A program made the position numbers and the translations under genes. DNA of 64,000 nt, taken from contig QCEF01000001.1 in NCBI GenBank assembly GCA_003278545.1, positions 1 through 64,000 on the forward strand, read 5' to 3'. Shown here piece after piece: positions 1 to 64,000 of this stretch. The notes beneath the pieces were generated by a model, which did not search any database, was not told where the DNA came from, and saw only the letters and a program-made list of their open reading frames with translations. The DNA is from Prochlorococcus sp. AG-355-N16. GTDB taxonomy: Bacteria; Cyanobacteriota; Cyanobacteriia; PCC-6307; Cyanobiaceae. Numbering within the stretch: position 1 is the stretch's first letter; every line of letters starts with the position of its first letter.

Positions 1-42
1 AATTCGAGTTAGCATATCTGAAATAGGATCGTGATTTGACAT
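1..42 (-). CDS. rpsH: 30S ribosomal protein S8, N-terminal fragment
   Basis: Only the first 14 codons are inside the window. They read MSNHDPISDMLTRI, the usual start of bacterial S8, a primary 16S rRNA-binding protein of the small subunit. The ATG lies 9 nt after the rplE stop, so it continues the ribosomal operon. No rpsN lies between rplE and rpsH; this is normal for cyanobacteria, where S14 is encoded elsewhere. The gene is cut by the window edge. Confidence 0.85.
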   Translation of the reverse strand, partial: MSNHDPISDMLTRI

Positions 43-51
43 AGTTTTAAT

Positions 52-591
52 TTAATTCTTACTAAAAGGCATTCCTAACTCCTGCAAAAGAGCTTTACCT
101 TCTTGATCTGATTTTGCACTAGTGACAATAGTTATATCCATACCTCTTATTGAATCTATTTTATCAAAAGAGATTTCAGGAAAAATCAATTGCTCTTTCA
201 CGCCAACGGTGTAATTACCTCTCCCATCAAAACTTTTTGGATTAACTCCTCTAAAGTCTCTTATTCTTGGTAAAGCTAGATTTATAAATCTCTCCAAAAA
301 AGAATACATCCTGTCTCCTCTCAAAGTTACAGTACAACCAATAGGCATACCCTCACGAATTTTAAAACCCGCGATAGCTTTTTTGGCCCTAGTTACTAAA
401 GCCTTTTGTCCTGTAATTGTTGCCATTTCATTTAAAGAGGCTTCAAGAGCTTTCGAATTCGAAGCTGCTTCACCAAGACCTCTGTTAACGTTGACTTTGA
501 CAACTTTAGGTACTTGATGAATATTTTTAAGGCCAAGGTCCTTTAAAAGTTTTGGTCTTATTGATTCTTTGTAGCGATTTTTTAGAGTCAT
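52..591 (-). CDS. rplE: 50S ribosomal protein L5
   Basis: L5 binds 5S rRNA in the central protuberance of the large subunit. The 179 aa product has the normal family length. It carries the typical N-terminal [14 protein letters not shown] block, the [20 protein letters not shown] segment (about 62-81) and the C-terminal [16 protein letters not shown] block. It sits between rplX (74 nt upstream, the longest gap in this part of the operon) and rpsH. Confidence 0.97.
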
Positions 592-665
592 AATTTTTTG
601 TTAATTCTGGTCTTTGTCAGAATTGATAAATTAGAAAAAGTTGAAATCTGGTTTCTGATGAAAAA

Positions 666-1022
666 TTAATCAATTACTTCACCAGTTTTCTTCAATCTTC
701 TTTTCTTAACCCCCTCTTTATCAATAAAGTATTCAATCTTACTTGTAAGATTTTTATCCTTTGAAAAAAACATTACATTTGATGCATGTAAAGATGCTTC
801 TTCTGTAAGAATTCTTCCAGTTTCTCCTTCCTGAGTTGGTTTTACATGTTTGGTCCTAAGGTTAATTCCCTTTACAACAACTCTATTTTCAAGAGGGATA
901 GTTTTTAAAACTTCACCAGTTTTCCCTTTGTCCTTGCCATTAATTACTTTTACCAAATCTCCAGTTTTAATTCTCATTTTTATTCTCTGGAAATTTTTCT
1001 TTTGCTTTAATGAATCCAACAT
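666..1022 (-). CDS. rplX: 50S ribosomal protein L24
   Basis: L24 is an early assembly initiator of the 50S subunit. It has a KOW domain at the N-terminus ([19 protein letters not shown]). The 118 aa frame starts at an ATG abutting the rplN stop. An internal ATG at residue 16 (MRIKTGDL, start at 977) would give a protein closer to the canonical length. The longer form adds a basic 15-residue leader. Identity is certain; the start is less so. Confidence 0.95.
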
Positions 1023-1388
1023 TTAAATCACCTCCGGAGCAAGAGAAACAATCTTTGTATAATTTTTATCCCGCAGTTCTCTAGCTACAGGACCAAAGAC
1101 TCGAGTACCTTTTGGATTCTTATCTTCATTAATCAATACTGCCGCATTGTCATCAAATCTGATTGAATTACCAGTATTTCTTCTTAATGTTGCTTTAGTT
1201 CTGACGATAACAGCTTTAACAACTTCAGATTTCTTAACTCCCATGTTAGGAAGAGCATCTTTTACAGTTGCTACGATTACATCCCCGACATGTGCATACC
1301 TTCTATTAGAACCTAAAACCCTAATACATTGGAGTCTTTTTGCTCCGCTATTATCGGCAACTGTCAAATAAGTTTCTTGTTGAATCAT
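1023..1388 (-). CDS. rplN: 50S ribosomal protein L14
   Basis: L14 lies at the subunit interface and binds 23S rRNA. The 121 aa product starts [26 protein letters not shown], the family signature, and ends in the conserved [23 protein letters not shown] block. Its ATG overlaps the rpsQ stop by 4 nt. A strong Shine-Dalgarno (AGGAGGTT) lies just upstream, inside the end of rpsQ, suggesting translational coupling. Confidence 0.98.
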
Positions 1389-1651
1389 TTTTTAACCTCC
1401 TTAGCCTGACTTGTTTTATTGAGAATCTCTTCTATGGCCCATCTTTTATGAGCACTAAGCGGTCTAGTTTCTCTAATTTTAACTCGATCACCTAAAACGC
1501 ATGTATTTTCTGGATCATGCGCCTTATATCGAGTAGTTCTACTTACAATTTTTTTATAAGTGGGATGTGGATATCTGTTAATAACAGCAACAACAACTGT
1601 TTTATCCATTTTGTCGCTGACAACAGTACCAATTCTTTCTTTAAGTGCCAT
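1385..1651 (-). CDS. rpsQ: 30S ribosomal protein S17
   Basis: S17 is a primary 16S rRNA-binding protein with an OB fold. The 88 aa product shows the signature: [16 protein letters not shown] near the N-terminus, then YKAHDPEN and [18 protein letters not shown]. It lies 9 nt downstream of rpmC and overlaps rplN by 4 nt, inside the S10-spc operon. Confidence 0.97.
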
Positions 1652-1660
1652 AACTAATAA

Positions 1661-1879
1661 TTAATCAGAAGTTGTTTTAGAAGCAGATTGACTCTTACTG
1701 AGAGTGAGTAATTGCGCAACTTGTTTCTTGATAATTTTAAATTTATGAGTTTCATTAAGCTGTCTTGTAGCTTGCTTGAATCTCAAGTCAAAAAGATCTT
1801 TTCGTAATTGGTCAATCTTTTCAGTAATTTGTTCAGAATTTAATTTTTTAAATTCCTTAAATGACTCTGAATTTTTCAT
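1661..1879 (-). CDS. rpmC: 50S ribosomal protein L29
   Basis: L29 lies near the peptide exit tunnel, next to L23, and contributes to the docking site of signal recognition particle and trigger factor. The 72 aa helical product carries the signature [24 protein letters not shown]. Its start overlaps the rplP stop by 4 nt, so translation of the two is probably coupled. Confidence 0.95.
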
Positions 1880-2358
1880 TGTTTAACCTCCTCTTGAGAT
1901 TTTTTACTATTTTTTGTATTTTCTTGGGAGGAATTTTCTAGATTTTTATCAATGGAGATAAATTTAGTTTTTACAGGAAGTTTGTATTGAGCCAGACGCA
2001 TAGCTTCTTTTGCAGTTTCCTCAGTGATATCGTCACCACCCATTTCAAAAAGTATTCTTCCAGGTTTTACAACTGCGACCCAAAACTCTGGATTACCTTT
2101 ACCAGAACCCATTCTGGTTTCGGCAGGTCTCATGGTTACGGGTTTGTCAGGAAATATTCTTATCCAGATTTGACCACCACGTTTGATATATCTAGTCATA
2201 GCTCTTCTGCTTGCTTCAATCTGACGTGCAGTTACCCAGCCACAGTCTTGAGCTTGGAGAGCAAATTGGCCGAATGCAATAGTATTACCTTTTGAGGCTA
2301 CACCCCTCATTCTGCCTCTATGTTGTTTACGGAATTTAGTACGTTTTGGACTAAGCAT
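1876..2358 (-). CDS. rplP: 50S ribosomal protein L16
   Basis: L16 organises the A-site region of the 50S subunit. The N-terminus [19 protein letters not shown] and the [23 protein letters not shown] block are diagnostic. At 160 aa it is about 20 residues longer than the usual bacterial protein. The extra part is a polar, charged C-terminal tail ([19 protein letters not shown]). A clear AGGAGGT lies upstream of the ATG. Gap to rpsC is 11 nt. Confidence 0.97.
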
Positions 2359-2369
2359 TTTTATACCTC

Positions 2370-3101
2370 CTATGAATTCTCATTTGAACGATCCTCAAAT
2401 TGCTGAGGTCTTCTACTAGCTTTCCTCTTAGGGCTCGCACCGACAGGGATAGTTTGTTCTTCTTTAGGGAGAACTTCACCTTTGAAAACCCAAACTTTAA
2501 TGCCTAGAACACCGTAAGTTGTATTAGCTTCACGTGTTGCGTAGTCAATTTCAGCTCTCAAAGTATGTAAAGGCACTCTACCTTCTCTAGTCCATTCAGT
2601 TCTAGCTATTTCAGCACCATTCAACCTTCCCCCTACTTGAATTTTAAGACCTAAAACTCCAGCCCTTTGAGCCCTTTGTAAGGCCATCCTAATAGTTCTT
2701 CTAAAGGCGACTCTTTTTTCTAGTTGTTGAGCAATATATTCAGCTAGTAAAAAAGCATCAGCGTCTACGCGTTCAACTTCAACAACGTTTATTCTGACTT
2801 GCCTTGTTCTATCACCTATAGTTTTTTGAATGCCAGATCTTAATTCTTCAATACCACTTCCTTGTCTTCCAACTATAACTCCTGGTCTTGCTGTTTTTAA
2901 TTCAAGTTCCAGTTGGTCAGCTTTTCTTGCTATTAAGACATCGCTAATTCCTGCTGCTCCATATTTTTTTTGTATGAAAGTACGAATTTTAAAATCTTCT
3001 TGGAGAAGAATTGGATATGTTTTAGAAGTAGCAAACCACTTAGAGCGATGCTCTTGTGTAATTCCTAATCTTAGTCCAGAAGGATGTATTTTATGTCCCA
3101 T
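2370..3101 (-). CDS. rpsC: 30S ribosomal protein S3
   Basis: S3 lines the mRNA entry tunnel and has mRNA-unwinding activity. The 243 aa product starts [16 protein letters not shown]. It has the KH-domain motif [15 protein letters not shown] (about 74-88) and the C-terminal S3 domain ([20 protein letters not shown]). The last 30 residues are a charged tail. The ATG overlaps the rplV stop by one base, and GGAGGTA is visible upstream. Confidence 0.98.
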
Positions 3102-3487
3102 TAGTTTTGTACCTCCGCATTAGTTTGAGTAGGAGCAGACTCTACAGAAATACTGATGTGGCAAGTCTGTTTTTTAATTGAAAAAGCTCGACCTTGAGCT
3201 CTGGGTCTATACCTTTTCATTACTGGACCACTATTAGCCCATGCAGAGGAAATAACTAGGGTAGATGGATCCATTCCAAGGTTATGTTCTGCATTAGCAA
3301 CAGCAGATCTTAGAACTTTAGTAATGGGGTCTGTAGATCTGTAAGGCATAAATTCCAACATAATCAATGCATCTCTATAAGATCTACCCCTTATCTGATC
3401 CAAAACTCTTCTCACTTTAGAGGCTGATCCGCGAACATAATTCCCATGAGCAATTGCTGTTTTTGTTGTTTCAGGTGTTTTTGTCAT
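3101..3487 (-). CDS. rplV: 50S ribosomal protein L22
   Basis: L22 extends a beta-hairpin into the exit tunnel and is a classic macrolide-resistance site. The 128 aa product shows [19 protein letters not shown], the SAVANAEHN block and the C-terminal [21 protein letters not shown] hairpin region. It overlaps rpsS upstream by 4 nt and rpsC downstream by 1 nt. Confidence 0.97.
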
Positions 3488-3762
3488 GATTTTGCTCCTT
3501 TCTTATCTCTTATATGACCTCGATAAGTGCGTGTAGGAGCAAATTCACCGAGTTTATGACCAATCATTTGTTCAGTAATAAATACTGGAATGTGAGTCTT
3601 GCCATTATGTACAGCGATTGTGTGACCGATCATTAAAGGTAAAATCGTAGAGGATCTTGACCAAGTTTTGATAACAGACTTGTCATTATCGGTATTTTGT
3701 TTTTCTACCTTCTTGAGCAGGCTATCTGCTATAAAAGGTCCTTTTTTTAGTGAACGTCCCAT
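3484..3762 (-). CDS. rpsS: 30S ribosomal protein S19
   Basis: S19 forms a complex with S13 in the head of the 30S subunit. The start chosen is the internal ATG giving [16 protein letters not shown], the universal S19 N-terminus, and 92 aa, the normal length. The open frame continues 31 codons upstream to 3855 with no family similarity and would overlap rpl[33 protein letters not shown] is the conserved core. Confidence 0.96.
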
Positions 3763-3799
3763 GATTATGTAATAGAAATTGAAATAATAAATGAAGTAA

Positions 3800-4663
3800 T
3801 CAAGAGTCTCTTCCTCCTCTACTCCTCTTAGAAACGCGACGGCGTCTTCGAACAACTAATTTATTACTTGGTTTGTTCTTTTTACGTGTCTTTAGTCCAA
3901 GAGCTGGCTTACCCCATGGAGTAACTGGACCTGCTCTACCAATTGGTGCTTTTCCCTCTCCTCCTCCATGTGGATGATCACATGGGTTCATTACACTACC
4001 TCTAACTTGAGGCCTTCTTCCAAGCCATCTTCTTCTTCCTGCTTTACCTAAGCTAGTATTTCTTATTTCAGAATTACCTACTTCACCAAGAGTTGCGTAG
4101 CATTCTTTTCTTACAAGTCTTACCTCAGTAGATGGGAGTTTTAAAGCAACATAATCTCCCTCTTTTGCCATAACTTGAGCACTAGCTCCTGCGGATCTAA
4201 CCATTTGAGCACCTCTACCTGCGTATAACTCAACACAATGAACACTAGATCCTAATGGCATAACAGAAAGCGGCATTGCATTTCCATCTTCAATTGGAAC
4301 ACTTTCTCCAGAAATGACATTTTGTCCGACTTTTACTCCTGCTGGAGCGATAATATATCTTTTCTCTCCATCTTCGTAAAATAAAAGTGCCAACCTTGCA
4401 TTTCTATGAGGATCGTAGTGTATTGCTGCAACTTTAGCGTTGATATTTCTTTTATCTCTTCTAAAGTCGACCAATCTATATTGCCTTTTGTGACCACCTC
4501 CACGATGTCGACAAGTGATAACTCCACGATTATTCCTGCCTTTAACTCTATGTTTTGAAACTATTAGTGATCTTTCAGGTTTTGCACTTGTGATTTCACT
4601 AAAGTCAGTAACTACTCTCTGCCTAGTGCCAGGTGTATAAGGTTTAAATTTACGTATTGCCAT
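3800..4663 (-). CDS. rplB: 50S ribosomal protein L2
   Basis: L2 is a core 23S rRNA-binding protein needed for subunit association and peptidyl transfer. The 287 aa product has the RNA-binding domain ([18 protein letters not shown]) and the invariant [19 protein letters not shown] motif near residues 226-244. The tail is strongly basic ([19 protein letters not shown]). It lies 12 nt after rplW and 37 nt before the true rpsS start. Confidence 0.98.
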
Positions 4664-4675
4664 GATTAAAACTCC

Positions 4676-4978
4676 TTAAGATTCTGGAAATAGTTGGATT
4701 TTGTCTCCTTCAGCAAGACGTACAATTGCCTTCTTGACCTGAGAACGTTTACCGGAAAATTTCCCGACTCTTCTTGTTCTTCTAGGAGGATTCATAGTAT
4801 TAACTCCTATGACTTTAACACTGAACAAGGCTTCAATAGCTGCCTTTATTTGTGGTTTAGCCGCTCTATGATCTACCTCGAAAGTATATTGGTTAAGATC
4901 TAATGCATTTGTAGCTTTTTCAGTAATAACTGGCTTTCGTATTACATCGGCTAAACGAGAATCGAATAATTTACTCAT
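4676..4978 (-). CDS. rplW: 50S ribosomal protein L23
   Basis: L23 forms the trigger-factor and SRP docking site at the tunnel exit. The 100 aa product shows the canonical [12 protein letters not shown]-terminus and the basic loop [22 protein letters not shown]. It overlaps rplD by 4 nt, the usual S10-operon order L3-L4-L23-L2. Confidence 0.96.
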
Positions 4979-5607
4979 GATGCATAAACCTCCTGAATTT
5001 TATCTATTGCTGATTGACCTATTACCAATTTATTGGCATTGAGAATATCAAATACATTTAATTGATCAGCGGCGATTAATTTTACTTTTTCAATATTACT
5101 AATGGATTTTTTTATAATATCGGGAGGGCTATCAAGAATAACCAAAACTTTTTCAGTTTTTTGTATACCTAATCGAGCAAGGCCATTGATGATTTCACTT
5201 GTTTTAGGCTGCTTTAAAGTAGATCCAAAATCTTCAACAGCCTTCATATCAGATACTCTGGACATAAGAGCTGTTCTAAGAGCTAATCTACGTTCCTTAC
5301 GATTCATATCAAGATTGTAAGAACGTGGCTTCGGTCCAAAAATAATTCCGCCACCAGGTCTTAAGGGTGTCCTTATTGATCCTTGGCGAGCTCTTCCTGT
5401 ACCTTTTTGTTTGTATGGCTTTCTACCGCCCCCGCGCACTTCAGATCTTGTCAAAGTTGATGCTGTCCCTTGTCTTTTATTTGCTAGCTGTCTAAGGACT
5501 GCTCTATGGATTAAGTCTGCCGAAGAAGTTTCTTTAGCAACTGCTAAATCAAGAGTAACTTTGCCTGATTTTTTACCATCCCACTTTAAAGTTTCAAGTG
5601 TTGTCAT
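4975..5607 (-). CDS. rplD: 50S ribosomal protein L4
   Basis: L4 reaches into the exit tunnel and in many bacteria also regulates the S10 operon. The 210 aa product contains the tunnel-loop signature [20 protein letters not shown] (about 59-78), followed by [13 protein letters not shown]. It overlaps rplC and rplW by 4 nt each. No E. coli-type S10 leader was recognised, so autoregulation here is unproven. Confidence 0.97.
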
Positions 5608-6257
5608 GATTTTGCACCTCCTTTTTTGCCTACAACATTATTTGGCTTAATGTTGACAATTGAGCCGGGCTTACCTGGAACAGAACCCTTTACTACAAGC
5701 AAATTCTTCTGATCATCAATTTTTAGAACTAACAATCCTTTGGTAGTTATCTGTTTTCCTCCATATCTTCCTGCCATTCTTTTCCCTGGATAAATTCTAC
5801 CTGGAGTTGTTCCTGCTCCTGTAGATCCTGGTGCTCTATGATTTTTTGAACCATGACTCATAGGACCTCTGCTAAAACCATGTCTTTTCTGGTAACCTGC
5901 AAAACCTCTACCCATAGATTTGCCACTGATATCAACTTTTTGACCAACCTCAAAGTTTTTTACAGTTATTTGTTTTCCGATTTCATAAGATGAAGTTTCT
6001 TCAACCCTATATTCTTTCAAAAACTTTAAAAGTTCTTCACCTGATTTCAATAAATGTCCCTTTTCAGGTTTGCTTAAATGCTTCTCTTTGGACAAGCCAT
6101 AACCTATCTGAACGGCGGTATAACCATCCAAAGCAGTCGTTTTCAATTGAGTGACGCGGCACGGACCAGCCTCTATAAGAGTAACTGGTACCGAATTACC
6201 TTTATCATCGAAAAGTTGGGACATGCCCAATTTCTTTCCTAAAATTCCGATAGACAT
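5604..6257 (-). CDS. rplC: 50S ribosomal protein L3 (first gene of the operon here)
   Basis: L3 is an early assembly protein next to the peptidyl-transferase centre. The 217 aa product begins [17 protein letters not shown] and has the glycine-rich [24 protein letters not shown] loop. It is the first gene of the ribosomal run; rpsJ is not upstream, as is normal in cyanobacteria. Its promoter must lie in the 279-bp spacer shared with divergent ndhN. Confidence 0.97.
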
Positions 6258-6536
6258 AAGACTAAATTAGGCTAGCTCGTAATAATTTTTCAATTATCTA
6301 AAACCTTCAGTTATTAAGGTGAAGTTAATAAAAAAACAATTAGTAAGGTCGAGACTTATCTGAAATAATAGATAGTTTCTCTCGGGATAAACCCACCTGA
6401 GTTTTTTAACGAAACGCTAAAAAATGTGAAATTTTCAGAGGCTCGGCTAGCTTGCGAGCTTAAAAATTCACTGAGTTTCAATTGTACATCATCAAGTACC
6501 ATAAAATAAAATAAAATAGAAATAAAGGAAATTTTA
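6258..6536. promoter_or_regulatory. divergent spacer between rplC and ndhN
   Basis: This 279-bp spacer must carry the promoters of the ribosomal operon (leftward) and ndhN-ldpA (rightward). Visible inside it: a small inverted repeat GCTCG/CGAGC (6441-6445 and 6455-6459, 9-nt loop); three head-to-tail AAAAT-type units near 6503-6518; and AAAGGAAA as the ribosome binding site of ndhN. I could not fix -10/-35 boxes with confidence. Confidence 0.5.
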
Positions 6537-7013
6537 ATGCCATTACTTCTCTCAGGAAAAAAATTTCATAACGATTTAAAAACTAACAAATGTCTCGCAA
6601 TATTTGCTCCTCTTGAAGGTGGTTATGAAACTCGTCTTTTAAGGAGAATGAGGGCCAAAGGCTTTAAAACTTTTATAACTTCAGCAAGAGGGCTTGGAGA
6701 TCCAGAAGTTTTCTTGCTCAAATTGCATGGCGTTAGACCACCTCACCTTGGTCATCAAAGTGTAGGAAGGAACGGAGCGCTTGGGGAAGTTCAACAAGTA
6801 ATCCCACAAGCTTCTGAGTTATTTAATGAAAATGATAAAAATAAATTACTTTGGTTATTAGAAGGTCAAGTATTATCTCAATCTGAATTAGAGAGCTTAA
6901 TAGAGATTTGCACTAAAGATAATAAACTAACAATAGTTGTTGAAATGGGGGGTTCAAGAAAACTTGAATGGAAACCATTAAGTAATTATATTTTGGATGA
7001 ATTTGAAAGTTAA
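6537..7013 (+). CDS. ndhN: NAD(P)H-quinone oxidoreductase subunit N
   Basis: NdhN is a peripheral subunit of the cyanobacterial/chloroplast NDH-1 complex, which runs cyclic electron flow and respiration at the thylakoid membrane. The 158 aa product has the family features: [43 protein letters not shown] is the conserved start and [24 protein letters not shown] the central block. The ATG follows a good AAAGGAAA site. ldpA starts 5 nt after its stop, so the two are co-transcribed. Confidence 0.93.
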
Positions 7014-7018
7014 ATTGT

Positions 7019-8026
7019 TTGATTAAAACCAAGCATAAAAAAGATAAATGGATTAAATTAATTTGTGGTGCCAGTAATGAAGATATTGTTGCCATAGAAG
7101 ATTTATGTGCAATTTATACTGCTGCTGGTGTCGACTACATAGATGTTGCAGCAGAAGAATCAATAGTTCATGCAGCAAAAAAAGGAATCGATTGGGCAAA
7201 AAAAGTCTTTAAAAACTCCCCTGGATTAATGATAAGTATTAGTGATGGTAATGATATCCACTTTCGAAAAGCAAAATTTGATCCTTTAAGATGTCCCCCT
7301 AGTTGTTCAAGACCATGCGAAAAAGTATGCCCCACCTTTGCAATTGATAATTTCGGAATTAAAGAGAGTAAATGTTATGGATGTGGAAGATGTTTAAATA
7401 GTTGTCCTCTAAATCTAATTAGTGAATATGAATATAATTTATCAAAAAAAGATTTAGCATCAACACTTCAAAAAATAAGGCCTAATGCAGTAGAAATTCA
7501 TACAGAAATCAATCGCCTAGATTCTTTTACAAAAGTTGTAAGTATCCTTAAAAGTTCTGGAATGAAATTTGACAAGATATCTATTAGTTGTGGATTAAAT
7601 CAATCTTTCAAAAAAGCCCAAGAGCCCGAAGATCTTTTGAAAGCTTTTTGGGAAAGATATGAAATTCTGAATGAGCTAGATATTCCCCTTATTTGGCAAC
7701 TAGATGGAAGGCCAATGTCTGGAGATCTTGCTCCTACAACAAGTAGAGATGCTGTTAAGTTGTTTGAAAAAATCGGTTCAGATCTTCCACCAGGATTAAT
7801 TCAATTAGCAGGAGGAACAAATGAAAAAACTCATGAATTGTTGAATTCAAATAATCTCCCAGATGGAATAGCATTTGGAAGTGCTGCAAGAAAAATTATG
7901 CAGCCCCTTATTGAATTTGCTCACAAAAATAACAAAAAACTCTACGAGTATCCTGAAATAATGGGTTTAGCGATCAAAAAAGCTCAGAAATTTCTAGAGC
8001 CATGGAAATCGAGCTCATTCAAGTAA
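7019..8026 (+). CDS. ldpA: light-dependent period protein LdpA, iron-sulfur protein
   Basis: LdpA is a cyanobacterial Fe-S protein that in Synechococcus elongatus adjusts circadian period to light or redox state. The 335 aa product has an N-terminal domain and two cysteine clusters: C92, C96, C100, C104 (CPPSCSRPCEKVC) and C119, C122, C125, C129 (CYGCGRCLNSC), consistent with two [4Fe-4S] centres. A TIM-barrel-like C-terminal region follows. The start is TTG, 5 nt after ndhN; there is no ATG before the conserved region. The clock role in this organism is inferred. Confidence 0.85.
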   Translation: MIKTKHKKDKWIKLICGASNEDIVAIEDLCAIYTAAGVDYIDVAAEESIVHAAKKGIDWAKKVFKNSPGLMISISDGNDIHFRKAKFDPLRCPPSCSRPCEKVCPTFAIDNFGIKESKCYGCGRCLNSCPLNLISEYEYNLSKKDLASTLQKIRPNAVEIHTEINRLDSFTKVVSILKSSGMKFDKISISCGLNQSFKKAQEPEDLLKAFWERYEILNELDIPLIWQLDGRPMSGDLAPTTSRDAVKLFEKIGSDLPPGLIQLAGGTNEKTHELLNSNNLPDGIAFGSAARKIMQPLIEFAHKNNKKLYEYPEIMGLAIKKAQKFLEPWKSSSFK

Positions 8027-8120
8027 TATTTTTATTTTTCAAAACTAGCGCCATGTTTATAAAAAATTTGTATTTTTTGGATAGAAAAAAATCTTTTCAT
8101 GTATTAAAATGGTAATTCAA

Positions 8121-8192
8121 TGGGCCGTCGCCAAGTGGTAAGGCATCGGGTTTTGGTCTCGACATTCCTAGGTTCGAATCCTAGCGGCCCAG
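8121..8192 (+). tRNA. trnQ: tRNA-Gln (anticodon TTG)
   Basis: A 72-nt cloverleaf can be drawn. The acceptor stem TGGGCCG pairs with CGGCCCA, the D-arm holds AAGTGGTAAGG, the anticodon stem TCGGG/CTCGA encloses loop TTTTGGT with anticodon TTG, and the T-arm is CCTAGGTTCGAATCCTAGC. CCA is not encoded. A HAD hydrolase gene starts about 16 nt downstream. Confidence 0.95.
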
Positions 8193-8208
8193 TTCTAATA
8201 TTTAATTG

Positions 8209-8991
8209 GTGTCTTCTCAAAAAATTTTTCTATTTGATTTTGACGGAGTAATAGTTGATGGAATGCAAGAATATTGGCATAGCTCCTTGCTGGCCTGTGA
8301 AAGATATTTAAATTCACCCAACATCACTATCGATCAAAAACTTTATCAAGGAGTACCAAATTCTTTCAAAGAAATTAGGCCTTGGGTTAAATATGGTTGG
8401 GAAATGATTCTAATTGTTCACGAAATTATAAAAACAGAAAATCCATTAAAAAGTGATAATAAAGATGATTTCATTAATAATTATCATCAAAATTGCCAGA
8501 GGATATTAAACGAAAATTCCTGGATAGCAGAAGATATACAAAAAATGTTAGATAAGTCTCGCAAGTACCAAATTGATAAAGATTTTAAATCGTGGGTAAA
8601 TTTACATAAACCTTTTTTTGAAATTATAAATTTTATGAAAGAATTAAGCAAAAGAGGAATAAAAACTGGAGTTATAACAACTAAAGGTAAAATATTTGCA
8701 GAAAAAATTCTTAAACAATTAAATATTTTTCCAGAATTTATTTTTGGTTATGAATCAGGAACAAAAATCAAAATAGCTGAAAAACTTACACAAACTTATG
8801 AGATTTTAGGCTTTATAGAAGATAGAAAAAAAACTCTAATCGATATTAAACAAAATTCAGAAACTTCTCACATTCCATGCTTCTTAGCTGATTGGGGATA
8901 TTTGAAAAAATCAGATAAAAATAAGTTAAGTAATGAAATCAAATTATTAAAATTAGGAAAACTTGGAGAATTAGTTGCAATTCAAAGATAA
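8209..8991 (+). CDS. HAD-superfamily hydrolase
   Basis: The N-terminus carries HAD motif I, FLFDFDGVIVDG, with the nucleophile Asp in DFDG. Motif II is the Thr of GVITTKGK near residue 160, and an acidic motif near GFIEDRKKT closes the active site. The roughly 260 aa length and helical cap between motifs I and II fit the CbbY/Gph-like subfamily of small-molecule phosphatases. The substrate cannot be told. The start is GTG at 8209 or the preceding TTG at 8206. It lies between tRNA-Gln and recA. Confidence 0.8.
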   Translation: MSSQKIFLFDFDGVIVDGMQEYWHSSLLACERYLNSPNITIDQKLYQGVPNSFKEIRPWVKYGWEMILIVHEIIKTENPLKSDNKDDFINNYHQNCQRILNENSWIAEDIQKMLDKSRKYQIDKDFKSWVNLHKPFFEIINFMKELSKRGIKTGVITTKGKIFAEKILKQLNIFPEFIFGYESGTKIKIAEKLTQTYEILGFIEDRKKTLIDIKQNSETSHIPCFLADWGYLKKSDKNKLSNEIKLLKLGKLGELVAIQR

Positions 8992-8999
8992 TCAGCTAG

Positions 9000-9013
9000 A
9001 GTACAGATGTACT
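9000..9013 (+). promoter_or_regulatory. LexA (SOS) box upstream of recA
   Basis: AGTACAGATGTACT is a 14-bp site that fully matches the cyanobacterial LexA consensus RGTACNNNDGTWCB as I remember it. It lies 84 bp before the recA ATG. The overlapping TATAGT (9013-9018) could be a -10 box, so bound LexA would block polymerase. The site is seen directly; control by LexA is inferred. Confidence 0.75.
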
Positions 9014-9097
9014 ATAGTTTGTATTTATGAAGTTTGGTTTAAATAAAAATTTCCAAATTTAGAATAATTACAAAAACTTTAACCAATAAATCAAACA

Positions 9098-10195
9098 ATG
9101 AGCCTTGAAGAAAAGAAAAAAACTGAATCAAAAGAAAAAGACAAGGCATTAAGTCTTGTCTTAGGTCAAATAGAAAGAAATTTTGGACGAGGTTCAATAA
9201 TGAGACTTGGTGACGCTTCAAGAATGAAAGTAGAAACAATATCTACTGGAGCGCTCACCTTAGATTTGGCATTAGGAGGAGGCTATCCAAAAGGAAGAGT
9301 AGTAGAAGTTTACGGCCCAGAGAGTTCAGGAAAAACTACATTAACGCTTCACGCGATTGCGGAAGTCCAAAAAAATGGAGGAGTAGCTGCATTTGTAGAT
9401 GCTGAGCATGCACTCGATCCAGTTTATGCGGCCTCTTTAGGTGTTGATGTTGAAAATTTATTAGTTTCACAGCCAGATACTGGTGAAATGGCTCTAGAAA
9501 TAGTTGACCAACTTATAAGATCGAGTGCGGTAGATCTTGTAGTTGTTGACTCGGTCGCAGCACTAACCCCAAGAGCCGAGATAGAAGGAGAGATGGGAGA
9601 TCACGTAATTGGAAGCCAAGCAAGGCTAATGAGCCAAGCAATGAGGAAAATAACAGGAAATATTGGCAAATCTGGATGTACGGTAATATTCCTGAATCAA
9701 TTACGCCTAAAAATTGGCGTTACATACGGCAATCCAGAAACAACCACAGGAGGTAATGCATTAAAATTTTACGCCTCAGTAAGACTTGATATCAGAAGAA
9801 TTCAAACTCTTAAAAGAGGTACTGAGGAATATGGCATAAGAGCAAAAGTGAAAGTAGCAAAAAACAAAGTTGCACCACCTTTTAGAATTGCAGAATTTGA
9901 TATTCTCTTTGGGAAAGGTATTAGTACAACAGGATGCTTATTAGATTTAGCAGAAGAAACCAATATCATCATAAGGAGAGGTGCTTGGTATAGTTATGAA
10001 GGAGAAAATATTGGACAAGGAAGAGATAATACAATTATTTGGCTTGATCAAAACTTAGAAATCAGGAATAAAGTAGAATCTATGGTTAAAGAGAAATTAA
10101 CAGAAGGAACTGAAGTCAGTTCTAATTCAATGAAAGCATTAAATAGCAATCCTGCTAATACAATCGCTGTTAATGATATAAAAACAGTAGCTTAG
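9098..10195 (+). CDS. recA: recombinase RecA
   Basis: RecA forms filaments on single-stranded DNA for homologous recombination and drives LexA self-cleavage. The 365 aa product has Walker A GPESSGKT (73-80), Walker [11 protein letters not shown], the loop segment [16 protein letters not shown] and the usual acidic or polar C-terminal tail. It stands alone with a 106-bp leader carrying a LexA box, so SOS induction is likely. Confidence 0.98.
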
Positions 10196-10197
10196 AT

Positions 10198-10443
10198 TTA
10201 TAAAGAATCAGCTAAAGTCCACCACCCAGCAGCAGGGCCTATAAATCTCACTACAATCCATAAGATTACTAACCCTCCTATTCCAAACCAACTGGCCTTA
10301 ATACTTAATTTAATTAGGTTATCTCTTTGATTAATTGTAAAGGGAAGCCATTCAAATAATCTTGGAGACTCATCAATTTTAGTTTTAGTATTATTTTTTT
10401 TTGGAGGTAAACCAAGTGTTTTACGTCTTTTTGCTTCTCCCAT
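10198..10443 (-). CDS. DUF2839 small membrane protein
   Basis: The 81 aa protein starts with the basic MGEAKRRKTLGLPPKK and has one transmembrane segment near residues 51-70 (SWFGIGGLVILWIVVRFIG), ending GWWTLADSL. This architecture matches DUF2839, a small family of cyanobacteria and plastid-bearing eukaryotes of unknown function. It converges on recA with a 2-nt gap and lies 29 nt downstream of the DinG-like gene, possibly in one transcript. Confidence 0.75.
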   Translation of the reverse strand: MGEAKRRKTLGLPPKKNNTKTKIDESPRLFEWLPFTINQRDNLIKLSIKASWFGIGGLVILWIVVRFIGPAAGWWTLADSL

Positions 10444-10472
10444 ATTTCTTTAGTTATTTACAAAATCATAAC

Positions 10473-11921
10473 CTAATCAAAAGGTAGCATATAGTTAATT
10501 TGTTTTGAGGGTTGAATGTTTTGCAATAGTAATCTTCCCCAGTTTCTTTTATTTGCTCTTCCATCTAGGATTATTAACTTACCTGAATTTCTTCTTAAAG
10601 GAGAAATAGATCTTTCAAGTTTAATTCTAGCTTGAGGAAGAAAGAAGTCTCTAAACCAATCTTGAGAAAGCTTCTTTTTATGAGAAACAGTAATTGCATT
10701 AATGGGTTCTGACATATTCGGAATCGGAAGTAAAGGAATGATAATTTGTTCTGGAATTTGAATTAAATAAGAATTCATAATCCACCAGTCAAAACTAGAG
10801 CAAAGAATTTCATTTTTACCAGAGGGAATTGTCTCTAGCAATACTCTCTTCCCGTAAGTAGAGGCTAATTCTGTAGCAAGATTAGTTTTTAAATCAATAT
10901 CATCAGACAACACTAAAGTTAAACCCTTTCTAAAAAGTATTAACTTTTTGCATTTGTCCAAGATTGAATTTGTAAAAAGAGGATTATTAGGAAGCAACTG
11001 TTTAGAGGGTATATATAAAGAAATCTTTTTCTCTTCAAAATTACTCTTAAAATCAATAACCAAGTCAATATCTAAACTATGTTTTTTAAAATAAATTTCG
11101 AAAAAATTATCTTTTCTCAATGCTGATAAAAAAACAAATTTATTATTTGAAAAAAATTCCTTAATTTGAAAAAGTTCATCTATTGGTTGTAAATACAAAT
11201 TCCAATCTAAATTTGTATCGTTTAACTTTACCCAGCATGCCCAACCTTGAGCTAATGCTTTGTTGACGCTTAAAAATTTATCAGAAAAAAAAGAATTTTC
11301 ATGAAAAAAGTTTGACAAGAAACTAATTTCTTTTTCATCTAAATTTATATAACTATTTCCTAAGACCTTCCTCAAGAAGAACTTTTTCTTCAACGAATCA
11401 TATACTTTTATAAATTTTTGATTGATTAATTCAAATTCTTTAAAATTTTTTGTCCAATCCTTTTTAAGTAAAGAAATCCTAAAATGATTTTTTAAATCCT
11501 GTTTTATATCCTCAATTCCTGAATAAACTATTCGATGATTTCTAAGATTACGAGAATTGGGATCATTAAGAAAATTTTGGATAGTTATCAAGTGAACATG
11601 ATGATTTGCAAAAATAAATTGATCATTTTTCAAAATAAAATTAAAACCTAGATTTTTCAATGAATCAATCTGAAATTGGCTTATAAATTGGATTTTTTCT
11701 TTAGATAAAATAAAAGTTGAATCCTCTTCCTTTAAAAATAAAGCAATCAAAATTGGAGGTAACCAATCATAGCTAGAGAAAATTTCTGAATTAATTAGAT
11801 AAGTAGAATCATTTTCAATACATTTGGAAACTATCCTCCCAAAAGAATATATGTGCTCCCAATTAATACTTTGATCTCTCAAAAAATTTTTCAAATATTG
11901 ATGACTTAAAATTTCAAGCAT
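10473..11921 (-). CDS. degenerate DinG/Rad3-type helicase-like protein
   Basis: The 482 aa product retains a recognisable C-terminal superfamily 2 helicase domain. FRDFFLPQARIKLERSISPLRRNSGKLIILDGR followed by NWGRLLL resembles the last motif of DinG/XPD proteins (P-A-..-GR-IR-..-G-..-D-R). I see no Walker A (GxGKT) and no DEAH box; where motor domain 2 begins the sequence is only ILFRKGLTLVLSDDIDLKTNL. Catalysis is therefore doubtful, although the frame is intact. It is divergent from tyrA. The helicase origin is inferred from the C-terminal motif. Confidence 0.6.
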   Translation of the reverse strand: MLEILSHQYLKNFLRDQSINWEHIYSFGRIVSKCIENDSTYLINSEIFSSYDWLPPILIALFLKEEDSTFILSKEKIQFISQFQIDSLKNLGFNFILKNDQFIFANHHVHLITIQNFLNDPNSRNLRNHRIVYSGIEDIKQDLKNHFRISLLKKDWTKNFKEFELINQKFIKVYDSLKKKFFLRKVLGNSYINLDEKEISFLSNFFHENSFFSDKFLSVNKALAQGWACWVKLNDTNLDWNLYLQPIDELFQIKEFFSNNKFVFLSALRKDNFFEIYFKKHSLDIDLVIDFKSNFEEKKISLYIPSKQLLPNNPLFTNSILDKCKKLILFRKGLTLVLSDDIDLKTNLATELASTYGKRVLLETIPSGKNEILCSSFDWWIMNSYLIQIPEQIIIPLLPIPNMSEPINAITVSHKKKLSQDWFRDFFLPQARIKLERSISPLRRNSGKLIILDGRANKRNWGRLLLQNIQPSKQINYMLPFD

Positions 11922-12016
11922 TTATAATTAATTTAATTTCAAAAACATGCAAAATTTATGAACCTAATATACAAAAAATTGGTATCAATAAAAGAGGGTC
12001 TTGAATTAATTAATTT

Positions 12017-12856
12017 ATGAAAATTGGAATAGTAGGATTAGGATTAATTGGTGGTTCTTTAGGATTAAAACTCCAAAGTCTAAACCATACAATTTATGGA
12101 ATAGCAAATAATGAATTTAATGAAAAAAAAGCTAATGATAAAAAACTTGCAAATTTTGTTAGCTGTGATCTGAGCTTATTAAAAAAATGTGAGCTAATAA
12201 TTTTGGCATTGCCTATCAAAGATTTGATTAGTCCGTCGCAACAATTAGTAGCATCAATACCTCAGGAAACAATACTAACTGATGTCGGCTCTGTAAAAGA
12301 ACCAATTGTAAATACATGGGAAAATTCACATCCTCTATTTATTGGATCTCATCCAATGGCAGGAACAGAAAAAAAAGGAGTTAATTCAGGTTTTGAAGGT
12401 CTTTTTAAAAATGCAAAATGGATTATTACCCCAACACAAAATAGTGATTTAAATTCAGTCAGAACTATTTCCGAGCTCATAAAATCAATGGATTGTGAAA
12501 TTTGTCAAGCTTCGCCAAAAGAGCATGATGAAGCAGTATCTCTAATTTCTCATTTGCCTATATTTTTAGCTTCTGCCCTCATAGAAACTGCGCACACAAA
12601 AAATAATCAATCTTTATTAGATCTCTCGCAAAAATTAGCTGCTACAGGATTTGCTGACACTTCGAGAGTTGGCGGAGGCAATGAACAACTAGGCTTAGAT
12701 TTAGCTATTAATAATCAGATTAATGTTTTAAATTCCATAAATAATTTTAAAAATAAGCTGAATATACTGGAATCTCTTATTAAAGAAAAAAATTGGGATT
12801 TACTTTCTAAAAAACTTGCTGAAGCAAAAGAAAACAGACAAAATTTTATAAACTAA
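12017..12856 (+). CDS. tyrA: prephenate/arogenate dehydrogenase
   Basis: This is the tyrosine-branch dehydrogenase; in cyanobacteria the enzyme usually acts on arogenate with NADP+. The 279 aa product starts with a Rossmann fold, MKIGIVGLGLIGGSLG. It contains LTDVGSVKEPI and GSHPMAGTEKKGV (catalytic His region, about 115-128), then SLISHLPIFLASAL. Its 3' end overlaps the convergent carotenoid gene by 11 bp. Confidence 0.92.
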   Translation: MKIGIVGLGLIGGSLGLKLQSLNHTIYGIANNEFNEKKANDKKLANFVSCDLSLLKKCELIILALPIKDLISPSQQLVASIPQETILTDVGSVKEPIVNTWENSHPLFIGSHPMAGTEKKGVNSGFEGLFKNAKWIITPTQNSDLNSVRTISELIKSMDCEICQASPKEHDEAVSLISHLPIFLASALIETAHTKNNQSLLDLSQKLAATGFADTSRVGGGNEQLGLDLAINNQINVLNSINNFKNKLNILESLIKEKNWDLLSKKLAEAKENRQNFIN

Positions 12857-14351
12857 AATTTTCTATACCTTTGGAAGCTAAAATTTGCCTTGAAACCATT
12901 ACTGCAGACTGACTAACACCTGCAGTCCCCTCTCCTGGATAAATCGAATCTCCACATAACCATAAACCTTCAAAAGGTGTCCTACTTGATAATCCAAATA
13001 AACCAAAAATATCTGGATTTTGACCAAGCCCTCCTACTATTCCATTAGGTCTTTTTGTCCATTTTTCAAAGCCCAATGGAGTTGCTAATTCTCTATGTAG
13101 CCATTTTTCAGGATCAATATCAAATTGACTTTCCAATTCAAGGGATATTTTTTTCATGAAGCCATTTTTTTTTTTTAAGTAAGTTTGTTTATCTAGATCA
13201 AACCAATCTTTAGTTTTGGTAAAGATACTGGCAATTAAAGTAACCTCACCTTTTGGCGCTCTTCCATCACCATCATCACTAATTGATACAAATAACGAAC
13301 AAAATTCTTTTGAAACAAATTGATAATGATTGGAGAATGTTTTTTTAATATGTTCCTTTTTTAATGCTGAATAAAAAACTAAAGCTCCACTTGGATCAGG
13401 CAAATTATTAAGTCGATTTTTATAATTTTTTTTTCTTTCTAAAGGATCTTTCAAATGCTTGAGCAAAGATTGTGGAGGTGCGGTATAAATCACATCTTTT
13501 GCTTGATAAATAAATGATTTTTTTTTCGAATTAGCAGATAATTGCCAACACTTATTTTCGTCGTCAAAAGTTATAGAATTAACTTCTTGTCCAAAAATTA
13601 AATTAACTCCAGTTTTTATTAATGAACTTTCTAATGATTCACTTAAAGACTGCATAGATTTTTTAAGATGCCACAGACCATGAGGCTGTTGACACATCTG
13701 AAGAACAGTAGATCCGTATAATGCTGCGGTATTATAAACGTCCTCTTGAGAATAAAGTTTTAGTTGAAGATTTAAGAATTTAATCAAGCGCTCATTCTTA
13801 GATAATCCACATATACGTAATAAATCAAAAATAGTAGATTTAAGTAAGATACCTGTGACAAGGTTTGAAGGGACTAGTGCTTTAAGAAGTTGAGAAAAAT
13901 CCCAAAAATTACTTATTGGTAATACAGGATTATTATTAGCAAATATCCAATTACTTTCATGTATTAGGGTACAAAGTTTCCAAAATCTTTGACTCCCAGG
14001 AAACTGCATTTCTCGTTCAGCAATCCATTTACTTTTTTCATACCAAATAGGTATAGGACTACGACCATCATTTAAATCAACAATGCAAGCAGGGTCTAAA
14101 ATTGTGGCTTCTGGGGAAGGAATATCTAAAAAATCAAAAATTCTAGAATGTATTCCTCCCTTCTCTAAACCCGCGACTTGAGTTGCGCCAACATCAAAAA
14201 TATAATTCTTTCTTTTAAAAGTACCTGCACAACCTCCAGCTTGAGTATGAGATTCGATTAAAGTCACTGATAAACCTTGTTTTGATAAAATCGCTGCAGA
14301 AGTTAATCCTGCTATACCGGCGCCTACAACAATAACTTCAGACTTTCTCAT
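12846..14351 (-). CDS. crtD: CrtD-like carotenoid desaturase/isomerase-family flavoprotein
   Basis: A 501 aa FAD-dependent amine-oxidase-fold enzyme. The dinucleotide fold VVGAGIAGLTSAAILSKQG is at the N-terminus, followed by GGCAGTFKRKNYIFDVGATQVAGLE. The C-terminal FAD-binding block is WLCGDSIYPGEGTAGVSQSAV. The FDVGATQVAGLE stretch resembles cyanobacterial CrtD (C-3',4' desaturase, Slr1293 type) more than CrtH. Its substrate here is open, because the usual myxol carotenoids are not expected in Prochlorococcus. Its start codon lies only 4 nt from that of the divergent fructosamine kinase gene. Confidence 0.75.
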   Translation of the reverse strand: MRKSEVIVVGAGIAGLTSAAILSKQGLSVTLIESHTQAGGCAGTFKRKNYIFDVGATQVAGLEKGGIHSRIFDFLDIPSPEATILDPACIVDLNDGRSPIPIWYEKSKWIAEREMQFPGSQRFWKLCTLIHESNWIFANNNPVLPISNFWDFSQLLKALVPSNLVTGILLKSTIFDLLRICGLSKNERLIKFLNLQLKLYSQEDVYNTAALYGSTVLQMCQQPHGLWHLKKSMQSLSESLESSLIKTGVNLIFGQEVNSITFDDENKCWQLSANSKKKSFIYQAKDVIYTAPPQSLLKHLKDPLERKKNYKNRLNNLPDPSGALVFYSALKKEHIKKTFSNHYQFVSKEFCSLFVSISDDGDGRAPKGEVTLIASIFTKTKDWFDLDKQTYLKKKNGFMKKISLELESQFDIDPEKWLHRELATPLGFEKWTKRPNGIVGGLGQNPDIFGLFGLSSRTPFEGLWLCGDSIYPGEGTAGVSQSAVMVSRQILASKGIENFSL

Positions 14352-14355
14352 TAAA

Positions 14356-15234
14356 ATGCAAAAATTATCCCCTATTGAAATTAACGAAATTTGTAAAGAA
14401 TTAGGTGAAACTCATCCAAAAAGTATTGAGAAAGTACATGGGGGTGATATTCATAGTGCCTGGCAAATAAAATTCTCAAACAAAAAGTTATTCCTAAAAA
14501 GAAACATTAGAAACAAAAAATTTCTTGAATTTGAAAAATATTGTCTCCAAAATTTAAGAAAATATATTAATCTTGAAAATTTAGTTATTCCTGAAGTTAT
14601 TGCATATAAAAATATAAAAAATATAGAGATTCTTTTAATTGAATGGATAGATATGCATAACTTTGACCAAAAAAAACTTGGAAAAGGTTTAGGTGAATTG
14701 CATTTAAAATCAGCCGAATCTAATCCCAAAATGTTTGGGTTTCCAGTTGAGGGTTTTATCGGAACAACAGATCAGAAGAAAGGCATGGAAGATAATTGGA
14801 TAGATTGTTTTTTAAACTTAAGGATAATACCTCAACTATTAATTCTAAAGTCAACGACTTTAGATAAAGAAATTATCAATAAAGTTAAAGAAAAAATTAA
14901 ATCAGAATTGCTGAATCACAAACCAATAAATGCTCTAGTTCATGGTGATTTGTGGTCAGGCAATGCAGGCATGGACGAAAGGGGAAGGGGAGTTATTTTT
15001 GACCCTGCATCTTGGTGGGCAGATAATGAAGTAGATATAGCTATGACAAAATTATTTGGAGGTTTTAGAAAAGAATTTTATGAAGAATATCATAGAGTTT
15101 TTCCTATGAAAACCGGATTTGAAAAAAGAATTATTATTTATAATTTCTATCACATCTTGAATCACGCCAATATGTTTGGAGGAGGGTACTTAAAACAAGT
15201 TAAAGATTACGTAAAAGCAATACTCAATATGTAA
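14356..15234 (+). CDS. fructosamine kinase family protein
   Basis: A 292 aa aminoglycoside-phosphotransferase-fold kinase. GGDIHSAWQIKF is the nucleotide loop and LFLKRN carries the ATP-binding Lys. The catalytic loop is ALVHGDLWSGNAGM (about 195-208), and FDPASWWADNEVDIAMTKLFGG is the metal-binding segment. These match fructosamine-3-kinase relatives, which phosphorylate ketoamines so that glycated proteins can be repaired; bacterial members often act on ribulosamines. The start is 4 nt from the opposite gene, so its promoter must lie in that coding region. Confidence 0.88.
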   Translation: MQKLSPIEINEICKELGETHPKSIEKVHGGDIHSAWQIKFSNKKLFLKRNIRNKKFLEFEKYCLQNLRKYINLENLVIPEVIAYKNIKNIEILLIEWIDMHNFDQKKLGKGLGELHLKSAESNPKMFGFPVEGFIGTTDQKKGMEDNWIDCFLNLRIIPQLLILKSTTLDKEIINKVKEKIKSELLNHKPINALVHGDLWSGNAGMDERGRGVIFDPASWWADNEVDIAMTKLFGGFRKEFYEEYHRVFPMKTGFEKRIIIYNFYHILNHANMFGGGYLKQVKDYVKAILNM

Positions 15235-15241
15235 TCTTTAA

Positions 15242-15607
15242 CTACCCTAAATATGTCTTCTTAAGATTTTGTACCTTATCTAGAACAGCTTCACGATTTT
15301 CACTGGTACGAAGATTTTGCCAGCTCCATTGACCGACAACAATTACGCCTAGTAGTTCTAGTAAACCAGGGAGGATTGGGAAGAAGTTTATCGTGTCGAT
15401 GACAACTTTAATTATTATCTGAGCTATTACGACAACAGCAATTATGCCTGCCGCCTTGCCGTACTGGCCCATTTGAGTCCAATCAACATTACCAAGGGTT
15501 TCGTTGACTTTTCCCATAACATCAGAGTACTTCTCTGAAAAACTTTTGGTTTCTGAGCTTGTATCGGAGCCGGAGTCTTGGTTTGACTCTGGAGTGTTAT
15601 CACTCAT
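15242..15607 (-). CDS. CAAD/CURT1-type thylakoid membrane protein
   Basis: The 121 aa product has a Ser/Asp/Glu-rich N-terminus (1-30) and an amphipathic stretch. Two adjacent membrane helices follow (AAGIIAVVVIAQIIIKVVIDTI and ILPGLLELLGVIVVGQWSW), then a C-terminal amphipathic helix ending KTYLG. This is the CAAD domain, found in cyanobacterial tRNA synthetases and in CURT1/CurT proteins that bend thylakoid membranes. Role in membrane curvature is inferred from the family. Confidence 0.8.
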   Translation of the reverse strand: MSDNTPESNQDSGSDTSSETKSFSEKYSDVMGKVNETLGNVDWTQMGQYGKAAGIIAVVVIAQIIIKVVIDTINFFPILPGLLELLGVIVVGQWSWQNLRTSENREAVLDKVQNLKKTYLG

Positions 15608-15901
15608 GAATTCAGTAAACTTAATATATGAACCAGACAGTATCGGAAAAAACGTCTATTGACTACCTTTTTGTTGTGCAAAATTCCGAACCGAAACATT
15701 TTGTATTTTTTAAGAGGCGTTGGTATGTAAAGTTTCTGAAGATATTTAAACTTAAAATTAATTTATAAAAACTTCACATTATCGTCTAGTTCTAACAAAA
15801 ACATTAATAAATCACAGTAATAAGAAAAATTTAAAAGGCTAAAATTTGAATTTTAATTATTATGATCTCATAGTTTAGCTAGCAAAAATTAAAGGTTCGA
15901 A
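15608..15901. other. divergent AT-rich spacer, CAAD gene to moeB
   Basis: This 294-bp spacer separates divergent genes and must hold both promoters. I find no RNA gene, clear hairpin or repeat in it. A GGTTCGAA string just before moeB resembles a tRNA T-loop, but no arm can be drawn around it. Confidence 0.4.
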
Positions 15902-17047
15902 ATGTCCAAAGATATCAAATTTAATTTCTTTAACTCTGATGAAGAAGAAAGATATCAAAAACATTTCACTCTCAAAGAGATAGGTTATGAGGGTCAACTT
16001 AATCTTAAAAATAGCTCAGTATTATGCATTGGAGCAGGTGGGCTTGGGTCTCCTGTTTTGCTTTATCTAGCTGCAGCAGGAATTGGGAGAATTGGAATAG
16101 TTGACAATGATCAAGTTGAAAAGTCTAATCTCCAGAGACAGATAATTCATGAAACAAATAGTATTGGCAATCTTAAAATTGATTCTGCCAGGGAGAGAAT
16201 TAAAAAATTCAATCCTAATTGTGAAATATTAACCTTTTCTGAGAGAATTAATTCTAAAAATGCTCTTGAATTAATAAAGGAGTTTGATGTTATTTGTGAT
16301 TGCTCGGATAACTTTGGCACAAGATATTTAATAAATGATTCATGCCTGATATTAAATAAACCCCTTGTCTTTGGAAGTGTGCAAGGCTTTGAAGGGCAAG
16401 TGAGTGTTTTCAATTTAAACAAAAATAGTCCTAACTTAAGAGACTTACTTCCAGAATCACCTTCAAAAAATGCTGCCCCTAGTTGTGCAGAATACGGGAT
16501 TGTGGGTGTTTCAACAGGTTTAATAGGAATTCTTCAGGTTAATGAAATTATCAAAATTATTTTGAAAAAAGGTGAAATTTTAGATGGGAAGATTTTAATT
16601 TTTGATCTATTGAATATGAATATGAAAAAATTAAATCTAAAAAGTGATCAGTTAAATAAACTAATTAAAAATCTGTCTCAGTTTGAGAGCTTTTATAATA
16701 GTGAAGAAAATTGTAAGAAAAACGATAAAATTAACAGTATTAATGCTAGTGATTTTAATAGTTTATACAAAGCAAAACCTAACAAAATTCTTTTAATTGA
16801 TGTTAGAGAAAATGAAGAATTTTCTACATCTGCAATAGAGGGATCTATCTCAATCCCCTTAAGTCATTTGAACCAAGAATCTGATTTAAAATTTATTCAA
16901 AACGAAAGTTTAAATAAAGAGGTTTTCACTATATGTAAATCGGGGAAACGTTCTGAAAAAGCTTCACAAATTTTGTCTAAATTCAAAATTCAGTCAAGAT
17001 CTATTGAAGGCGGCATTGAAAAGGTAAAAAAAATATTGTGCAATTAA
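15902..17047 (+). CDS. moeB: MoeB/ThiF-type adenylyltransferase with C-terminal rhodanese domain
   Basis: An E1-like enzyme that adenylates the C-terminus of a small sulfur carrier (MoaD or ThiS) and passes sulfur from a rhodanese domain. The 381 aa product has the ATP loop GAGGLGSPVL (44-53), DNFGTRY, and a Cys in APSCAEYGIVGV (C195). The rhodanese domain spans about 285-380 with active-site loop CKSGKRS (C345). The CxxC pair that precedes the PEPP-like segment in enterobacterial MoeB is missing. Whether it serves molybdopterin or thiamine synthesis cannot be decided here. Confidence 0.85.
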   Translation: MSKDIKFNFFNSDEEERYQKHFTLKEIGYEGQLNLKNSSVLCIGAGGLGSPVLLYLAAAGIGRIGIVDNDQVEKSNLQRQIIHETNSIGNLKIDSARERIKKFNPNCEILTFSERINSKNALELIKEFDVICDCSDNFGTRYLINDSCLILNKPLVFGSVQGFEGQVSVFNLNKNSPNLRDLLPESPSKNAAPSCAEYGIVGVSTGLIGILQVNEIIKIILKKGEILDGKILIFDLLNMNMKKLNLKSDQLNKLIKNLSQFESFYNSEENCKKNDKINSINASDFNSLYKAKPNKILLIDVRENEEFSTSAIEGSISIPLSHLNQESDLKFIQNESLNKEVFTICKSGKRSEKASQILSKFKIQSRSIEGGIEKVKKILCN

Positions 17048-17060
17048 TTTTTAAGAATAG

Positions 17061-18221
17061 TTAGTAATCTACACCTCTTTTCAAATCAACTCCCACATTT
17101 GCATAATGCTTATGACAAACCATTTCAGAGTAAACATCTGCTAGTTCAAAGTATGAAGGTTCATTTTTACACCTCCCAGTAATTACAACTTCTGTATCTG
17201 CTGGTTTTTTTAGGAGCGTTTGATGTATTGATTCCACAGGTAACAACTCTAAATCAACAGTTGGATTCAATTCATCTAAAATAATTGTTTTATACAAGCC
17301 AGACAAAATAGCAGCTTTAGCAATTTCCCATGCTCTTTCGGCCTCAACATAATCAATTGGTTGTTGCTGGCCTCTCCATACGATGGCATCTCTACCTGAA
17401 CGCAAATGATCTACTAAATGAGGGTAACTCTCTCTCAAAGCTTCTATGGCAGCATCTTCGGTATATCCATTTCCACCTTTTAACCACTGTAATATTAAAA
17501 CTCTATGACTTTTATCTTGAGATATTCCTTTACCGATAGCTTGAAGAGCCTTACCAAGTGCACTTGTGGATTTACCCTTTCCTTCACCTGTATAAATCTC
17601 AATTCCACCACTAGAACTACTTTGTCTAGTTAGTTCTGATAAGTCTCCTATTAAACGTGGTCTCATTTCTGAATGGAGTTGAGATATTCTTACCAAAGAG
17701 GACGGGGCTGCCCTTCCAGTAATAATTATTTCTAATCCATCTGGACGATTTTGAAGAGAATCAACTACTTCATTGATATCAAGCATTCCTAAATCAAGAA
17801 CTGGATTCAACTCATCGAGTACAACAACTGAATAAAGAGAACTAGCGATTGCTCCTTTAGCAATATTCCAACCTCTTTCAGCCTCACCAACATCAAATTT
17901 TGTCACTTGGTCAGCAGTAAAGAATTCAGATCTTCCTGTCCTTACATGGTCAATTAAATGTGGAAAGCCTCTTTGTAAAGCCTCTATAGCTGAATCCTCG
18001 TCATATGGCCTCTCAGGACCTTTTAAAAATCTTAGAAGTAAGACTCTTGACTGTCTTTTTTCGCATATTCCTAATCCTATTGTCCTGAGAACCACTCCTA
18101 ATGCAGCCTGACTTTTCCCCTTACCCTCGCCATCATAAATATGTAATTGACCTTTTGATCTCTCTTGACTGTCACTTGCTGTGACAATTCCAATTCCTTT
18201 ATTTCTACTCGTATTCGTCAA
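17061..18221 (-). CDS. tandem-duplicated cob(I)yrinic acid a,c-diamide adenosyltransferase-like protein
   Basis: The 386 aa protein contains two complete CobA/BtuR-type P-loop domains. Copy one spans about 25-190 with Walker A GEGKGKS at 31-37; copy two spans about 206-370 with GEGKGKS at 212-218. Each also has its own D-(S/A)AIEAL segment, EAERGW or EAERAW, VVLDELNP or IILDELNP, and ITGR. CobA transfers the adenosyl group of ATP to cob(I)alamin precursors. A single-domain CobA is about 200 aa, so this is an internal duplication. Both ATP loops look intact. It is divergent from larE. Confidence 0.82.
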   Translation of the reverse strand: MTNTSRNKGIGIVTASDSQERSKGQLHIYDGEGKGKSQAALGVVLRTIGLGICEKRQSRVLLLRFLKGPERPYDEDSAIEALQRGFPHLIDHVRTGRSEFFTADQVTKFDVGEAERGWNIAKGAIASSLYSVVVLDELNPVLDLGMLDINEVVDSLQNRPDGLEIIITGRAAPSSLVRISQLHSEMRPRLIGDLSELTRQSSSSGGIEIYTGEGKGKSTSALGKALQAIGKGISQDKSHRVLILQWLKGGNGYTEDAAIEALRESYPHLVDHLRSGRDAIVWRGQQQPIDYVEAERAWEIAKAAILSGLYKTIILDELNPTVDLELLPVESIHQTLLKKPADTEVVITGRCKNEPSYFELADVYSEMVCHKHYANVGVDLKRGVDY

Positions 18222-18329
18222 TTGAACAAAATTAGTAAATTTAATCTAAGATATAGATAAGAATATTATTAAGGATTTAATAATAAATTCAACCTATTCA
18301 TAGGTAATTTGAATTTTAAAGTAATTAGC

Positions 18330-19154
18330 ATGTTCAATCAACTAGAAATTCTCTCTGATGAACAAAGTGAAAAGCTTTATACAATTAGAAGATACATTAA
18401 GAATCTTGATAGTGTTTGTATTGCTTATTCCGGAGGAGTTGATAGTACATTAGTAGCATCATTAGCATTCGAGCAATTAGGTAGCAAAGCAATCGCTATA
18501 ACTGGCATTTCTCCTGCACTAGCCAATAGTCTTCGTGAAGAAGCAAGAAGACAAGCAAAATGGATTGGAGTAAAGCATTTAGAAATTAAAACATCAGAGT
18601 TAGACCAACCAAGTTACAGTGAAAACCCTAAGGATAGGTGCTTTGCATGCAAAAAAGAGCTTCATAAACATACAACTTACCTCTCTAAAAAACTTAATTA
18701 CAAGATTGTTTTAGATGGAGTCAATCTGGATGATCTTAAAGATTACAGACCAGGTATACAAGCCTCAAAACAAGCAGGAGTTATCTCTCCCCTTGCAAAA
18801 TTTAAAGTCTCAAAACAAGACATTAGAGATATATCAAGAGCATTGGGTTTTCCTTGGTGGGATAAACCTGCGCAACCTTGCTTATCATCAAGATTTCCTT
18901 ATGGCCATGAAATAACTAGTGAAAGGCTAAAAATGGTTGAGAAAGCAGAAGAATATCTTAAAGAATGTGGATTATCGGAGGTTAGAGTTAGATGCCAAGG
19001 CTTAACTGCAAGAATAGAAATTCCCCAAGATGAATTAAGGCAATTTTTTTACAAATATAATTTTAATGAGTTAGTTCAATATTTTTCTAATTTAGGATTT
19101 AATTGCACAAGTTTAGATCTTGAGGGACTAGTAAGTGGAAAATTAAATAGGTAA
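18330..19154 (+). CDS. larE: ATP-dependent sacrificial sulfur transferase LarE
   Basis: A PP-loop ATP pyrophosphatase of the LarE family, which sulfurates the pyridinium carboxylate precursor of the nickel-pincer cofactor. The 274 aa form starts at ATG 18330; a TTG 21 nt upstream gives 281 aa. The PP-loop is SGGVDST (34-40). C184 in AQPCLSSRFPYG corresponds to the sacrificial Cys of Lactobacillus LarE, and CFAC lies at 104-107. No larA, larB or larC is nearby, so the product it helps make is unknown. Confidence 0.85.
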   Translation: MFNQLEILSDEQSEKLYTIRRYIKNLDSVCIAYSGGVDSTLVASLAFEQLGSKAIAITGISPALANSLREEARRQAKWIGVKHLEIKTSELDQPSYSENPKDRCFACKKELHKHTTYLSKKLNYKIVLDGVNLDDLKDYRPGIQASKQAGVISPLAKFKVSKQDIRDISRALGFPWWDKPAQPCLSSRFPYGHEITSERLKMVEKAEEYLKECGLSEVRVRCQGLTARIEIPQDELRQFFYKYNFNELVQYFSNLGFNCTSLDLEGLVSGKLNR

Positions 19155-19160
19155 ATTTTT

Positions 19161-19595
19161 TCAAACAATCGTTCTGATCTGCTTAGAGACTGCAGAAGGT
19201 GGATTTCGCTCAATGACACGCAAAGAATGTTCTTTAGCCATCAAAGATTCAATTAAATATTGACTAGCTAGTTCAGGTATCATATTTTGACCACATGTAA
19301 AAATATCGACTGCCGAATAATTAGATTCAGGCCAAGTATGTATTGAAATATGAGATTCCGCCAGTAATGCAATTGCCGTAACCCCCTGAGGCTCAAATTT
19401 ATTACTAATCAAATTCAAAACTGTTGCATTTGCCAATTTAGCAGCTCTATTTAAAATACAGCGCAAAAAGGATTCGTCATTTAATTTTTCGCGATCGCAT
19501 CTATAAAGTTCCAACAAAAAATGTTTACTTTGATGACTTAATTTTTGCTCATCACTTAACGAACTTAAAATTTGACTTTTTTTGTAGATTGTCAT
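19161..19595 (-). CDS. speD: S-adenosylmethionine decarboxylase proenzyme
   Basis: SpeD supplies decarboxylated SAM for spermidine synthesis. The proenzyme cleaves itself to create a pyruvoyl group. The conserved self-cleavage site LLAESHISIHTWPE is present, with cleavage expected between E80 and S81. H86 and C101 (FTCG) are the expected processing and catalytic residues. At 144 aa it is the short bacterial class. It converges on larE with a 6-nt gap. Confidence 0.93.
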   Translation of the reverse strand: MTIYKKSQILSSLSDEQKLSHQSKHFLLELYRCDREKLNDESFLRCILNRAAKLANATVLNLISNKFEPQGVTAIALLAESHISIHTWPESNYSAVDIFTCGQNMIPELASQYLIESLMAKEHSLRVIERNPPSAVSKQIRTIV

Positions 19596-19648
19596 TTAAG
19601 AAATTTTTATGAAATTAAGATTAGCTAAAAATCATGCCTTTTTGGAAA

Positions 19649-20740
19649 TTATAAGTGAATCATTTGTGAGGAGCCTAAGAAAGACTGATTAAATTTATCT
19701 AAATGTGTCGCACTTATAAAACATTGACTATCTTTACCAACAGAATTTAATAACAAATTTTGCCTGGTTAAATCTAATTCCGCCAAGACATCATCCAATA
19801 TAAGTATTGGAGGAACATTTAATGTTTTAGTTAATAAATCGAGTTCAGCCATCTTTAAAGCCAAGATAAAAGTCCTTTGCTGTCCTGAGGAACCATATTT
19901 TCTAACTGAAATATTATTGATTAGAAACTCAACATCATCACGATGAGGTCCAAAATTACATTTACCAGTCAATGCTTCTATTGAACGCTGATTTAAGAGT
20001 TGTTCTGCTATTTTTTTACTTATAACATCTTCTTCTTCTTCTTCTGGACTTATATTTTGTATCCCCGAAAGATAATTAATATCTATTTGCTCTTGAGATT
20101 TACTTAAATGATTATGCCAATATTCAACATATGGTTTTATTTTTAATAAAGCTCTTCTTCTTCGTCTAAAAATTCTTGTACTTATTATTGACATTTGAAT
20201 ATCAAAGCTTTCAACAATATCTGTGGATTGGGTTTTTAAGAAACTTTCCGAACGCCAAAAATGACTTCTTTGTTTTAAAAGCCTATTAAATCTACTGATC
20301 AGGTCCAAATATACTGGTTCAAGCTGAGATACGACCTTATCAATCCATGTTCTTCGATAACTGGGTTCACTTCTAACAATATCTATATCGTTAGAACAGA
20401 AACATACACTCCGAATATAATTCTTTATTTCACTATGTTTTTTCAAGATTGATTCATTGACATAAATTCTTTTAGGACCTTTTCGGAATAAATTTAACTT
20501 TAAATCGTCTTTAAAATTTATCTGTCCTAAAACTACAGCCATATCACTGTCGTTCTCTATTAAATCTTTATCGCTTAGTGCTCTATTAGATTTTAATTGA
20601 CTTAAAAATTCAACCGATTCAAGTAAATTTGACTTGCCAATACCATTGCAACCAAGAACAATTGCTCTTTGCTCTTTTAGATCAATTTCAAAACTTTTAT
20701 GGTTCCGAAAATTTTTAATTTTTAATTTATTTAAAAAAAT
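19649..20740 (-). CDS. recF: DNA replication/repair protein RecF, start codon anomalous
   Basis: RecF loads RecA at gapped DNA. The first standard start in frame is ATG 20542, but that 297 aa form loses the ATPase head. Reading on upstream gives KLKIKNFRNHKSFEIDL and Walker A GCNGIGKSN (about 20631-20656), then RALSDKDLIENDSDM, all typical RecF. The signature and Walker B regions are SSGQQRTFILALKMAEL and ILILDDVLAELD. In-frame ATG, GTG and TTG are absent up to the stop at 20813-20815. I set the start at ATT 20740 (363 aa). Two ATGs (20757, 20753) lie in the other frames just before an A8 tract, so a one-base slip or sequencing error would give a normal protein. Confidence 0.85.
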   Translation of the reverse strand: MFLNKLKIKNFRNHKSFEIDLKEQRAIVLGCNGIGKSNLLESVEFLSQLKSNRALSDKDLIENDSDMAVVLGQINFKDDLKLNLFRKGPKRIYVNESILKKHSEIKNYIRSVCFCSNDIDIVRSEPSYRRTWIDKVVSQLEPVYLDLISRFNRLLKQRSHFWRSESFLKTQSTDIVESFDIQMSIISTRIFRRRRRALLKIKPYVEYWHNHLSKSQEQIDINYLSGIQNISPEEEEEDVISKKIAEQLLNQRSIEALTGKCNFGPHRDDVEFLINNISVRKYGSSGQQRTFILALKMAELDLLTKTLNVPPILILDDVLAELDLTRQNLLLNSVGKDSQCFISATHLDKFNQSFLGSSQMIHL

Positions 20741-20817
20741 TTTTTTTGTGCATTCATTAATTAAATTAGCTAAGTTTAAAATATTTAGATTTTCTTTAAA
20801 GAAATTGAAAAATTAAA

Positions 20818-20891
20818 GGGCATGTAGCTCAGTTGGATAGAGCATCAGATTCCGGTTCTGAGAGTCGGGGGTTCGAATCCCTCCATGCTCG
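20818..20891 (+). tRNA. trnR: tRNA-Arg (anticodon CCG)
   Basis: A 74-nt cloverleaf: GGGCATG pairs with CATGCTC (one G-T), the D-arm is GCTCAGTTGGATAGAGC, and the anticodon stem CAGA/TCTG encloses TTCCGGT with anticodon CCG. The T-arm is CGGGGGTTCGAATCCCTCC. It is divergent from recF and immediately precedes the convergent acetyltransferase-like gene. Confidence 0.94.
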
Positions 20892-20902
20892 TAAAATATT
20901 TT

Positions 20903-21349
20903 TTAAAGTTTATATCCCATTACTCTTATCCCATTTGGATCTAGTATGAATCCATTTTCCTCTAAACTATTAAACGAAGATACTGGAGCCTGTACAGAAA
21001 TACTGCATCCAGGCATTTCTCTATTTATTTTCTCAAGAGTTACTTGAAGTAATATTGAGTAATAAAGTTGCTGATTTTTGCCTGGGAATGCACTTAAATT
21101 CCACAAGTTAGCATTCAATCCCTTGTCGGACGTAACCCTTACAAAGCCATATAATTTACTTTTCAATTCATTCTGTATGGTAAAAAAGAAATTACTTTTC
21201 TGAATAGCCTCAGCAAGAGGTTTTATTGGAAATATCTCACAACCACAATTCGCTAAAAGTTTGTTAACTTCTTTAGCTAGTGGGATTTGAGAAGAGTTAA
21301 CAAAATAACCTTCTGGAAGAACAAGTTTTTTTTTAGAAAAATATTGCAA
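20903..21349 (-). CDS. putative GNAT-like N-acetyltransferase
   Basis: The 148 aa protein has the rhythm of a small GNAT enzyme: a central strand KLYGFVRVTSDKGLNANLWNLSAFPG, a helix with YYSILLQVTLEKINREMPGCSISVQAP, and a C-terminal SLEENGFILDPNGIRVMGY resembling the last GNAT strands. The acetyl-CoA loop (R/QxxGxG/A) is not clear, so the family call is tentative. It lies 3 nt downstream of ppc and probably shares its transcript. Confidence 0.5.
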   Translation of the reverse strand: MQYFSKKKLVLPEGYFVNSSQIPLAKEVNKLLANCGCEIFPIKPLAEAIQKSNFFFTIQNELKSKLYGFVRVTSDKGLNANLWNLSAFPGKNQQLYYSILLQVTLEKINREMPGCSISVQAPVSSFNSLEENGFILDPNGIRVMGYKL

Positions 21350-21352
21350 TTA

Positions 21353-24322
21353 TCAACCAGTATTTCTCATGCCAGCTGCTATCCCATTAATAGTTAAAAG
21401 TGCTCCCCTCAATAGTTCACTTCTGCTGTAAGCTCTTCTAGATTCATCTTTATCCATAACAAATTCGCTTATTGGGGGTTGTCTTGTCTGGTCTCTTAAT
21501 CTTCTTAGAAGTGAAACTTGCAAAAACCCTAATGGAATAATTGTCTTATTTCTCAAGCTTACTGATGATTTCAAGTCTCTATCAGATTCTAAGAGCTTAT
21601 TTTTACCAGTAATTTCAAGTATTAAAGATTTTGTAAGATTATATTCTTTAGAAATTACCTCAAAAATATCATCAAAAGAATGTTTATTTTCTTTACTACC
21701 AAGAGTATCAACATAATATCTAGCAACTTCTAAATCCACCTTAGATAATGTCATTTCTACCTTAGATATGATCATCCTAAAAAATGGCCATCTTTGATGC
21801 AGAACTCTTAATAATTCAATTTGTTGAGGATCAGAATTTAATTCAGATGACAATGCAGTGCCGACTCCAAACCAACTTGGCAAAAGAAATCTACTTTGTG
21901 TCCAACCAAACACCCATGGAATAGCTCTTAAACTTGATAAATCTTTTGCACCTTTTTTTCTTCTAGCAGGCCTACTAGATATCTGTAATTTACTTATTTC
22001 TTCTATTGGAGTTACCTCTTGAAAGAAATTTAACAAATCAGGATTCTCATGCACTAATTTTCTGTAATGAGACCTTGATGTTTCTGCCAACCTAGACATC
22101 AATTGATTCCATTCTGGAGTAGCGTCAAGTCTATTATTGACCAAACTATTTTGAATTACCGCTGTAGTAACAGTCTCAAGATTATACAAAGCTAGTTCGG
22201 GAAGACTATATTTAGAAGCTAAAACTTCACCTTGTTCTGTTATTTTTATTCGCCCTTTTAAAGTGCCGCTTGGTTGAGCCAATATTGCCTGGTAGGCTGG
22301 TCCTCCTCCTCTTCCTACAGAACCACCTCTTCCATGAAAAAGTCTTAGCAATATATTATTTCTACTTGAGAGATTTTGAAGAGCTATTTGGGCTCTATGA
22401 ATTTCCCAGTTACTAGAAACAAACCCCGAATCTTTATTGCTATCAGAATATCCAAGCATTAATTCTTGGAGAGGTTTAAAAGATTCTCCTACTTTTGGCA
22501 ATAACGATCTATAGAAATCTAATTTAAATAACTTTTCCATTACTTCTGGTGCTCTTTTAAGGTCTTCCACAGTTTCAAAAAGAGGAACAACTAATAATTT
22601 TGACTTTTGTGAATTTTGATCAAGGATTCCCATTTCTTTGGCCAGTAAGAGAACTTCAAGTAAATCAGATGCACTATGACTCATTGAAATTACATAAGAA
22701 TGACAAATGCGACTTCCAAATTCTTGCTGTAGTCTCTTGACCATTTTAAAAACTGAAAAGGTTTCTTCTGTGGTTTTTGTCCAGTTAACATCAGATGGAA
22801 TTAAAGGCCTTTTTGTATTTAATTCGTCTATGAGCCATTGTATTTTCTCTTCCTCAGACATTTGGTCATATTGAACAGATAAATCAAGATGATTTGTAAG
22901 CTCTTGTATAGCATCACTATGCCTTGTACTCTCTTGACGAATATCTAAACTTGCTAAAGAAAATCCAAAAATATGAACTTGAGTAAGTAAGTTGTTTACA
23001 GATTCACAAGTTAAATCCGTACTAATCAAGCTATTTTTAATTAGTTCGAGATCATAAGTAAATTCGTTTACTGACTTGTAATATAAGTTTTCAACTTTAT
23101 CTAGATTTTTGTTATCTATTTCTCCTTCTAAAGCAAATTTCCACCCACTATCAGCTAGTAAATTATTTCTTTCTTGTGTTAATCTTAATTTTTCTAAAAT
23201 ATAACTTAATTTCAATCTGTAGGGTTCTGATCTATACCTTGTAGCTCTAGCTTCATATATTTCAGGGAACTTAACCCTATCAGTTTCGAGTGACTCTAAT
23301 AGAGAGGAACTGACTTGACTCCATTGCATCGAGACACTTAATTGATCTCTAAGATTAGACGTCGCAATAATATATCTTTCCAACATCAACTGTCTTTGGT
23401 AGCAAGCAGTTCTCCATGTTATCTCAGGAGTGACCGATGGATTACCGTCCCTATCAGAGCCTACCCAAGAACCAAAGTTACAAAAAGATTCAGAGGGCAT
23501 CTGAACATCTGGATAATTTTCGGTAAGTGCTTCAGCGATTCTCCCCCGCAATTGCGGCATCGCATTAAATAAAACTTGCTGAAAATAATGTAGGGCATAA
23601 TCAACCTCATCTAAAACTGAAGGTTTAAATTGATGCAATTCATCTGTTCTCCACCAAAGTCTTACTTCCTCTTTTAATTGGTTTTTTAGAGAATTTTTTT
23701 CTTCTTTTGTTAGAAATTGCTCAATCTGTATTTTTTTTAACAAATTTGCTACTCTTGTTTGCTTATGTCTAATTGTATGTCTTACGATCTCGGTCGGATG
23801 AGCAGTAAAAACCAAACGAATATCCATTTCCTGCAATAATTCCTCTAATTTTCCTGGTGGTACATTTAATTTCCTCAGCCTGTAAAATAATTCTCTAAAA
23901 GTTACTGGAGCATTTTGCCTAGCCAATGCTGGAGCAAAAGGATCAAGATTGTCGGGAGATTTTTGAACATCCTTATTGGTAAAGCTTTGAATATATCTAT
24001 CTTCTTCAACTCTTTGTTCCAAAATATTCACAAGTTGAAAATACAATGAAAACGCTCTTGCTGCTGCTATGGATTCTGCTAAATCCATAGAATTTACAAT
24101 GTCAACTATTTCATTTTTAAAAGTTTTTGAACTATCGCCATCAATTTGTTTTGAATAACTTAATTCTTTAAGTTGTATCAATCTCTCTGCTTGATCATCT
24201 GGGCATTCTTCTCTGAGCACAGATTCCCAGAGATCTTCAATGAGAAGACGATTTTTATCAAGTGGATCATTGTTACTTATCAAATCCACATTATTATTTT
24301 TTATCTGTCGAATAGATTCCAT
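21353..24322 (-). CDS. ppc: phosphoenolpyruvate carboxylase
   Basis: PEPC carboxylates phosphoenolpyruvate to oxaloacetate, feeding C4 carbon to the TCA cycle and amino acids. The 989 aa product has the catalytic His in VFTAHPTE (H175), the bicarbonate/PEP loop [25 protein letters not shown], and the invariant C-terminus [11 protein letters not shown]. Length is typical for cyanobacteria. The upstream spacer to gshA is 52 nt. Confidence 0.98.
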
Positions 24323-24374
24323 ATAATCATTATGTCACAAGTAAAAATATTCAGATCAAAGTTTATTTAAAAAA

Positions 24375-25493
24375 TCAAACATTCTTGGCCTCACTCCTAA
24401 TCATATCTTCGATAGAAATTTTCATTATCTGCTCAATAGAAAGACCTTTTTCATATTGATTTATCCATTTCATAGATTGATTGCCTTCTTCAAGCACTTT
24501 ATAGATAGGATCTAAAAGATGTTTCATACCAAAATCTTCTGCTGTGGATGACAAATCTGATAATAAATTTTGAATCCATTCTCTACAAATGACTTTTTTA
24601 CCATCTTGCCAGTGAATTAACTCTGAATTCAGACTATCTTTAGCAGCATTAATTTCATTTTGATCACATATTTCTGACAACTCATCCATAGAGAAAATAC
24701 TTGCATTCATAGGATCTAAGGTATGTATATTTTCAAAAAGATTTAAAATCCTTAGTTCTATCATGGCCGTTATCCCTAAAAGTAGATTAATATCGTGAAC
24801 AAAATCACAAATTCTTAATTCCAAACGATCAAGAATTAAAGGTCTTTGTGGACCATTTGGTCGGATTGAAGACCAAAAATGCCTAATATTTTGCATTTTT
24901 TTATTAGATATATTTTCCTCTATCCAGTCGATATAAGAATTATGATTTACAAAAAAAGGAACCTTGCTAGGTGTTTTAGGAAACTGGATCCATCTCTGCG
25001 AATGATTATTCGTAATTTTATTATTTAAAAAAGGTGAACTAGCACTTAATGATAGATATAGAGCGGCCTCAGATCTTATAAGCCTTATAGCAGTAAAAAG
25101 TTTATCTAAATCATTTATTCCTATGTTTATATGGACACTTGAAGTTGCAATAGATATTCCATAATTATCTTGAATAAATTGGTGATAATCGTTGTCAAGA
25201 TCAGATCTTTGAAATGTAATATCGTGTTTAAAACAAAGCGTGGATGAAGGAATAATTGTTAAATTTTTAGTATTGAGCCACTTCCTTAACTTTTTTCTTG
25301 GATTTATTAATTTCTCGAATAAAAACTTGTAGTCTTTTTCAGGTGTTGTTATGTATTCAACATTTCTGTTATCTGGCTCTTTTACAAAATCAGAAAATTT
25401 TTTCTCAATATCAGCTGAAACACCAATATGAGAATCTAAAGAACCTGTAAAAAGTTCCACCTCAAAACCTTTATAAAGATTATCTTTACTCAT
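24375..25493 (-). CDS. gshA: glutamate-cysteine ligase, cyanobacterial type
   Basis: The first step of glutathione synthesis. The 372 aa protein matches the cyanobacterial GshA family: KGFEVELFTGS at the N-terminus, then GISIATSSVHINIGI, RSEAALYLSLSASSPFLNN and the RPNGPQRPLILDRLELRICDFVHD block. It follows trpE with one base between stop and ATG, so the two are likely one transcript, trpE-gshA. Confidence 0.85.
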   Translation of the reverse strand: MSKDNLYKGFEVELFTGSLDSHIGVSADIEKKFSDFVKEPDNRNVEYITTPEKDYKFLFEKLINPRKKLRKWLNTKNLTIIPSSTLCFKHDITFQRSDLDNDYHQFIQDNYGISIATSSVHINIGINDLDKLFTAIRLIRSEAALYLSLSASSPFLNNKITNNHSQRWIQFPKTPSKVPFFVNHNSYIDWIEENISNKKMQNIRHFWSSIRPNGPQRPLILDRLELRICDFVHDINLLLGITAMIELRILNLFENIHTLDPMNASIFSMDELSEICDQNEINAAKDSLNSELIHWQDGKKVICREWIQNLLSDLSSTAEDFGMKHLLDPIYKVLEEGNQSMKWINQYEKGLSIEQIMKISIEDMIRSEAKNV

Positions 25494-25494
25494 T

Positions 25495-27015
25495 TTATTT
25501 ATTCAAACAGGCTAATGCTTTTAGTATCCCCTTCGCTTTATTAATTGTCTCTTGATATTCATTTTCAGGAAAAGAATCAGCGACTATTCCTGCTCCTGCT
25601 TGCACTGAAACATCGTATTTCCCATCTCTTGAGGGTTTAACAATCATAGTTCTTATCGTAATGGCAGTATTTAATGCACCATTGATATCAATAGATCCGT
25701 AAACACCAGCATAAGGTCCTCTAGCATCTTTTTCAAAATGCTTAATCAATTGCATAGCTCTTATTTTTGGGGCGCCAGTTACTGTCCCAGCTGGAAAAGA
25801 TGCTTTTAGCAAATCCCAGACATCAGCATTGTTTTTTAATATGCCCTCAACTTCACTAACTATATGCATAACATGTGAATATTTCTCAATAACCATTAAA
25901 TCCTTGACCTTCACAGTACCAATTTCACAAACTCTTCCAAGATCATTTCTCCCAAGATCAATTAGCATTACATGCTCAGCTATCTCTTTTGGATCTTTTA
26001 ATAAATCCTTTTCTAGTTCTAAGTCTTGTTGATTATCAATACCTCTAGGTCTTGTGCCAGCTATTGGTCTTAAGCTTGCGACAATCTCGCTATTTTTATT
26101 TATTTTAGCTTTAACCATTACTTCAGGACTCGAACCTATCAGATACCATGAGCCAAAATCAAAAAATGACATGTATGGAGATGGATTAACCATCCTCAAA
26201 CTTCTATACAAACTAAAGGGATCATTATTGACTTGAGTTTGAAATCTCTGACTTATAACTATTTGGAAGATATCTCCCTTTCTTATGTATTCTTTTGCTG
26301 AGATAACTGCATCCTCAAAATCTTTTTTCTTCCAGTTACTTTCTAGATCTAAATTCAAATTCTCATTCTCATTCCAATCTAAAAACTCATTTTCTTTTAG
26401 AGGAATTCTCATTAAATTTCTAGTTTCCTTAATCTTAGAAATTGAGTTTTGATACAACTCTTCAATCGAAGACTCTTTAGAAGAAGTTGTATCTGCATAA
26501 ACCACTGCAGTAATACATCTTTTTATTTGATCAAAAACAACTAATTGATCAAAAAACATCCAGGAACCATGCGGGATATTGTTTTCTGGTATTTCATTTA
26601 TTGGAACGCTTGGCTCTATTCGATTTATTAATTCATAACCCCAAGAGCCATATAACTGCCCAATGGATGGTAATTCTTCAAGCATGGTTGACTTATATTC
26701 CTTTGTCCAACTTTTTAAAATATCAAAAGGATCACCTTTATGTGTTTCAGTTTTGCCATTATTCCAAGTTTTAACTATTTCTTCTCCGTAACAAACGGCT
26801 TCCCAAAGAGGGTTAGTAGCAACAATACTCCACCTACCCAAATTCTCCCCACCTTCAACAGATTCAAGAAAAACGCCATGGGAATCTTTTGAAGATAATT
26901 TTAACCACGTCGATAATGGAGTCTCTAAATCTGCAGGCCAAGTTTCAACAATAGGTATAAAATTTTTACCTTCTTTGTAAGCCTTTAAAAAACTATCTTT
27001 CTGTGTGCTGATCAT
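25495..27015 (-). CDS. trpE: anthranilate synthase component I
   Basis: TrpE converts chorismate to anthranilate using ammonia from its glutaminase partner. The 506 aa product has the chorismate-binding domain with GDIFQIVISQRF, ASLRPIAGTRPRG, DLGRNDLGRVCEIGTVKV, and FPAGTVTGAPKIRAMQLI. The N-terminal LLES-like motif of feedback-inhibited TrpE appears as GVFLESVEGGENLGRWS. The partner trpG is not in the window. Confidence 0.95.
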   Translation of the reverse strand: MISTQKDSFLKAYKEGKNFIPIVETWPADLETPLSTWLKLSSKDSHGVFLESVEGGENLGRWSIVATNPLWEAVCYGEEIVKTWNNGKTETHKGDPFDILKSWTKEYKSTMLEELPSIGQLYGSWGYELINRIEPSVPINEIPENNIPHGSWMFFDQLVVFDQIKRCITAVVYADTTSSKESSIEELYQNSISKIKETRNLMRIPLKENEFLDWNENENLNLDLESNWKKKDFEDAVISAKEYIRKGDIFQIVISQRFQTQVNNDPFSLYRSLRMVNPSPYMSFFDFGSWYLIGSSPEVMVKAKINKNSEIVASLRPIAGTRPRGIDNQQDLELEKDLLKDPKEIAEHVMLIDLGRNDLGRVCEIGTVKVKDLMVIEKYSHVMHIVSEVEGILKNNADVWDLLKASFPAGTVTGAPKIRAMQLIKHFEKDARGPYAGVYGSIDINGALNTAITIRTMIVKPSRDGKYDVSVQAGAGIVADSFPENEYQETINKAKGILKALACLNK

Positions 27016-27074
27016 ATTAATAATGTCAGCCCAAATTATAATTATTTTCTTCTTTTATATCAACTTTAAGGAAG

Positions 27075-27497
27075 TTAATCAAAAGTATTCTTAGTTGTAA
27101 ATTTTAAACCAGCTGGATTAGGATTCTCACCTATTCTTCTAGGATTGTGACCTACTTTCTCTCTGCCTTCATTCACTTTTTCAGAGAAAACACCATCCTT
27201 TGGGTGTAAAAATTCAATATCGCCACCTGGGAATATTCGGTATATTTTAAAATCTTCAATTCTTGGTTTGAAAGCTCTTAATTGTGTCCCTAATGCAAGG
27301 CATTGTTCTTTTCTTGCAAAGTACATTAAATTATCACCTTCATGCATTATAGCCGCTCCGCCGGTGGGCAATTCAAATGCTTGTTCTTTTGAACTTTTCC
27401 ATACAATTGCATATTTTTCTTCGGTTTCTGCTGAGTTTAATAAACCCCCAGTACTTCCTATATGCTTTGGAAATTGACCAACTAAAGTTTCAGTCAT
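27075..27497 (-). CDS. psaD: photosystem I subunit II (PsaD)
   Basis: PsaD sits on the stromal side of PSI, holds PsaC in place and docks ferredoxin. The 140 aa product carries the signature [34 protein letters not shown] and [45 protein letters not shown]. It lies downstream of the histidine kinase with a 111-nt spacer that probably carries its own promoter. Confidence 0.98.
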
Positions 27498-27608
27498 CCT
27501 AGATTTTAAGTTATTTATACTAAGAAATTAGCATTCATATTTTGCAAAATTCAAAATTAATAGTAAATTTTCTACATTATTTAATATATGTAAAAATTGT
27601 TTGTCATT

Positions 27609-28976
27609 TTATTTTGAATCTGAAATCGGAAAAAATACTGTCAAACCTGTATCTCGTCTCTGTGTGACATGCCCTCCTAAACTAGCTAACAACTTTTGCG
27701 TTGCATTTTGACTAAGTTGTAAACTTCCAGTTTGAGGGTTCCAATTTAAAACAGGTCCAATATCAGAACCGTTATCTTTTTTTAGAATTTCTTTTTGATT
27801 GTTATCTAATTTTTGTACTTTGAGTTGAAGTTTGAGTTTTTGACCGGCTGGTCTTAATTCTAAAATCAATGTACTACCTTCTTTTAATCCTCTAGTATTT
27901 TTATCAATTAATCCTCTTAACATTAATTCTAATTTTTCAGAATCACTCAAAATTTGTGGAAGTTGTTTTGGGATATCTATCTTTAAAGAAATACCACGTC
28001 GGTTTAATTGTTTATTCCATAAGGGAGCAAGCTTTTTGAAAATTTCGGCTAAATTAATTTTCGCCAAGTTATTCAATGATGACACTTCATTACCAACTAA
28101 TTCTGCTGCATTAAAAATTAAACCAAACCTATCAATTTGTTCATTACATTCATTATCTATTTGAATTAAACGATTTCTCATTGATTCATCCATTTTATAT
28201 TTTTTTAAAGTAGAACTTATTAGGGTTCTTATTGTTGCCAAAGGAGTTCTTACTTCATGAGAAATTGCACGTAATAATTTTGCTTCAGTTATTTGCACAT
28301 TTTTTTCATCATTTTTTACAGAATTCTGTATATTATGGTTAGGCGTAATATTTGCTAATTTTGCCGATAATATTGGCCAAAATAATTTTTCAAATTGATT
28401 ATTAATATTAAGGTTACCTAAATTATTGATTGCATTACGAAATTTTACTCCTTCCTCATAATTTTCTTGATTTAATTTTGCATGCATTAATTCAATTGAA
28501 AGTTTAAGGCTTTTTTCATCACACTTCATTAATAGAATTTTCTTATCTTTTTCTCCTACAATTGATAATACGCATTGAAAATTTGGAGTGATTATCATCA
28601 AAAAAGGTTCATAGCCATCTTCCTGAGAAAGATTCAAGACTTTATAATTACTAACTAAATCAAAATTTTTTTTTATCTTTTCTGAATTATTAACTGGCAA
28701 AAAACCTGCATTTTCATTTTGAAAGTATGGAAACCCCTCAGGTGACCAAAGCCATCCATAAAGTTGATTTAAAAATTTTTTGTCATTAAAAGCTGGCAAA
28801 GGCGAGGCAACCCACATCCCCCCCTGTTTATAATTCTGAGAGAGGAAATCTTTTTGAATAACTTCTAAGGAAGCCCACCACATTCTTCTGGATGTATCAT
28901 CATCCACATATATCGTTTGAACTCCTTTAATCAAAAGCTCTTGAATTTTTTTTATAGTTATTTGTGATTTCATCAA
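27609..28976 (-). CDS. divergent two-component sensor histidine kinase
   Basis: The 455 aa protein has a clear HisKA dimerisation helix, LLRAISHEVRTPLATIRTLI, with phospho-accepting H240. The C-terminal ATPase domain is unusual. The N-box position reads MLRGLIDKNTRGL in place of N-L-..-N-A, no DxGxG is seen, yet the terminal LASLGGHVTQRRDTGLTVFFPI is typical of kinases. The N-terminal 220 residues are soluble, without membrane segments or a domain I recognise. It overlaps rodA by 4 nt (ATGA), so it belongs to the mrp-rodA transcript. No response regulator is adjacent. Confidence 0.78.
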   Translation of the reverse strand: MMKSQITIKKIQELLIKGVQTIYVDDDTSRRMWWASLEVIQKDFLSQNYKQGGMWVASPLPAFNDKKFLNQLYGWLWSPEGFPYFQNENAGFLPVNNSEKIKKNFDLVSNYKVLNLSQEDGYEPFLMIITPNFQCVLSIVGEKDKKILLMKCDEKSLKLSIELMHAKLNQENYEEGVKFRNAINNLGNLNINNQFEKLFWPILSAKLANITPNHNIQNSVKNDEKNVQITEAKLLRAISHEVRTPLATIRTLISSTLKKYKMDESMRNRLIQIDNECNEQIDRFGLIFNAAELVGNEVSSLNNLAKINLAEIFKKLAPLWNKQLNRRGISLKIDIPKQLPQILSDSEKLELMLRGLIDKNTRGLKEGSTLILELRPAGQKLKLQLKVQKLDNNQKEILKKDNGSDIGPVLNWNPQTGSLQLSQNATQKLLASLGGHVTQRRDTGLTVFFPISDSK

Positions 28977-30244
28977 CTTCTTAGTGATCTAGAGCGTTTC
29001 AATATAGATAATACAAATCCAATAGATATAAAATTAGTCACCAATGACGTTCGACCATAGCTCATAAAAGGAAGGGGAATCCCTGTAACTGGTCCTAATC
29101 CAATAGTCATAAATAAGTTAATAATTATTTGAAATAAAAAAGTTGACGCTATTCCAACAACAATTAGAGATTCAAAGTTAGTCCTAGCAATTGTTGCAGT
29201 ATTAATAAGTTTTTTAATCAAACAAAAGAACAAAAATAAAACTAAAGCGCACCCCACGAATCCTAATTCTTCCCCTAAAGCACTGAATATAAAATCAGTA
29301 TGTTGCTCAGGTATAAATTGCAAATTAGTCAGTTTACCTTGTAGCAAACCAGTCCCAAATAATCCTCCAGAGCCAATTGCAATTTGACTCTGTATCAAAT
29401 GATATCCGCCACCTAATGGATCTCTATTAGGATCTAAAAATAAAACTAATCTATCTTTTTGATATTCTTTTAAGCCATATTGCCACAAAATTGGTGTAAA
29501 TTTTGCCACTAATAAATGGAACGAAATAGCGAGAGCAGAAAAAATAATTTTCTTTTTTGAAGATCTATAAGCAAGATATCCTATAAGTGGAATCCAGAAA
29601 ATAAGAAGAGTTGGTAAGGTTAGATATAATATAGATGTGATAACGCAAAATACTAATATCAAAATCCACTCTATGGGCATTTGCGACCAATAGAGCATCA
29701 CACCTGTCAAAACAATTAAAACTAAAGAGGTACCTAAGTCCGGTTGAAAAAAAATTAATAACCAAGGAATAACCACTACTAATAAGGGCAATACTAAATC
29801 TCTTATTGTTAGAATTATTTTTTTTTCGAGTACTAAAGCAAGGGTTAATACAGTACTAAGTTTAGCTACTTCTGAAGGCTGAAAAGAAAAAATGCCCAAG
29901 TTTAGCCATCTTTGAGCTCCAGAAACTGAAATCCCAAAAAAATAAATTAGTAATAAGGATATTAAAGTACACAAATAAAATAGAATCACATACTTTCTGA
30001 GTCTCTCTAATGGTATATAAGAAATAAAAAATGCTAAGAAATAACCTAAAAAACCAGTTAAGATATGACCTAAATAGTTTGTTACTAAAAATTCACCCTG
30101 AATACTTTTTATCAATAAACCCGAAATAATAACTAAAAACAAAGGAATTATAAGTAGCGGAGAAAATAAAAAACCTCTATTAAAGTTGTCTTTTTTTTGT
30201 AAAAATCCTCGGTTATTTAATAAAGAAATTCTCTTAAACATCAA
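28973..30244 (-). CDS. rodA: rod-shape/cell-division SEDS glycosyltransferase (RodA/FtsW family)
   Basis: SEDS proteins polymerise glycan strands from lipid II. The 423 aa product is a polytopic membrane protein with the family signatures GAQRWLNLGIFSFQPSEVAKL, FFQPDLGTSLVL and FIPEQHTDFIFSALGEELGF, and the C-terminal MTIGLGPVTGIPLPFMSYGRTSL. RodA rather than FtsW is favoured by length and by sequence. It directly abuts mrp upstream and overlaps the histidine kinase downstream. Confidence 0.9.
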   Translation of the reverse strand: MMFKRISLLNNRGFLQKKDNFNRGFLFSPLLIIPLFLVIISGLLIKSIQGEFLVTNYLGHILTGFLGYFLAFFISYIPLERLRKYVILFYLCTLISLLLIYFFGISVSGAQRWLNLGIFSFQPSEVAKLSTVLTLALVLEKKIILTIRDLVLPLLVVVIPWLLIFFQPDLGTSLVLIVLTGVMLYWSQMPIEWILILVFCVITSILYLTLPTLLIFWIPLIGYLAYRSSKKKIIFSALAISFHLLVAKFTPILWQYGLKEYQKDRLVLFLDPNRDPLGGGYHLIQSQIAIGSGGLFGTGLLQGKLTNLQFIPEQHTDFIFSALGEELGFVGCALVLFLFFCLIKKLINTATIARTNFESLIVVGIASTFLFQIIINLFMTIGLGPVTGIPLPFMSYGRTSLVTNFISIGFVLSILKRSRSLRS

Positions 30245-31315
30245 TTAAGTATTAACAAATTGATTCTTAATTAATTGAGCTAAATTACTAAATACGACAG
30301 AACTTTCTTTATTGGGCTGGCTTATTGAGATTGGTACACCTTTGTTACTATCATCAACGAGAGGGATTTCAATAGGAATTTGAGCTAATAATGGTAAGTC
30401 ATTTTCTTTGGCTAATGTTTGTCCACCACCTTTACCAAAAATTTCATATTTTTTAGCTGGCATATCTGGTGGAATAAATACTGACATATTTTCTACAATT
30501 CCCAGTAAAGGTACTCCGAGTTGTTTAAACATTGCTAATCCCCTCCTTGCATCTTGCAAAGATACTTGCTGGGGAGTAGTGATTACTATAGCGCCAGAAA
30601 TAGGCACAGATTGAGAAAGGGATATTTGAGCGTCTCCTGTTCCTGGAGGCAAATCAATAACCAAAAAATCAAGATTATTCCATTCAACTTGATATAAAAA
30701 TTGTCTGATAATACTATTAAGCATTGGTCCTCTCCAAATCACTGGTTGACCTTCTTCTATAAGGAAACCCATTGATACCAATGAAATTCCATATTTATTT
30801 ATTGGTATTAACCTTTGATCACTTCCACTACCTTCTGTAACCTTTGGATTCTGTTCGGCAACTCCCATCATTGAGGGAGTATTAGGTCCATATATATCCG
30901 CATCCAGCAAACCAGTTTTTAAGCCTAATTTAGCTAGAGAACAAGCGAGATTAACAGCAATGGTACTTTTTCCAACTCCACCTTTACCACTGCTAACAGC
31001 TATGATATGTCGAATCCCATCAATCTTCTGCAACTCAGGAGGATTACTTTGATTTTGAGATTCTGTTTTGGAAGGATTATTATCTATCTCTATTTGAACA
31101 TCATCAATATCTTCTAAATTCAATAGTACCCCTCTAACCTCTTGTACAATTCTATCTCTCTGAGAATTTGCAAACGATGGTAATGATAATGTTACGATTA
31201 CTCTCGGTATAGTTACTCTTACATTTTTAATCCAAGCTAATTCAATTACATTTTTCTGTGATCCAGCATCTAGAACTTTTTGTAAAGCAAAATTCGCATC
31301 TTCTATTGTGGTCAT
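30245..31315 (-). CDS. mrp: Mrp/ApbC-type Fe-S cluster carrier ATPase
   Basis: P-loop ATPases of this family carry and deliver Fe-S clusters. The 356 aa product has an N-terminal MIP18/DUF59 domain (about 5-80) and the deviant Walker A SSGKGGVGKST (108-118), then DADIYGPNTPSMMG and DLPPGTGDAQISLSQ. The CxxC that usually follows VENMS is absent; the loop reads VENMSVFIPPDMPAKKYEIFGKGGG. It heads mrp-rodA-kinase and is divergent from hemF. Confidence 0.9.
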   Translation of the reverse strand: MTTIEDANFALQKVLDAGSQKNVIELAWIKNVRVTIPRVIVTLSLPSFANSQRDRIVQEVRGVLLNLEDIDDVQIEIDNNPSKTESQNQSNPPELQKIDGIRHIIAVSSGKGGVGKSTIAVNLACSLAKLGLKTGLLDADIYGPNTPSMMGVAEQNPKVTEGSGSDQRLIPINKYGISLVSMGFLIEEGQPVIWRGPMLNSIIRQFLYQVEWNNLDFLVIDLPPGTGDAQISLSQSVPISGAIVITTPQQVSLQDARRGLAMFKQLGVPLLGIVENMSVFIPPDMPAKKYEIFGKGGGQTLAKENDLPLLAQIPIEIPLVDDSNKGVPISISQPNKESSVVFSNLAQLIKNQFVNT

Positions 31316-31412
31316 TAAATTTTTAAATATTTTGACAAGGTAGTCGACAGTTTAAAAGATTAAGAACTATGTCGAACTATCAAATAATAGGCAATAAGGA
31401 CCCCCTAAGAGA

Positions 31413-31436
31413 AATTATAAAGAGAAACTTATAATT
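31413..31436. repeat. 8-bp inverted repeat in the mrp-hemF spacer
   Basis: AATTATAA and TTATAATT are separated by 8 nt (AGAGAAAC), 40 bp before the hemF ATG. Followed at 31441 by a run of A then T. It could be an operator or a chance palindrome in AT-rich DNA. Confidence 0.3.
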
Positions 31437-31475
31437 AACCAAAAAAAATTTTTTTCTTCAAGATTTACTAAATAC

Positions 31476-32504
31476 ATGTTGAAAGAACCTCCTAAAAACT
31501 CGAGAGAAAAAACAAAAAATCTCTTATTAACTCTACAAGACAAAATTTGTTCAGGACTTGAAAATATAGATGGCAAAGGGAAATTTACAGAGGAATCCTG
31601 GCTAAGAGACGAAGGTGGCGGTGGAAGATCAAGAGTATTGAAAAATGGTTCTATTTTTGAGCAAGCAGGGGTAAATTTCTCGGAAGTACAGGGGAAAGAA
31701 TTACCTCAATCTATAATCTCTCAAAGGCCCGAAGCAAAAGGGCATGAATGGTTTGCTACTGGAACTTCTATGGTTTTGCATCCTAAGAATCCTTATATTC
31801 CTACAGTTCATCTGAATTATCGATATTTCGAAGCTGGTCCTGTTTGGTGGTTTGGGGGAGGTGCAGACTTAACCCCTTTTTATCCTTATCTTTCTGATGT
31901 AAGGAATTTTCATAATGAGCATAAAAAAGCTTGTGAGAAAGTTGATCAAGATTTGCATAAAGTTTTCAAACCATGGTGTGATGAATATTTCTTCTTAAAG
32001 CATAGAAATGAATCTAGAGGCATAGGAGGTATTTTTTATGATTATCAAGATGGTTCAGGCAATATTTATAGAGGAAATAATCAAAATGGAGAAGCATCAA
32101 AAGCTTCACAAAATATTGGCAGATCTAATTTAAATTGGGATGATTTATTTTCTTTAGCGGAAAACTGTGGTCAGGCATTCCTCCCTTCATATTTGCCCAT
32201 TATTGAAAAAAGAGCTTCTCAAACATATTCATCGAAGGAAAGAGAATTCCAGCTATATCGAAGAGGTAGATATGTCGAATTCAATTTAGTTTGGGATAGA
32301 GGGACTATTTTTGGACTACAAACAAATGGCAGAACTGAATCTATATTAATGTCCTTACCACCTTTAGCTAGATGGGAATATGGATATAAAGCTAAAAATG
32401 GATCTAGAGAGGAATTTCTCACATCAATTTTTACAAAACCCCAAGATTGGTTAAATGATAAAAAGTTAGAGAAATTCTGTGTAGATAATAATATTTTTGA
32501 TTAA
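31476..32504 (+). CDS. hemF: oxygen-dependent coproporphyrinogen III oxidase
   Basis: HemF decarboxylates coproporphyrinogen III to protoporphyrinogen IX using O2, in heme and chlorophyll synthesis. The 342 aa product contains [62 protein letters not shown] and [34 protein letters not shown], all signatures. It stands alone with a 160-bp upstream spacer shared with mrp. Confidence 0.97.
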
Positions 32505-32532
32505 AAATTATCGAATAAAATTTTCAAGTATC

Positions 32533-33090
32533 TTAAATAGGTGTTTTAAATAAAGAACCGTCACTTTTCAATTGAAGTTTTTCTCCGAGTTCATTTTCTA
32601 AAGAGATTAATTCATCCCTGTGGGCTCTAAGTCTCATTAAAGTTGAATCATTTTCATTTTCGTTGATCAACCTTAATTCAAATTTCTCCTCTCTTGATGA
32701 TTTTTTAAAATAAACAATTCCAGACAAAGGGCCACCAATTAATCCCAAAAGAATAGGCCACCAACCTAATTCAGGATATATTTGAATAATTACTAACCCC
32801 AAAGCACAAGAACCAAAACCACCAAGAAAACCTAAAAAAATTGCTAAAAATTTACTGGAAACAACTTGACCCTTGAATATTAAAATTCTTTGTTCAAAAT
32901 CTCCTCCTGTTTGCTTCCATCCTCTCAAATTAAGCCATTCACATAAACCATTTAAAACCTTAATTGGCTTCTGAGAAGATGAAATCTCAACGATGGTTGT
33001 TCTATCTTTACTGGAAGCCCTAAGAAAAAAAAATAATCCTATTGCCAAGAGAATTGTCAGCAATAATGTTGAATTTAAGGAATATGACAT
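32533..33090 (-). CDS. cofactor assembly of complex C (CCB2/CCB4-like, DUF2930)
   Basis: The 185 aa membrane protein has an N-terminal membrane helix (LLLTILLAIGLFFFL) and a soluble loop with LCEWLNLRGWKQTGGDFEQRILIFKGQV. Two further helices near 78-125 (FLAIFLGFLGGFGSCALGLVIIQIY and WWPILLGLIGGPLSGIVYF) are followed by a charged C-terminal tail. This matches the CCB family that attaches heme ci to cytochrome b6 of the b6f complex. The role is inferred from the family. Confidence 0.75.
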   Translation of the reverse strand: MSYSLNSTLLLTILLAIGLFFFLRASSKDRTTIVEISSSQKPIKVLNGLCEWLNLRGWKQTGGDFEQRILIFKGQVVSSKFLAIFLGFLGGFGSCALGLVIIQIYPELGWWPILLGLIGGPLSGIVYFKKSSREEKFELRLINENENDSTLMRLRAHRDELISLENELGEKLQLKSDGSLFKTPI

Positions 33091-33250
33091 TAAATAATTT
33101 TTCTAGTAAATCGAGAATAAAAATTAAAGTTACATCATATTATAATTTTTTAGAATTATTCTGTAAAATATTCCTATTAGATAAAAATTCTTAATTAAAT
33201 AAAATTTTAAGTAATATTCTAAACCTTAAATTTCTTTAAATAATTATTAA

Positions 33251-33886
33251 ATGACTATTGAAAATAAAAAAATTGATCTTCTTTATAGCGATTTAACTGT
33301 AGATTTATACAACTTTTACAAAAAATCATCCTATCTAGCTATTGACACTGAAGCAATGGGTTTAAATCATGGAAGAGATAGACTTTGTTTAGTGCAAATA
33401 TGCAATGAATTTAAAAGAACATCGTGTATAAAAATCGAACTGAATACATCTTCTTCACCTTATTTAAAAAAACTTCTTGAAGATGAAAAAATTACTAAAA
33501 TATTCCACTACGCTAGATTTGATGTCGCAGCTCTTAAATGCAATCTTGAAATTGATACAAAAAATATTTTTTGTACAAAAATTGCTAGTAAGTTGGCAAG
33601 AACTTATACTAATAAACACGGTTTAAAGGATTTAATTAATGAATTGTTAGGTATAGAACTGGACAAAAGCTCGCAAAGTAGTGATTGGGGTAGCAACGAA
33701 GATTTAACAAAAGATCAATTAGATTATGCAGCAAATGATGTTAGATATTTAATTGAAGCTATGCATAAATTAAAAGTTATCTTAGAAAGAGAGAATAGAT
33801 ACGAATTAGCTCAAAAATGTTTCGAAACAGTTTCTGTACATGCTGATTTAGACATACTAAAATTCTCAAATATATTTGAACATTAA
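33251..33886 (+). CDS. rnd: ribonuclease D-like 3'-5' exonuclease
   Basis: A DEDDy-type exonuclease. Exo I is LAIDTEAMGL (Asp and Glu ligands), Exo II is IFHYARFDVAAL, and Exo III is LDYAANDVRYL with the catalytic Tyr. At 211 aa it contains only the nuclease domain; the C-terminal HRDC domains of E. coli RNase D are absent, as in many cyanobacterial members. A tRNA-trimming role is plausible but inferred. It converges on a small hypothetical gene with a 3-nt gap. Confidence 0.85.
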   Translation: MTIENKKIDLLYSDLTVDLYNFYKKSSYLAIDTEAMGLNHGRDRLCLVQICNEFKRTSCIKIELNTSSSPYLKKLLEDEKITKIFHYARFDVAALKCNLEIDTKNIFCTKIASKLARTYTNKHGLKDLINELLGIELDKSSQSSDWGSNEDLTKDQLDYAANDVRYLIEAMHKLKVILERENRYELAQKCFETVSVHADLDILKFSNIFEH

Positions 33887-33889
33887 GAA

Positions 33890-34156
33890 TCAATCCTCAG
33901 TTAAGAAATTATCTTCACCGTCAAGAGTTTCCATAAGCTTATCAAGTATTCTTGAAGAACTTAATTTATCTTCATCATTTTTTTCACAAATTTTTAAAAC
34001 ATTTTGTGCAACTTGTATTTTTTCTTGAATAGTTTTCGAGCCTTCTTTTGCAATTTGAATTTCTACTTTCTTTTTAGCAGAGGATAAGCTTATACTCATA
34101 AGTTTTGCAATCTCTGCACAAATTTTTAGATATTGCCGATCATTTATTGGATACAT
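33890..34156 (-). CDS. conserved small helical protein, function unknown
   Basis: An 88 aa charged, helix-rich protein (YLKICAEIAKLMSISLSSAKKKVEIQIAKEG) with an acidic tail. There is no signal peptide, membrane segment or metal motif. It lies 35 nt downstream of the LpxB-like gene on the same strand, so it is probably the distal gene of that transcript. No family recognised. Confidence 0.55.
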   Translation of the reverse strand: MYPINDRQYLKICAEIAKLMSISLSSAKKKVEIQIAKEGSKTIQEKIQVAQNVLKICEKNDEDKLSSSRILDKLMETLDGEDNFLTED

Positions 34157-34191
34157 AAAAGAATTAATAATTAATAATCTAGTGCCATTTA

Positions 34192-35421
34192 CTAAGATAA
34201 CAAATGAAGGTTTATGGCATCTACGATTTTCTTACTTGCTCCGTATTCTCCCATTCTTTTTTTTCCAATTTTTGCTTGTTCTAACCTAGTAACTTTTCCT
34301 TTCAAAAGTAAACTTAAACGTTTTAAAAGAATTTTTTTGTTCTTGCAAACTAAAACACTACCTCCTAATAATCTTGATTGCCTTTTTGCAAATGATTTTG
34401 TAAATTGTGGTCCTGGTCCCGGTAAAGAAAGAGATGGAATTCCAAGGCCAGCAATTTGCTCTGTAGCAGTTCCTGCATTAGACAAGCCAACTTCTGCCAT
34501 ATTGGCCCATGAATTGAATTTACCTTTTCCAATCACTACATATTGATCTTTCTTTTTCCATACTGAATCTTCATCAATTAGAAATTTAACTTTACTCTGT
34601 TTTATAAAACCATATTTATTTAAATAATTTTGAATTTGAATCACATTCGCATTGATGCTCAAAGGCAAAAGTATTAGCAAATCCTTTGATAAATCAAAAT
34701 CTTGTAAACAATTTAGAAAATTATCAAGACTTTTAAGAGCTTCAGGGTATCTACTTCCAACTAATAAAATAATTCTTTTAAAAGAAATAATATTTGATAT
34801 CTTATCATTTTTTACATTAACAAAATCCATCATTGGATTACCCAAGTATTTTGCATCAATATTTTTTTTATACAAATTATTAGCTGTAATTTTATCTCTC
34901 ATAATTAAATTTTTACATCTTGGAGATTTCATTAAAAACATTTCCCATGGATCCCATTCGGAACCTTTCAACTTATGATAAAAATCGCTTAAATCCCAAC
35001 CTGGCCCACTACTCCAAGTATGATCACTTTTGGGAGTTCCTATGAAACTAAAGTCGCATTCTGAACTCCAAGCGTAGAGTAATGGCAAGAAATCACCTAC
35101 TGCGATAATTTTGCAATTATGTTTTGACTTCTGTTTTACAAGTAGAAAATTTCTTAAATTATCGAATAAAAATCCTGCAAACAAATCAAGCACAAATCCC
35201 TTCAGACTTTGATTACTAAAACCTCCACTAGGCAGCTCTTTTAAATATCCTATTTTACGAAAATATTTTGATTTTATAGAATTAAATACATCTCCATTTC
35301 CTACTAACGGCAAAACTTCAATATTTTTATTTTTTATTTTTTTTAGTAATCTTTTTATTATCTCCGATGCGATTACATCTTCTCCATGACCATTGCATAT
35401 AAATAATAGAGAATGAGACAC
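34192..35421 (-). CDS. LpxB-like (lipid-A-disaccharide synthase-related) glycosyltransferase
   Basis: A GT-B-fold protein with LFICNGHGEDVIASEIIKRL at the N-terminus and GNPMMDFV in the middle. The donor-site block is ANMAEVGLSNAGTATEQIAGLGIPSLSLPGPGPQFTKSFAKRQSRLLGGSV. This fits the cyanobacterial LpxB-related family of unknown substrate. I use GTG 35421 (409 aa). The frame extends to ATG 35610, but residues 27-50 of that form are the antisense of tRNA-Cys, so the longer start is an artefact. Confidence 0.78.
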   Translation of the reverse strand: MSHSLLFICNGHGEDVIASEIIKRLLKKIKNKNIEVLPLVGNGDVFNSIKSKYFRKIGYLKELPSGGFSNQSLKGFVLDLFAGFLFDNLRNFLLVKQKSKHNCKIIAVGDFLPLLYAWSSECDFSFIGTPKSDHTWSSGPGWDLSDFYHKLKGSEWDPWEMFLMKSPRCKNLIMRDKITANNLYKKNIDAKYLGNPMMDFVNVKNDKISNIISFKRIILLVGSRYPEALKSLDNFLNCLQDFDLSKDLLILLPLSINANVIQIQNYLNKYGFIKQSKVKFLIDEDSVWKKKDQYVVIGKGKFNSWANMAEVGLSNAGTATEQIAGLGIPSLSLPGPGPQFTKSFAKRQSRLLGGSVLVCKNKKILLKRLSLLLKGKVTRLEQAKIGKKRMGEYGASKKIVDAINLHLLS

Positions 35422-35463
35422 CTTACTGTTAAGATCATAAAAAGACTCAATCGAATCTTTTTC

Positions 35464-35534
35464 GGCGGCATGGCCAAGTGGTAAGGCAGAGGATTGCAAA
35501 TCCTTTATCCCCAGTTCGAATCTGGGTGCCGCCT
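35464..35534 (+). tRNA. trnC: tRNA-Cys (anticodon GCA)
   Basis: A 71-nt cloverleaf: GGCGGCA pairs with TGCCGCC, the anticodon stem GAGGA/TCCTT encloses TTGCAAA with anticodon GCA, and the T-arm is CCCCAGTTCGAATCTGGG. Its last 25 nt and the following DNA recur in degraded form at 36761-36795, marking it as a likely insertion target. Confidence 0.96.
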
Positions 35535-35544
35535 TATGTAATTT
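35510..35544 (+). repeat. tRNA-Cys 3'-end direct repeat, intact copy
   Basis: The 3' part of tRNA-Cys plus 10 nt of flank, from CCCAGTTCGAAT to TTATGTAATTT. The second copy at 36761-36795 matches 29 of 35 positions by hand alignment, in the same orientation, 1251 bp away. Weaker similarity continues for a few dozen bases beyond. Confidence 0.7.
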
Positions 35545-35622
35545 AGTGACATATTTCTCTATAAACCGTTGCAGGAAAAGGAGTTTTGAGTAACGATTGT
35601 TATACTTCAAGTCTCGAAAACT

Positions 35623-35689
35623 GGTAGGTGAATGATAGGTTAATCGACCTTTTTACCTTTTGTAATATTATCCCATGAATTCACCTACC
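35623..35689. repeat. 11-bp inverted repeat, GGTAGGTGAAT/ATTCACCTACC
   Basis: The arms at 35623-35633 and 35679-35689 are perfectly complementary with a 45-nt spacer. A related ATTCACCTA recurs at the end of the adjacent gene (about 36350). It could be a long hairpin in a transcript or a protein-binding pair. Confidence 0.6.
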
Positions 35690-35767
35690 GCCTCTCATAT
35701 GAAATTCACATTCCAATAGATAATGAAAACTTCTTTTAAAAGAATATGTATTTTAATTACCATCGAC

Positions 35768-35791
35768 TTAACTGTCACATGTGACAGTTAA
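35768..35791. promoter_or_regulatory. perfect 24-bp palindrome
   Basis: The sequence is fully self-complementary around the centre ACATGT: half-site TTAACTGTCACA, followed by its exact reverse complement. It lies 91 bp before the glycine-zipper gene start. No T-run follows, so it is not a typical terminator; a dimeric repressor operator or a cleavage/recombination site is possible. Function is unknown. Confidence 0.6.
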
Positions 35792-35882
35792 TAAAGAATA
35801 ATAGTTTGACTTTAAATTTTTAAATAATTATTTATTGTAAAAGTGTGTGAGTGAGTTGTCGAAAATATCCTAATTTCTTTCA

Positions 35883-36326
35883 ATGAAAAATATCATTGCC
35901 GCTGTATTTCTATGCGCTTCATTTCCAGTAAATGCTTATGAGAGCATTGGAGATAGCAGTAATCGTGAAGCATATGAGTCACAAAATGGATACGCATACG
36001 AAAACAAGTGTTTCCGTTATGAATATAGGGAACATTATATTCCAGGCAATTCAATGTCTCCTGGTTATGTCAAATCTTATAATGAAAAAGTTTCTATCCC
36101 ATGCAATAGTGATCGCAACGTATTGAATCATTATCATCACAAGACTGAACCACAAACTTCATATGTGAAATATAAATCTGCTCCAAAATGTACTGGAAGT
36201 ACAACTTTAGGTGGATTGATTGGAGGTGGACTTGCAGCATCTCTATCAAAACGTGATGCATATGGTTGGAGTATTCCTTTAGGCGCAGTTTTAGGTGCAG
36301 GTATAGGTAATGCTGAATGTAAATAA
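35883..36326 (+). CDS. secreted glycine-zipper protein, function unknown
   Basis: The 147 aa product begins with a clear signal peptide (MKNIIAAVFLCASFPVNA, cleavage expected after residue 18). A Tyr/Asn/His-rich middle part follows. The C-terminal TLGGLIGGGLAASLSKR and IPLGAVLGAGIGNAEC form a glycine-zipper pair, as in surface antigen and outer-membrane lipoprotein families. Four Cys occur in the mature part, but there is no lipobox. It lies in the tRNA-Cys-bounded interval, so it may be acquired. Confidence 0.7.
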   Translation: MKNIIAAVFLCASFPVNAYESIGDSSNREAYESQNGYAYENKCFRYEYREHYIPGNSMSPGYVKSYNEKVSIPCNSDRNVLNHYHHKTEPQTSYVKYKSAPKCTGSTTLGGLIGGGLAASLSKRDAYGWSIPLGAVLGAGIGNAECK

Positions 36327-36369
36327 ATTTTTATGATTTAAAAAAAGAAAATTCACCTAATAAAAAAAA

Positions 36370-36729
36370 TTACTTCCCTTTTAATCCTTTAATTCGTGAA
36401 TCTAATAAGTAATTATTCATTCTAGTTTGACAATTATAAATCAAGAGAGGGAATATAGATCCTTTACTATATTTTTTCCAACTCTCAAAACATACTTCTT
36501 TCGCAACTATTTCCCATTTTCTTAATAATTTATCGTCTAAATATAATGCTAATTTTCGTGAGGAAAATTCTCTTTCTTTTAATGCACATAAATTTAAATC
36601 TTTCTGAGCAAGGTTCTCTTGAAAATTACAATTTACTTCATTAGCGTTTACTGCATATGTTGAAAAAATAAAAAGATGAAATAAACCAAAACAGAAATTT
36701 TTTAAGTTTAAATTTTTATAAGAATTCAC
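36370..36729 (-). CDS. secreted LprI/DUF1311-like protein
   Basis: From GTG 36729 the product is 119 aa with a signal peptide (LKNFCFGLFHLFIFSTYAVNA, ending about residue 29). The mature part has DLNLCALKEREFSSRKL, LLRKWEIVAKEVCFESWKKY, and GSIFPLLIYNCQTRMNNYLLDSRIKGL. This pattern (C-..-W-..-C-..-GS-..-C-..-T-R-..-L) is that of the LprI lysozyme-inhibitor-like domain. Cys 34, 48, 80 and 100 could form two disulfides. The frame opens further to 36861, but that N-terminus translates the antisense of the tRNA-Cys remnant. Confidence 0.65.
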   Translation of the reverse strand: MNSYKNLNLKNFCFGLFHLFIFSTYAVNANEVNCNFQENLAQKDLNLCALKEREFSSRKLALYLDDKLLRKWEIVAKEVCFESWKKYSKGSIFPLLIYNCQTRMNNYLLDSRIKGLKGK

Positions 36730-36760
36730 TTGGATTTCACTTATTTCTTTTAGATCGCCT

Positions 36761-36795
36761 CCCGATTCGAATATAAGTGCCGCCTTATTTAATTT
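36761..36795 (+). repeat. degraded second copy of tRNA-Cys 3' end
   Basis: CCCGATTCGAATATAAG then TGCCGCCTTAT and TAATTT correspond to the T-arm and acceptor end of tRNA-Cys and its flank. The 5' two thirds of the tRNA are missing, and the T-stem no longer pairs, so it is not a functional tRNA. This is the expected right-hand attachment-site scar of a tRNA insertion. Confidence 0.65.
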
Positions 36796-36944
36796 TTTTA
36801 CGCATTTAATTATGAAGTTTTCTAAGAACTTCAATTTCAAAAAAGGGGTATAAACTTTCAATTAATTATTGCCATTAATAAATAGAATTTAGTTGATTTA
36901 TTAATTATTTTCATCAGATTATTTATATAATAATTTAAATCATT

Positions 36945-37112
36945 TTAGTAATCATTATCTGCTACACACATTCCTAAACATCTAACACCATTTGATGCAG
37001 TCCTTTTGCAATGATTACATAAAATGGGATCTTTCTCTGCAGTAAGGTTAATTTTTGAATTTTTCTGGTCTTTGATACTTATTAACTCTTGTGTTGTATT
37101 AAATAGAGTCAT
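36945..37112 (-). CDS. small four-cysteine protein, possible zinc binder
   Basis: The chosen ATG 37112 gives 55 aa (MTLFNTTQELISIKDQKN at the start) and overlaps the end of the upstream gene by 14 nt. The C-terminal part is CNHCKRTASNGVRCLGMCVADNDY, with CxxC and CxxxC pairs 9 residues apart, a likely zinc-knuckle arrangement. The frame opens to 37157, but the extra residues only mirror the neighbour's coding sequence. No family recognised. Confidence 0.55.
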   Translation of the reverse strand: MTLFNTTQELISIKDQKNSKINLTAEKDPILCNHCKRTASNGVRCLGMCVADNDY

Positions 37113-37743
37113 TATTAGAATCATCACTTGGGTCGATACTAACAACAAGTGAAGCATTAGTGTTGGAAGAAGGTATATCCATAATTTTTACAGTTTCCTT
37201 AGGCTCATCAATAACTTGATTTTCTTCAGTACTTTCATCAACTGCACAAGCTTCAAGAGCCTCTCGAAGTAGTGAATCAAAAGTTGCTCCAGGCAATCTA
37301 TGCCTTGCGACCTCAAGAAAAGTTCTAGGTAACGATTCAGATGCAGCATCTCGCAAAGCAGGATTATTCTTTCTATGTTCTTGTTCTTCTTCTATTGATT
37401 TAATAAACCTCAGTGTGACATCTCTTTTGGTAGAGGCTTTTATCAGCGTATCGTTTTCCGGATTACTAACATTAGGTTCATTTTCAAGATCACTAAGTCT
37501 TTTTTCCAAACTATTTAAAACTTCATTAGCTTCTTTACTAATATGGGCTAATTGACCATCGGACAAATTAGGTAAATCAGCTACAAAAACTTTACCATGA
37601 TCCCTTAGCGTCAAGAAAGTTGGCCTTGGGCCTTGAGCCTGTCTACCAATTGATTCAGAATTGTTACCTGTTGGTCTTTTAGGAGGTGTGGGACCAGCTG
37701 AACTACGTCTACGTGTAATTCTTTGATTATTTGCAAAGGGCAT
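37099..37743 (-). CDS. conserved cyanobacterial protein, function unknown
   Basis: The 214 aa protein has a basic, Pro-rich N-terminus (1-35), then FLTLRDHGKVFVADLPNLSDGQLAHISKEANEVLNSLEKRLSDLE, which looks like a small folded domain with a coiled-coil stretch. The helical segment FLEVARHRLPGATFDSLLREALEAC follows, and the C-terminus is acidic. No enzymatic motif is seen. Its stop overlaps the start of the small four-cysteine gene, suggesting coupled translation. Confidence 0.65.
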   Translation of the reverse strand: MPFANNQRITRRRSSAGPTPPKRPTGNNSESIGRQAQGPRPTFLTLRDHGKVFVADLPNLSDGQLAHISKEANEVLNSLEKRLSDLENEPNVSNPENDTLIKASTKRDVTLRFIKSIEEEQEHRKNNPALRDAASESLPRTFLEVARHRLPGATFDSLLREALEACAVDESTEENQVIDEPKETVKIMDIPSSNTNASLVVSIDPSDDSNNDSI

Positions 37744-37875
37744 TGATTAAAGGTTAAATCTTAATACTTAAACTTCCGATATAATTCGGTTTTAATTTTA
37801 TTATATTACACCTAACTTTTTCATTTGGGTATAAAAAATAATTTTTTAAAACTCATTAAAAAAAGATACAAAAAT

Positions 37876-38919
37876 TTAAGTTAAAATTTCTGGTAAAAAT
37901 TTACTAATTGTTGAATCATTTTTTCGAACTATCTTTCCAATTACCCAACTATCTATATCATAATCTTTACAGATACTTAATATCGCGTCCTTAAATTGTT
38001 TATCAATAATTAAACAAAATCCCACTCCAAGATTAAAAGTATTCCAAAAATCTTTTTCAGGAATAGATCCTTTCTCTTTAAGGAATTTAAATAAAATAGG
38101 TATTTGCCAAGAACTGGTATTAATATAAGGAATAAAATCAGAAGGAATACATCTTGGTAAATTTTCTGGAATTCCTCCTCCAGTTATATGAGACATTGCT
38201 TTAATTTCTATACCTTCAGATAGAATTTGGTTAATCACATTATTGTAAATTTTTGTAGGTTTCAATAACTCATCATAAAAATTTAAGTTAGAAATTTTTT
38301 CAAATTCTTTATCTATTTGATTATTGTTTTGAATAATTTTTCTTACTAAACTAAAGCCGTTACTATGAACTCCATTACTTTTTAAAGCAATTATTAAGTC
38401 ATTTTCAGAGACTTTTTTACCATTAATAAGCTTATCCTCATCAACTATTCCAACACAAAATCCCGCAAGATCATACTTATTGTTTGAATAAAATCCAGGC
38501 ATTTCAGCAGTTTCTCCGCCGAGTAATGAACAGTTATTTTCTCCGCATCCATGTGAAATTCCCTGAACAACCCTCAATAATTGTTTCTTATCAAGCTTAC
38601 CAGTAGCAATATAATCTAGAAAAAATAAAGGTTTTGCACCACTAGTAATGATATCGTTCATGCACATAGCAACTAAATCAATACCAACCTCAAAGTGAAA
38701 GTTTTTACTTTGGGCTAATTCTAATTTTGTTCCAACACCATCAGTCCCTGAAACAAGAACTGGTTTTTTAAAACTATTGATAGGAATTCTAAACAAACCT
38801 CCGAACCCGCCAATACCCTCAATCACATTAGATGTATGAGTTCCTTCAACTGCCTGTTTAATTTCGGAAACAAATTCTCGCCCAGCTTCTATATCAACAC
38901 CTGATGTTTTGTAATCCAT
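37876..38919 (-). CDS. purM: phosphoribosylformylglycinamidine cyclo-ligase (AIR synthetase)
   Basis: PurM closes the imidazole ring in purine synthesis, using ATP. The 347 aa product has YKTSGVDIEAG, FKKPVLVSGTDGVGTKLELA, GIDLVAMCMNDI, CSLLGGETAEMPGFY and SHITGGGIPENLPR, all family signatures, at the normal length. It is divergent from panC-cmk with a 98-bp spacer. Confidence 0.97.
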   Translation of the reverse strand: MDYKTSGVDIEAGREFVSEIKQAVEGTHTSNVIEGIGGFGGLFRIPINSFKKPVLVSGTDGVGTKLELAQSKNFHFEVGIDLVAMCMNDIITSGAKPLFFLDYIATGKLDKKQLLRVVQGISHGCGENNCSLLGGETAEMPGFYSNNKYDLAGFCVGIVDEDKLINGKKVSENDLIIALKSNGVHSNGFSLVRKIIQNNNQIDKEFEKISNLNFYDELLKPTKIYNNVINQILSEGIEIKAMSHITGGGIPENLPRCIPSDFIPYINTSSWQIPILFKFLKEKGSIPEKDFWNTFNLGVGFCLIIDKQFKDAILSICKDYDIDSWVIGKIVRKNDSTISKFLPEILT

Positions 38920-39017
38920 GAAATAAAAATGATAGACTTTCCCTATATAGATATTCCTCCTAAGATTGCTTTTGTCCAGTAATTATTTATCAAATAGATT
39001 TATTTTTTAAAAACAAA

Positions 39018-40550
39018 GTGAAGAAAGTAATAATAAGGAAAACTGAAGAAATAGAAAATTGGAGGAGAAATATAAATAGTGAAATTAACTTAATTCCAAC
39101 AATGGGTAATCTTCATGATGGTCATATTAAACTAATATCAACAGCAAAAAATGACAATTCTAATGTTAATTTAGTAAGTATTTTTATTAATCCACTTCAA
39201 TTTGATAACAAGTTAGATTTAGAGAATTACCCTAAAACAATTGATAATGATATAAAAATCTCCTTTTCAAATGGGGCAGATGCTATCTTCATCCCAAGTA
39301 ATGAAGATATATATCCACCGAATAATAATGATATTCAATTCCTAAAAGCTCCAAAAGAATTATCTTCTGCATTATGTGGATTAAATCGAATTGGACATTT
39401 TGATGGCGTTTGTACAGTAGTTTATAGATTACTTAATCTCATCAAGCCAAAAAATCTTTACTTAGGAGAAAAAGATTGGCAACAACTTTTAATATTAAAA
39501 AATCTTGTCCTTAGAAAGAAATTAAATGTTGCTATTAAATCCATTCCTACACAAAGAGATTTTGATGGAATTCCTTTAAGTTCACGTAATATACATTTAT
39601 CAAAAAACGAAAGGAAATTGATTAGGTTTTTTTCCAGTGAGTTATTAGAAGCAAAAAAAAATTTTCAACGAGATAAAAAGATTAATTTAAATCAAATAAT
39701 TAAGAAGCTATCAGCAAAAAAAATTTCAATTGAATATTTAGAACATTTACACCCTCATACACTCCAAAAGGCAAGGCTTGAGGATAATATTTCGTTATTG
39801 GCTGGTGCGATAAGATGTGGAGAGACAAGATTAATAGATCACGTTTTTCTTATGAAAAGAAGGCCGATTATTGCAATTGATGGTCCTGCAGGTTCAGGTA
39901 AAAGTACTGTAACAAAGTTAGTAGCGAAGAAACTTAAACTTTTATATTTAGATACTGGCGCAATGTATAGAGCATTGAGTTGGCTTATGATAAAAGAAAG
40001 TATCGATTATAAAAAAGAAAAAAAATTACAGAATATTCTTAAAGATATATCTATAGTTTTCAAGTCGAATACAAATTCAGATCAGGATGTTTATGTTAAT
40101 AACTACTGTATTACTGAAGAAATTAGGTCGCAAAAGATAAGTTCCATCGTTTCTAAAATTTCCTCAATAAAAGAAGTAAGAAAATTCTTAGTAGAAGAAC
40201 AAAGAAAAATTGGAGAATCAGGCGGACTTGTAGCTGAGGGAAGAGATATAGGAACTACTGTTTTTCCTCATGCAGAACTTAAAATATTTTTAACTGCTAG
40301 CATCGATGAAAGAGCAAGAAGAAGAAAATATGATAAAAATAGTAAAGATTCAGAAGAAATAGACCTTCATACATTAAAAGAACTTATAAAGAAAAGAGAT
40401 TTTGAAGATTCCAATAGGGAAATTTCACCTCTAATAAAGGCGAATGACGCAATAGAAATTATTACGGACGGATATACAATTAATGAGGTAGTTGATAAAA
40501 TTATTGATCTCTATAATGACAAAATTCCAAAAGAGACTGAGATCAAATAA
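39018..40550 (+). CDS. panC/cmk: bifunctional pantothenate synthetase / cytidylate kinase
   Basis: A cyanobacterial fusion. Residues 1-275 are pantoate-beta-alanine ligase: LIPTMGNLHDGHIKLI, FINPLQF, VYRLLNLIKP, YLGEKDWQQ, SSRNIHLS. From about 282 comes cytidylate kinase, with P-loop GPAGSGKST (289-297), LYLDTGAMYRALSW, and LVAEGRDIGTTVFPHAELKIFLTA. The reactions (pantothenate formation; CMP phosphorylation) are unrelated, but the fusion is widespread in cyanobacteria. The start is GTG 39018. Both active sites look complete. Confidence 0.95.
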   Translation: MKKVIIRKTEEIENWRRNINSEINLIPTMGNLHDGHIKLISTAKNDNSNVNLVSIFINPLQFDNKLDLENYPKTIDNDIKISFSNGADAIFIPSNEDIYPPNNNDIQFLKAPKELSSALCGLNRIGHFDGVCTVVYRLLNLIKPKNLYLGEKDWQQLLILKNLVLRKKLNVAIKSIPTQRDFDGIPLSSRNIHLSKNERKLIRFFSSELLEAKKNFQRDKKINLNQIIKKLSAKKISIEYLEHLHPHTLQKARLEDNISLLAGAIRCGETRLIDHVFLMKRRPIIAIDGPAGSGKSTVTKLVAKKLKLLYLDTGAMYRALSWLMIKESIDYKKEKKLQNILKDISIVFKSNTNSDQDVYVNNYCITEEIRSQKISSIVSKISSIKEVRKFLVEEQRKIGESGGLVAEGRDIGTTVFPHAELKIFLTASIDERARRRKYDKNSKDSEEIDLHTLKELIKKRDFEDSNREISPLIKANDAIEIITDGYTINEVVDKIIDLYNDKIPKETEIK

Positions 40551-40552
40551 AT

Positions 40553-41026
40553 TCAAGAAATACTTTCCAAAAAACCGTTTACAGAGTCTTCTAAAATATC
40601 AAGGACATAATCGAAGCCCTCATCACCCCCAAAATATGGGTCAGGAACTTCTTGCTCATTAAAAACTGATCTAAAATCTTGTATTTTTTTTATTGATGCA
40701 AAACCAGTTGAAGCTGTTCTATTTTTAAGATCTTGAATATTTCTAAAATTTGAATTGTCCATCGCAAGAATATAGTTAAATTCGTCAAAATCTTTGCTAG
40801 TAATTTGACGAGCCCTGCTTAAGATACTTATATCTCTTCTTTCTGCCGCAATTCTCATTCTAGAGTCAGCTTTTTTTCCAACATGCCAACTCCCAGTTCC
40901 AGCAGAATCTACAATAAAGCCATCGGTTAATCCCTTCTTTTCAATTAGACTTATAAAGATAGCTTCTGCTGCAGGAGACCTACAAATATTTCCCAAACAT
41001 ACAAAAAGAACAGAAATTTTATTCAT
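40553..41026 (-). CDS. low-molecular-weight protein-tyrosine phosphatase
   Basis: The P-loop is at the N-terminus, VCLGNICRSPAAEA, with nucleophile C10 and R16. The general-acid loop VPDPYFGG is near the C-terminus. The 157 aa length is standard. It is the distal gene after pebB (32-nt gap), so it may be transcribed with the bilin operon. Its target (protein or small phosphoester) is unknown. Confidence 0.9.
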   Translation of the reverse strand: MNKISVLFVCLGNICRSPAAEAIFISLIEKKGLTDGFIVDSAGTGSWHVGKKADSRMRIAAERRDISILSRARQITSKDFDEFNYILAMDNSNFRNIQDLKNRTASTGFASIKKIQDFRSVFNEQEVPDPYFGGDEGFDYVLDILEDSVNGFLESIS

Positions 41027-41058
41027 ATGATTTCAAATTCCAATAGATTATAAGACTT

Positions 41059-41820
41059 TTAAGTAGTAAATAAAACTTCTTCAATTAAAGATTCAGTAAA
41101 TTCTTTACCAAACAAACTCGACAACATTGGCCTTGCTGGATCGTTATCTCTTCTATAATTCAAATAATTATTTTGACCGTATATTAATTCTTTTTGCAAT
41201 TCAATACTGACTTCTTTGCTTTCGAAAAGAGTTTCCAAATACAAATCAAGATATTCCTTAAATGAATTATAAAGCTGATTAGCAATTAAAAAATCACTAC
41301 TTTCTTCTTTTGGTAATTTTGACCATATTACTCCTGGAGAAAAAAATCTAGCTACATTTGCAGACATTTTTTCAGCAAATGGAAGTGATGAATGACAATG
41401 ATTTTTGAGTTTTATAAGTTTTTCTAATAACTCATTATTGTATTGATTTTGTATTTTTAATGAAGGCTGAAAATCTAACACTAATAAATAACTATTAGGC
41501 AGAGAAACAAAATCTACTCCAAAAAATGGGACGTTATAAATAGTATTAGGAATAATTAAAAAATTTAAAACAGAATAATTTGGACTATTTATACAAACTG
41601 CCCTTGCGAATTGTATTCTTTTTTTATGCGTTACACCCCAAGTAGATAGATTCACATTTTTTTTTGATTTTTTTGAACCATAAGTTGAATCTTTATAAGA
41701 ATATTTCGAGGGTATTGTTTTTTCTAAACAGTTATATTTACTTAAATTATTTTTTAAATATTTTAAAAAATTATGCCATCTCCAATCTGCACTGTAAAAA
41801 ATAGTATCTTGGATTAACAT
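41059..41820 (-). CDS. pebB: phycoerythrobilin:ferredoxin oxidoreductase
   Basis: PebB reduces 15,16-dihydrobiliverdin to phycoerythrobilin using ferredoxin, receiving the substrate from PebA. The 253 aa product has [52 protein letters not shown] and the C-terminal [20 protein letters not shown], as in ferredoxin-dependent bilin reductases. The ATG directly abuts the pebA stop. Confidence 0.93.
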
Positions 41821-42531
41821 TCAATGAATAATCTCATTATTTAATGTAAATAGAAATTTATTGATAAATTTTTTTGTCCATTTTTCTCCAAAAAAAGATT
41901 TAAACAATTTATCTGCAGGGTCTTTTTCAAAACTGTACTTATCATATTTAATTTGATTAATCTTTATTTCTTCAGCATTTAAAAATTGATTAAAAGGATT
42001 CGATTTATAAATGTTCAAATAATTATTTACGAATGAATGGAATATATTATTTAAATCTCTATCAAGATTTAATTTATTTCCTCTACATATAATCACCCAT
42101 GGGGAAAAATACTTTTTTGAATCATATATATTCTTCATTTTATTATTATCAAATGCAGAATATTTTTTCTTAATACTACCTAAACTTGAACAATATTTTT
42201 CAAGATATTTGCTTTCTTGAATTAAAGGTTGATAATCAAGTATCGTTAATAACTTTTGAGAAGTTCCAAACCATAAAATATCAGCTCCTAAAATAGGCGA
42301 TTCACTATCAAAATTAGGATATGCGACCGTATTAAACACTTGCAGTTTTTTGCCACCATCTAATCTTGTTATTCGCCACTTTCTATATTCGGGAGATGAA
42401 AAAAGCCAATTTTTAATAATATATTTTGAGTCTTCATTGTGATGTTCTTTGAATTCACTAGATATTTGTACTTCATGACCATTTAATTCATCAATATTGG
42501 TTTTAAGGAAATCAACTAATGAATCAAACAT
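41821..42531 (-). CDS. pebA: 15,16-dihydrobiliverdin:ferredoxin oxidoreductase
   Basis: PebA reduces biliverdin IX-alpha to 15,16-dihydrobiliverdin. The 236 aa product carries [60 protein letters not shown], the bilin-reductase core, and ends with [15 protein letters not shown]. It lies 5 nt after ho1 and abuts pebB. PebA rather than PebB is judged from the [10 protein letters not shown] and LGADILWFG segments. Confidence 0.93.
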
Positions 42532-42536
42532 AAATA

Positions 42537-43247
42537 TCAGGTTTCGGTACTTCCTTTCCTTACTTTTTTTGTAATGTAATTGAATACAATCTTGCCTAAA
42601 ACAGCAATCAAGTTACCTTCAAGCTCCTTAAACATTTTCATATTGTAAGTAAAAGCTTGATTGGCTTCATCAATAATTTTATCAGCCGTCTTTTGATTTA
42701 TTGGAAGTTGATTCAAAGTAAGGGAATATTCTTCCTTAAATTTCTTTTCATCAGCAATTAATTCAAACTCATAAAAATTTAAACCATCATTTCCCTGCAA
42801 ATTTAATGCTTTTTTAGCGATCCTTTTCAAGATTTGTCCCCCAGATAAATCTCCTATATAGCGAGTGTAGTGGTGACCAACTAATAGCTCTGGTGAATTT
42901 TTTGCGACCTCTCGGATTCTTTCAACATAATCTTTTGCTGAGTGAGAAATATCAATTTCATTCTTCCAGTTTTCACCAAAATAAAATTTAAGATCATTTA
43001 CAAGAGTTTCTTTCCTGTATAACGATTTAAAACCAATAGGTTTTATTACGGGATGTTCCTCATTGACCAGTCTTTCAATTTCTTCTTCCATAGCTTCATA
43101 AACAAAATATAAATCACTAATTAATTTTCTATAAGATTTTTTTTCAACAACTCCTTTTAAAAAACAAGCCACAAAGCCAGTATTTTCTGCCATAGTGTGG
43201 GATTTTTTTGTCCCTTCTCTTAATTGTCCTGCAAGAGCAACTGCCAT
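42537..43247 (-). CDS. ho1: heme oxygenase (biliverdin-producing)
   Basis: Heme oxygenase opens heme to biliverdin IX-alpha, CO and Fe2+ with ferredoxin electrons. The 236 aa product has the proximal His in [16 protein letters not shown] (H17) and the distal helix [22 protein letters not shown]. It heads ho1-pebA-pebB, so heme goes to phycoerythrobilin in three co-transcribed steps. ATG follows a 57-bp spacer. Confidence 0.96.
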
Positions 43248-43304
43248 ATATTTTGAATTATTTTTGTAAGTGTATTTAATCTACAAGGAAAATACATAAA
43301 ACAG

Positions 43305-43736
43305 CTAATTTTTGTTACCAGCGGATGTTGTAGAGAATAGCTTATAAAGTTCTTTGCAAACCAAAAAAAGGTTATCTTTTTGTTCCTTTTGCGGTAGATG
43401 AGTACCAGTCATTTCCCAATCACCGATGGTAGCCACTCTCCATCTCTCGGAGGGAACAATCATACCGCGCATTATTATTCCCAATAATTTCGGAACTCTA
43501 CGAGTATTATCATTTTCAATTCTTAATTGTAAGAGTATTGCTCTACATTCGATAAGAGGACTCCAACCAGGGAAATGAAACGCAAAATCGATAGTATCTT
43601 GCATTGATTCATTATTTAAATTGTCCCAGGGACTAAAGTTTACGCTTGCATCTGGAAAATATTTCCGAAACAAAGCTGCAGTGGAAGCAATTTTATTAGC
43701 TATTTCAACATTACTTACATTTGAACTCGCATTCAT
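43305..43736 (-). CDS. hypothetical protein upstream of the bilin operon
   Basis: A 143 aa soluble protein with a conserved look: FRKYFPDASVNFSPWDNLNNESMQDTIDFAFHFPGWSPLIECRAILLQLRI and RRVPKLLGIIMRGMIVPSERWRVATIGDWEMTG. No membrane segment, signal peptide or catalytic motif I recognise. It lies 57 nt upstream of ho1 on the same strand, so it could be co-expressed with bilin synthesis, but a link is only positional. Confidence 0.6.
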   Translation of the reverse strand: MNASSNVSNVEIANKIASTAALFRKYFPDASVNFSPWDNLNNESMQDTIDFAFHFPGWSPLIECRAILLQLRIENDNTRRVPKLLGIIMRGMIVPSERWRVATIGDWEMTGTHLPQKEQKDNLFLVCKELYKLFSTTSAGNKN

Positions 43737-43883
43737 AAGTAGCTGAGTATTTTTTTGAAAATGACATAATTTGCTTTAACTTGCTTATTAACTACTTTTT
43801 CTTTTAATAAAGATGTTGAAATCCTGATCAATAAACTATTCTCTATTCACATTTGAATAATAAATTTCTAGGTTTTAAAGAAA

Positions 43884-43927
43884 ATAACTCATTGCAAATT
43901 ACAATACGAAGAAATTCAATGAGTTAT
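43884..43927 (+). promoter_or_regulatory. 11-bp stem-loop in the icd leader
   Basis: ATAACTCATTG at 43884-43894 and CAATGAGTTAT at 43917-43927 are exact inverted repeats around a 22-nt loop. It ends 19 bp before the icd ATG, so in RNA it would sit close to the ribosome binding region; in DNA it could be a dimeric operator. The usual cyanobacterial NtcA site (GTA-N8-TAC) was not found here. Confidence 0.5.
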
Positions 43928-43946
43928 CTTTTATTAATTCAATGCT

Positions 43947-45371
43947 ATGCCAAAATTTGAAAAATTAATTTTACCTAATGAAGGCGAAATAATAACTTTT
44001 AATCAAGGCAAACCTAATGTTCCTAATAATCCAATTGTCCCATTTATTAGGGGCGATGGTACTGGAGTTGATATTTGGCCTGCAACTCAAATCGTTCTTG
44101 ATTCAGCGATTAAAAAAAGCTATGGAGATGAAAGAAAAATTAATTGGTTTAAAGTCTATGCAGGCGATGAAGCTTGTGAACTTTATGGAACATATAACTA
44201 CCTCCCTCAAGATACTATTGAAGCAATTAAACACTTTGGTGTAGCCATCAAAGGTCCTTTAACGACTCCCATCGGTGGAGGTATTAGATCTCTTAATGTT
44301 GCATTAAGGCAAATATTTGATTTATATAGCTGTGTTAGACCATGCAAATATTATTCAGGAACTCCAAGCCCTCACAAAAATCCTCAAAATTTAGACGTTA
44401 TTGTTTATAGAGAAAATACTGAGGATATCTACATGGGAATTGAATGGGAAGCGGAGGATAATAATTGTCTTGAATTAATTAATCACTTAAATAACATTGT
44501 CATACCAAAAAGTAAAAATTTAAAAAATAGATCTATACCAGACGGATCAGGTATTGGAATTAAACCGGTGAGTAAATCTGGTAGCCAAAGGCATATTAGA
44601 AAAGCTATCGAACATGCTAAAAGATTATCAGGAGATAAAAGGCATGTGACTCTTGTACATAAAGGGAATATTATGAAATATACAGAAGGTGCATTTAGAG
44701 ATTGGGGATATGAATTAGCAGTAAATGAATTTAGAGAAGATTGTATTACAGAAAGAGAAAGCTGGATTTTAGATAATATTCAGAAAAATCCAGAAATCAC
44801 AATTGAAAACAATGCTCGAAAAATTGAACCAGGTTTTGACAAGCTTACAAATAACAAAAAAGCATTCATTTGCGAAGAAATTAAAGAAGTTATTGCATCA
44901 ATATCAAATTCTCACGGAGATGGAAAATGGAGAGAACTTATTCTTGTTGATGATCGGATAGCTGATAGTATATTTCAACAAATTCAAACTAGACCTCAAG
45001 AATATTCAATTCTTGCAACCTTAAACCTTAATGGAGACTATGTTTCTGATGCAGCTGCAGCAATTGTTGGTGGCTTAGGTATGGCTCCTGGTGCAAATAT
45101 TGGAGATAATGCAGCAATTTTCGAAGCTACGCACGGTACTGCACCAAAACATGCAGGCTTAAATAAGATTAATCCAGGCTCAGTAATTCTTAGTGGTGTA
45201 ATGATGCTTGAATATTTTGGTTGGGACGAGGCAGCTAACTTAATTACTAATGGTTTAAGTAAGGCAATAGAGCAAAAAAAGGTCACCTATGATCTAGCAC
45301 GTTTAATGGAACCGAAAGTAGAACCATTATCCTGCAGCAGTTTTGCTGAAGAAATTATTTCAAATTTCTAA
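43947..45371 (+). CDS. icd: NADP-dependent isocitrate dehydrogenase
   Basis: Icd makes 2-oxoglutarate, the carbon skeleton for ammonium assimilation and the N-status signal in cyanobacteria. The 474 aa product has IKGPLTTPIGGGIRSLNVALRQ, VYRENTEDIYMGIEWEA, VTLVHKGNIMKYTEGAFRDWGYE and the metal/NADP block NGDYVSDAAAAIVGGLGMAPGANIGDNAAIFEATHGTAPK. Length is typical of cyanobacterial enzymes. It stands alone with a 210-bp leader. Confidence 0.97.
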   Translation: MPKFEKLILPNEGEIITFNQGKPNVPNNPIVPFIRGDGTGVDIWPATQIVLDSAIKKSYGDERKINWFKVYAGDEACELYGTYNYLPQDTIEAIKHFGVAIKGPLTTPIGGGIRSLNVALRQIFDLYSCVRPCKYYSGTPSPHKNPQNLDVIVYRENTEDIYMGIEWEAEDNNCLELINHLNNIVIPKSKNLKNRSIPDGSGIGIKPVSKSGSQRHIRKAIEHAKRLSGDKRHVTLVHKGNIMKYTEGAFRDWGYELAVNEFREDCITERESWILDNIQKNPEITIENNARKIEPGFDKLTNNKKAFICEEIKEVIASISNSHGDGKWRELILVDDRIADSIFQQIQTRPQEYSILATLNLNGDYVSDAAAAIVGGLGMAPGANIGDNAAIFEATHGTAPKHAGLNKINPGSVILSGVMMLEYFGWDEAANLITNGLSKAIEQKKVTYDLARLMEPKVEPLSCSSFAEEIISNF

Positions 45372-45373
45372 TT

Positions 45374-46723
45374 TTAAAAATTAATTTTATTTTCAAAAAC
45401 TTTCCAAATATTCACCAGTGAATCTTTTGTGCCAATGTTTCCAGGATGTGTAACAATAGGAAGTTTTTCGTCATTTATTAGGTTATAAGTCACTACTGAA
45501 ATACCTGTTAAAATCTGTCCCTCAAGATAAACATAATCTGCATTAAGTCCATTACTAAGAATCATATTTGTTGTTATTCCTCCTTTTGAAATCAAATATC
45601 CTATTTCATATTTCAAATCTGCTACTAATTCAGCTATAAAACAAGAAAGTGAATTATAAAAATTAAATTGTTCAGAATAATCTAAGGACATAAATTTTCT
45701 TGAAGTAAACAATACGGGGGTTTTTCCTTGTTCAAAAGAAAATCTAATTTCTTTCAAAAATTTATTTTTAAACAAATTCCTTTGCTTATGATTATTTTCT
45801 GATGAAGTAATTTTAAAGAATTCAAAAACATCTAATTCAATTGGATTGCAATTACTTATCTCTAATAAATTTTGCAATTGTATTGTTGAAAGTTCTACAT
45901 AAGATCCAACAATTATAAGTCCTGGAAGAAAACTCTTTTCTTTATTTCTAATCCTTAAATTTGAGAAAAATATTTCACTCTGAGAGACACTTTTTTTCTC
46001 AGAAATTGCACTTATAAAACTTGCTGCAGTGCGAAAAAGAAATTTTTTGTGTTTAGTTAATTTTTTAATTACTAAAGCAAATTTGTTTAGTTGAGAATAA
46101 TTTTCTACATCTACAACTATATGTTTATTTTTATTCAAATTCTTTAGTTTTTTAAAAACGATATTATTTTCTTCATCATTTAGAATCTCGATATCGGACA
46201 AAAAAAGATTTTGAATATCTTCAATATTTATTTGCGATTTACTCTTTTGAAATAAAAGATTCTTGACATTACTTGTTTGATATCCAAAAATTATATCTCT
46301 CGCAAAAATTGTTTGATTAATAGGAGTTTTATCAACAAAGTGTGATCCATTAATTGTCAATCTTTTACCCTCTATAAAAGCTGGAATATGAAAAGTAGCA
46401 TCAAAAGGACCTAAGCAACTATTTAGGGAACTTGGCTCTAAAAAGTTATGTCCTCGAAGAGTAGAGTCTCCTCTACTTATAAAAATAATTTCCTCTTTAT
46501 AGACTTTTGAAGCAATTACAGCCTTAATATTTTTGCAAATTTCCTCTATTATTAATTTCGCATCATTTTCCGATAGTGACCTTGTATTAGCCAAAATAAA
46601 AAATAAATTAGATTTAGATTCAAACCCTTTAACTAAAGTTGAGTAGTCCCACTTAAGAAGTAATAAGCAATCATGGACCGTTTGAGAGCCTGTAGGATCA
46701 TCATCTATAACAACGAATTTCAT
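45374..46723 (-). CDS. four-carbon acid sugar kinase family protein (DUF1537)
   Basis: The N-terminus MKFVVIDDDPTGSQTVHD is the sugar-binding motif of the family, followed by FFILANTRSLSENDA and SRGDSTLRGHN. The C-terminal nucleotide-binding part has GYLISKGGITTNMILSNGL and PIVTHPGNIGTKDSL. Characterised members phosphorylate 3-oxo-tetronates or erythronates. None of the partner dehydrogenases or isomerases is nearby, so the substrate is unknown. Length 449 aa is slightly above average. It converges on icd with a 2-nt gap. Confidence 0.8.
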   Translation of the reverse strand: MKFVVIDDDPTGSQTVHDCLLLLKWDYSTLVKGFESKSNLFFILANTRSLSENDAKLIIEEICKNIKAVIASKVYKEEIIFISRGDSTLRGHNFLEPSSLNSCLGPFDATFHIPAFIEGKRLTINGSHFVDKTPINQTIFARDIIFGYQTSNVKNLLFQKSKSQINIEDIQNLFLSDIEILNDEENNIVFKKLKNLNKNKHIVVDVENYSQLNKFALVIKKLTKHKKFLFRTAASFISAISEKKSVSQSEIFFSNLRIRNKEKSFLPGLIIVGSYVELSTIQLQNLLEISNCNPIELDVFEFFKITSSENNHKQRNLFKNKFLKEIRFSFEQGKTPVLFTSRKFMSLDYSEQFNFYNSLSCFIAELVADLKYEIGYLISKGGITTNMILSNGLNADYVYLEGQILTGISVVTYNLINDEKLPIVTHPGNIGTKDSLVNIWKVFENKINF

Positions 46724-46736
46724 AAGTATTGCATAA

Positions 46737-47591
46737 CTACTTAAGAGATTTTATTTGTATTGAGGCATCTAACCTTTTACTATTATTTGGAGAAATCATA
46801 ATGTTTCTAAATCCATCAACAAAAGAATTTCGGGGACTAGTCCAAGGTTCAAGACATATCATTCGTCTTGGAGGATCACTCCAAATAACGCCTAAATCAA
46901 AAGGATATGGATGATTTAAAATTACCTCTCTCTTAAAAATTTTATCTCGAAAAGAGCTTCTACCGGAAGTATACATAAGTAGATCAACTCCTAAATTAAC
47001 ATTTTTCAACTCATCTAAAGTATTACTTATTATATTTTTTTCTTGATTCTGACAAATAAGTGGATTGTCAATAAATTCTAAATTTTTGAAATCTGAAATA
47101 TTAAAGTAAGGATGCAATCCAAAATTTAAAGGCATAGCAATATCTGTTTTGTTCAAAATCGTAATTTCAAATTCTAAAAAGTTAATATTTAAGATGATTT
47201 CTATTCTTAGTTCGAAATCGAAAGGATAGTATTTTTTAGTTTTTTCAGATTCATTTAATATTAAGCACAAAGATTTTTCATTTTCATTAAAGGAGTATTG
47301 CCATTGCAAATCCCTAGCAAAACCATGTTGTGATAATTGCAAATAATCTTTTCCAAAAACTGAACTAGAGGTATTAAGATTTCCACAAATTGGAAACAAG
47401 ATTGGAATGCCACCCCTAATACTTTTTGTCTTATCCATAAATCTTTTTTCATCGAAATAAAGGATCTCTGAACCATCCGAAACCCAATTTGTAATAACAC
47501 CTCCTCTTTCAGGGCAAAATTTAATATAGTTTTTTTGATCTAATTGAAAAACAAAAATTCCTAGGTCTGCATTAGATAATTTAATTTGCAC
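46737..47591 (-). CDS. aldose 1-epimerase family protein (YeaD-like)
   Basis: A 284 aa galactose-mutarotase-fold protein. SIRGGIPILFPICGNL with an Arg-Gly-Gly substrate loop, LSQHGFARDLQW with His, and MPLNFGLHPYFNI with the catalytic His are conserved, and PRRMICLEPWTSPRNSF carries the catalytic Glu. Resembles the glucose-6-phosphate 1-epimerase branch. It lies in a same-strand run with the hydrolase and the DUF1537 kinase, with short spacers (9 and 13 nt). Confidence 0.82.
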   Translation of the reverse strand: MQIKLSNADLGIFVFQLDQKNYIKFCPERGGVITNWVSDGSEILYFDEKRFMDKTKSIRGGIPILFPICGNLNTSSSVFGKDYLQLSQHGFARDLQWQYSFNENEKSLCLILNESEKTKKYYPFDFELRIEIILNINFLEFEITILNKTDIAMPLNFGLHPYFNISDFKNLEFIDNPLICQNQEKNIISNTLDELKNVNLGVDLLMYTSGRSSFRDKIFKREVILNHPYPFDLGVIWSDPPRRMICLEPWTSPRNSFVDGFRNIMISPNNSKRLDASIQIKSLK

Positions 47592-47600
47592 AATTGTTAC

Positions 47601-48500
47601 TTAAAGAGAATCAACCCAATCCAATATATGCTGATTTACTAATTCAGGTATTTCATCATGAGGACAATGCCCAGCATTAAGAATGATTTCTTGTGTATTC
47701 TTTGGTGTAAATTTTTTATATAAATTTCTTTTTTTTGGAGTATTCATCCAAGGATCTTTGCCTCCCCAGAGCAGTAATAATGGTGAATCGAGTTTTGCGA
47801 ATAACTTATCCAACGGCAATCCCTGAGGACCTGATGGATTAAATACACTTCTAAAAACATTAAAAGCTCCATAATCTAGAGAAGGCTTTCTTATTGACTC
47901 AACTAGGAAATCATCAACATTTTTTTTATCAACATAAACTTGATTCAAAGTTTTTTTAATATTTTTTGGATTTCTCATATTCTCAAAAATCAAACGTTGA
48001 AGAACAATATTTTTTAAAAATATGCCAGCAACTGTTTCAATTGAAGTTTGCAGCATATTTTTTTTGATAGTTTTTTCTTCACTAAAATATCCTGCAGCAT
48101 TAAGTAATATCACTCCTGCATTCAGCTCATTTAATTCCGAACCTGCTGCTAATGCTGCATAACCACCTAAGGAATTTCCAACAACAATTGTAGGTTTTTT
48201 TATTTTCTCTTTTACATAAGCGACAACCTGATCCTTCCATAAAGACCCTGAGTATTCAATATCTTGTGGCTTGGGACTTCTCCCAAAACCAAGAAGATCC
48301 ATAGCATGAACTTCGTATTTGTTACTTAAAATGGGGATATTGAATCTCCAGTGATCAGTGGAGGCTCCGAAACCATGAATTAATAAAATTGCACATTCTT
48401 TTATTGTTTTTTCAGGCTTAGCAGAAACTGTATGTATTGGGTAATTTAAAAAATTCCAGTCATAATTTACATCACTATCTATAAGAGCTGACTTTTCCAT
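47601..48500 (-). CDS. alpha/beta hydrolase
   Basis: A 299 aa alpha/beta-hydrolase-fold protein. The oxyanion loop is LIHGFGASTDHWR, the nucleophile elbow VGNSLGGYAA (S110), the acid LLLWGGKDPWM and the catalytic His NAGHCPHDEIPE. The full triad is present. The GFGRSPKP segment fits cyanobacterial and plastid members linked to pheophytin or lipid metabolism, but the substrate cannot be assigned. Confidence 0.85.
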   Translation of the reverse strand: MEKSALIDSDVNYDWNFLNYPIHTVSAKPEKTIKECAILLIHGFGASTDHWRFNIPILSNKYEVHAMDLLGFGRSPKPQDIEYSGSLWKDQVVAYVKEKIKKPTIVVGNSLGGYAALAAGSELNELNAGVILLNAAGYFSEEKTIKKNMLQTSIETVAGIFLKNIVLQRLIFENMRNPKNIKKTLNQVYVDKKNVDDFLVESIRKPSLDYGAFNVFRSVFNPSGPQGLPLDKLFAKLDSPLLLLWGGKDPWMNTPKKRNLYKKFTPKNTQEIILNAGHCPHDEIPELVNQHILDWVDSL

Positions 48501-48543
48501 TCATTAAAGTTTTTATTTTGATTGATTCTAATAAACTTATTTC

Positions 48544-49911
48544 TTAAAGAAGACCCACAGGATCAGCTGCAACATCATCTGAAATTTTATTGCCATCATT
48601 TGGGGGCTTATCTTTTAAAACAATTCTTAAAAGAACAGGTGCAAGAAATGTAGTTCCAATAACCATTAATAAAATAGCTGCTTCAAGGGAAGGAGTTAAC
48701 AACTTAGCGCTTGTTCCTAATCCAAGGAAAATCAAACCCACCTCTCCTCTAGGCATCATACCCAAGCCTACAACTAATCTATTTGTAGGTTTATCACTTG
48801 AAAATACCCATCCGGCTGCAATTTTTCCAATAATCGCAACTACTAATAAAAATCCTGCAACTACAAGAGCTGATCGGCTTGTTGGATCAAGTGGATTGAT
48901 AACTGATAAATCCATTCCAGCTCCAACTAATACAAAGAAAATAGTTGCGAATAAGGAAACTAAAGGTAAAACAGATTGTTGTATTGCATGATTATTTTTA
49001 GAACTACTAAGAATCAATCCAGCAGCAAAAGCCCCTAAAGCTGCTTCTAATCCAATAGCTGTTGCTACGAAACAACACAATACAAGTATCACAAAAGAAG
49101 CTACCACTACTGCTCCAGGAGCCTTTAATCTATCTAATAACCAATCAAAACCTGGAGCAGCTGTTCTACTTAATGCAATAGCAGCAATAACAAACACTAC
49201 AGCTGCTGCAACTAATTTAACAATAGGAGCAATTTCTAAAGTACCTCCGGCAGCAAGGGCGACTACAACTGCCAGAATAACAATTCCCAAAATATCGTCT
49301 AACACTGCTGCACCAATAACAATCTGTCCTTCTCTAGTTTTCAAATATCCCAATTCACCGAAAACACTTGCAGTAATTCCTATACTTGTGGCTGTCATAG
49401 ATGCTCCAGCAAAAACTGCTGGAATTAGATCTACTTGGAAAATAAACATTAATCCAAGAGTTCCAAAAGCAAACGGTAAAATTACGCCAGCCATAGCAAC
49501 AGTAAAAGCCTGAGCACCGACAGCTACCAATTCCTCTAACTCACTTTCTAAGCCTGTTAAAAACAAAAGTGCATATAAACCAAGTGTTGCTACTGCTTGG
49601 AGCGAGGGAAAGCTTTCGAAATAAACATCAGGTACTGCTTCTGGGGGGATTGACGCTAATGAACTAATAACATTTACAAGTCCCTCATTAAGTTCGGTTC
49701 CAGCTGAGGGCGGTATTAATAAATGGAATCCTGACGCACCTATTACAACCCCTGCAAGAAGCTCACCTACAATCGTTGGCAAACTTAATCTTACTAATAC
49801 TTCAGCTAATGCTCTTGCTGCTAAAAAGATCAATAAAAATCTTATAACTCCGATCAATGTTTCAGCAACTTCTAAATCATGTGCACTTAATTCAGCTAGT
49901 AAAGAGTACAT
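48544..49911 (-). CDS. cation:proton antiporter (CPA2/NapA type)
   Basis: A 455 aa polytopic membrane protein with about 12 helices. It contains LPTIVGELLAGVVIGASG, LFLTGLESELEELVAVG, GASMTATSIGITASVFGELGYLKTREGQIVIGAAVLDDILGIVILAVV with the ion-binding Asp pair, and GLGMMPRGEVGLIFLGLG. These are CPA2 features. Sodium extrusion and pH homeostasis in seawater are the likely role. It has no C-terminal RCK domain. It is divergent from glgP across 132 bp. Confidence 0.9.
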   Translation of the reverse strand: MYSLLAELSAHDLEVAETLIGVIRFLLIFLAARALAEVLVRLSLPTIVGELLAGVVIGASGFHLLIPPSAGTELNEGLVNVISSLASIPPEAVPDVYFESFPSLQAVATLGLYALLFLTGLESELEELVAVGAQAFTVAMAGVILPFAFGTLGLMFIFQVDLIPAVFAGASMTATSIGITASVFGELGYLKTREGQIVIGAAVLDDILGIVILAVVVALAAGGTLEIAPIVKLVAAAVVFVIAAIALSRTAAPGFDWLLDRLKAPGAVVVASFVILVLCCFVATAIGLEAALGAFAAGLILSSSKNNHAIQQSVLPLVSLFATIFFVLVGAGMDLSVINPLDPTSRSALVVAGFLLVVAIIGKIAAGWVFSSDKPTNRLVVGLGMMPRGEVGLIFLGLGTSAKLLTPSLEAAILLMVIGTTFLAPVLLRIVLKDKPPNDGNKISDDVAADPVGLL

Positions 49912-49923
49912 TAAAGTGTAAAA

Positions 49924-49954
49924 AATAAACTACCTAATTGGAAGATAGTTTATT
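49924..49954. repeat. 9-bp inverted repeat between antiporter and glgP
   Basis: AATAAACTA and TAGTTTATT, separated by 13 nt, lie 12 bp from the antiporter start and about 90 bp from glgP. It could be an operator for one of the two divergent promoters, or chance in AT-rich DNA. Confidence 0.35.
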
Positions 49955-50043
49955 GAGGGCCCACTTTAAGAAATATGTAAGAAAAAAGCAAAAATACTCA
50001 ACAAGTGTGGATCTGAAGTTACAACAAAGAAATTTTCTTAAAA

Positions 50044-52608
50044 ATGGCTATTGTCTGTTATATGGCTAATCCAATGAATTCCAACGAACCCTTTGATCTG
50101 CGCTTGCCTACTCCAGGCTGCTATTTAGATCCTGAAAAAGCTGGGATGGATTCAGATGCTGTTTTTCAAGGAATGACAGCCCATCTTTTCTACACTCTTG
50201 GAAAGTTAGCAACCTCTGCAAGTCCTCACGACTTATATATGGCTTTGAGTTACGCAGTTAAAGATAGGTTAATGACAAGATACTTGGCTAGCCAAGAGGT
50301 GATAAGAAAAAAACCACAAAAAACTGTGGCTTACTTATCGGCAGAATTTTTAATAGGCCCTCAATTAAGTAATAACCTACTCAATCTTGGCATAGCTCAA
50401 GAAGCGGAAGATGCATTAAAACGATTTGGCATTGAATCTTTATCAAAAATACTCGAAGTAGAGGAAGAGCCTGGATTAGGTAATGGTGGTCTTGGTAGAC
50501 TTGCTGCATGTTATATGGAATCCTTAGCTTCTCTACAAGTACCAGCAGTTGGTTATGGTATTCGCTACGAATTTGGCATATTCAATCAATTAATCAGAGA
50601 TGGTTGGCAAGTTGAAGTTACTGACAAATGGCTAAAAGGTGGATGGCCTTGGGAACTTCCACAACCTGATGAATCATGTTTTGTTGGCTTTGGAGGAAGA
50701 ACTGAAAGTTATAGAGACGATAAAGGAAACTACAGATCAAGATGGATTCCTTCTGAACACGCAATAGGTGTCCCTCATGATGTTCCAGTTTTAGGATACA
50801 GGGTAAATACATGTGACAGATTAAGATTATGGAGAGCTGATGCAACAGAAAGTTTTGACTTTTATGCTTTCAATATTGGTGATTACTATGGAGCAGTAGA
50901 AGAAAAAGTTGCCTCTGAAACTCTTTCAAAAGTTCTATATCCAAATGATGGAACCGACGAAGGTAGAAGATTAAGACTCAAACAACAACACTTTTTTGTG
51001 AGCTGTTCTCTTCAGGATATGTTGAGAAGCCTTGAGAAAAGATCAATCCCAATAACAGAATTCCCTAAGCATTGGACAGTCCAATTGAATGATACCCATC
51101 CTGCCATAGCAGTTGCAGAATTAATGAGACTTCTTATTGACCAATATCAAATAGGTTGGGATAAAGCTTGGAATATCACAACTTCCTCAGTTGCATATAC
51201 CAACCACACATTACTGCCAGAGGCTTTAGAGAAATGGGATTTAAATTTATTTAATGATCTTCTTCCTCGACATTTAGAAATTATTTATGAAATTAATTGG
51301 AGATTTCTACAACAATTAAGACTACGTTATCCTGGTGATGACAAAATCCTTCAAAAACTCTCAATAATTGATGAAGAAGGCTCCAAATCAGTTCGGATGG
51401 CTCACTTAGCTACTATAGGGGCACATCATATAAATGGTGTCGCAGCTCTTCACTCAGATCTAATCAAAAGACAACTTCTTCCAGAATTCGCAGCTCTATG
51501 GCCTGAAAAATTTACAAATGTAACTAATGGAGTTACTCCAAGAAGATGGGTTGCCCTATCTAATCCATCACTATCTAAGCTTTTAGAAGAAGAAGTTGGT
51601 CCAAACTGGATAACAAATATGGAACTTCTTAAGAATTTAGAAGAAAAAAAAGATGACAACAATTTTTTGCAAAAATTTGAGGATACAAAACTAAATGGCA
51701 AAAGAAAACTAGCTAGCTTTATCCATTCGAAAACTGGAATACTTGTAGATCCATCAAGTTTATTTGATGTTCAAGTAAAAAGAATTCATCAATACAAAAG
51801 ACAACATTTAAATGCCCTACAAATTATCGCTCAATATCTAAGAATTAAAAATGGTACAAACAAGCATGAAGTCCCAAGAACAATAATATTTGGAGGTAAA
51901 GCTGCGCCAGGTTACTTTATGGCAAAGCTAATGATTCGATTCATTAATGGTATAGCTGATGTTGTTAATTCTGATCCGGATATGGATGGTTTATTGAGAG
52001 TTGTTTTTCTACCAGACTACAACGTTAAGCTTGGTGAAATAGTCTATCCCGCAACAGATCTTTCAGAACAAATTTCAACTGCTGGAAAAGAGGCATCTGG
52101 AACTGGAAATATGAAGTTTGCCATGAATGGTGCTTTAACTATTGGAACCTTAGATGGAGCTAATGTGGAATTAAGAGATCTAGTGAAAAAAGAGAATTTC
52201 TTTCTTTTTGGTAAAACTGAAAGCGAAATTATGGACTTAAAAAATAATAACTACTCCCCCAAAACTTTTATTGATCAATGTCCAGAGCTTAAAGAGGTTA
52301 TACGTTTAATTGAAATTGGCCACTTTAGCAATGGGGATAAAGAATTATTTAAACCTTTATTAAATAGCTTAACTGGACATGATCCATTTTTTGTAATGGC
52401 TGACTTTGAAGACTACTTAAATAAACAGGATGTGGTTAGTGAATGTTGGAATAATAAAAAATCTTGGAATAAAAAGGCATTACTAAATACTGCTAGATCA
52501 GGATATTTTTCTTCAGATAGGTCTATTAGAGAGTACTGTAAATCTATTTGGAAAGTCTCTCCAATGCCAGTTGAAATTACTTGCGACGTCGAAGAATTAT
52601 CTAATTAA
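50044..52608 (+). CDS. glgP: glycogen phosphorylase
   Basis: GlgP releases glucose-1-phosphate from glycogen; it supports night metabolism. The 854 aa product has YLSAEFLIGPQLSNN, EPGLGNGGLGRLAACYMES, NLNDTHPA-like QLNDTHPAIAVAEL and the PLP site EASGTGNMKFAMNGALTIGTLDGANVE with the Schiff-base Lys. Three in-frame ATGs (residues 1, 7, 11) are possible starts. It overlaps the convergent hypothetical gene by 8 bp. Confidence 0.97.
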   Translation: MAIVCYMANPMNSNEPFDLRLPTPGCYLDPEKAGMDSDAVFQGMTAHLFYTLGKLATSASPHDLYMALSYAVKDRLMTRYLASQEVIRKKPQKTVAYLSAEFLIGPQLSNNLLNLGIAQEAEDALKRFGIESLSKILEVEEEPGLGNGGLGRLAACYMESLASLQVPAVGYGIRYEFGIFNQLIRDGWQVEVTDKWLKGGWPWELPQPDESCFVGFGGRTESYRDDKGNYRSRWIPSEHAIGVPHDVPVLGYRVNTCDRLRLWRADATESFDFYAFNIGDYYGAVEEKVASETLSKVLYPNDGTDEGRRLRLKQQHFFVSCSLQDMLRSLEKRSIPITEFPKHWTVQLNDTHPAIAVAELMRLLIDQYQIGWDKAWNITTSSVAYTNHTLLPEALEKWDLNLFNDLLPRHLEIIYEINWRFLQQLRLRYPGDDKILQKLSIIDEEGSKSVRMAHLATIGAHHINGVAALHSDLIKRQLLPEFAALWPEKFTNVTNGVTPRRWVALSNPSLSKLLEEEVGPNWITNMELLKNLEEKKDDNNFLQKFEDTKLNGKRKLASFIHSKTGILVDPSSLFDVQVKRIHQYKRQHLNALQIIAQYLRIKNGTNKHEVPRTIIFGGKAAPGYFMAKLMIRFINGIADVVNSDPDMDGLLRVVFLPDYNVKLGEIVYPATDLSEQISTAGKEASGTGNMKFAMNGALTIGTLDGANVELRDLVKKENFFLFGKTESEIMDLKNNNYSPKTFIDQCPELKEVIRLIEIGHFSNGDKELFKPLLNSLTGHDPFFVMADFEDYLNKQDVVSECWNNKKSWNKKALLNTARSGYFSSDRSIREYCKSIWKVSPMPVEITCDVEELSN

Positions 52609-53056
52609 TATTTTTCTTATCTGGTGAATCTGGGGTTTGATGAAATAATCTATTCAAAATTAATCGATCCATATTTAATGGGTCTGGAGCTAATTCATTT
52701 GCAATTTCTTTAAATTTTGATTCAATATTATTTGAAATTTTTGCATCAAATATTCTTTCCATTAACGCCTCAATTGAATATAAATAGGCATTAACACTTT
52801 CAAGTTCCTCTAAAACTTCAGTAATTTCTGTATCAGAAATATGTTTATCTTGTTGACTGGTATCTTCATTTGATTCTCTTTCAGATAATTCTCTCTGCAA
52901 CTCATCAGTAATCTTAGAACAAAGAGTTCTGAAAGATTGTATGGATGCCCAATTCAATTCTTGTTGCTGCTTAAAAGTAGGAAATTCTCTAATCAGACGA
53001 TCGTGCTCTTTATAAAATCTCTGACAATCAGAGCATTGACATGGTTCTTCAGCCAA
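52601..53056 (-). CDS. hypothetical cytosolic protein with N-terminal CxCxxC
   Basis: A 151 aa acidic, mostly helical protein. The N-terminus EPCQCSDCQRFYKEHDRL may bind metal. The middle (about 60-100) is Glu/Ser-rich, and a helix with ELESVNAYLYSIEALMERIFDAK follows. No known family. It lies 31 nt downstream of another small hypothetical gene and converges on glgP with an 8-bp overlap. Confidence 0.6.
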   Translation of the reverse strand: MAEEPCQCSDCQRFYKEHDRLIREFPTFKQQQELNWASIQSFRTLCSKITDELQRELSERESNEDTSQQDKHISDTEITEVLEELESVNAYLYSIEALMERIFDAKISNNIESKFKEIANELAPDPLNMDRLILNRLFHQTPDSPDKKNIN

Positions 53057-53087
53057 AAGAAAATATAATTCTTTTTATATCATCTCA

Positions 53088-53420
53088 CTATTTGGGCAAA
53101 ATTGTAGGGCCATCCAATAATTCGTCATTTTCATCGAGTGAATCTGGACTATCTGGCAAGGGTATCTCAATACTAGTAACCAAATTAATAACATCTCTTA
53201 GTCTCATAGAATCAGCAAACCAACCCATTGCTTGCTCGGCATCACCTCTTTTTTCAGCATCATTTGCTTGGTCTTCGTGAGCTTCTGCCAATAGAGCAAG
53301 CCAGCAAAGGCATCTTGCTTGAACTATTGAAAGATCTAAATCATTAGGTTGGGATTTAGAAATACGTTCATGCTCTTGTTGAATTAAAAGTTTCAAACGC
53401 ATATCATGCAACTTAGCCAT
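53088..53420 (-). CDS. conserved hypothetical protein
   Basis: A 110 aa helical protein: MRLKLLIQQEHERISKSQPNDLDLSIVQARCLCWLALLAEAHEDQANDAEKRGDAEQAMGWFADSMRL has a TPR-like helical rhythm, with an acidic Pro-rich tail. No motif with known function. Probably transcribed with the CxCxxC gene that follows it. Confidence 0.6.
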   Translation of the reverse strand: MAKLHDMRLKLLIQQEHERISKSQPNDLDLSIVQARCLCWLALLAEAHEDQANDAEKRGDAEQAMGWFADSMRLRDVINLVTSIEIPLPDSPDSLDENDELLDGPTILPK

Positions 53421-53498
53421 AAAAGATTTATTACTAACTATACGCTAGCTAGAGAGTAGCAAGTTTGCACACATACTACATATAGTTTTTTATTTTTA

Positions 53499-53572
<74 letters not shown>

Positions 53573-53610
53573 AATAGATGATTTTTGGAGTAATAAGCAT
53601 TATGCTAAAT

Positions 53611-53987
53611 GAAAGCAGGAGAGGCAATCGCAAGAAAGTTTTATTTTGTTTCCAAAATAAAACTTTCTTGAGGAAAGTCCGGGCTCCCACATGGTCAGGC
53701 TTGCTGGGTAATTCCCAGTGCGGGAAACCGTGAGGATAGTGCCACAGAAACATACCGCCTAATACTTTATGTATGGCAAGGGTGCAAGGGTGCGGTAAGA
53801 GCGCACCAGCAACATTGAGAAGTGTTGGCTAGGTAAACCCCGGCTGGGAGCAAGGCTTAGTAGATTTATGACCATTACACAATCTACTTTTAAGCGCCGC
53901 TTGAGACTGTGAAGTAATTCCAGTCCTAGATAGATGATTGCCCATCTTAATTAAGATGAACAGAACCCGGCTTATGACCTGCTTTTT
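53611..53987 (+). ncRNA. rnpB: RNase P RNA
   Basis: The catalytic RNA that trims tRNA 5' leaders. P1 pairs AAAGCAGG (53612) with CCTGCTTT (53978). Conserved cores are GAGGAAAGTCCGGGCTCCCA, GGGAAACCGTGAGGATAGTGCCACAGAAACATACCGCC, GGTAAACCCC and AGATAGATGATTGCC followed by ACAGAACCCGGCTTATGACC. The long P3-region hairpin (AAGTTTTATTTTG...CAAAATAAAACTTTC) is AT-rich. Bacterial type A. rnc follows within 25 nt. Confidence 0.96.
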
Positions 53988-54010
53988 AATTGTTGTATTA
54001 TTCAAATCAG

Positions 54011-54760
54011 ATGACAAATATAATTAATGCAAAGAGAATTAATCAAATAACTATTTTTTTAAAGTCTTTAAATATTAAATCAAAAAGATTTTCTGAAATA
54101 ATTAGAACTAAAAATATTTCAATTATTCAAGATTTTAATCAAGCATTTATCCACTCCTCAGAGGATAAAATATTAAATTATGAAAAACTAGAATTTTTCG
54201 GAGATGCAGTGCTCAGATTAGCTGCTTCTAATTTTATTGAAAAAAAATATCCTCAAATGAGTGTAGGAGAAAGATCAGAGCTAAGAGCTCATATTGTAAG
54301 TGATGAATGGTTGACTAAATTAGGGGGAAAAATTGATATAGAAAAATTAATAATTAAAGGTCCTAAAGCTCTTGGTGATGAAAATTCAAAAAATACTATT
54401 ATTGGTGAAGCTACAGAAGCTTTAATCGGTTCTATTTACAAGTGCTTTAATTCTATTAAGGAAGTAAATCTTTGGTTAGATGATATTTGGGAGGAAGATT
54501 CAGAAATATTTTTAAAAGCTCCATATAAATTCAAATCTAAAACGGTATTGCAAGAGTGGTGTCAAAGTAAAGGTTTTGATTTGCCAGTCTATAAAATAAT
54601 TGAAGTCTCAAAGAAAAATGGGGACCCTAAAAGATTTTCTTGCGAAATATTTATCGAAGGATTAAAAGAATCATCTGCATTCGGCAAGTCCCACAAACAA
54701 GCAGAAACAAATGCAGCAAAAGTTTTGATAGAAAGATTTATTACTATAGGTAAAATATAA
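54011..54760 (+). CDS. rnc: ribonuclease III
   Basis: RNase III cleaves double-stranded RNA in rRNA processing. The 249 aa product has the signature YEKLEFFGDAVLRLAASNFI with catalytic acidic residues, GEATEALIGSIY (second acidic patch), and a C-terminal dsRBD (about 176-245: KTVLQEWCQSKG to GKSHKQAETNAAKVLIER). ATG 54011 is used; a TTG at 53990 would add seven residues that lie on the rnpB end. Confidence 0.93.
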   Translation: MTNIINAKRINQITIFLKSLNIKSKRFSEIIRTKNISIIQDFNQAFIHSSEDKILNYEKLEFFGDAVLRLAASNFIEKKYPQMSVGERSELRAHIVSDEWLTKLGGKIDIEKLIIKGPKALGDENSKNTIIGEATEALIGSIYKCFNSIKEVNLWLDDIWEEDSEIFLKAPYKFKSKTVLQEWCQSKGFDLPVYKIIEVSKKNGDPKRFSCEIFIEGLKESSAFGKSHKQAETNAAKVLIERFITIGKI

Positions 54761-54763
54761 TTT

Positions 54764-54949
54764 TTATACTATTTCTAAATTTGTTAGCTGAAAAGTTATG
54801 AGTTTATCCCAATTACCACCTTCAAAAAGAACCGCGGCTCTTTTTTTTGTAACTCGTTGTACAAAACCTTTATATCCTTTATAGATAGAATTGGCATCTT
54901 TTACAACAACAAAAGATCCAGGGAGTATGGGTTTAGTAGATAATTCCAT
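54764..54949 (-). CDS. ndhS: NDH-1 subunit S (ferredoxin-binding)
   Basis: The 61 aa SH3-like protein [51 protein letters not shown] closely resembles Synechocystis Ssl0352/NdhS, which helps ferredoxin dock on NDH-1. [12 protein letters not shown] is the hallmark. Its 5' start faces rimM; it converges on rnc with a 3-nt gap. Confidence 0.82.
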
Positions 54950-54973
54950 AAAAGACTCTTTCTAATACAATAT

Positions 54974-55513
54974 ATGATAAATAAAAAAGAATGGTTGACT
55001 GTCGGTTTGATAACATCATGTCATGGAATTAATGGACAGGTAAAGGTTAAATCTCTAAGTGATTTTGAAGAAAGATTTTTAAAACCAGGAATTAGATGGT
55101 TACAACAAGAAAATCAAACTCCTTCAAAAATAGAACTTATATCTGGTTTCAAACAGCCTGGTAAAGAAATCTTCATAGTTAAGTTCCAAGGAATAAATAC
55201 GAGAAATCATGCAGAGCAACTGAAAAAATTTAAAATTCTTGTAAAAGCCGAAACACTGCCCAAATTAAAAAAGGAAGAATTCCACTTGTTAGAACTTGTA
55301 AATCTCGAGGTAAAGACTTTTGAAGATGATCAATTAAAAACAATTGGGAAAGTTATCAATTTAGAAAATGAGAAAAATAATTTACTTGTTATTGAACTTT
55401 TTCAAAATCAAAAAAAAGTTCTTGTACCATTTGTTAAAGAAATAGTCCCAGTAATAGATATAAAAAATAATTTTCTAATTATGAATCCTCCAAATGGACT
55501 TTTAGAGCTATAA
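54974..55513 (+). CDS. rimM: ribosome maturation factor RimM
   Basis: RimM binds S19 in the 30S head and assists late assembly. The 179 aa product has the N-terminal domain ([29 protein letters not shown]), a [16 protein letters not shown] segment and a C-terminal PRC-barrel domain ([13 protein letters not shown] to [13 protein letters not shown]). The normal length. It is divergent from ndhS by 24 bp. Confidence 0.93.
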
Positions 55514-55539
55514 ATTAAAAAAAATTTGTAAAAAAACCA

Positions 55540-57435
55540 TTATTCAACAGTTACACTTTTAGCTAAATTTCTTGGTTGATCCACGTCAAGTCCCCTATGA
55601 GATGCAATATGATAACTCAATAATTGTAAAGGCAATATATTAAGTAGAGGTGAAATCCATTCATTAGAGGAAGGAACTTTCATTAAATAATCAAAGATTT
55701 CAGTTCCTTTACATTCAGGAGCAATCCCAATTAAATATGAATCTCTAGCTTTTGCTTCTTGAGCATTACTGATAACTTTATCAAAAACCTCCCCAGGGGA
55801 GGCGATAGAAATTACAGGTACTTTTTTATCTAACAAAGCTATTGGACCGTGTTTCATTTCTCCAGCAGGATATCCAGCTGCATGAATATAACTAATTTCT
55901 TTAAGTTTTAACGCCCCTTCAAGGGCAATAGGATAATTTATTCCTCTTCCTAAAAAAATAACATCTTTAATATTAAAAAAGTCATGTGCGAGTTTTTCTG
56001 AAGATTTATTATGTTTCTCTATGAGATCTTCTAGTAATGGCGGGAGATTTTTAAGTTCGTTTATTAATTTACCTATTTCTTCAGGACTTTGATTACCTTT
56101 AATTTGAGCAAATTTGATTGCTAATCCATAAAAAGAAAGTAACTGAGCAAAAAAAGTTTTTGTTGCTGCAACTCCAACTTCTATTCCTGCACAAATATCA
56201 ATTATATTTGAAACCTGCCTTCCTATGGAACTCTCTTTTCTATTTGTTATTGCAATAAGATTAGGTTTAAATTTTTCGTTTTCAATTAAAGAACGTCTTT
56301 TAATTTCCATATCGATAGCCGCAATTGTATCAGCAGTCTCTCCGGATTGCGTGACTCCAATAGTCAATGTATTTGGCAATAGTGGAGGTGGTGAATATCG
56401 AAATTCGCTTGCAAAAAAGACATTTGTAGGGATACCTGAAAATTGTTCTAATAAAAAGCTGCCCACCATTGCAGCATGTTTACTTGTACCACAAGCAATA
56501 ATTTCAATTCTTTCTATTGATTCAAAAAACTCTGTATCAAATGAATAATTAATTTGATATTGACCATTGTCTGAGTTCTTAGTTAAATAATTTTCCAACC
56601 AGTTTTTTGTAGTCTGTGGCTGATCATATATCTCTTTCAACATGTAGTGTTTGAAATTCATCTTATCCATTATTTGCTCTGAGACTTTTAAAGAAACGGG
56701 ATTTCTATATTGTCTCTCGTTGCTTGAGTCATATATTTCAATTCCAAGCGGAGTCAACAAAGCTATTTCTTCATCTTCCATAGGCAAAATAATATTGGTA
56801 AAGTTTGCAATAGCTGGAGTATCACTAGCACAAATAAATTCTCCTTCACCCAAACCAATAATCAAGGGCGCTTGTCTTCTTGCAACTACCAAAGAGGTTG
56901 GAGCACCAGACCATAAAACTGCTAAAGCATAAGATCCTTCTAAATCAGATAATACATTTCTTACAGCTACTAATAATGTTGAACCATTATTCTCAAGATT
57001 AAGTTTACTTAAAGTACTTAATTCTCTTTGAATTAGATGGGGAATTACCTCGGTATCTGTATCAGAATTAAAAATAATGCCCTCTTCCTCTAATTTATTT
57101 TTTAAATCTTGGAAGTTTTCAATAATACCATTTTGAACAACTGCTATATTGCCTGAACTATCTATATGAGGATGTGCATTTTTAACCTCAGGTTTTCCAT
57201 GAGTTGCCCATCTAGTATGTCCTATACCCACAGTTCCGGGAATATTATGATCATTAAGATTACTTATTAAATTCTTTAGTTTTCCTTCTGCTTTTTTACA
57301 AGAAATACAATTATTTTCGGAATTTATTATTGCAATACCTGCGGAATCATAACCTCTATATTCAAGTTTTTCTAAACCATTAATTAATAATGGTAAAGCT
57401 TTTTTATATCCAGTTACAGCAACTATTCCACACAT
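55540..57435 (-). CDS. glmS: glutamine--fructose-6-phosphate aminotransferase
   Basis: GlmS makes glucosamine-6-phosphate, the first step to peptidoglycan precursors. The 631 aa product has the Ntn nucleophile Cys2 (MCGIVAVTGY), the glutaminase block GIGHTRWATHGKPEVKNAHPH, two SIS domains (IACGTSKHA, VTQSGETADT, LGRGINYPIALEGALKLKE) and the invariant C-terminal DVDQPRNLAKSVTVE. No glmS ribozyme was recognised upstream. Confidence 0.97.
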   Translation of the reverse strand: MCGIVAVTGYKKALPLLINGLEKLEYRGYDSAGIAIINSENNCISCKKAEGKLKNLISNLNDHNIPGTVGIGHTRWATHGKPEVKNAHPHIDSSGNIAVVQNGIIENFQDLKNKLEEEGIIFNSDTDTEVIPHLIQRELSTLSKLNLENNGSTLLVAVRNVLSDLEGSYALAVLWSGAPTSLVVARRQAPLIIGLGEGEFICASDTPAIANFTNIILPMEDEEIALLTPLGIEIYDSSNERQYRNPVSLKVSEQIMDKMNFKHYMLKEIYDQPQTTKNWLENYLTKNSDNGQYQINYSFDTEFFESIERIEIIACGTSKHAAMVGSFLLEQFSGIPTNVFFASEFRYSPPPLLPNTLTIGVTQSGETADTIAAIDMEIKRRSLIENEKFKPNLIAITNRKESSIGRQVSNIIDICAGIEVGVAATKTFFAQLLSFYGLAIKFAQIKGNQSPEEIGKLINELKNLPPLLEDLIEKHNKSSEKLAHDFFNIKDVIFLGRGINYPIALEGALKLKEISYIHAAGYPAGEMKHGPIALLDKKVPVISIASPGEVFDKVISNAQEAKARDSYLIGIAPECKGTEIFDYLMKVPSSNEWISPLLNILPLQLLSYHIASHRGLDVDQPRNLAKSVTVE

Positions 57436-57514
57436 ACGGATTTTTTTTCAATTATATTGAAATAAAATGCGTATTAACTAAAACATGGACTCTCTTAAAA
57501 CTGCACTATAAAAA

Positions 57515-57802
<288 letters not shown>

Positions 57803-57893
57803 TTACAAAGAAATTAAAAAAATTAAGATATGCTTCACTCTTGTTAACTCTAGGGCATAAAATCATATAGATAATTAGTAATTTTCATAAACT

Positions 57894-58133
57894 ATGTCAC
57901 AAGAAATCCTTGAAAAAGTGTGTTCTATTGTTTCAGAACAATTAAGCGTTGAAGCAGGAGAAGTCAAATCAGATTCAAACTTCCAAAATGATTTGGGTGC
58001 TGATTCTCTTGATACTGTTGAATTAGTAATGGCTCTTGAAGAAGCATTTGATATTGAAATTCCTGATGAAGCAGCTGAAGGAATAGCAACTGTTGGCGAT
58101 GCAGTAAAATTTATCGAAGAAAAAAAAGGTTAG
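57894..58133 (+). CDS. acpP: acyl carrier protein
   Basis: The 79 aa acidic four-helix protein has the phosphopantetheine site [12 protein letters not shown] (Ser of DSL). It carries growing acyl chains in fatty-acid synthesis. fabF begins 6 nt downstream, so the pair is co-transcribed. Confidence 0.98.
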
Positions 58134-58139
58134 TTTAGG

Positions 58140-59384
58140 ATGCCAAATTTCCATCGAGTAGTTATTACTGGTATCGGAGCAGTAACTCCAATTGGTAATA
58201 ACATTGATGAATATTTAGTCGGTCTTCAAACAGGTACTAATGGGGTTTCAGATATTACTCTCTTTGATCCTGAACAACATCCCTGCAAATTTGCTGCAGA
58301 AGTAAAAAATCTTCAATCTGAGAATTTTATTGAAGCTAAAGAATCCAAAAGATGGGATCGTTTTTCCCAGTTTGGAGTTATTGCTGCAAAGCAAGCCTTT
58401 TATGATTCTGGACTTGAAATTACTGAAGCTAATGCATCAAGAATTGGGGTGATTATTGGTTCTGGTGTTGGAGGTTTACTAACTATGGAAAGTCAAGCTC
58501 AAATATTGAGTCATAAAGGGCCTAAAAGAGTAAGTCCATTTACAGTCCCAATGATGATTCCAAACATGGCTACTGGTTTGGCTGCAATCGCTTTGGGTGC
58601 CAAAGGACCAAGTTCCTCTGTTTCCACCGCTTGCGCTGCCGGTTCAAATGCAATTGGTGATTCTTTTAGATTACTTCAACTTGGGAAAGCAGATGCAATG
58701 ATCTGTGGGGGAGCAGAAGCAAGTATCACTCCTCTCGGAGTAGCTGGTTTTGCCAGTGCCAAAGCTCTTTCTTCCAGAAATGAAAGCCCTCAAACTGCTA
58801 GCAGACCTTTTGATGCAGAAAGAGATGGATTTGTTATTGGAGAGGGATCTGGAATTCTTGTTTTAGAAACTTTGGAAAATGCACAAAAAAGGAATGCGAG
58901 AATTTATGCAGAAATTATTGGTTATGGAACAACATGTGATGCTCATCACATAACTGCTCCATCTCCAGGCGGGATTGGAGGCGCCGAAGCTATCAAATTA
59001 GCAATTGAAGAAGCTTCTCTTAGCCTTGAAAAAGTTGATTACATAAATGCTCATGGAACAAGTACATCAGCTAATGACAAAAATGAAACTTCTGCAATAA
59101 AATCTATTTTTAGAGACAGATCTTACCTCATTCCTGTAAGCTCTACTAAGTCGATGACAGGTCATCTCCTAGGAGGCTCAGGAGGTATAGAAGCTGTAGC
59201 TTGTATACTTTCTTTGACACATAATTTTATCCCTCCTACAATTAACTACGTCAATCGAGATCCTGAATGTGATCTTGATTATGTACCAAATAATGCAAGA
59301 GAAGCTCAAGTAGGAGTTGCTCTTTCTAATTCTTTCGGATTTGGTGGTCACAATGTTTGCCTTGCTTTCAGCAAAATGAATTGA
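58140..59384 (+). CDS. fabF: 3-oxoacyl-[ACP] synthase II
   Basis: FabF performs chain-elongating Claisen condensations. The 414 aa product has the active-site Cys in [14 protein letters not shown] (C168 or close), the His residues in [14 protein letters not shown] and [15 protein letters not shown], and the C-terminal NSFGFGGHN. The acpP-fabF order is common in bacteria. tktA follows 43 bp later, possibly from its own promoter. Confidence 0.97.
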
Positions 59385-59427
59385 AGTCAACCAATTCTGT
59401 ATTCACAACTTAACTTACTTTAAAACA

Positions 59428-61434
59428 ATGGTCGCTGCATCTGTTTCATTAGAATCACTTTGTGTAAATAGTATAAGAATGCTTGCTGTAGATGCAGTAA
59501 ATAAATCTAATAGTGGTCATCCTGGATTACCAATGGGATGTGCACCTATGGGTTATGCATTATGGCAAAACATACTTAATCACAACCCTAACAACCCAAA
59601 ATGGTTCAATAGAGACCGTTTTGTATTATCAGCTGGTCATGGCTGTATGCTGTTGTATTCCTTGCTTCATTTGACAGGATATAAATCAGTTTCCATAGAA
59701 GATATCAAAGAATTTAGGCAATGGGGATCAAAAACTCCTGGACATCCAGAAACATTCGAAACTGAAGGTGTTGAAGTTACAGCTGGGCCTCTTGGAGCAG
59801 GAATTTCAAATGCAGTTGGTTTAGCAATAGCTGAAACACACTTAGCAGCTAAATTTAATAAGCCTGATTGCAATATCGTTGATCACTATACTTATGTAAT
59901 AATGGGTGATGGCTGTAATCAAGAAGGTATTGCATCAGAGGCCTGCTCATTAGCTGGTCATCTTAAGCTTGGAAAATTAATTGCACTTTATGACGATAAC
60001 CAAATTACAATTGATGGGCGAACCGACGTTTCTTTTACTGAAGATGTCTTAAAAAGATACGAAGCTTATGGATGGCATGTACAACATGTTGAAGATGGAA
60101 ATCATGATGTTAAAGGAATCACTGAAGCTATCGAAAAAGCAAAATTAATTACAGACAAGCCTTCAATTATAAAAATTTCTACAACCATAGGTTACGGTTC
60201 TCCAAATAAATCAGATACTGCTGGAATTCATGGAGCAGCTGTTGGAGAAGAAGAAGCTGCATTAACTAGAGAATTTCTAAATTGGGAATATCCTCCATTT
60301 GAAATACCCGATGAAGTATATGCGCATTTTAGAAAATCAATAAACAAAGGTGAAAATTTAGAGAAAGAATGGGATTCTACATTTGAAGAATATCAAAAAA
60401 AATATCCCTCTGAAGGAGCCGAATTAAAAAGAATGTTAGAGGGTCAATTACCTGAAAATTGGGACTCAGATCTCCCCTCTTATTCACCCAATGATAAAGG
60501 GTTAGCCACTAGAAAGCATTCACAAATATGTTTAGGTGCTCTAGGTCCTAACCTACCTGAATTAATTGGCGGATCAGCAGATTTAACTCACTCTAATTAC
60601 ACAGATATAAAAGGAGAAACTGGATCATTCCAGCCACATAGCCCTGAAAAAAGATATTTACATTTTGGTGTACGAGAGCATGCAATGGCAGCTGTACTTA
60701 ATGGTATTGCCTATCACAATAGTGGTCTTATCCCTTATGGTGGAACCTTCCTTGTTTTCGCCGATTATATGAGGGGCTCAATGAGGCTTTCAGCACTTAG
60801 CGAATTAGGAGTCATCTATGTCTTAACTCATGATTCAATTGGTGTAGGAGAAGATGGCCCAACACATCAACCTATTGAAACTATCCCTTCTCTTCGCGCA
60901 ATGCCTAACATGCTAGTTTTCAGACCTGGAGATGGCAATGAGACAAGTGGAGCTTATAAGCTTGCTATTCAAAATCGAAAAAGACCTTCCGCCCTTTGTT
61001 TAAGTAGACAAGGTATGCCAAATCAAGAAAATACTTCTATAGACAAAGTTGCACTAGGAGGATATGTAGTTCTCGATTGTGAAGGAACACCAGACTTAAT
61101 ATTTATTGGTACAGGTAGCGAACTGAATCTTTGCATTGAAGCAAGTAAGGAAATTTCAAGCTTAGGTAAAAAAATTAGAGTTGTTTCTATGCCTTGTGTA
61201 GAACTTTTTGAAGAGCAAGAAGAATCTTATAAAGAAAGCATTTTACCTAGTAATGTGAAAAAGAGAGTTGTAGTAGAAGCTGCCCATTCATTTGGTTGGC
61301 ATAAATATACAGGTTTTGATGGAATTTGTATTACTATGGATAGGTTTGGTGCATCCGCACCAGGTGGAGAATGTATGAAAAATTTTGGATTTACAGTCGA
61401 AAACGTAGTTAATAAGACAAAAGAAATTCTATAA
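59428..61434 (+). CDS. tktA: transketolase
   Basis: A thiamine-diphosphate enzyme of the Calvin cycle and pentose phosphate pathway. The 668 aa product has [19 protein letters not shown], the ThDP motif [21 protein letters not shown]...[24 protein letters not shown], the pyrimidine-domain GVREHAMAA and [17 protein letters not shown]. Its thiamine cofactor pathway gene thiC is the convergent neighbour, 15 nt away. Confidence 0.98.
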
Positions 61435-61449
61435 CTACATAATTGATAA

Positions 61450-62820
61450 CTACACTGAAGTATTGCATTCTTCAAGCTTATCTTTTAAATGATCAAGAGA
61501 TTCATCAGAAATCTTTGAATTCATTGGACAATGTTTAGGGCCACACATTGAACAAAACTCTGCCTTTTTAAATATTTCTTCGGGCAGTGTTTCATCATGG
61601 TACTGCTTTGCCCTTTCCGGATCTAATGAAAGTTCGAATTGTTTATTCCAATCAAAGTTATACCTTGCATGACTAAGTTCATCATCTCGATCACGAGCTC
61701 CAGCTCTATGTCTTGCTATATCAGCAGCATGAGCAGCTATTTTATAAGCAATTAAGCCTTCTCTTACATCTTCTGCATTTGGTAGACCTAGATGTTCTTT
61801 TGGAGTTACATAACATAACATAGAAGTTCCATACCACCCTGCCATCGCCGCCCCAATGGCACTTGATATATGGTCATAACCAGGGGATATATCTGTCACC
61901 AATGGACCAAGCACATAAAATGGGGCTTCAGAACATTCTTCCATTTGCTTTCTCACATTAAACTCAATTTGATCCATCGGTACATGACCAGGACCCTCAA
62001 CCATTACTTGAACATTATGTTCCCATGCTCTTCGAGTAAGCTCGCCTAAGGTCTTCAATTCAGCTAGCTGAGCATCATCCGAAGCATCATGTAAACATCC
62101 AGGCCTTAATGAGTCTCCTAGAGAAAAAGTACAATCATATTTCTTAAAAATCTCACAAATGTCATCAAACCTTGTGTAAAGGGGGTTTTGCTTGAAATGA
62201 TGTAACATCCATTGGGCTAAAATACCTCCCCCCCTACTGACAATTCCAGTAATTCTTCCTTTAACTTTCGGCAAATGCTCTATTAATAGCCCAGCATGAA
62301 TAGTTTGATAATCTACACCTTGCTGACAATGTTTCTCAATAATATGAAGAAAATCATCTTCAGTTAGTCTATCTATTGAACCGTGTACACTTTCTAATGC
62401 TTGATAAACAGGAACTGTTCCAATGGGGACAGGAGACTCATGGATAATTGCTTGCCGTACTTCATCTAAATTTACTCCTCCTGTAGAAAGATCCATGACC
62501 GTATCAGCCCCATATTTAACTGCCAGTTTTAGCTTCTCTACTTCTTCATTGATATCACTTGCATTAGGGGAAGCACCAATATTGGCATTAACTTTGCATC
62601 TTGAAGCAATGCCTATAGACATTGGTTCAAGATTCAAATGATTAATATTAGCTGGAATAATTAATCTTCCTCTTGCCACTTCTTCCATTATTAAAGAAGA
62701 AGGAAGATTCTCTTTTTTAGCAACAAAGTCCATTTCTTCAGTGATATATCCGTTTCTCGCAAAGTTCATTTGAGTTACATTTTCTTTCCCAAGGCGAGGC
62801 TTAATCCACGAACTTCTCAT
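61450..62820 (-). CDS. thiC: phosphomethylpyrimidine synthase ThiC
   Basis: A radical-SAM enzyme that turns 5-aminoimidazole ribotide into the thiamine pyrimidine. The 456 aa product has [54 protein letters not shown], and the C-terminal cluster motif CSMCGPKHC (CxxCxxxxC). Preceded by a TPP riboswitch, so it is very likely repressed by thiamine diphosphate. Confidence 0.98.
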
Positions 62821-62867
62821 AATTTACAAATTTTTTAAAAGTGTTATTACTAAAGTTTGATCAAGTC

Positions 62868-62950
62868 TTCACTTCCCTGCATCAAGGTTAATGATTCAGG
62901 TTCAAAGGGTATGATCTCAGCTAAGATAAAATTCTTAGCACCCCTAGTAT
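62868..62950 (-). promoter_or_regulatory. TPP riboswitch (THI box) upstream of thiC
   Basis: On the minus strand the aptamer reads ACTAGGGGTGCTAAG, then GCTGAGATCATACCC, GAACCTGAATCATTAACC and GATGCAGGGAAGT. The GGGGTGC, CTGAGA, ACCTGA and GGGAAG blocks in this order are the THI-box core, with ACT/AGT closing P1. It lies about 50 nt before the thiC ATG, which suits translational or premature-termination control by TPP. Confidence 0.92.
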
Positions 62951-63018
62951 TTATATTATTAATAGCTCTTTTCTAAAAAATAGTCATCTCAAGTTGTGTA
63001 AAAATAAATAAAATGATT

Positions 63019-63234
63019 TTATTTAGCTTTTTGATAAGACTTTATCTTTTTTAAAATATTTTTTCTATCCAATTGTCTGCTTATACCCCTCTCCAAAATA
63101 ATTACAATCCCCATTAATCCAATAGGTAAATAAAAAATTTTCCTAGAATCGTCCCTAAATATAAATCCGATAGCAGATATGAGGATCATGAAAGGAGCCA
63201 CAAAAGATAAAATAAATCGTTTATGAATGTTCAT
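63019..63234 (-). CDS. small two-helix membrane protein (DUF3188-like)
   Basis: The 71 aa product has two membrane helices (FILSFVAPFMILISAIGFIF and KIFYLPIGLMGIVIILERG) and a basic C-terminal tail (RQLDRKNILKKIKSYQKAK). Its ATG overlaps the stop of the upstream amidohydrolase gene by 4 nt (ATGA), so translation is likely coupled. It resembles small cyanobacterial membrane proteins of DUF3188 type; function unknown. Confidence 0.65.
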   Translation of the reverse strand: MNIHKRFILSFVAPFMILISAIGFIFRDDSRKIFYLPIGLMGIVIILERGISRQLDRKNILKKIKSYQKAK

Positions 63235-64000
63235 TTACTCATTATATTAATTTTTTCATTGTTTAATTTTACTATGGATTCTGTTATCACTTTAATTCCA
63301 ATAGCAATAGCTCTTTCATCTGGATCAAATTTTGAACTATGAAGCGGAGCACATCCATTTGAACTCGAAACGCCAAGCCTAAACATGGCCCCTGGAATAT
63401 CTTTTAAAAATTCAGCGAAATCCTCAGCTCCTAATGATGGTTTTTGTAATTCGATAACATTTTCTTGACCCAAAACCTTAATTCCCGAATCTCTAAGGAC
63501 TCTATTAATTTCAGAATTATTATTAACTGCTGGAGTGATTTCTCTAAATATTACTTTTGCTTCAGCTCCGCAACTATTAGCTAATGAATTGATATTTTCA
63601 TTGAGCCAATTACCAATATTCTTAAATACTTGACGATTAGTGCATCTAACCGTACCAATTAAATTAACTTTTTCAGCAAGAACATTGAATGCATTGCCAC
63701 CATTTATTTTCCCAAAAGTTATTACTACAGGATCTAGAGGATCTAACTTCCTTGTTATTGATTCTTGAATTCCCGAGATCACTTTAGAGGCTGCCCAAAT
63801 AGCATCAACTCCTTCATAAGGTCGAGCACCATGCCCTGATTTTCCTTTAATCTCTACCTTAAGTTCTCCCGCAGCTGCGGTTAAACTCCCCTCTTTAATG
63901 CCAATAGTCCCTGCTGATAAATCTGGGTAAACATGGACTCCTAAAATATAGTTTAACCCATTAATTGCACCATCCTTAATCATCCATCTAGCTCCGCTCG
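63231..64000 (-). CDS. M20D-family amidohydrolase, C-terminal part
   Basis: The frame stays open to the window edge: SGARW precedes MIKDGAINGLNYILGVHVYPDLSAGTIG, so the 5' end is missing and ATG 63983 is not the true start. GVHVYPDL supplies a metal-ligand His; SGHGARPYEGVDAI begins the dimerisation lid; GAEDFAEFLKDIPGAMFRLG supplies Glu and Asp; and ends with APLHSSKFDPDE with the last His. The family hydrolyses N-acyl amino acids (amidohydrolase/hippuricase type). Exact substrate unknown. Confidence 0.9.
   Translation of the reverse strand, partial: SGARWMIKDGAINGLNYILGVHVYPDLSAGTIGIKEGSLTAAAGELKVEIKGKSGHGARPYEGVDAIWAASKVISGIQESITRKLDPLDPVVITFGKINGGNAFNVLAEKVNLIGTVRCTNRQVFKNIGNWLNENINSLANSCGAEAKVIFREITPAVNNNSEINRVLRDSGIKVLGQENVIELQKPSLGAEDFAEFLKDIPGAMFRLGVSSSNGCAPLHSSKFDPDERAIAIGIKVITESIVKLNNEKINIMSK

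Follow-up and report, generated by a model that had tools for sequence, protein, structure and literature searches.

A duplicated tRNA-Cys end bounds a small insert

In the window, meaning the whole stretch of 64,000 nucleotides of Prochlorococcus DNA that was analyzed, a tRNA-Cys gene is followed about 1,251 bp further on, in the same orientation, by a decayed second copy of its 3' end (Table 1). When positions 36760 to 36795 were aligned with positions 35508 to 35544, 31 of 37 columns matched and one gap was needed; the local score was 41. The best of 1,000 dinucleotide shuffles of the 2-kb region reached 31 (0/1,000 reach 41), and no other genuine 2-kb piece of the window exceeded 32, the score of one containing tRNA-Gln. 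The direct repeat that a sequence-only reading of this DNA had proposed from a hand count of 29 matches in 35 positions is therefore real and beyond chance. The same reading had described two short genes for secreted-type proteins and several inverted repeats between the tRNA copies; these were recovered, given that both open reading frames begin like secreted proteins and that the inverted repeats include a 20-bp palindrome.

Table 1. Features of the tRNA-Cys locus and its insert, and a further RNA gene of the window
Feature	Position	Strand	Remarks
tRNA-Cys (GCA), integration target	35464..35534	+	ARAGORN, Rfam
Left core	35515..35544	+	left and right flanks overlap here in most empty sites
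Left arm-type pair, GGTAGGTGAAT + GATAGGTTAAT	35623..35644	+	89 bp after the tRNA end; unnoticed in the sequence-only reading
Inner inverted unit, GGTAGGTGAAT	35679..35689	-	at +146
Palindrome AACTGTCACATGTGACAGTT	35770..35789		20 bp, upstream of gene 1
Gene 1 (cargo)	35883..36326	+	147 aa; secreted type, glycine-zipper-like, phrog_767
Right inner inverted unit	36351..36361	-	2 mismatches; at +817, counterpart in L144 at +818
Gene 2	36370..36729	-	~119 aa; secreted type, no clear family; lies where the right arm pair is expected
Right end	36739..36800	+	62 bp, 84% like the right end of the GGTAGGTGA-type element L128
Decayed tRNA-Cys 3' copy (end and flank)	36760..36795	+	last 30 bp are the right core
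RNase P RNA (class A)	53498..53989	+	adjoins tRNA-Arg(CCT) on the - strand; ordinary

The insert carries the GGTAGGTGA repeat type. Its left end is complete; on the right the core is kept, and the arm pair is gone, with about 375 bp containing gene 2 in its place. TTCACTT-like units at 36724 to 36745 were considered as an inverted right arm pair and rejected, their 8 mismatches in 22 positions being reached at about 20 other places in the window. The loss of the right arm pair indicates that this copy is probably immobile now.

The open reading frame list shows two small ORFs in the element and no integrase or resolvase, and no relative of the recombinase described below was detected in the window's own genome (G000; E 0.001). 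For this reason the element is regarded as a cargo-only relative and not as an autonomous member, which agrees with the recombinase-free remnant or cargo-only form suggested by the sequence-only reading.

The site is empty in most of the relatives compared

A first search covered 40 relatives (24 of the same genus, the window's own genome and 15 of the class). Empty sites were found in ten of these genomes (G001, G002, G004, G009, G011, G016, G017, G018, G019, and G024), where the left flank with the tRNA meets the right flank from 36766. The two flanks overlap by 29 to 42 bp in the ten relatives, and by 30 bp in 7 of them; the overlap places the core at 35515 to 35544, equivalent to 36766 to 36795, so that the core is present twice in the window.

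A genus-wide search recovered tRNA-Cys with its left flank in 205/266 genomes. For comparison, 119 genomes were used, namely the window, 18 from the first search and 100 fetched from the 205, a nonrandom sample picked mainly by order of left-flank similarity. The tRNA-Cys runs straight into the DNA after the second fragment in 83 of the 118 other genomes. In a further 26, two 11-bp repeats stand in tandem 75 to 115 bp after the tRNA and the seamless site is lacking; the remaining 9 fit neither class. Scanned with the same rule as the occupied loci, the 83 empty sites served as control and gave no arm pair (0/83), in a scan whose consensus was written after the first examples had been seen, so that the arm counts are not blind. 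In five loci (L053, L054, L057, L125, and L153), the right flank is recognizable only from 114 to 338 bp on; L124 has about 3.1 kb with no arm pair detected in it, and the left-end units of L115, L129, and L158 are decayed or single. Contig ends cut short the occupied loci L146 and L156, and also L050.

On a tree of the neighboring genes, occupancy needs at least 20 changes, a raw count that comes from a marker linked to the site. The tree holds 114 of the 119 rows (L050 and L136 were skipped and three gave no match), and 17 of its 111 inner branches are strongly supported. The row nearest to the window, G179 (98% identity), has an empty site, and L144, which has the same cargo as the window, lies far from it. 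On this poorly resolved tree, the occupancy pattern fits repeated gain or precise loss. The genes of the window element are not fixed among the relatives examined. Site-specific integration at tRNA-Cys had been proposed earlier, with the expectation of empty sites or of larger inserts carrying a tyrosine recombinase between the tRNA copies; it is supported by the seamless sites and by a 9.5-kb insert in G256 (L064) described below.

A chance resemblance to the tRNA end, or a local duplication of it without mobility, would be compatible with the decayed state of the copy. Given that no shuffle reached the observed score, that the empty sites are seamless, and that many different inserts are bounded by the same fragment in relatives, we assign this explanation a negligible probability; a chance match of the fragment is ruled out by the shuffles and the empty sites.

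Paired 11-bp repeats at the ends of the inserts

Two tandem 11-bp units tend to be present at either end of an insert. The left pair starts 88 to 100 bp after the tRNA end; in elements with matching ends, the right pair lies about 73 to 110 bp short of the end of the second tRNA copy. At the left ends, a period of 11 beats the other periods from 8 to 15 in 17 cases out of 20, with one tie and two failures; at the right ends it is best in only 10 out of 20, with three ties and seven failures. The unit varies among elements, and includes GGTCGGCAAG, GGACAGCAAG, GGACGGTAAG, GGATGGTAAG, GGGCGGTTAG, GGGCGGTAAG, GGTAGGTGAG, and GGTAGGAAAG. The two ends of one element match each other: the summed match over 19 elements is 321, against a maximum of 303 in 100,000 permutations. 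This set comprised 16 of the 27 arm-bearing loci together with L115, L129, and L158; L131 was dropped, as its two end windows overlap, and the arm-bearing loci L049, L055, L056, L112, L123, L126, L132, L135, L146, and L156 lie outside the set. For 3 of the 19 elements (the window, L051, and L149), the left-right match is no better than background.

The GGTAGGTGA pair is specific, given that its pattern has 27 sites in 20/266 genomes and the reversed control has 3 hits. In elements of this type an inverted unit sits at +145/146, both in the window element and in all of the 9 other loci scanned except L200, and a further inverted unit occurs 42 to 57 bp inside the right pair in L128, L144, L198, and L215. 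The pair was also seen about 40 bp after tRNA-Phe (L205, 1418 to 1552) and, in L197 (5900 to 7700), next to a recombinase gene and to copies of a tRNA-like 3' end, so that a single repeat type may be used at both tRNA genes.

Viral spread was considered from exact matches to the GGTAGGTGA-pair pattern in two viral contigs and was rejected. The matches are inside a long ORF, which we take to be a T7-like RNA polymerase, and were for this position treated as chance. Patterns derived from the recombinase alignment gave no relatives in the viral contigs.

Series of differing repeat types were found within single loci (L085, L141, L199, L203, and L206). In L131 (235 to 432, oriented), an insert of about 0.2 kb at tRNA-Cys contains one arm pair and no noteworthy ORF, and looks like a scar, as if the left and right arms had recombined and the cargo had been deleted. 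Both the mixed-type series and the cargo-less L131 fit accretion and deletion between arms.

Recombinase-bearing elements occupy the same site

The 9.5 kb between the two tRNA copies of L064 encode a tyrosine recombinase of 461 aa, whose gene starts beside the right pair, and a serine resolvase. Relatives of this recombinase were found in 8/266 genomes of the genus. L064, L209 (G118), and L210 (G181) are complete elements at tRNA-Cys whose two ends carry one repeat type; the genomes of the last two were found by the recombinase search, and only L064 is among the 26 occupied sites. In L212 (G088), a tRNA-Cys 3' copy with a GGTAGGACAG pair adjoins the recombinase. Searching public genomes yielded 19 recombinase loci, including Prochlorococcus MIT 0701 and several Synechococcus, 12 of which are near tRNA-Cys (8) or tRNA-Phe (4). 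Resolvase-family proteins are found near the recombinase in L064, L209, L210, L212, and L197.

The recombinase proteins tried gave no convincing Pfam, PHROG, or PDB sequence match, and since the PDB alignment search returned 0 hits, fold comparison was used. The structural model (mean pLDDT 84.8, pTM 0.53) resembles the Tn1549, XerH, and lambda integrases, with an E value of 2.4e-5 for the Tn1549 integrase. The alignment with lambda integrase (1z1g) has a Z score of 16.0 and extends over 331 residues from model residue 8 on, with an rmsd of 9.0 that suggests shifted domains. R283, R289, R391, H392, and Y429, presumably the catalytic positions, are invariant in 14 recombinase sequences. With a predicted core-binding and catalytic fold and conserved Arg, His, Arg, and Tyr, the protein of L064 and its relatives are assigned to the tyrosine recombinases.

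In 12 of the 19 loci, the roughly 350 bp preceding the recombinase start contain an 11-bp tandem. In these 12, with repeat units read by hand and with L241 and L243 being near relatives, the distance between recombinases tracks the distance between repeats (Mantel r 0.60, p 6e-5, n 12). Left out of this test were L239, L246, L248, L249, and L251, which have no 11-bp tandem, and L244 and L247, where the tandem repeats upstream of the recombinase have a period of 14 instead of 11.

The types GGTAGGAAA, GGACGGT, GGATGGTAA, and GGGCGGTAA occur both with and without a recombinase. None of the recombinase loci found has exactly the GGTAGGTGA repeat; the nearest, one base away, are GGTAGGTAA in Synechococcus UW105 and GGAAGGTGA in Prochlorococcus MIT 0701. 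The window element resembles the integrase-bearing elements at this site in geometry and repeat style, but its unit differs by one base even from the nearest recombinase loci.

Cargo genes and sister elements

The protein of gene 1 has a weak match to glycine zippers and a strong match to phrog_767 (E 9.8e-35). Among 50,697 phage records, 206 contain relatives with less than 60% identity; 202 of these bear a Synechococcus, Prochlorococcus, or cyanophage name and 4 the name "Marine." The 25 listed phage relatives are labelled "cAMP phosphodiesterase," which looks doubtful for a small secreted glycine-zipper-like protein, and several among those listed are located at the gene of a single-strand-DNA-binding protein.

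The same cargo is present in a 941-bp element at tRNA-Cys in L144 (G053), with arm pairs at +89 and +860, and in a decayed element in L199 (G058). Copies of gene 1 with 78 to 82% protein identity were also found in L045 to L048, where they lie between two mutually related genes, which we take to encode flavodiiron proteins. The palindrome AACTGTCACATGTGACAGTT is conserved at 19 to 20 of its 20 bases in L045 to L048, L059, and L144, and is also present in L199. With up to 2 mismatches it occurs in 9/25 genomes (0 hits for the reversed control), and it is found once more in the window's genome (G000, C5:109927). It looks like the operator of a regulator. Because the copies in L045 to L048 share the palindrome and sit between the flavodiiron-type genes, gene 1 appears to be a captured chromosomal gene that became cargo together with its upstream region, the direction of this transfer being deduced. 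A recent transfer of gene 1 is not supported by synonymous divergence: dS between the window and its sisters is 0.33 to 0.44 for gene 1 and 0.36 to 0.58 for the flanking genes, so that gene 1 is neither more nor less diverged than its flanks.

For gene 2, no family was found; partial matches of 28 to 33% identity were obtained in 16 other genomes of the 266. Another cargo recurs at tRNA-Cys, a protein of polysaccharide-export (Poly_export/SLBB) type with 385 to 692 aa; it was Pfam-tested in L051, and L052, L056, L107, L116, L123, L129, and L149 are alike by sequence.

A probable cargo-only relative of a tRNA-Cys integrase element

Taken together, we consider it fairly probable (about 0.7) that the DNA from 35535 to about 36765 is an integrated, integrase-less relative of a picocyanobacterial tyrosine-integrase element that targets tRNA-Cys, that it carries only cargo between arm-type repeats, and that such an element is mobilized in trans when intact. 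The tyrosine recombinase would integrate at the 3' end of tRNA-Cys, which is the core. Integration would supply a new 3' end to the tRNA gene and leave the original one at 36760 to 36795; the 3' part of the present tRNA-Cys thus probably came from the element. The 11-bp pair at 35623 to 35644 would act as an arm-type site, recognized by the integrase through its N-terminal domain in the manner of arm-binding integrases (PMC8138268). The elements occur in several repeat types, each of which would be tied to one integrase lineage. For this reason, intact cargo-only cassettes are probably moved in trans, once an integrase of the matching type enters the cell. This proposal would apply to intact cassettes and exclude the copy in the window, and it draws on matched ends, shared repeat types and numbers rather than on observed excision.

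In 25 of the 26 other occupied genomes, the search for relatives of the recombinase found nothing (E 0.001; many of the genomes are incomplete), and with none in the window's genome either, a resident helper is missing. A helper integrase would have to come and go, or to sit in unassembled parts of the genomes. The same observation favors an explanation in which the inserts are dead remnants, i.e., full elements that lost the integrase by deletion after integration, that nothing mobilizes, and whose matched repeats are inherited. The decayed ends of the window element, L115, L129, L158, and L199 point in the same direction, as does the 0.2-kb scar of L131 with one arm pair and no cargo. Against this, many cargo-only inserts have retained both arm pairs, the two ends of 10 cargo-only elements among the 19 tested agreeing at 17 or more of 20 bases; a cargo-only element with gene 1 is found in each of G000, G053, and G058; and cargo-only inserts outnumber recombinase-bearing ones by 25 to 1 in the sample. 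We therefore regard dead remnants as an unlikely account of these inserts, and favor cargo-only cassettes mobilized in trans.

A wider and more tentative possibility is that integrase-less cassettes of one or two genes use tRNA-Cys as a common docking site in Prochlorococcus. They would be mobilized in trans, with an arm code of at least 7 types selecting the integrase lineage for each cassette, would be exchanged in an integron-like manner and would pick up host genes. This idea is held with less confidence because of the 25 occupied genomes in which no recombinase relative was detected.

The anatomy described here, in which the 3' end of tRNA-Cys holds the core, the arm pairs keep a fixed spacing from it and the repeat types follow the integrase lineage, makes the question of mobilization testable. 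The data suggest that much of the traffic at tRNA-Cys consists of inserts of about 0.2 to 4.3 kb with no recombinase of their own. Searches keyed on recombinases would miss such inserts, in a very abundant marine photosynthetic organism.

Comparison with known systems

Literature was searched mostly at the level of titles and abstracts, a body of text that did not include the original tycheposon paper, and no description of arm sites or of integrase-less inserts was recognized in it. An integrase located close to tRNA-Phe or tRNA-Cys, frequently accompanied by a small serine recombinase, has been described in Prochlorococcus and Synechococcus; that study sets it apart from the tycheposon integrases, with a mobilization mechanism that is not yet known (PMC10187409). 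That element and those described here share the genera, a tRNA-Cys or tRNA-Phe location of the recombinase, an adjacent small serine recombinase, variable cargo, the lack of a PHROG match and a lambda-integrase-like model. The recombinases found here fit this family on the traits compared. The window element shares the location at tRNA-Cys with the element of that study, but lacks the integrase and the resolvase. Attachment sites, arm repeats, and integrase-less forms are unmentioned in the excerpted text (PMC10187409).

Tycheposons resemble the present elements in occurring in Prochlorococcus, targeting a tRNA, carrying cargo genes and having a tyrosine recombinase in their larger, autonomous form, and the sequence-only reading had named them as possible relatives. 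The window element, however, is much smaller, with 1.25 kb against the 4 to 200 kb given second-hand in PMC10872708. Moreover, the recombinase elements at this site show the traits of the tRNA-Cys/tRNA-Phe integrase with serine recombinase that PMC10187409 places apart, which means a different integrase family if the match by traits holds. A remnant of a tycheposon is thus very improbable, and membership in that group is not upheld.

Cis-mobilizable elements (CIMEs), as portrayed in PMC5704250, derive from conjugative or mobilizable elements, have no integration or transfer genes, keep their attachment ends and undergo tandem accretion at a tRNA. The window element, with two small ORFs, likewise has no integration or transfer genes; it differs in that one of its two ends is incomplete, and its sister L144 keeps both. 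CALINs, the integron cassette arrays without an integrase, are alike in having small cassettes said to move in trans (PMC11389934). The present elements, in contrast, insert at a tRNA gene, have arm-type repeats at their ends and include several repeat types that use one site.

Integrases with an arm-binding domain include those of Tn916/Tn1549 and of the lambda type (PMC8138268). The recombinases described here have no detectable sequence similarity to the solved structures and no match to a Pfam integrase family, but their model shares the core-binding and catalytic fold of these enzymes, and the elements have repeats at both ends, at a fixed distance from the core, like arm sites.
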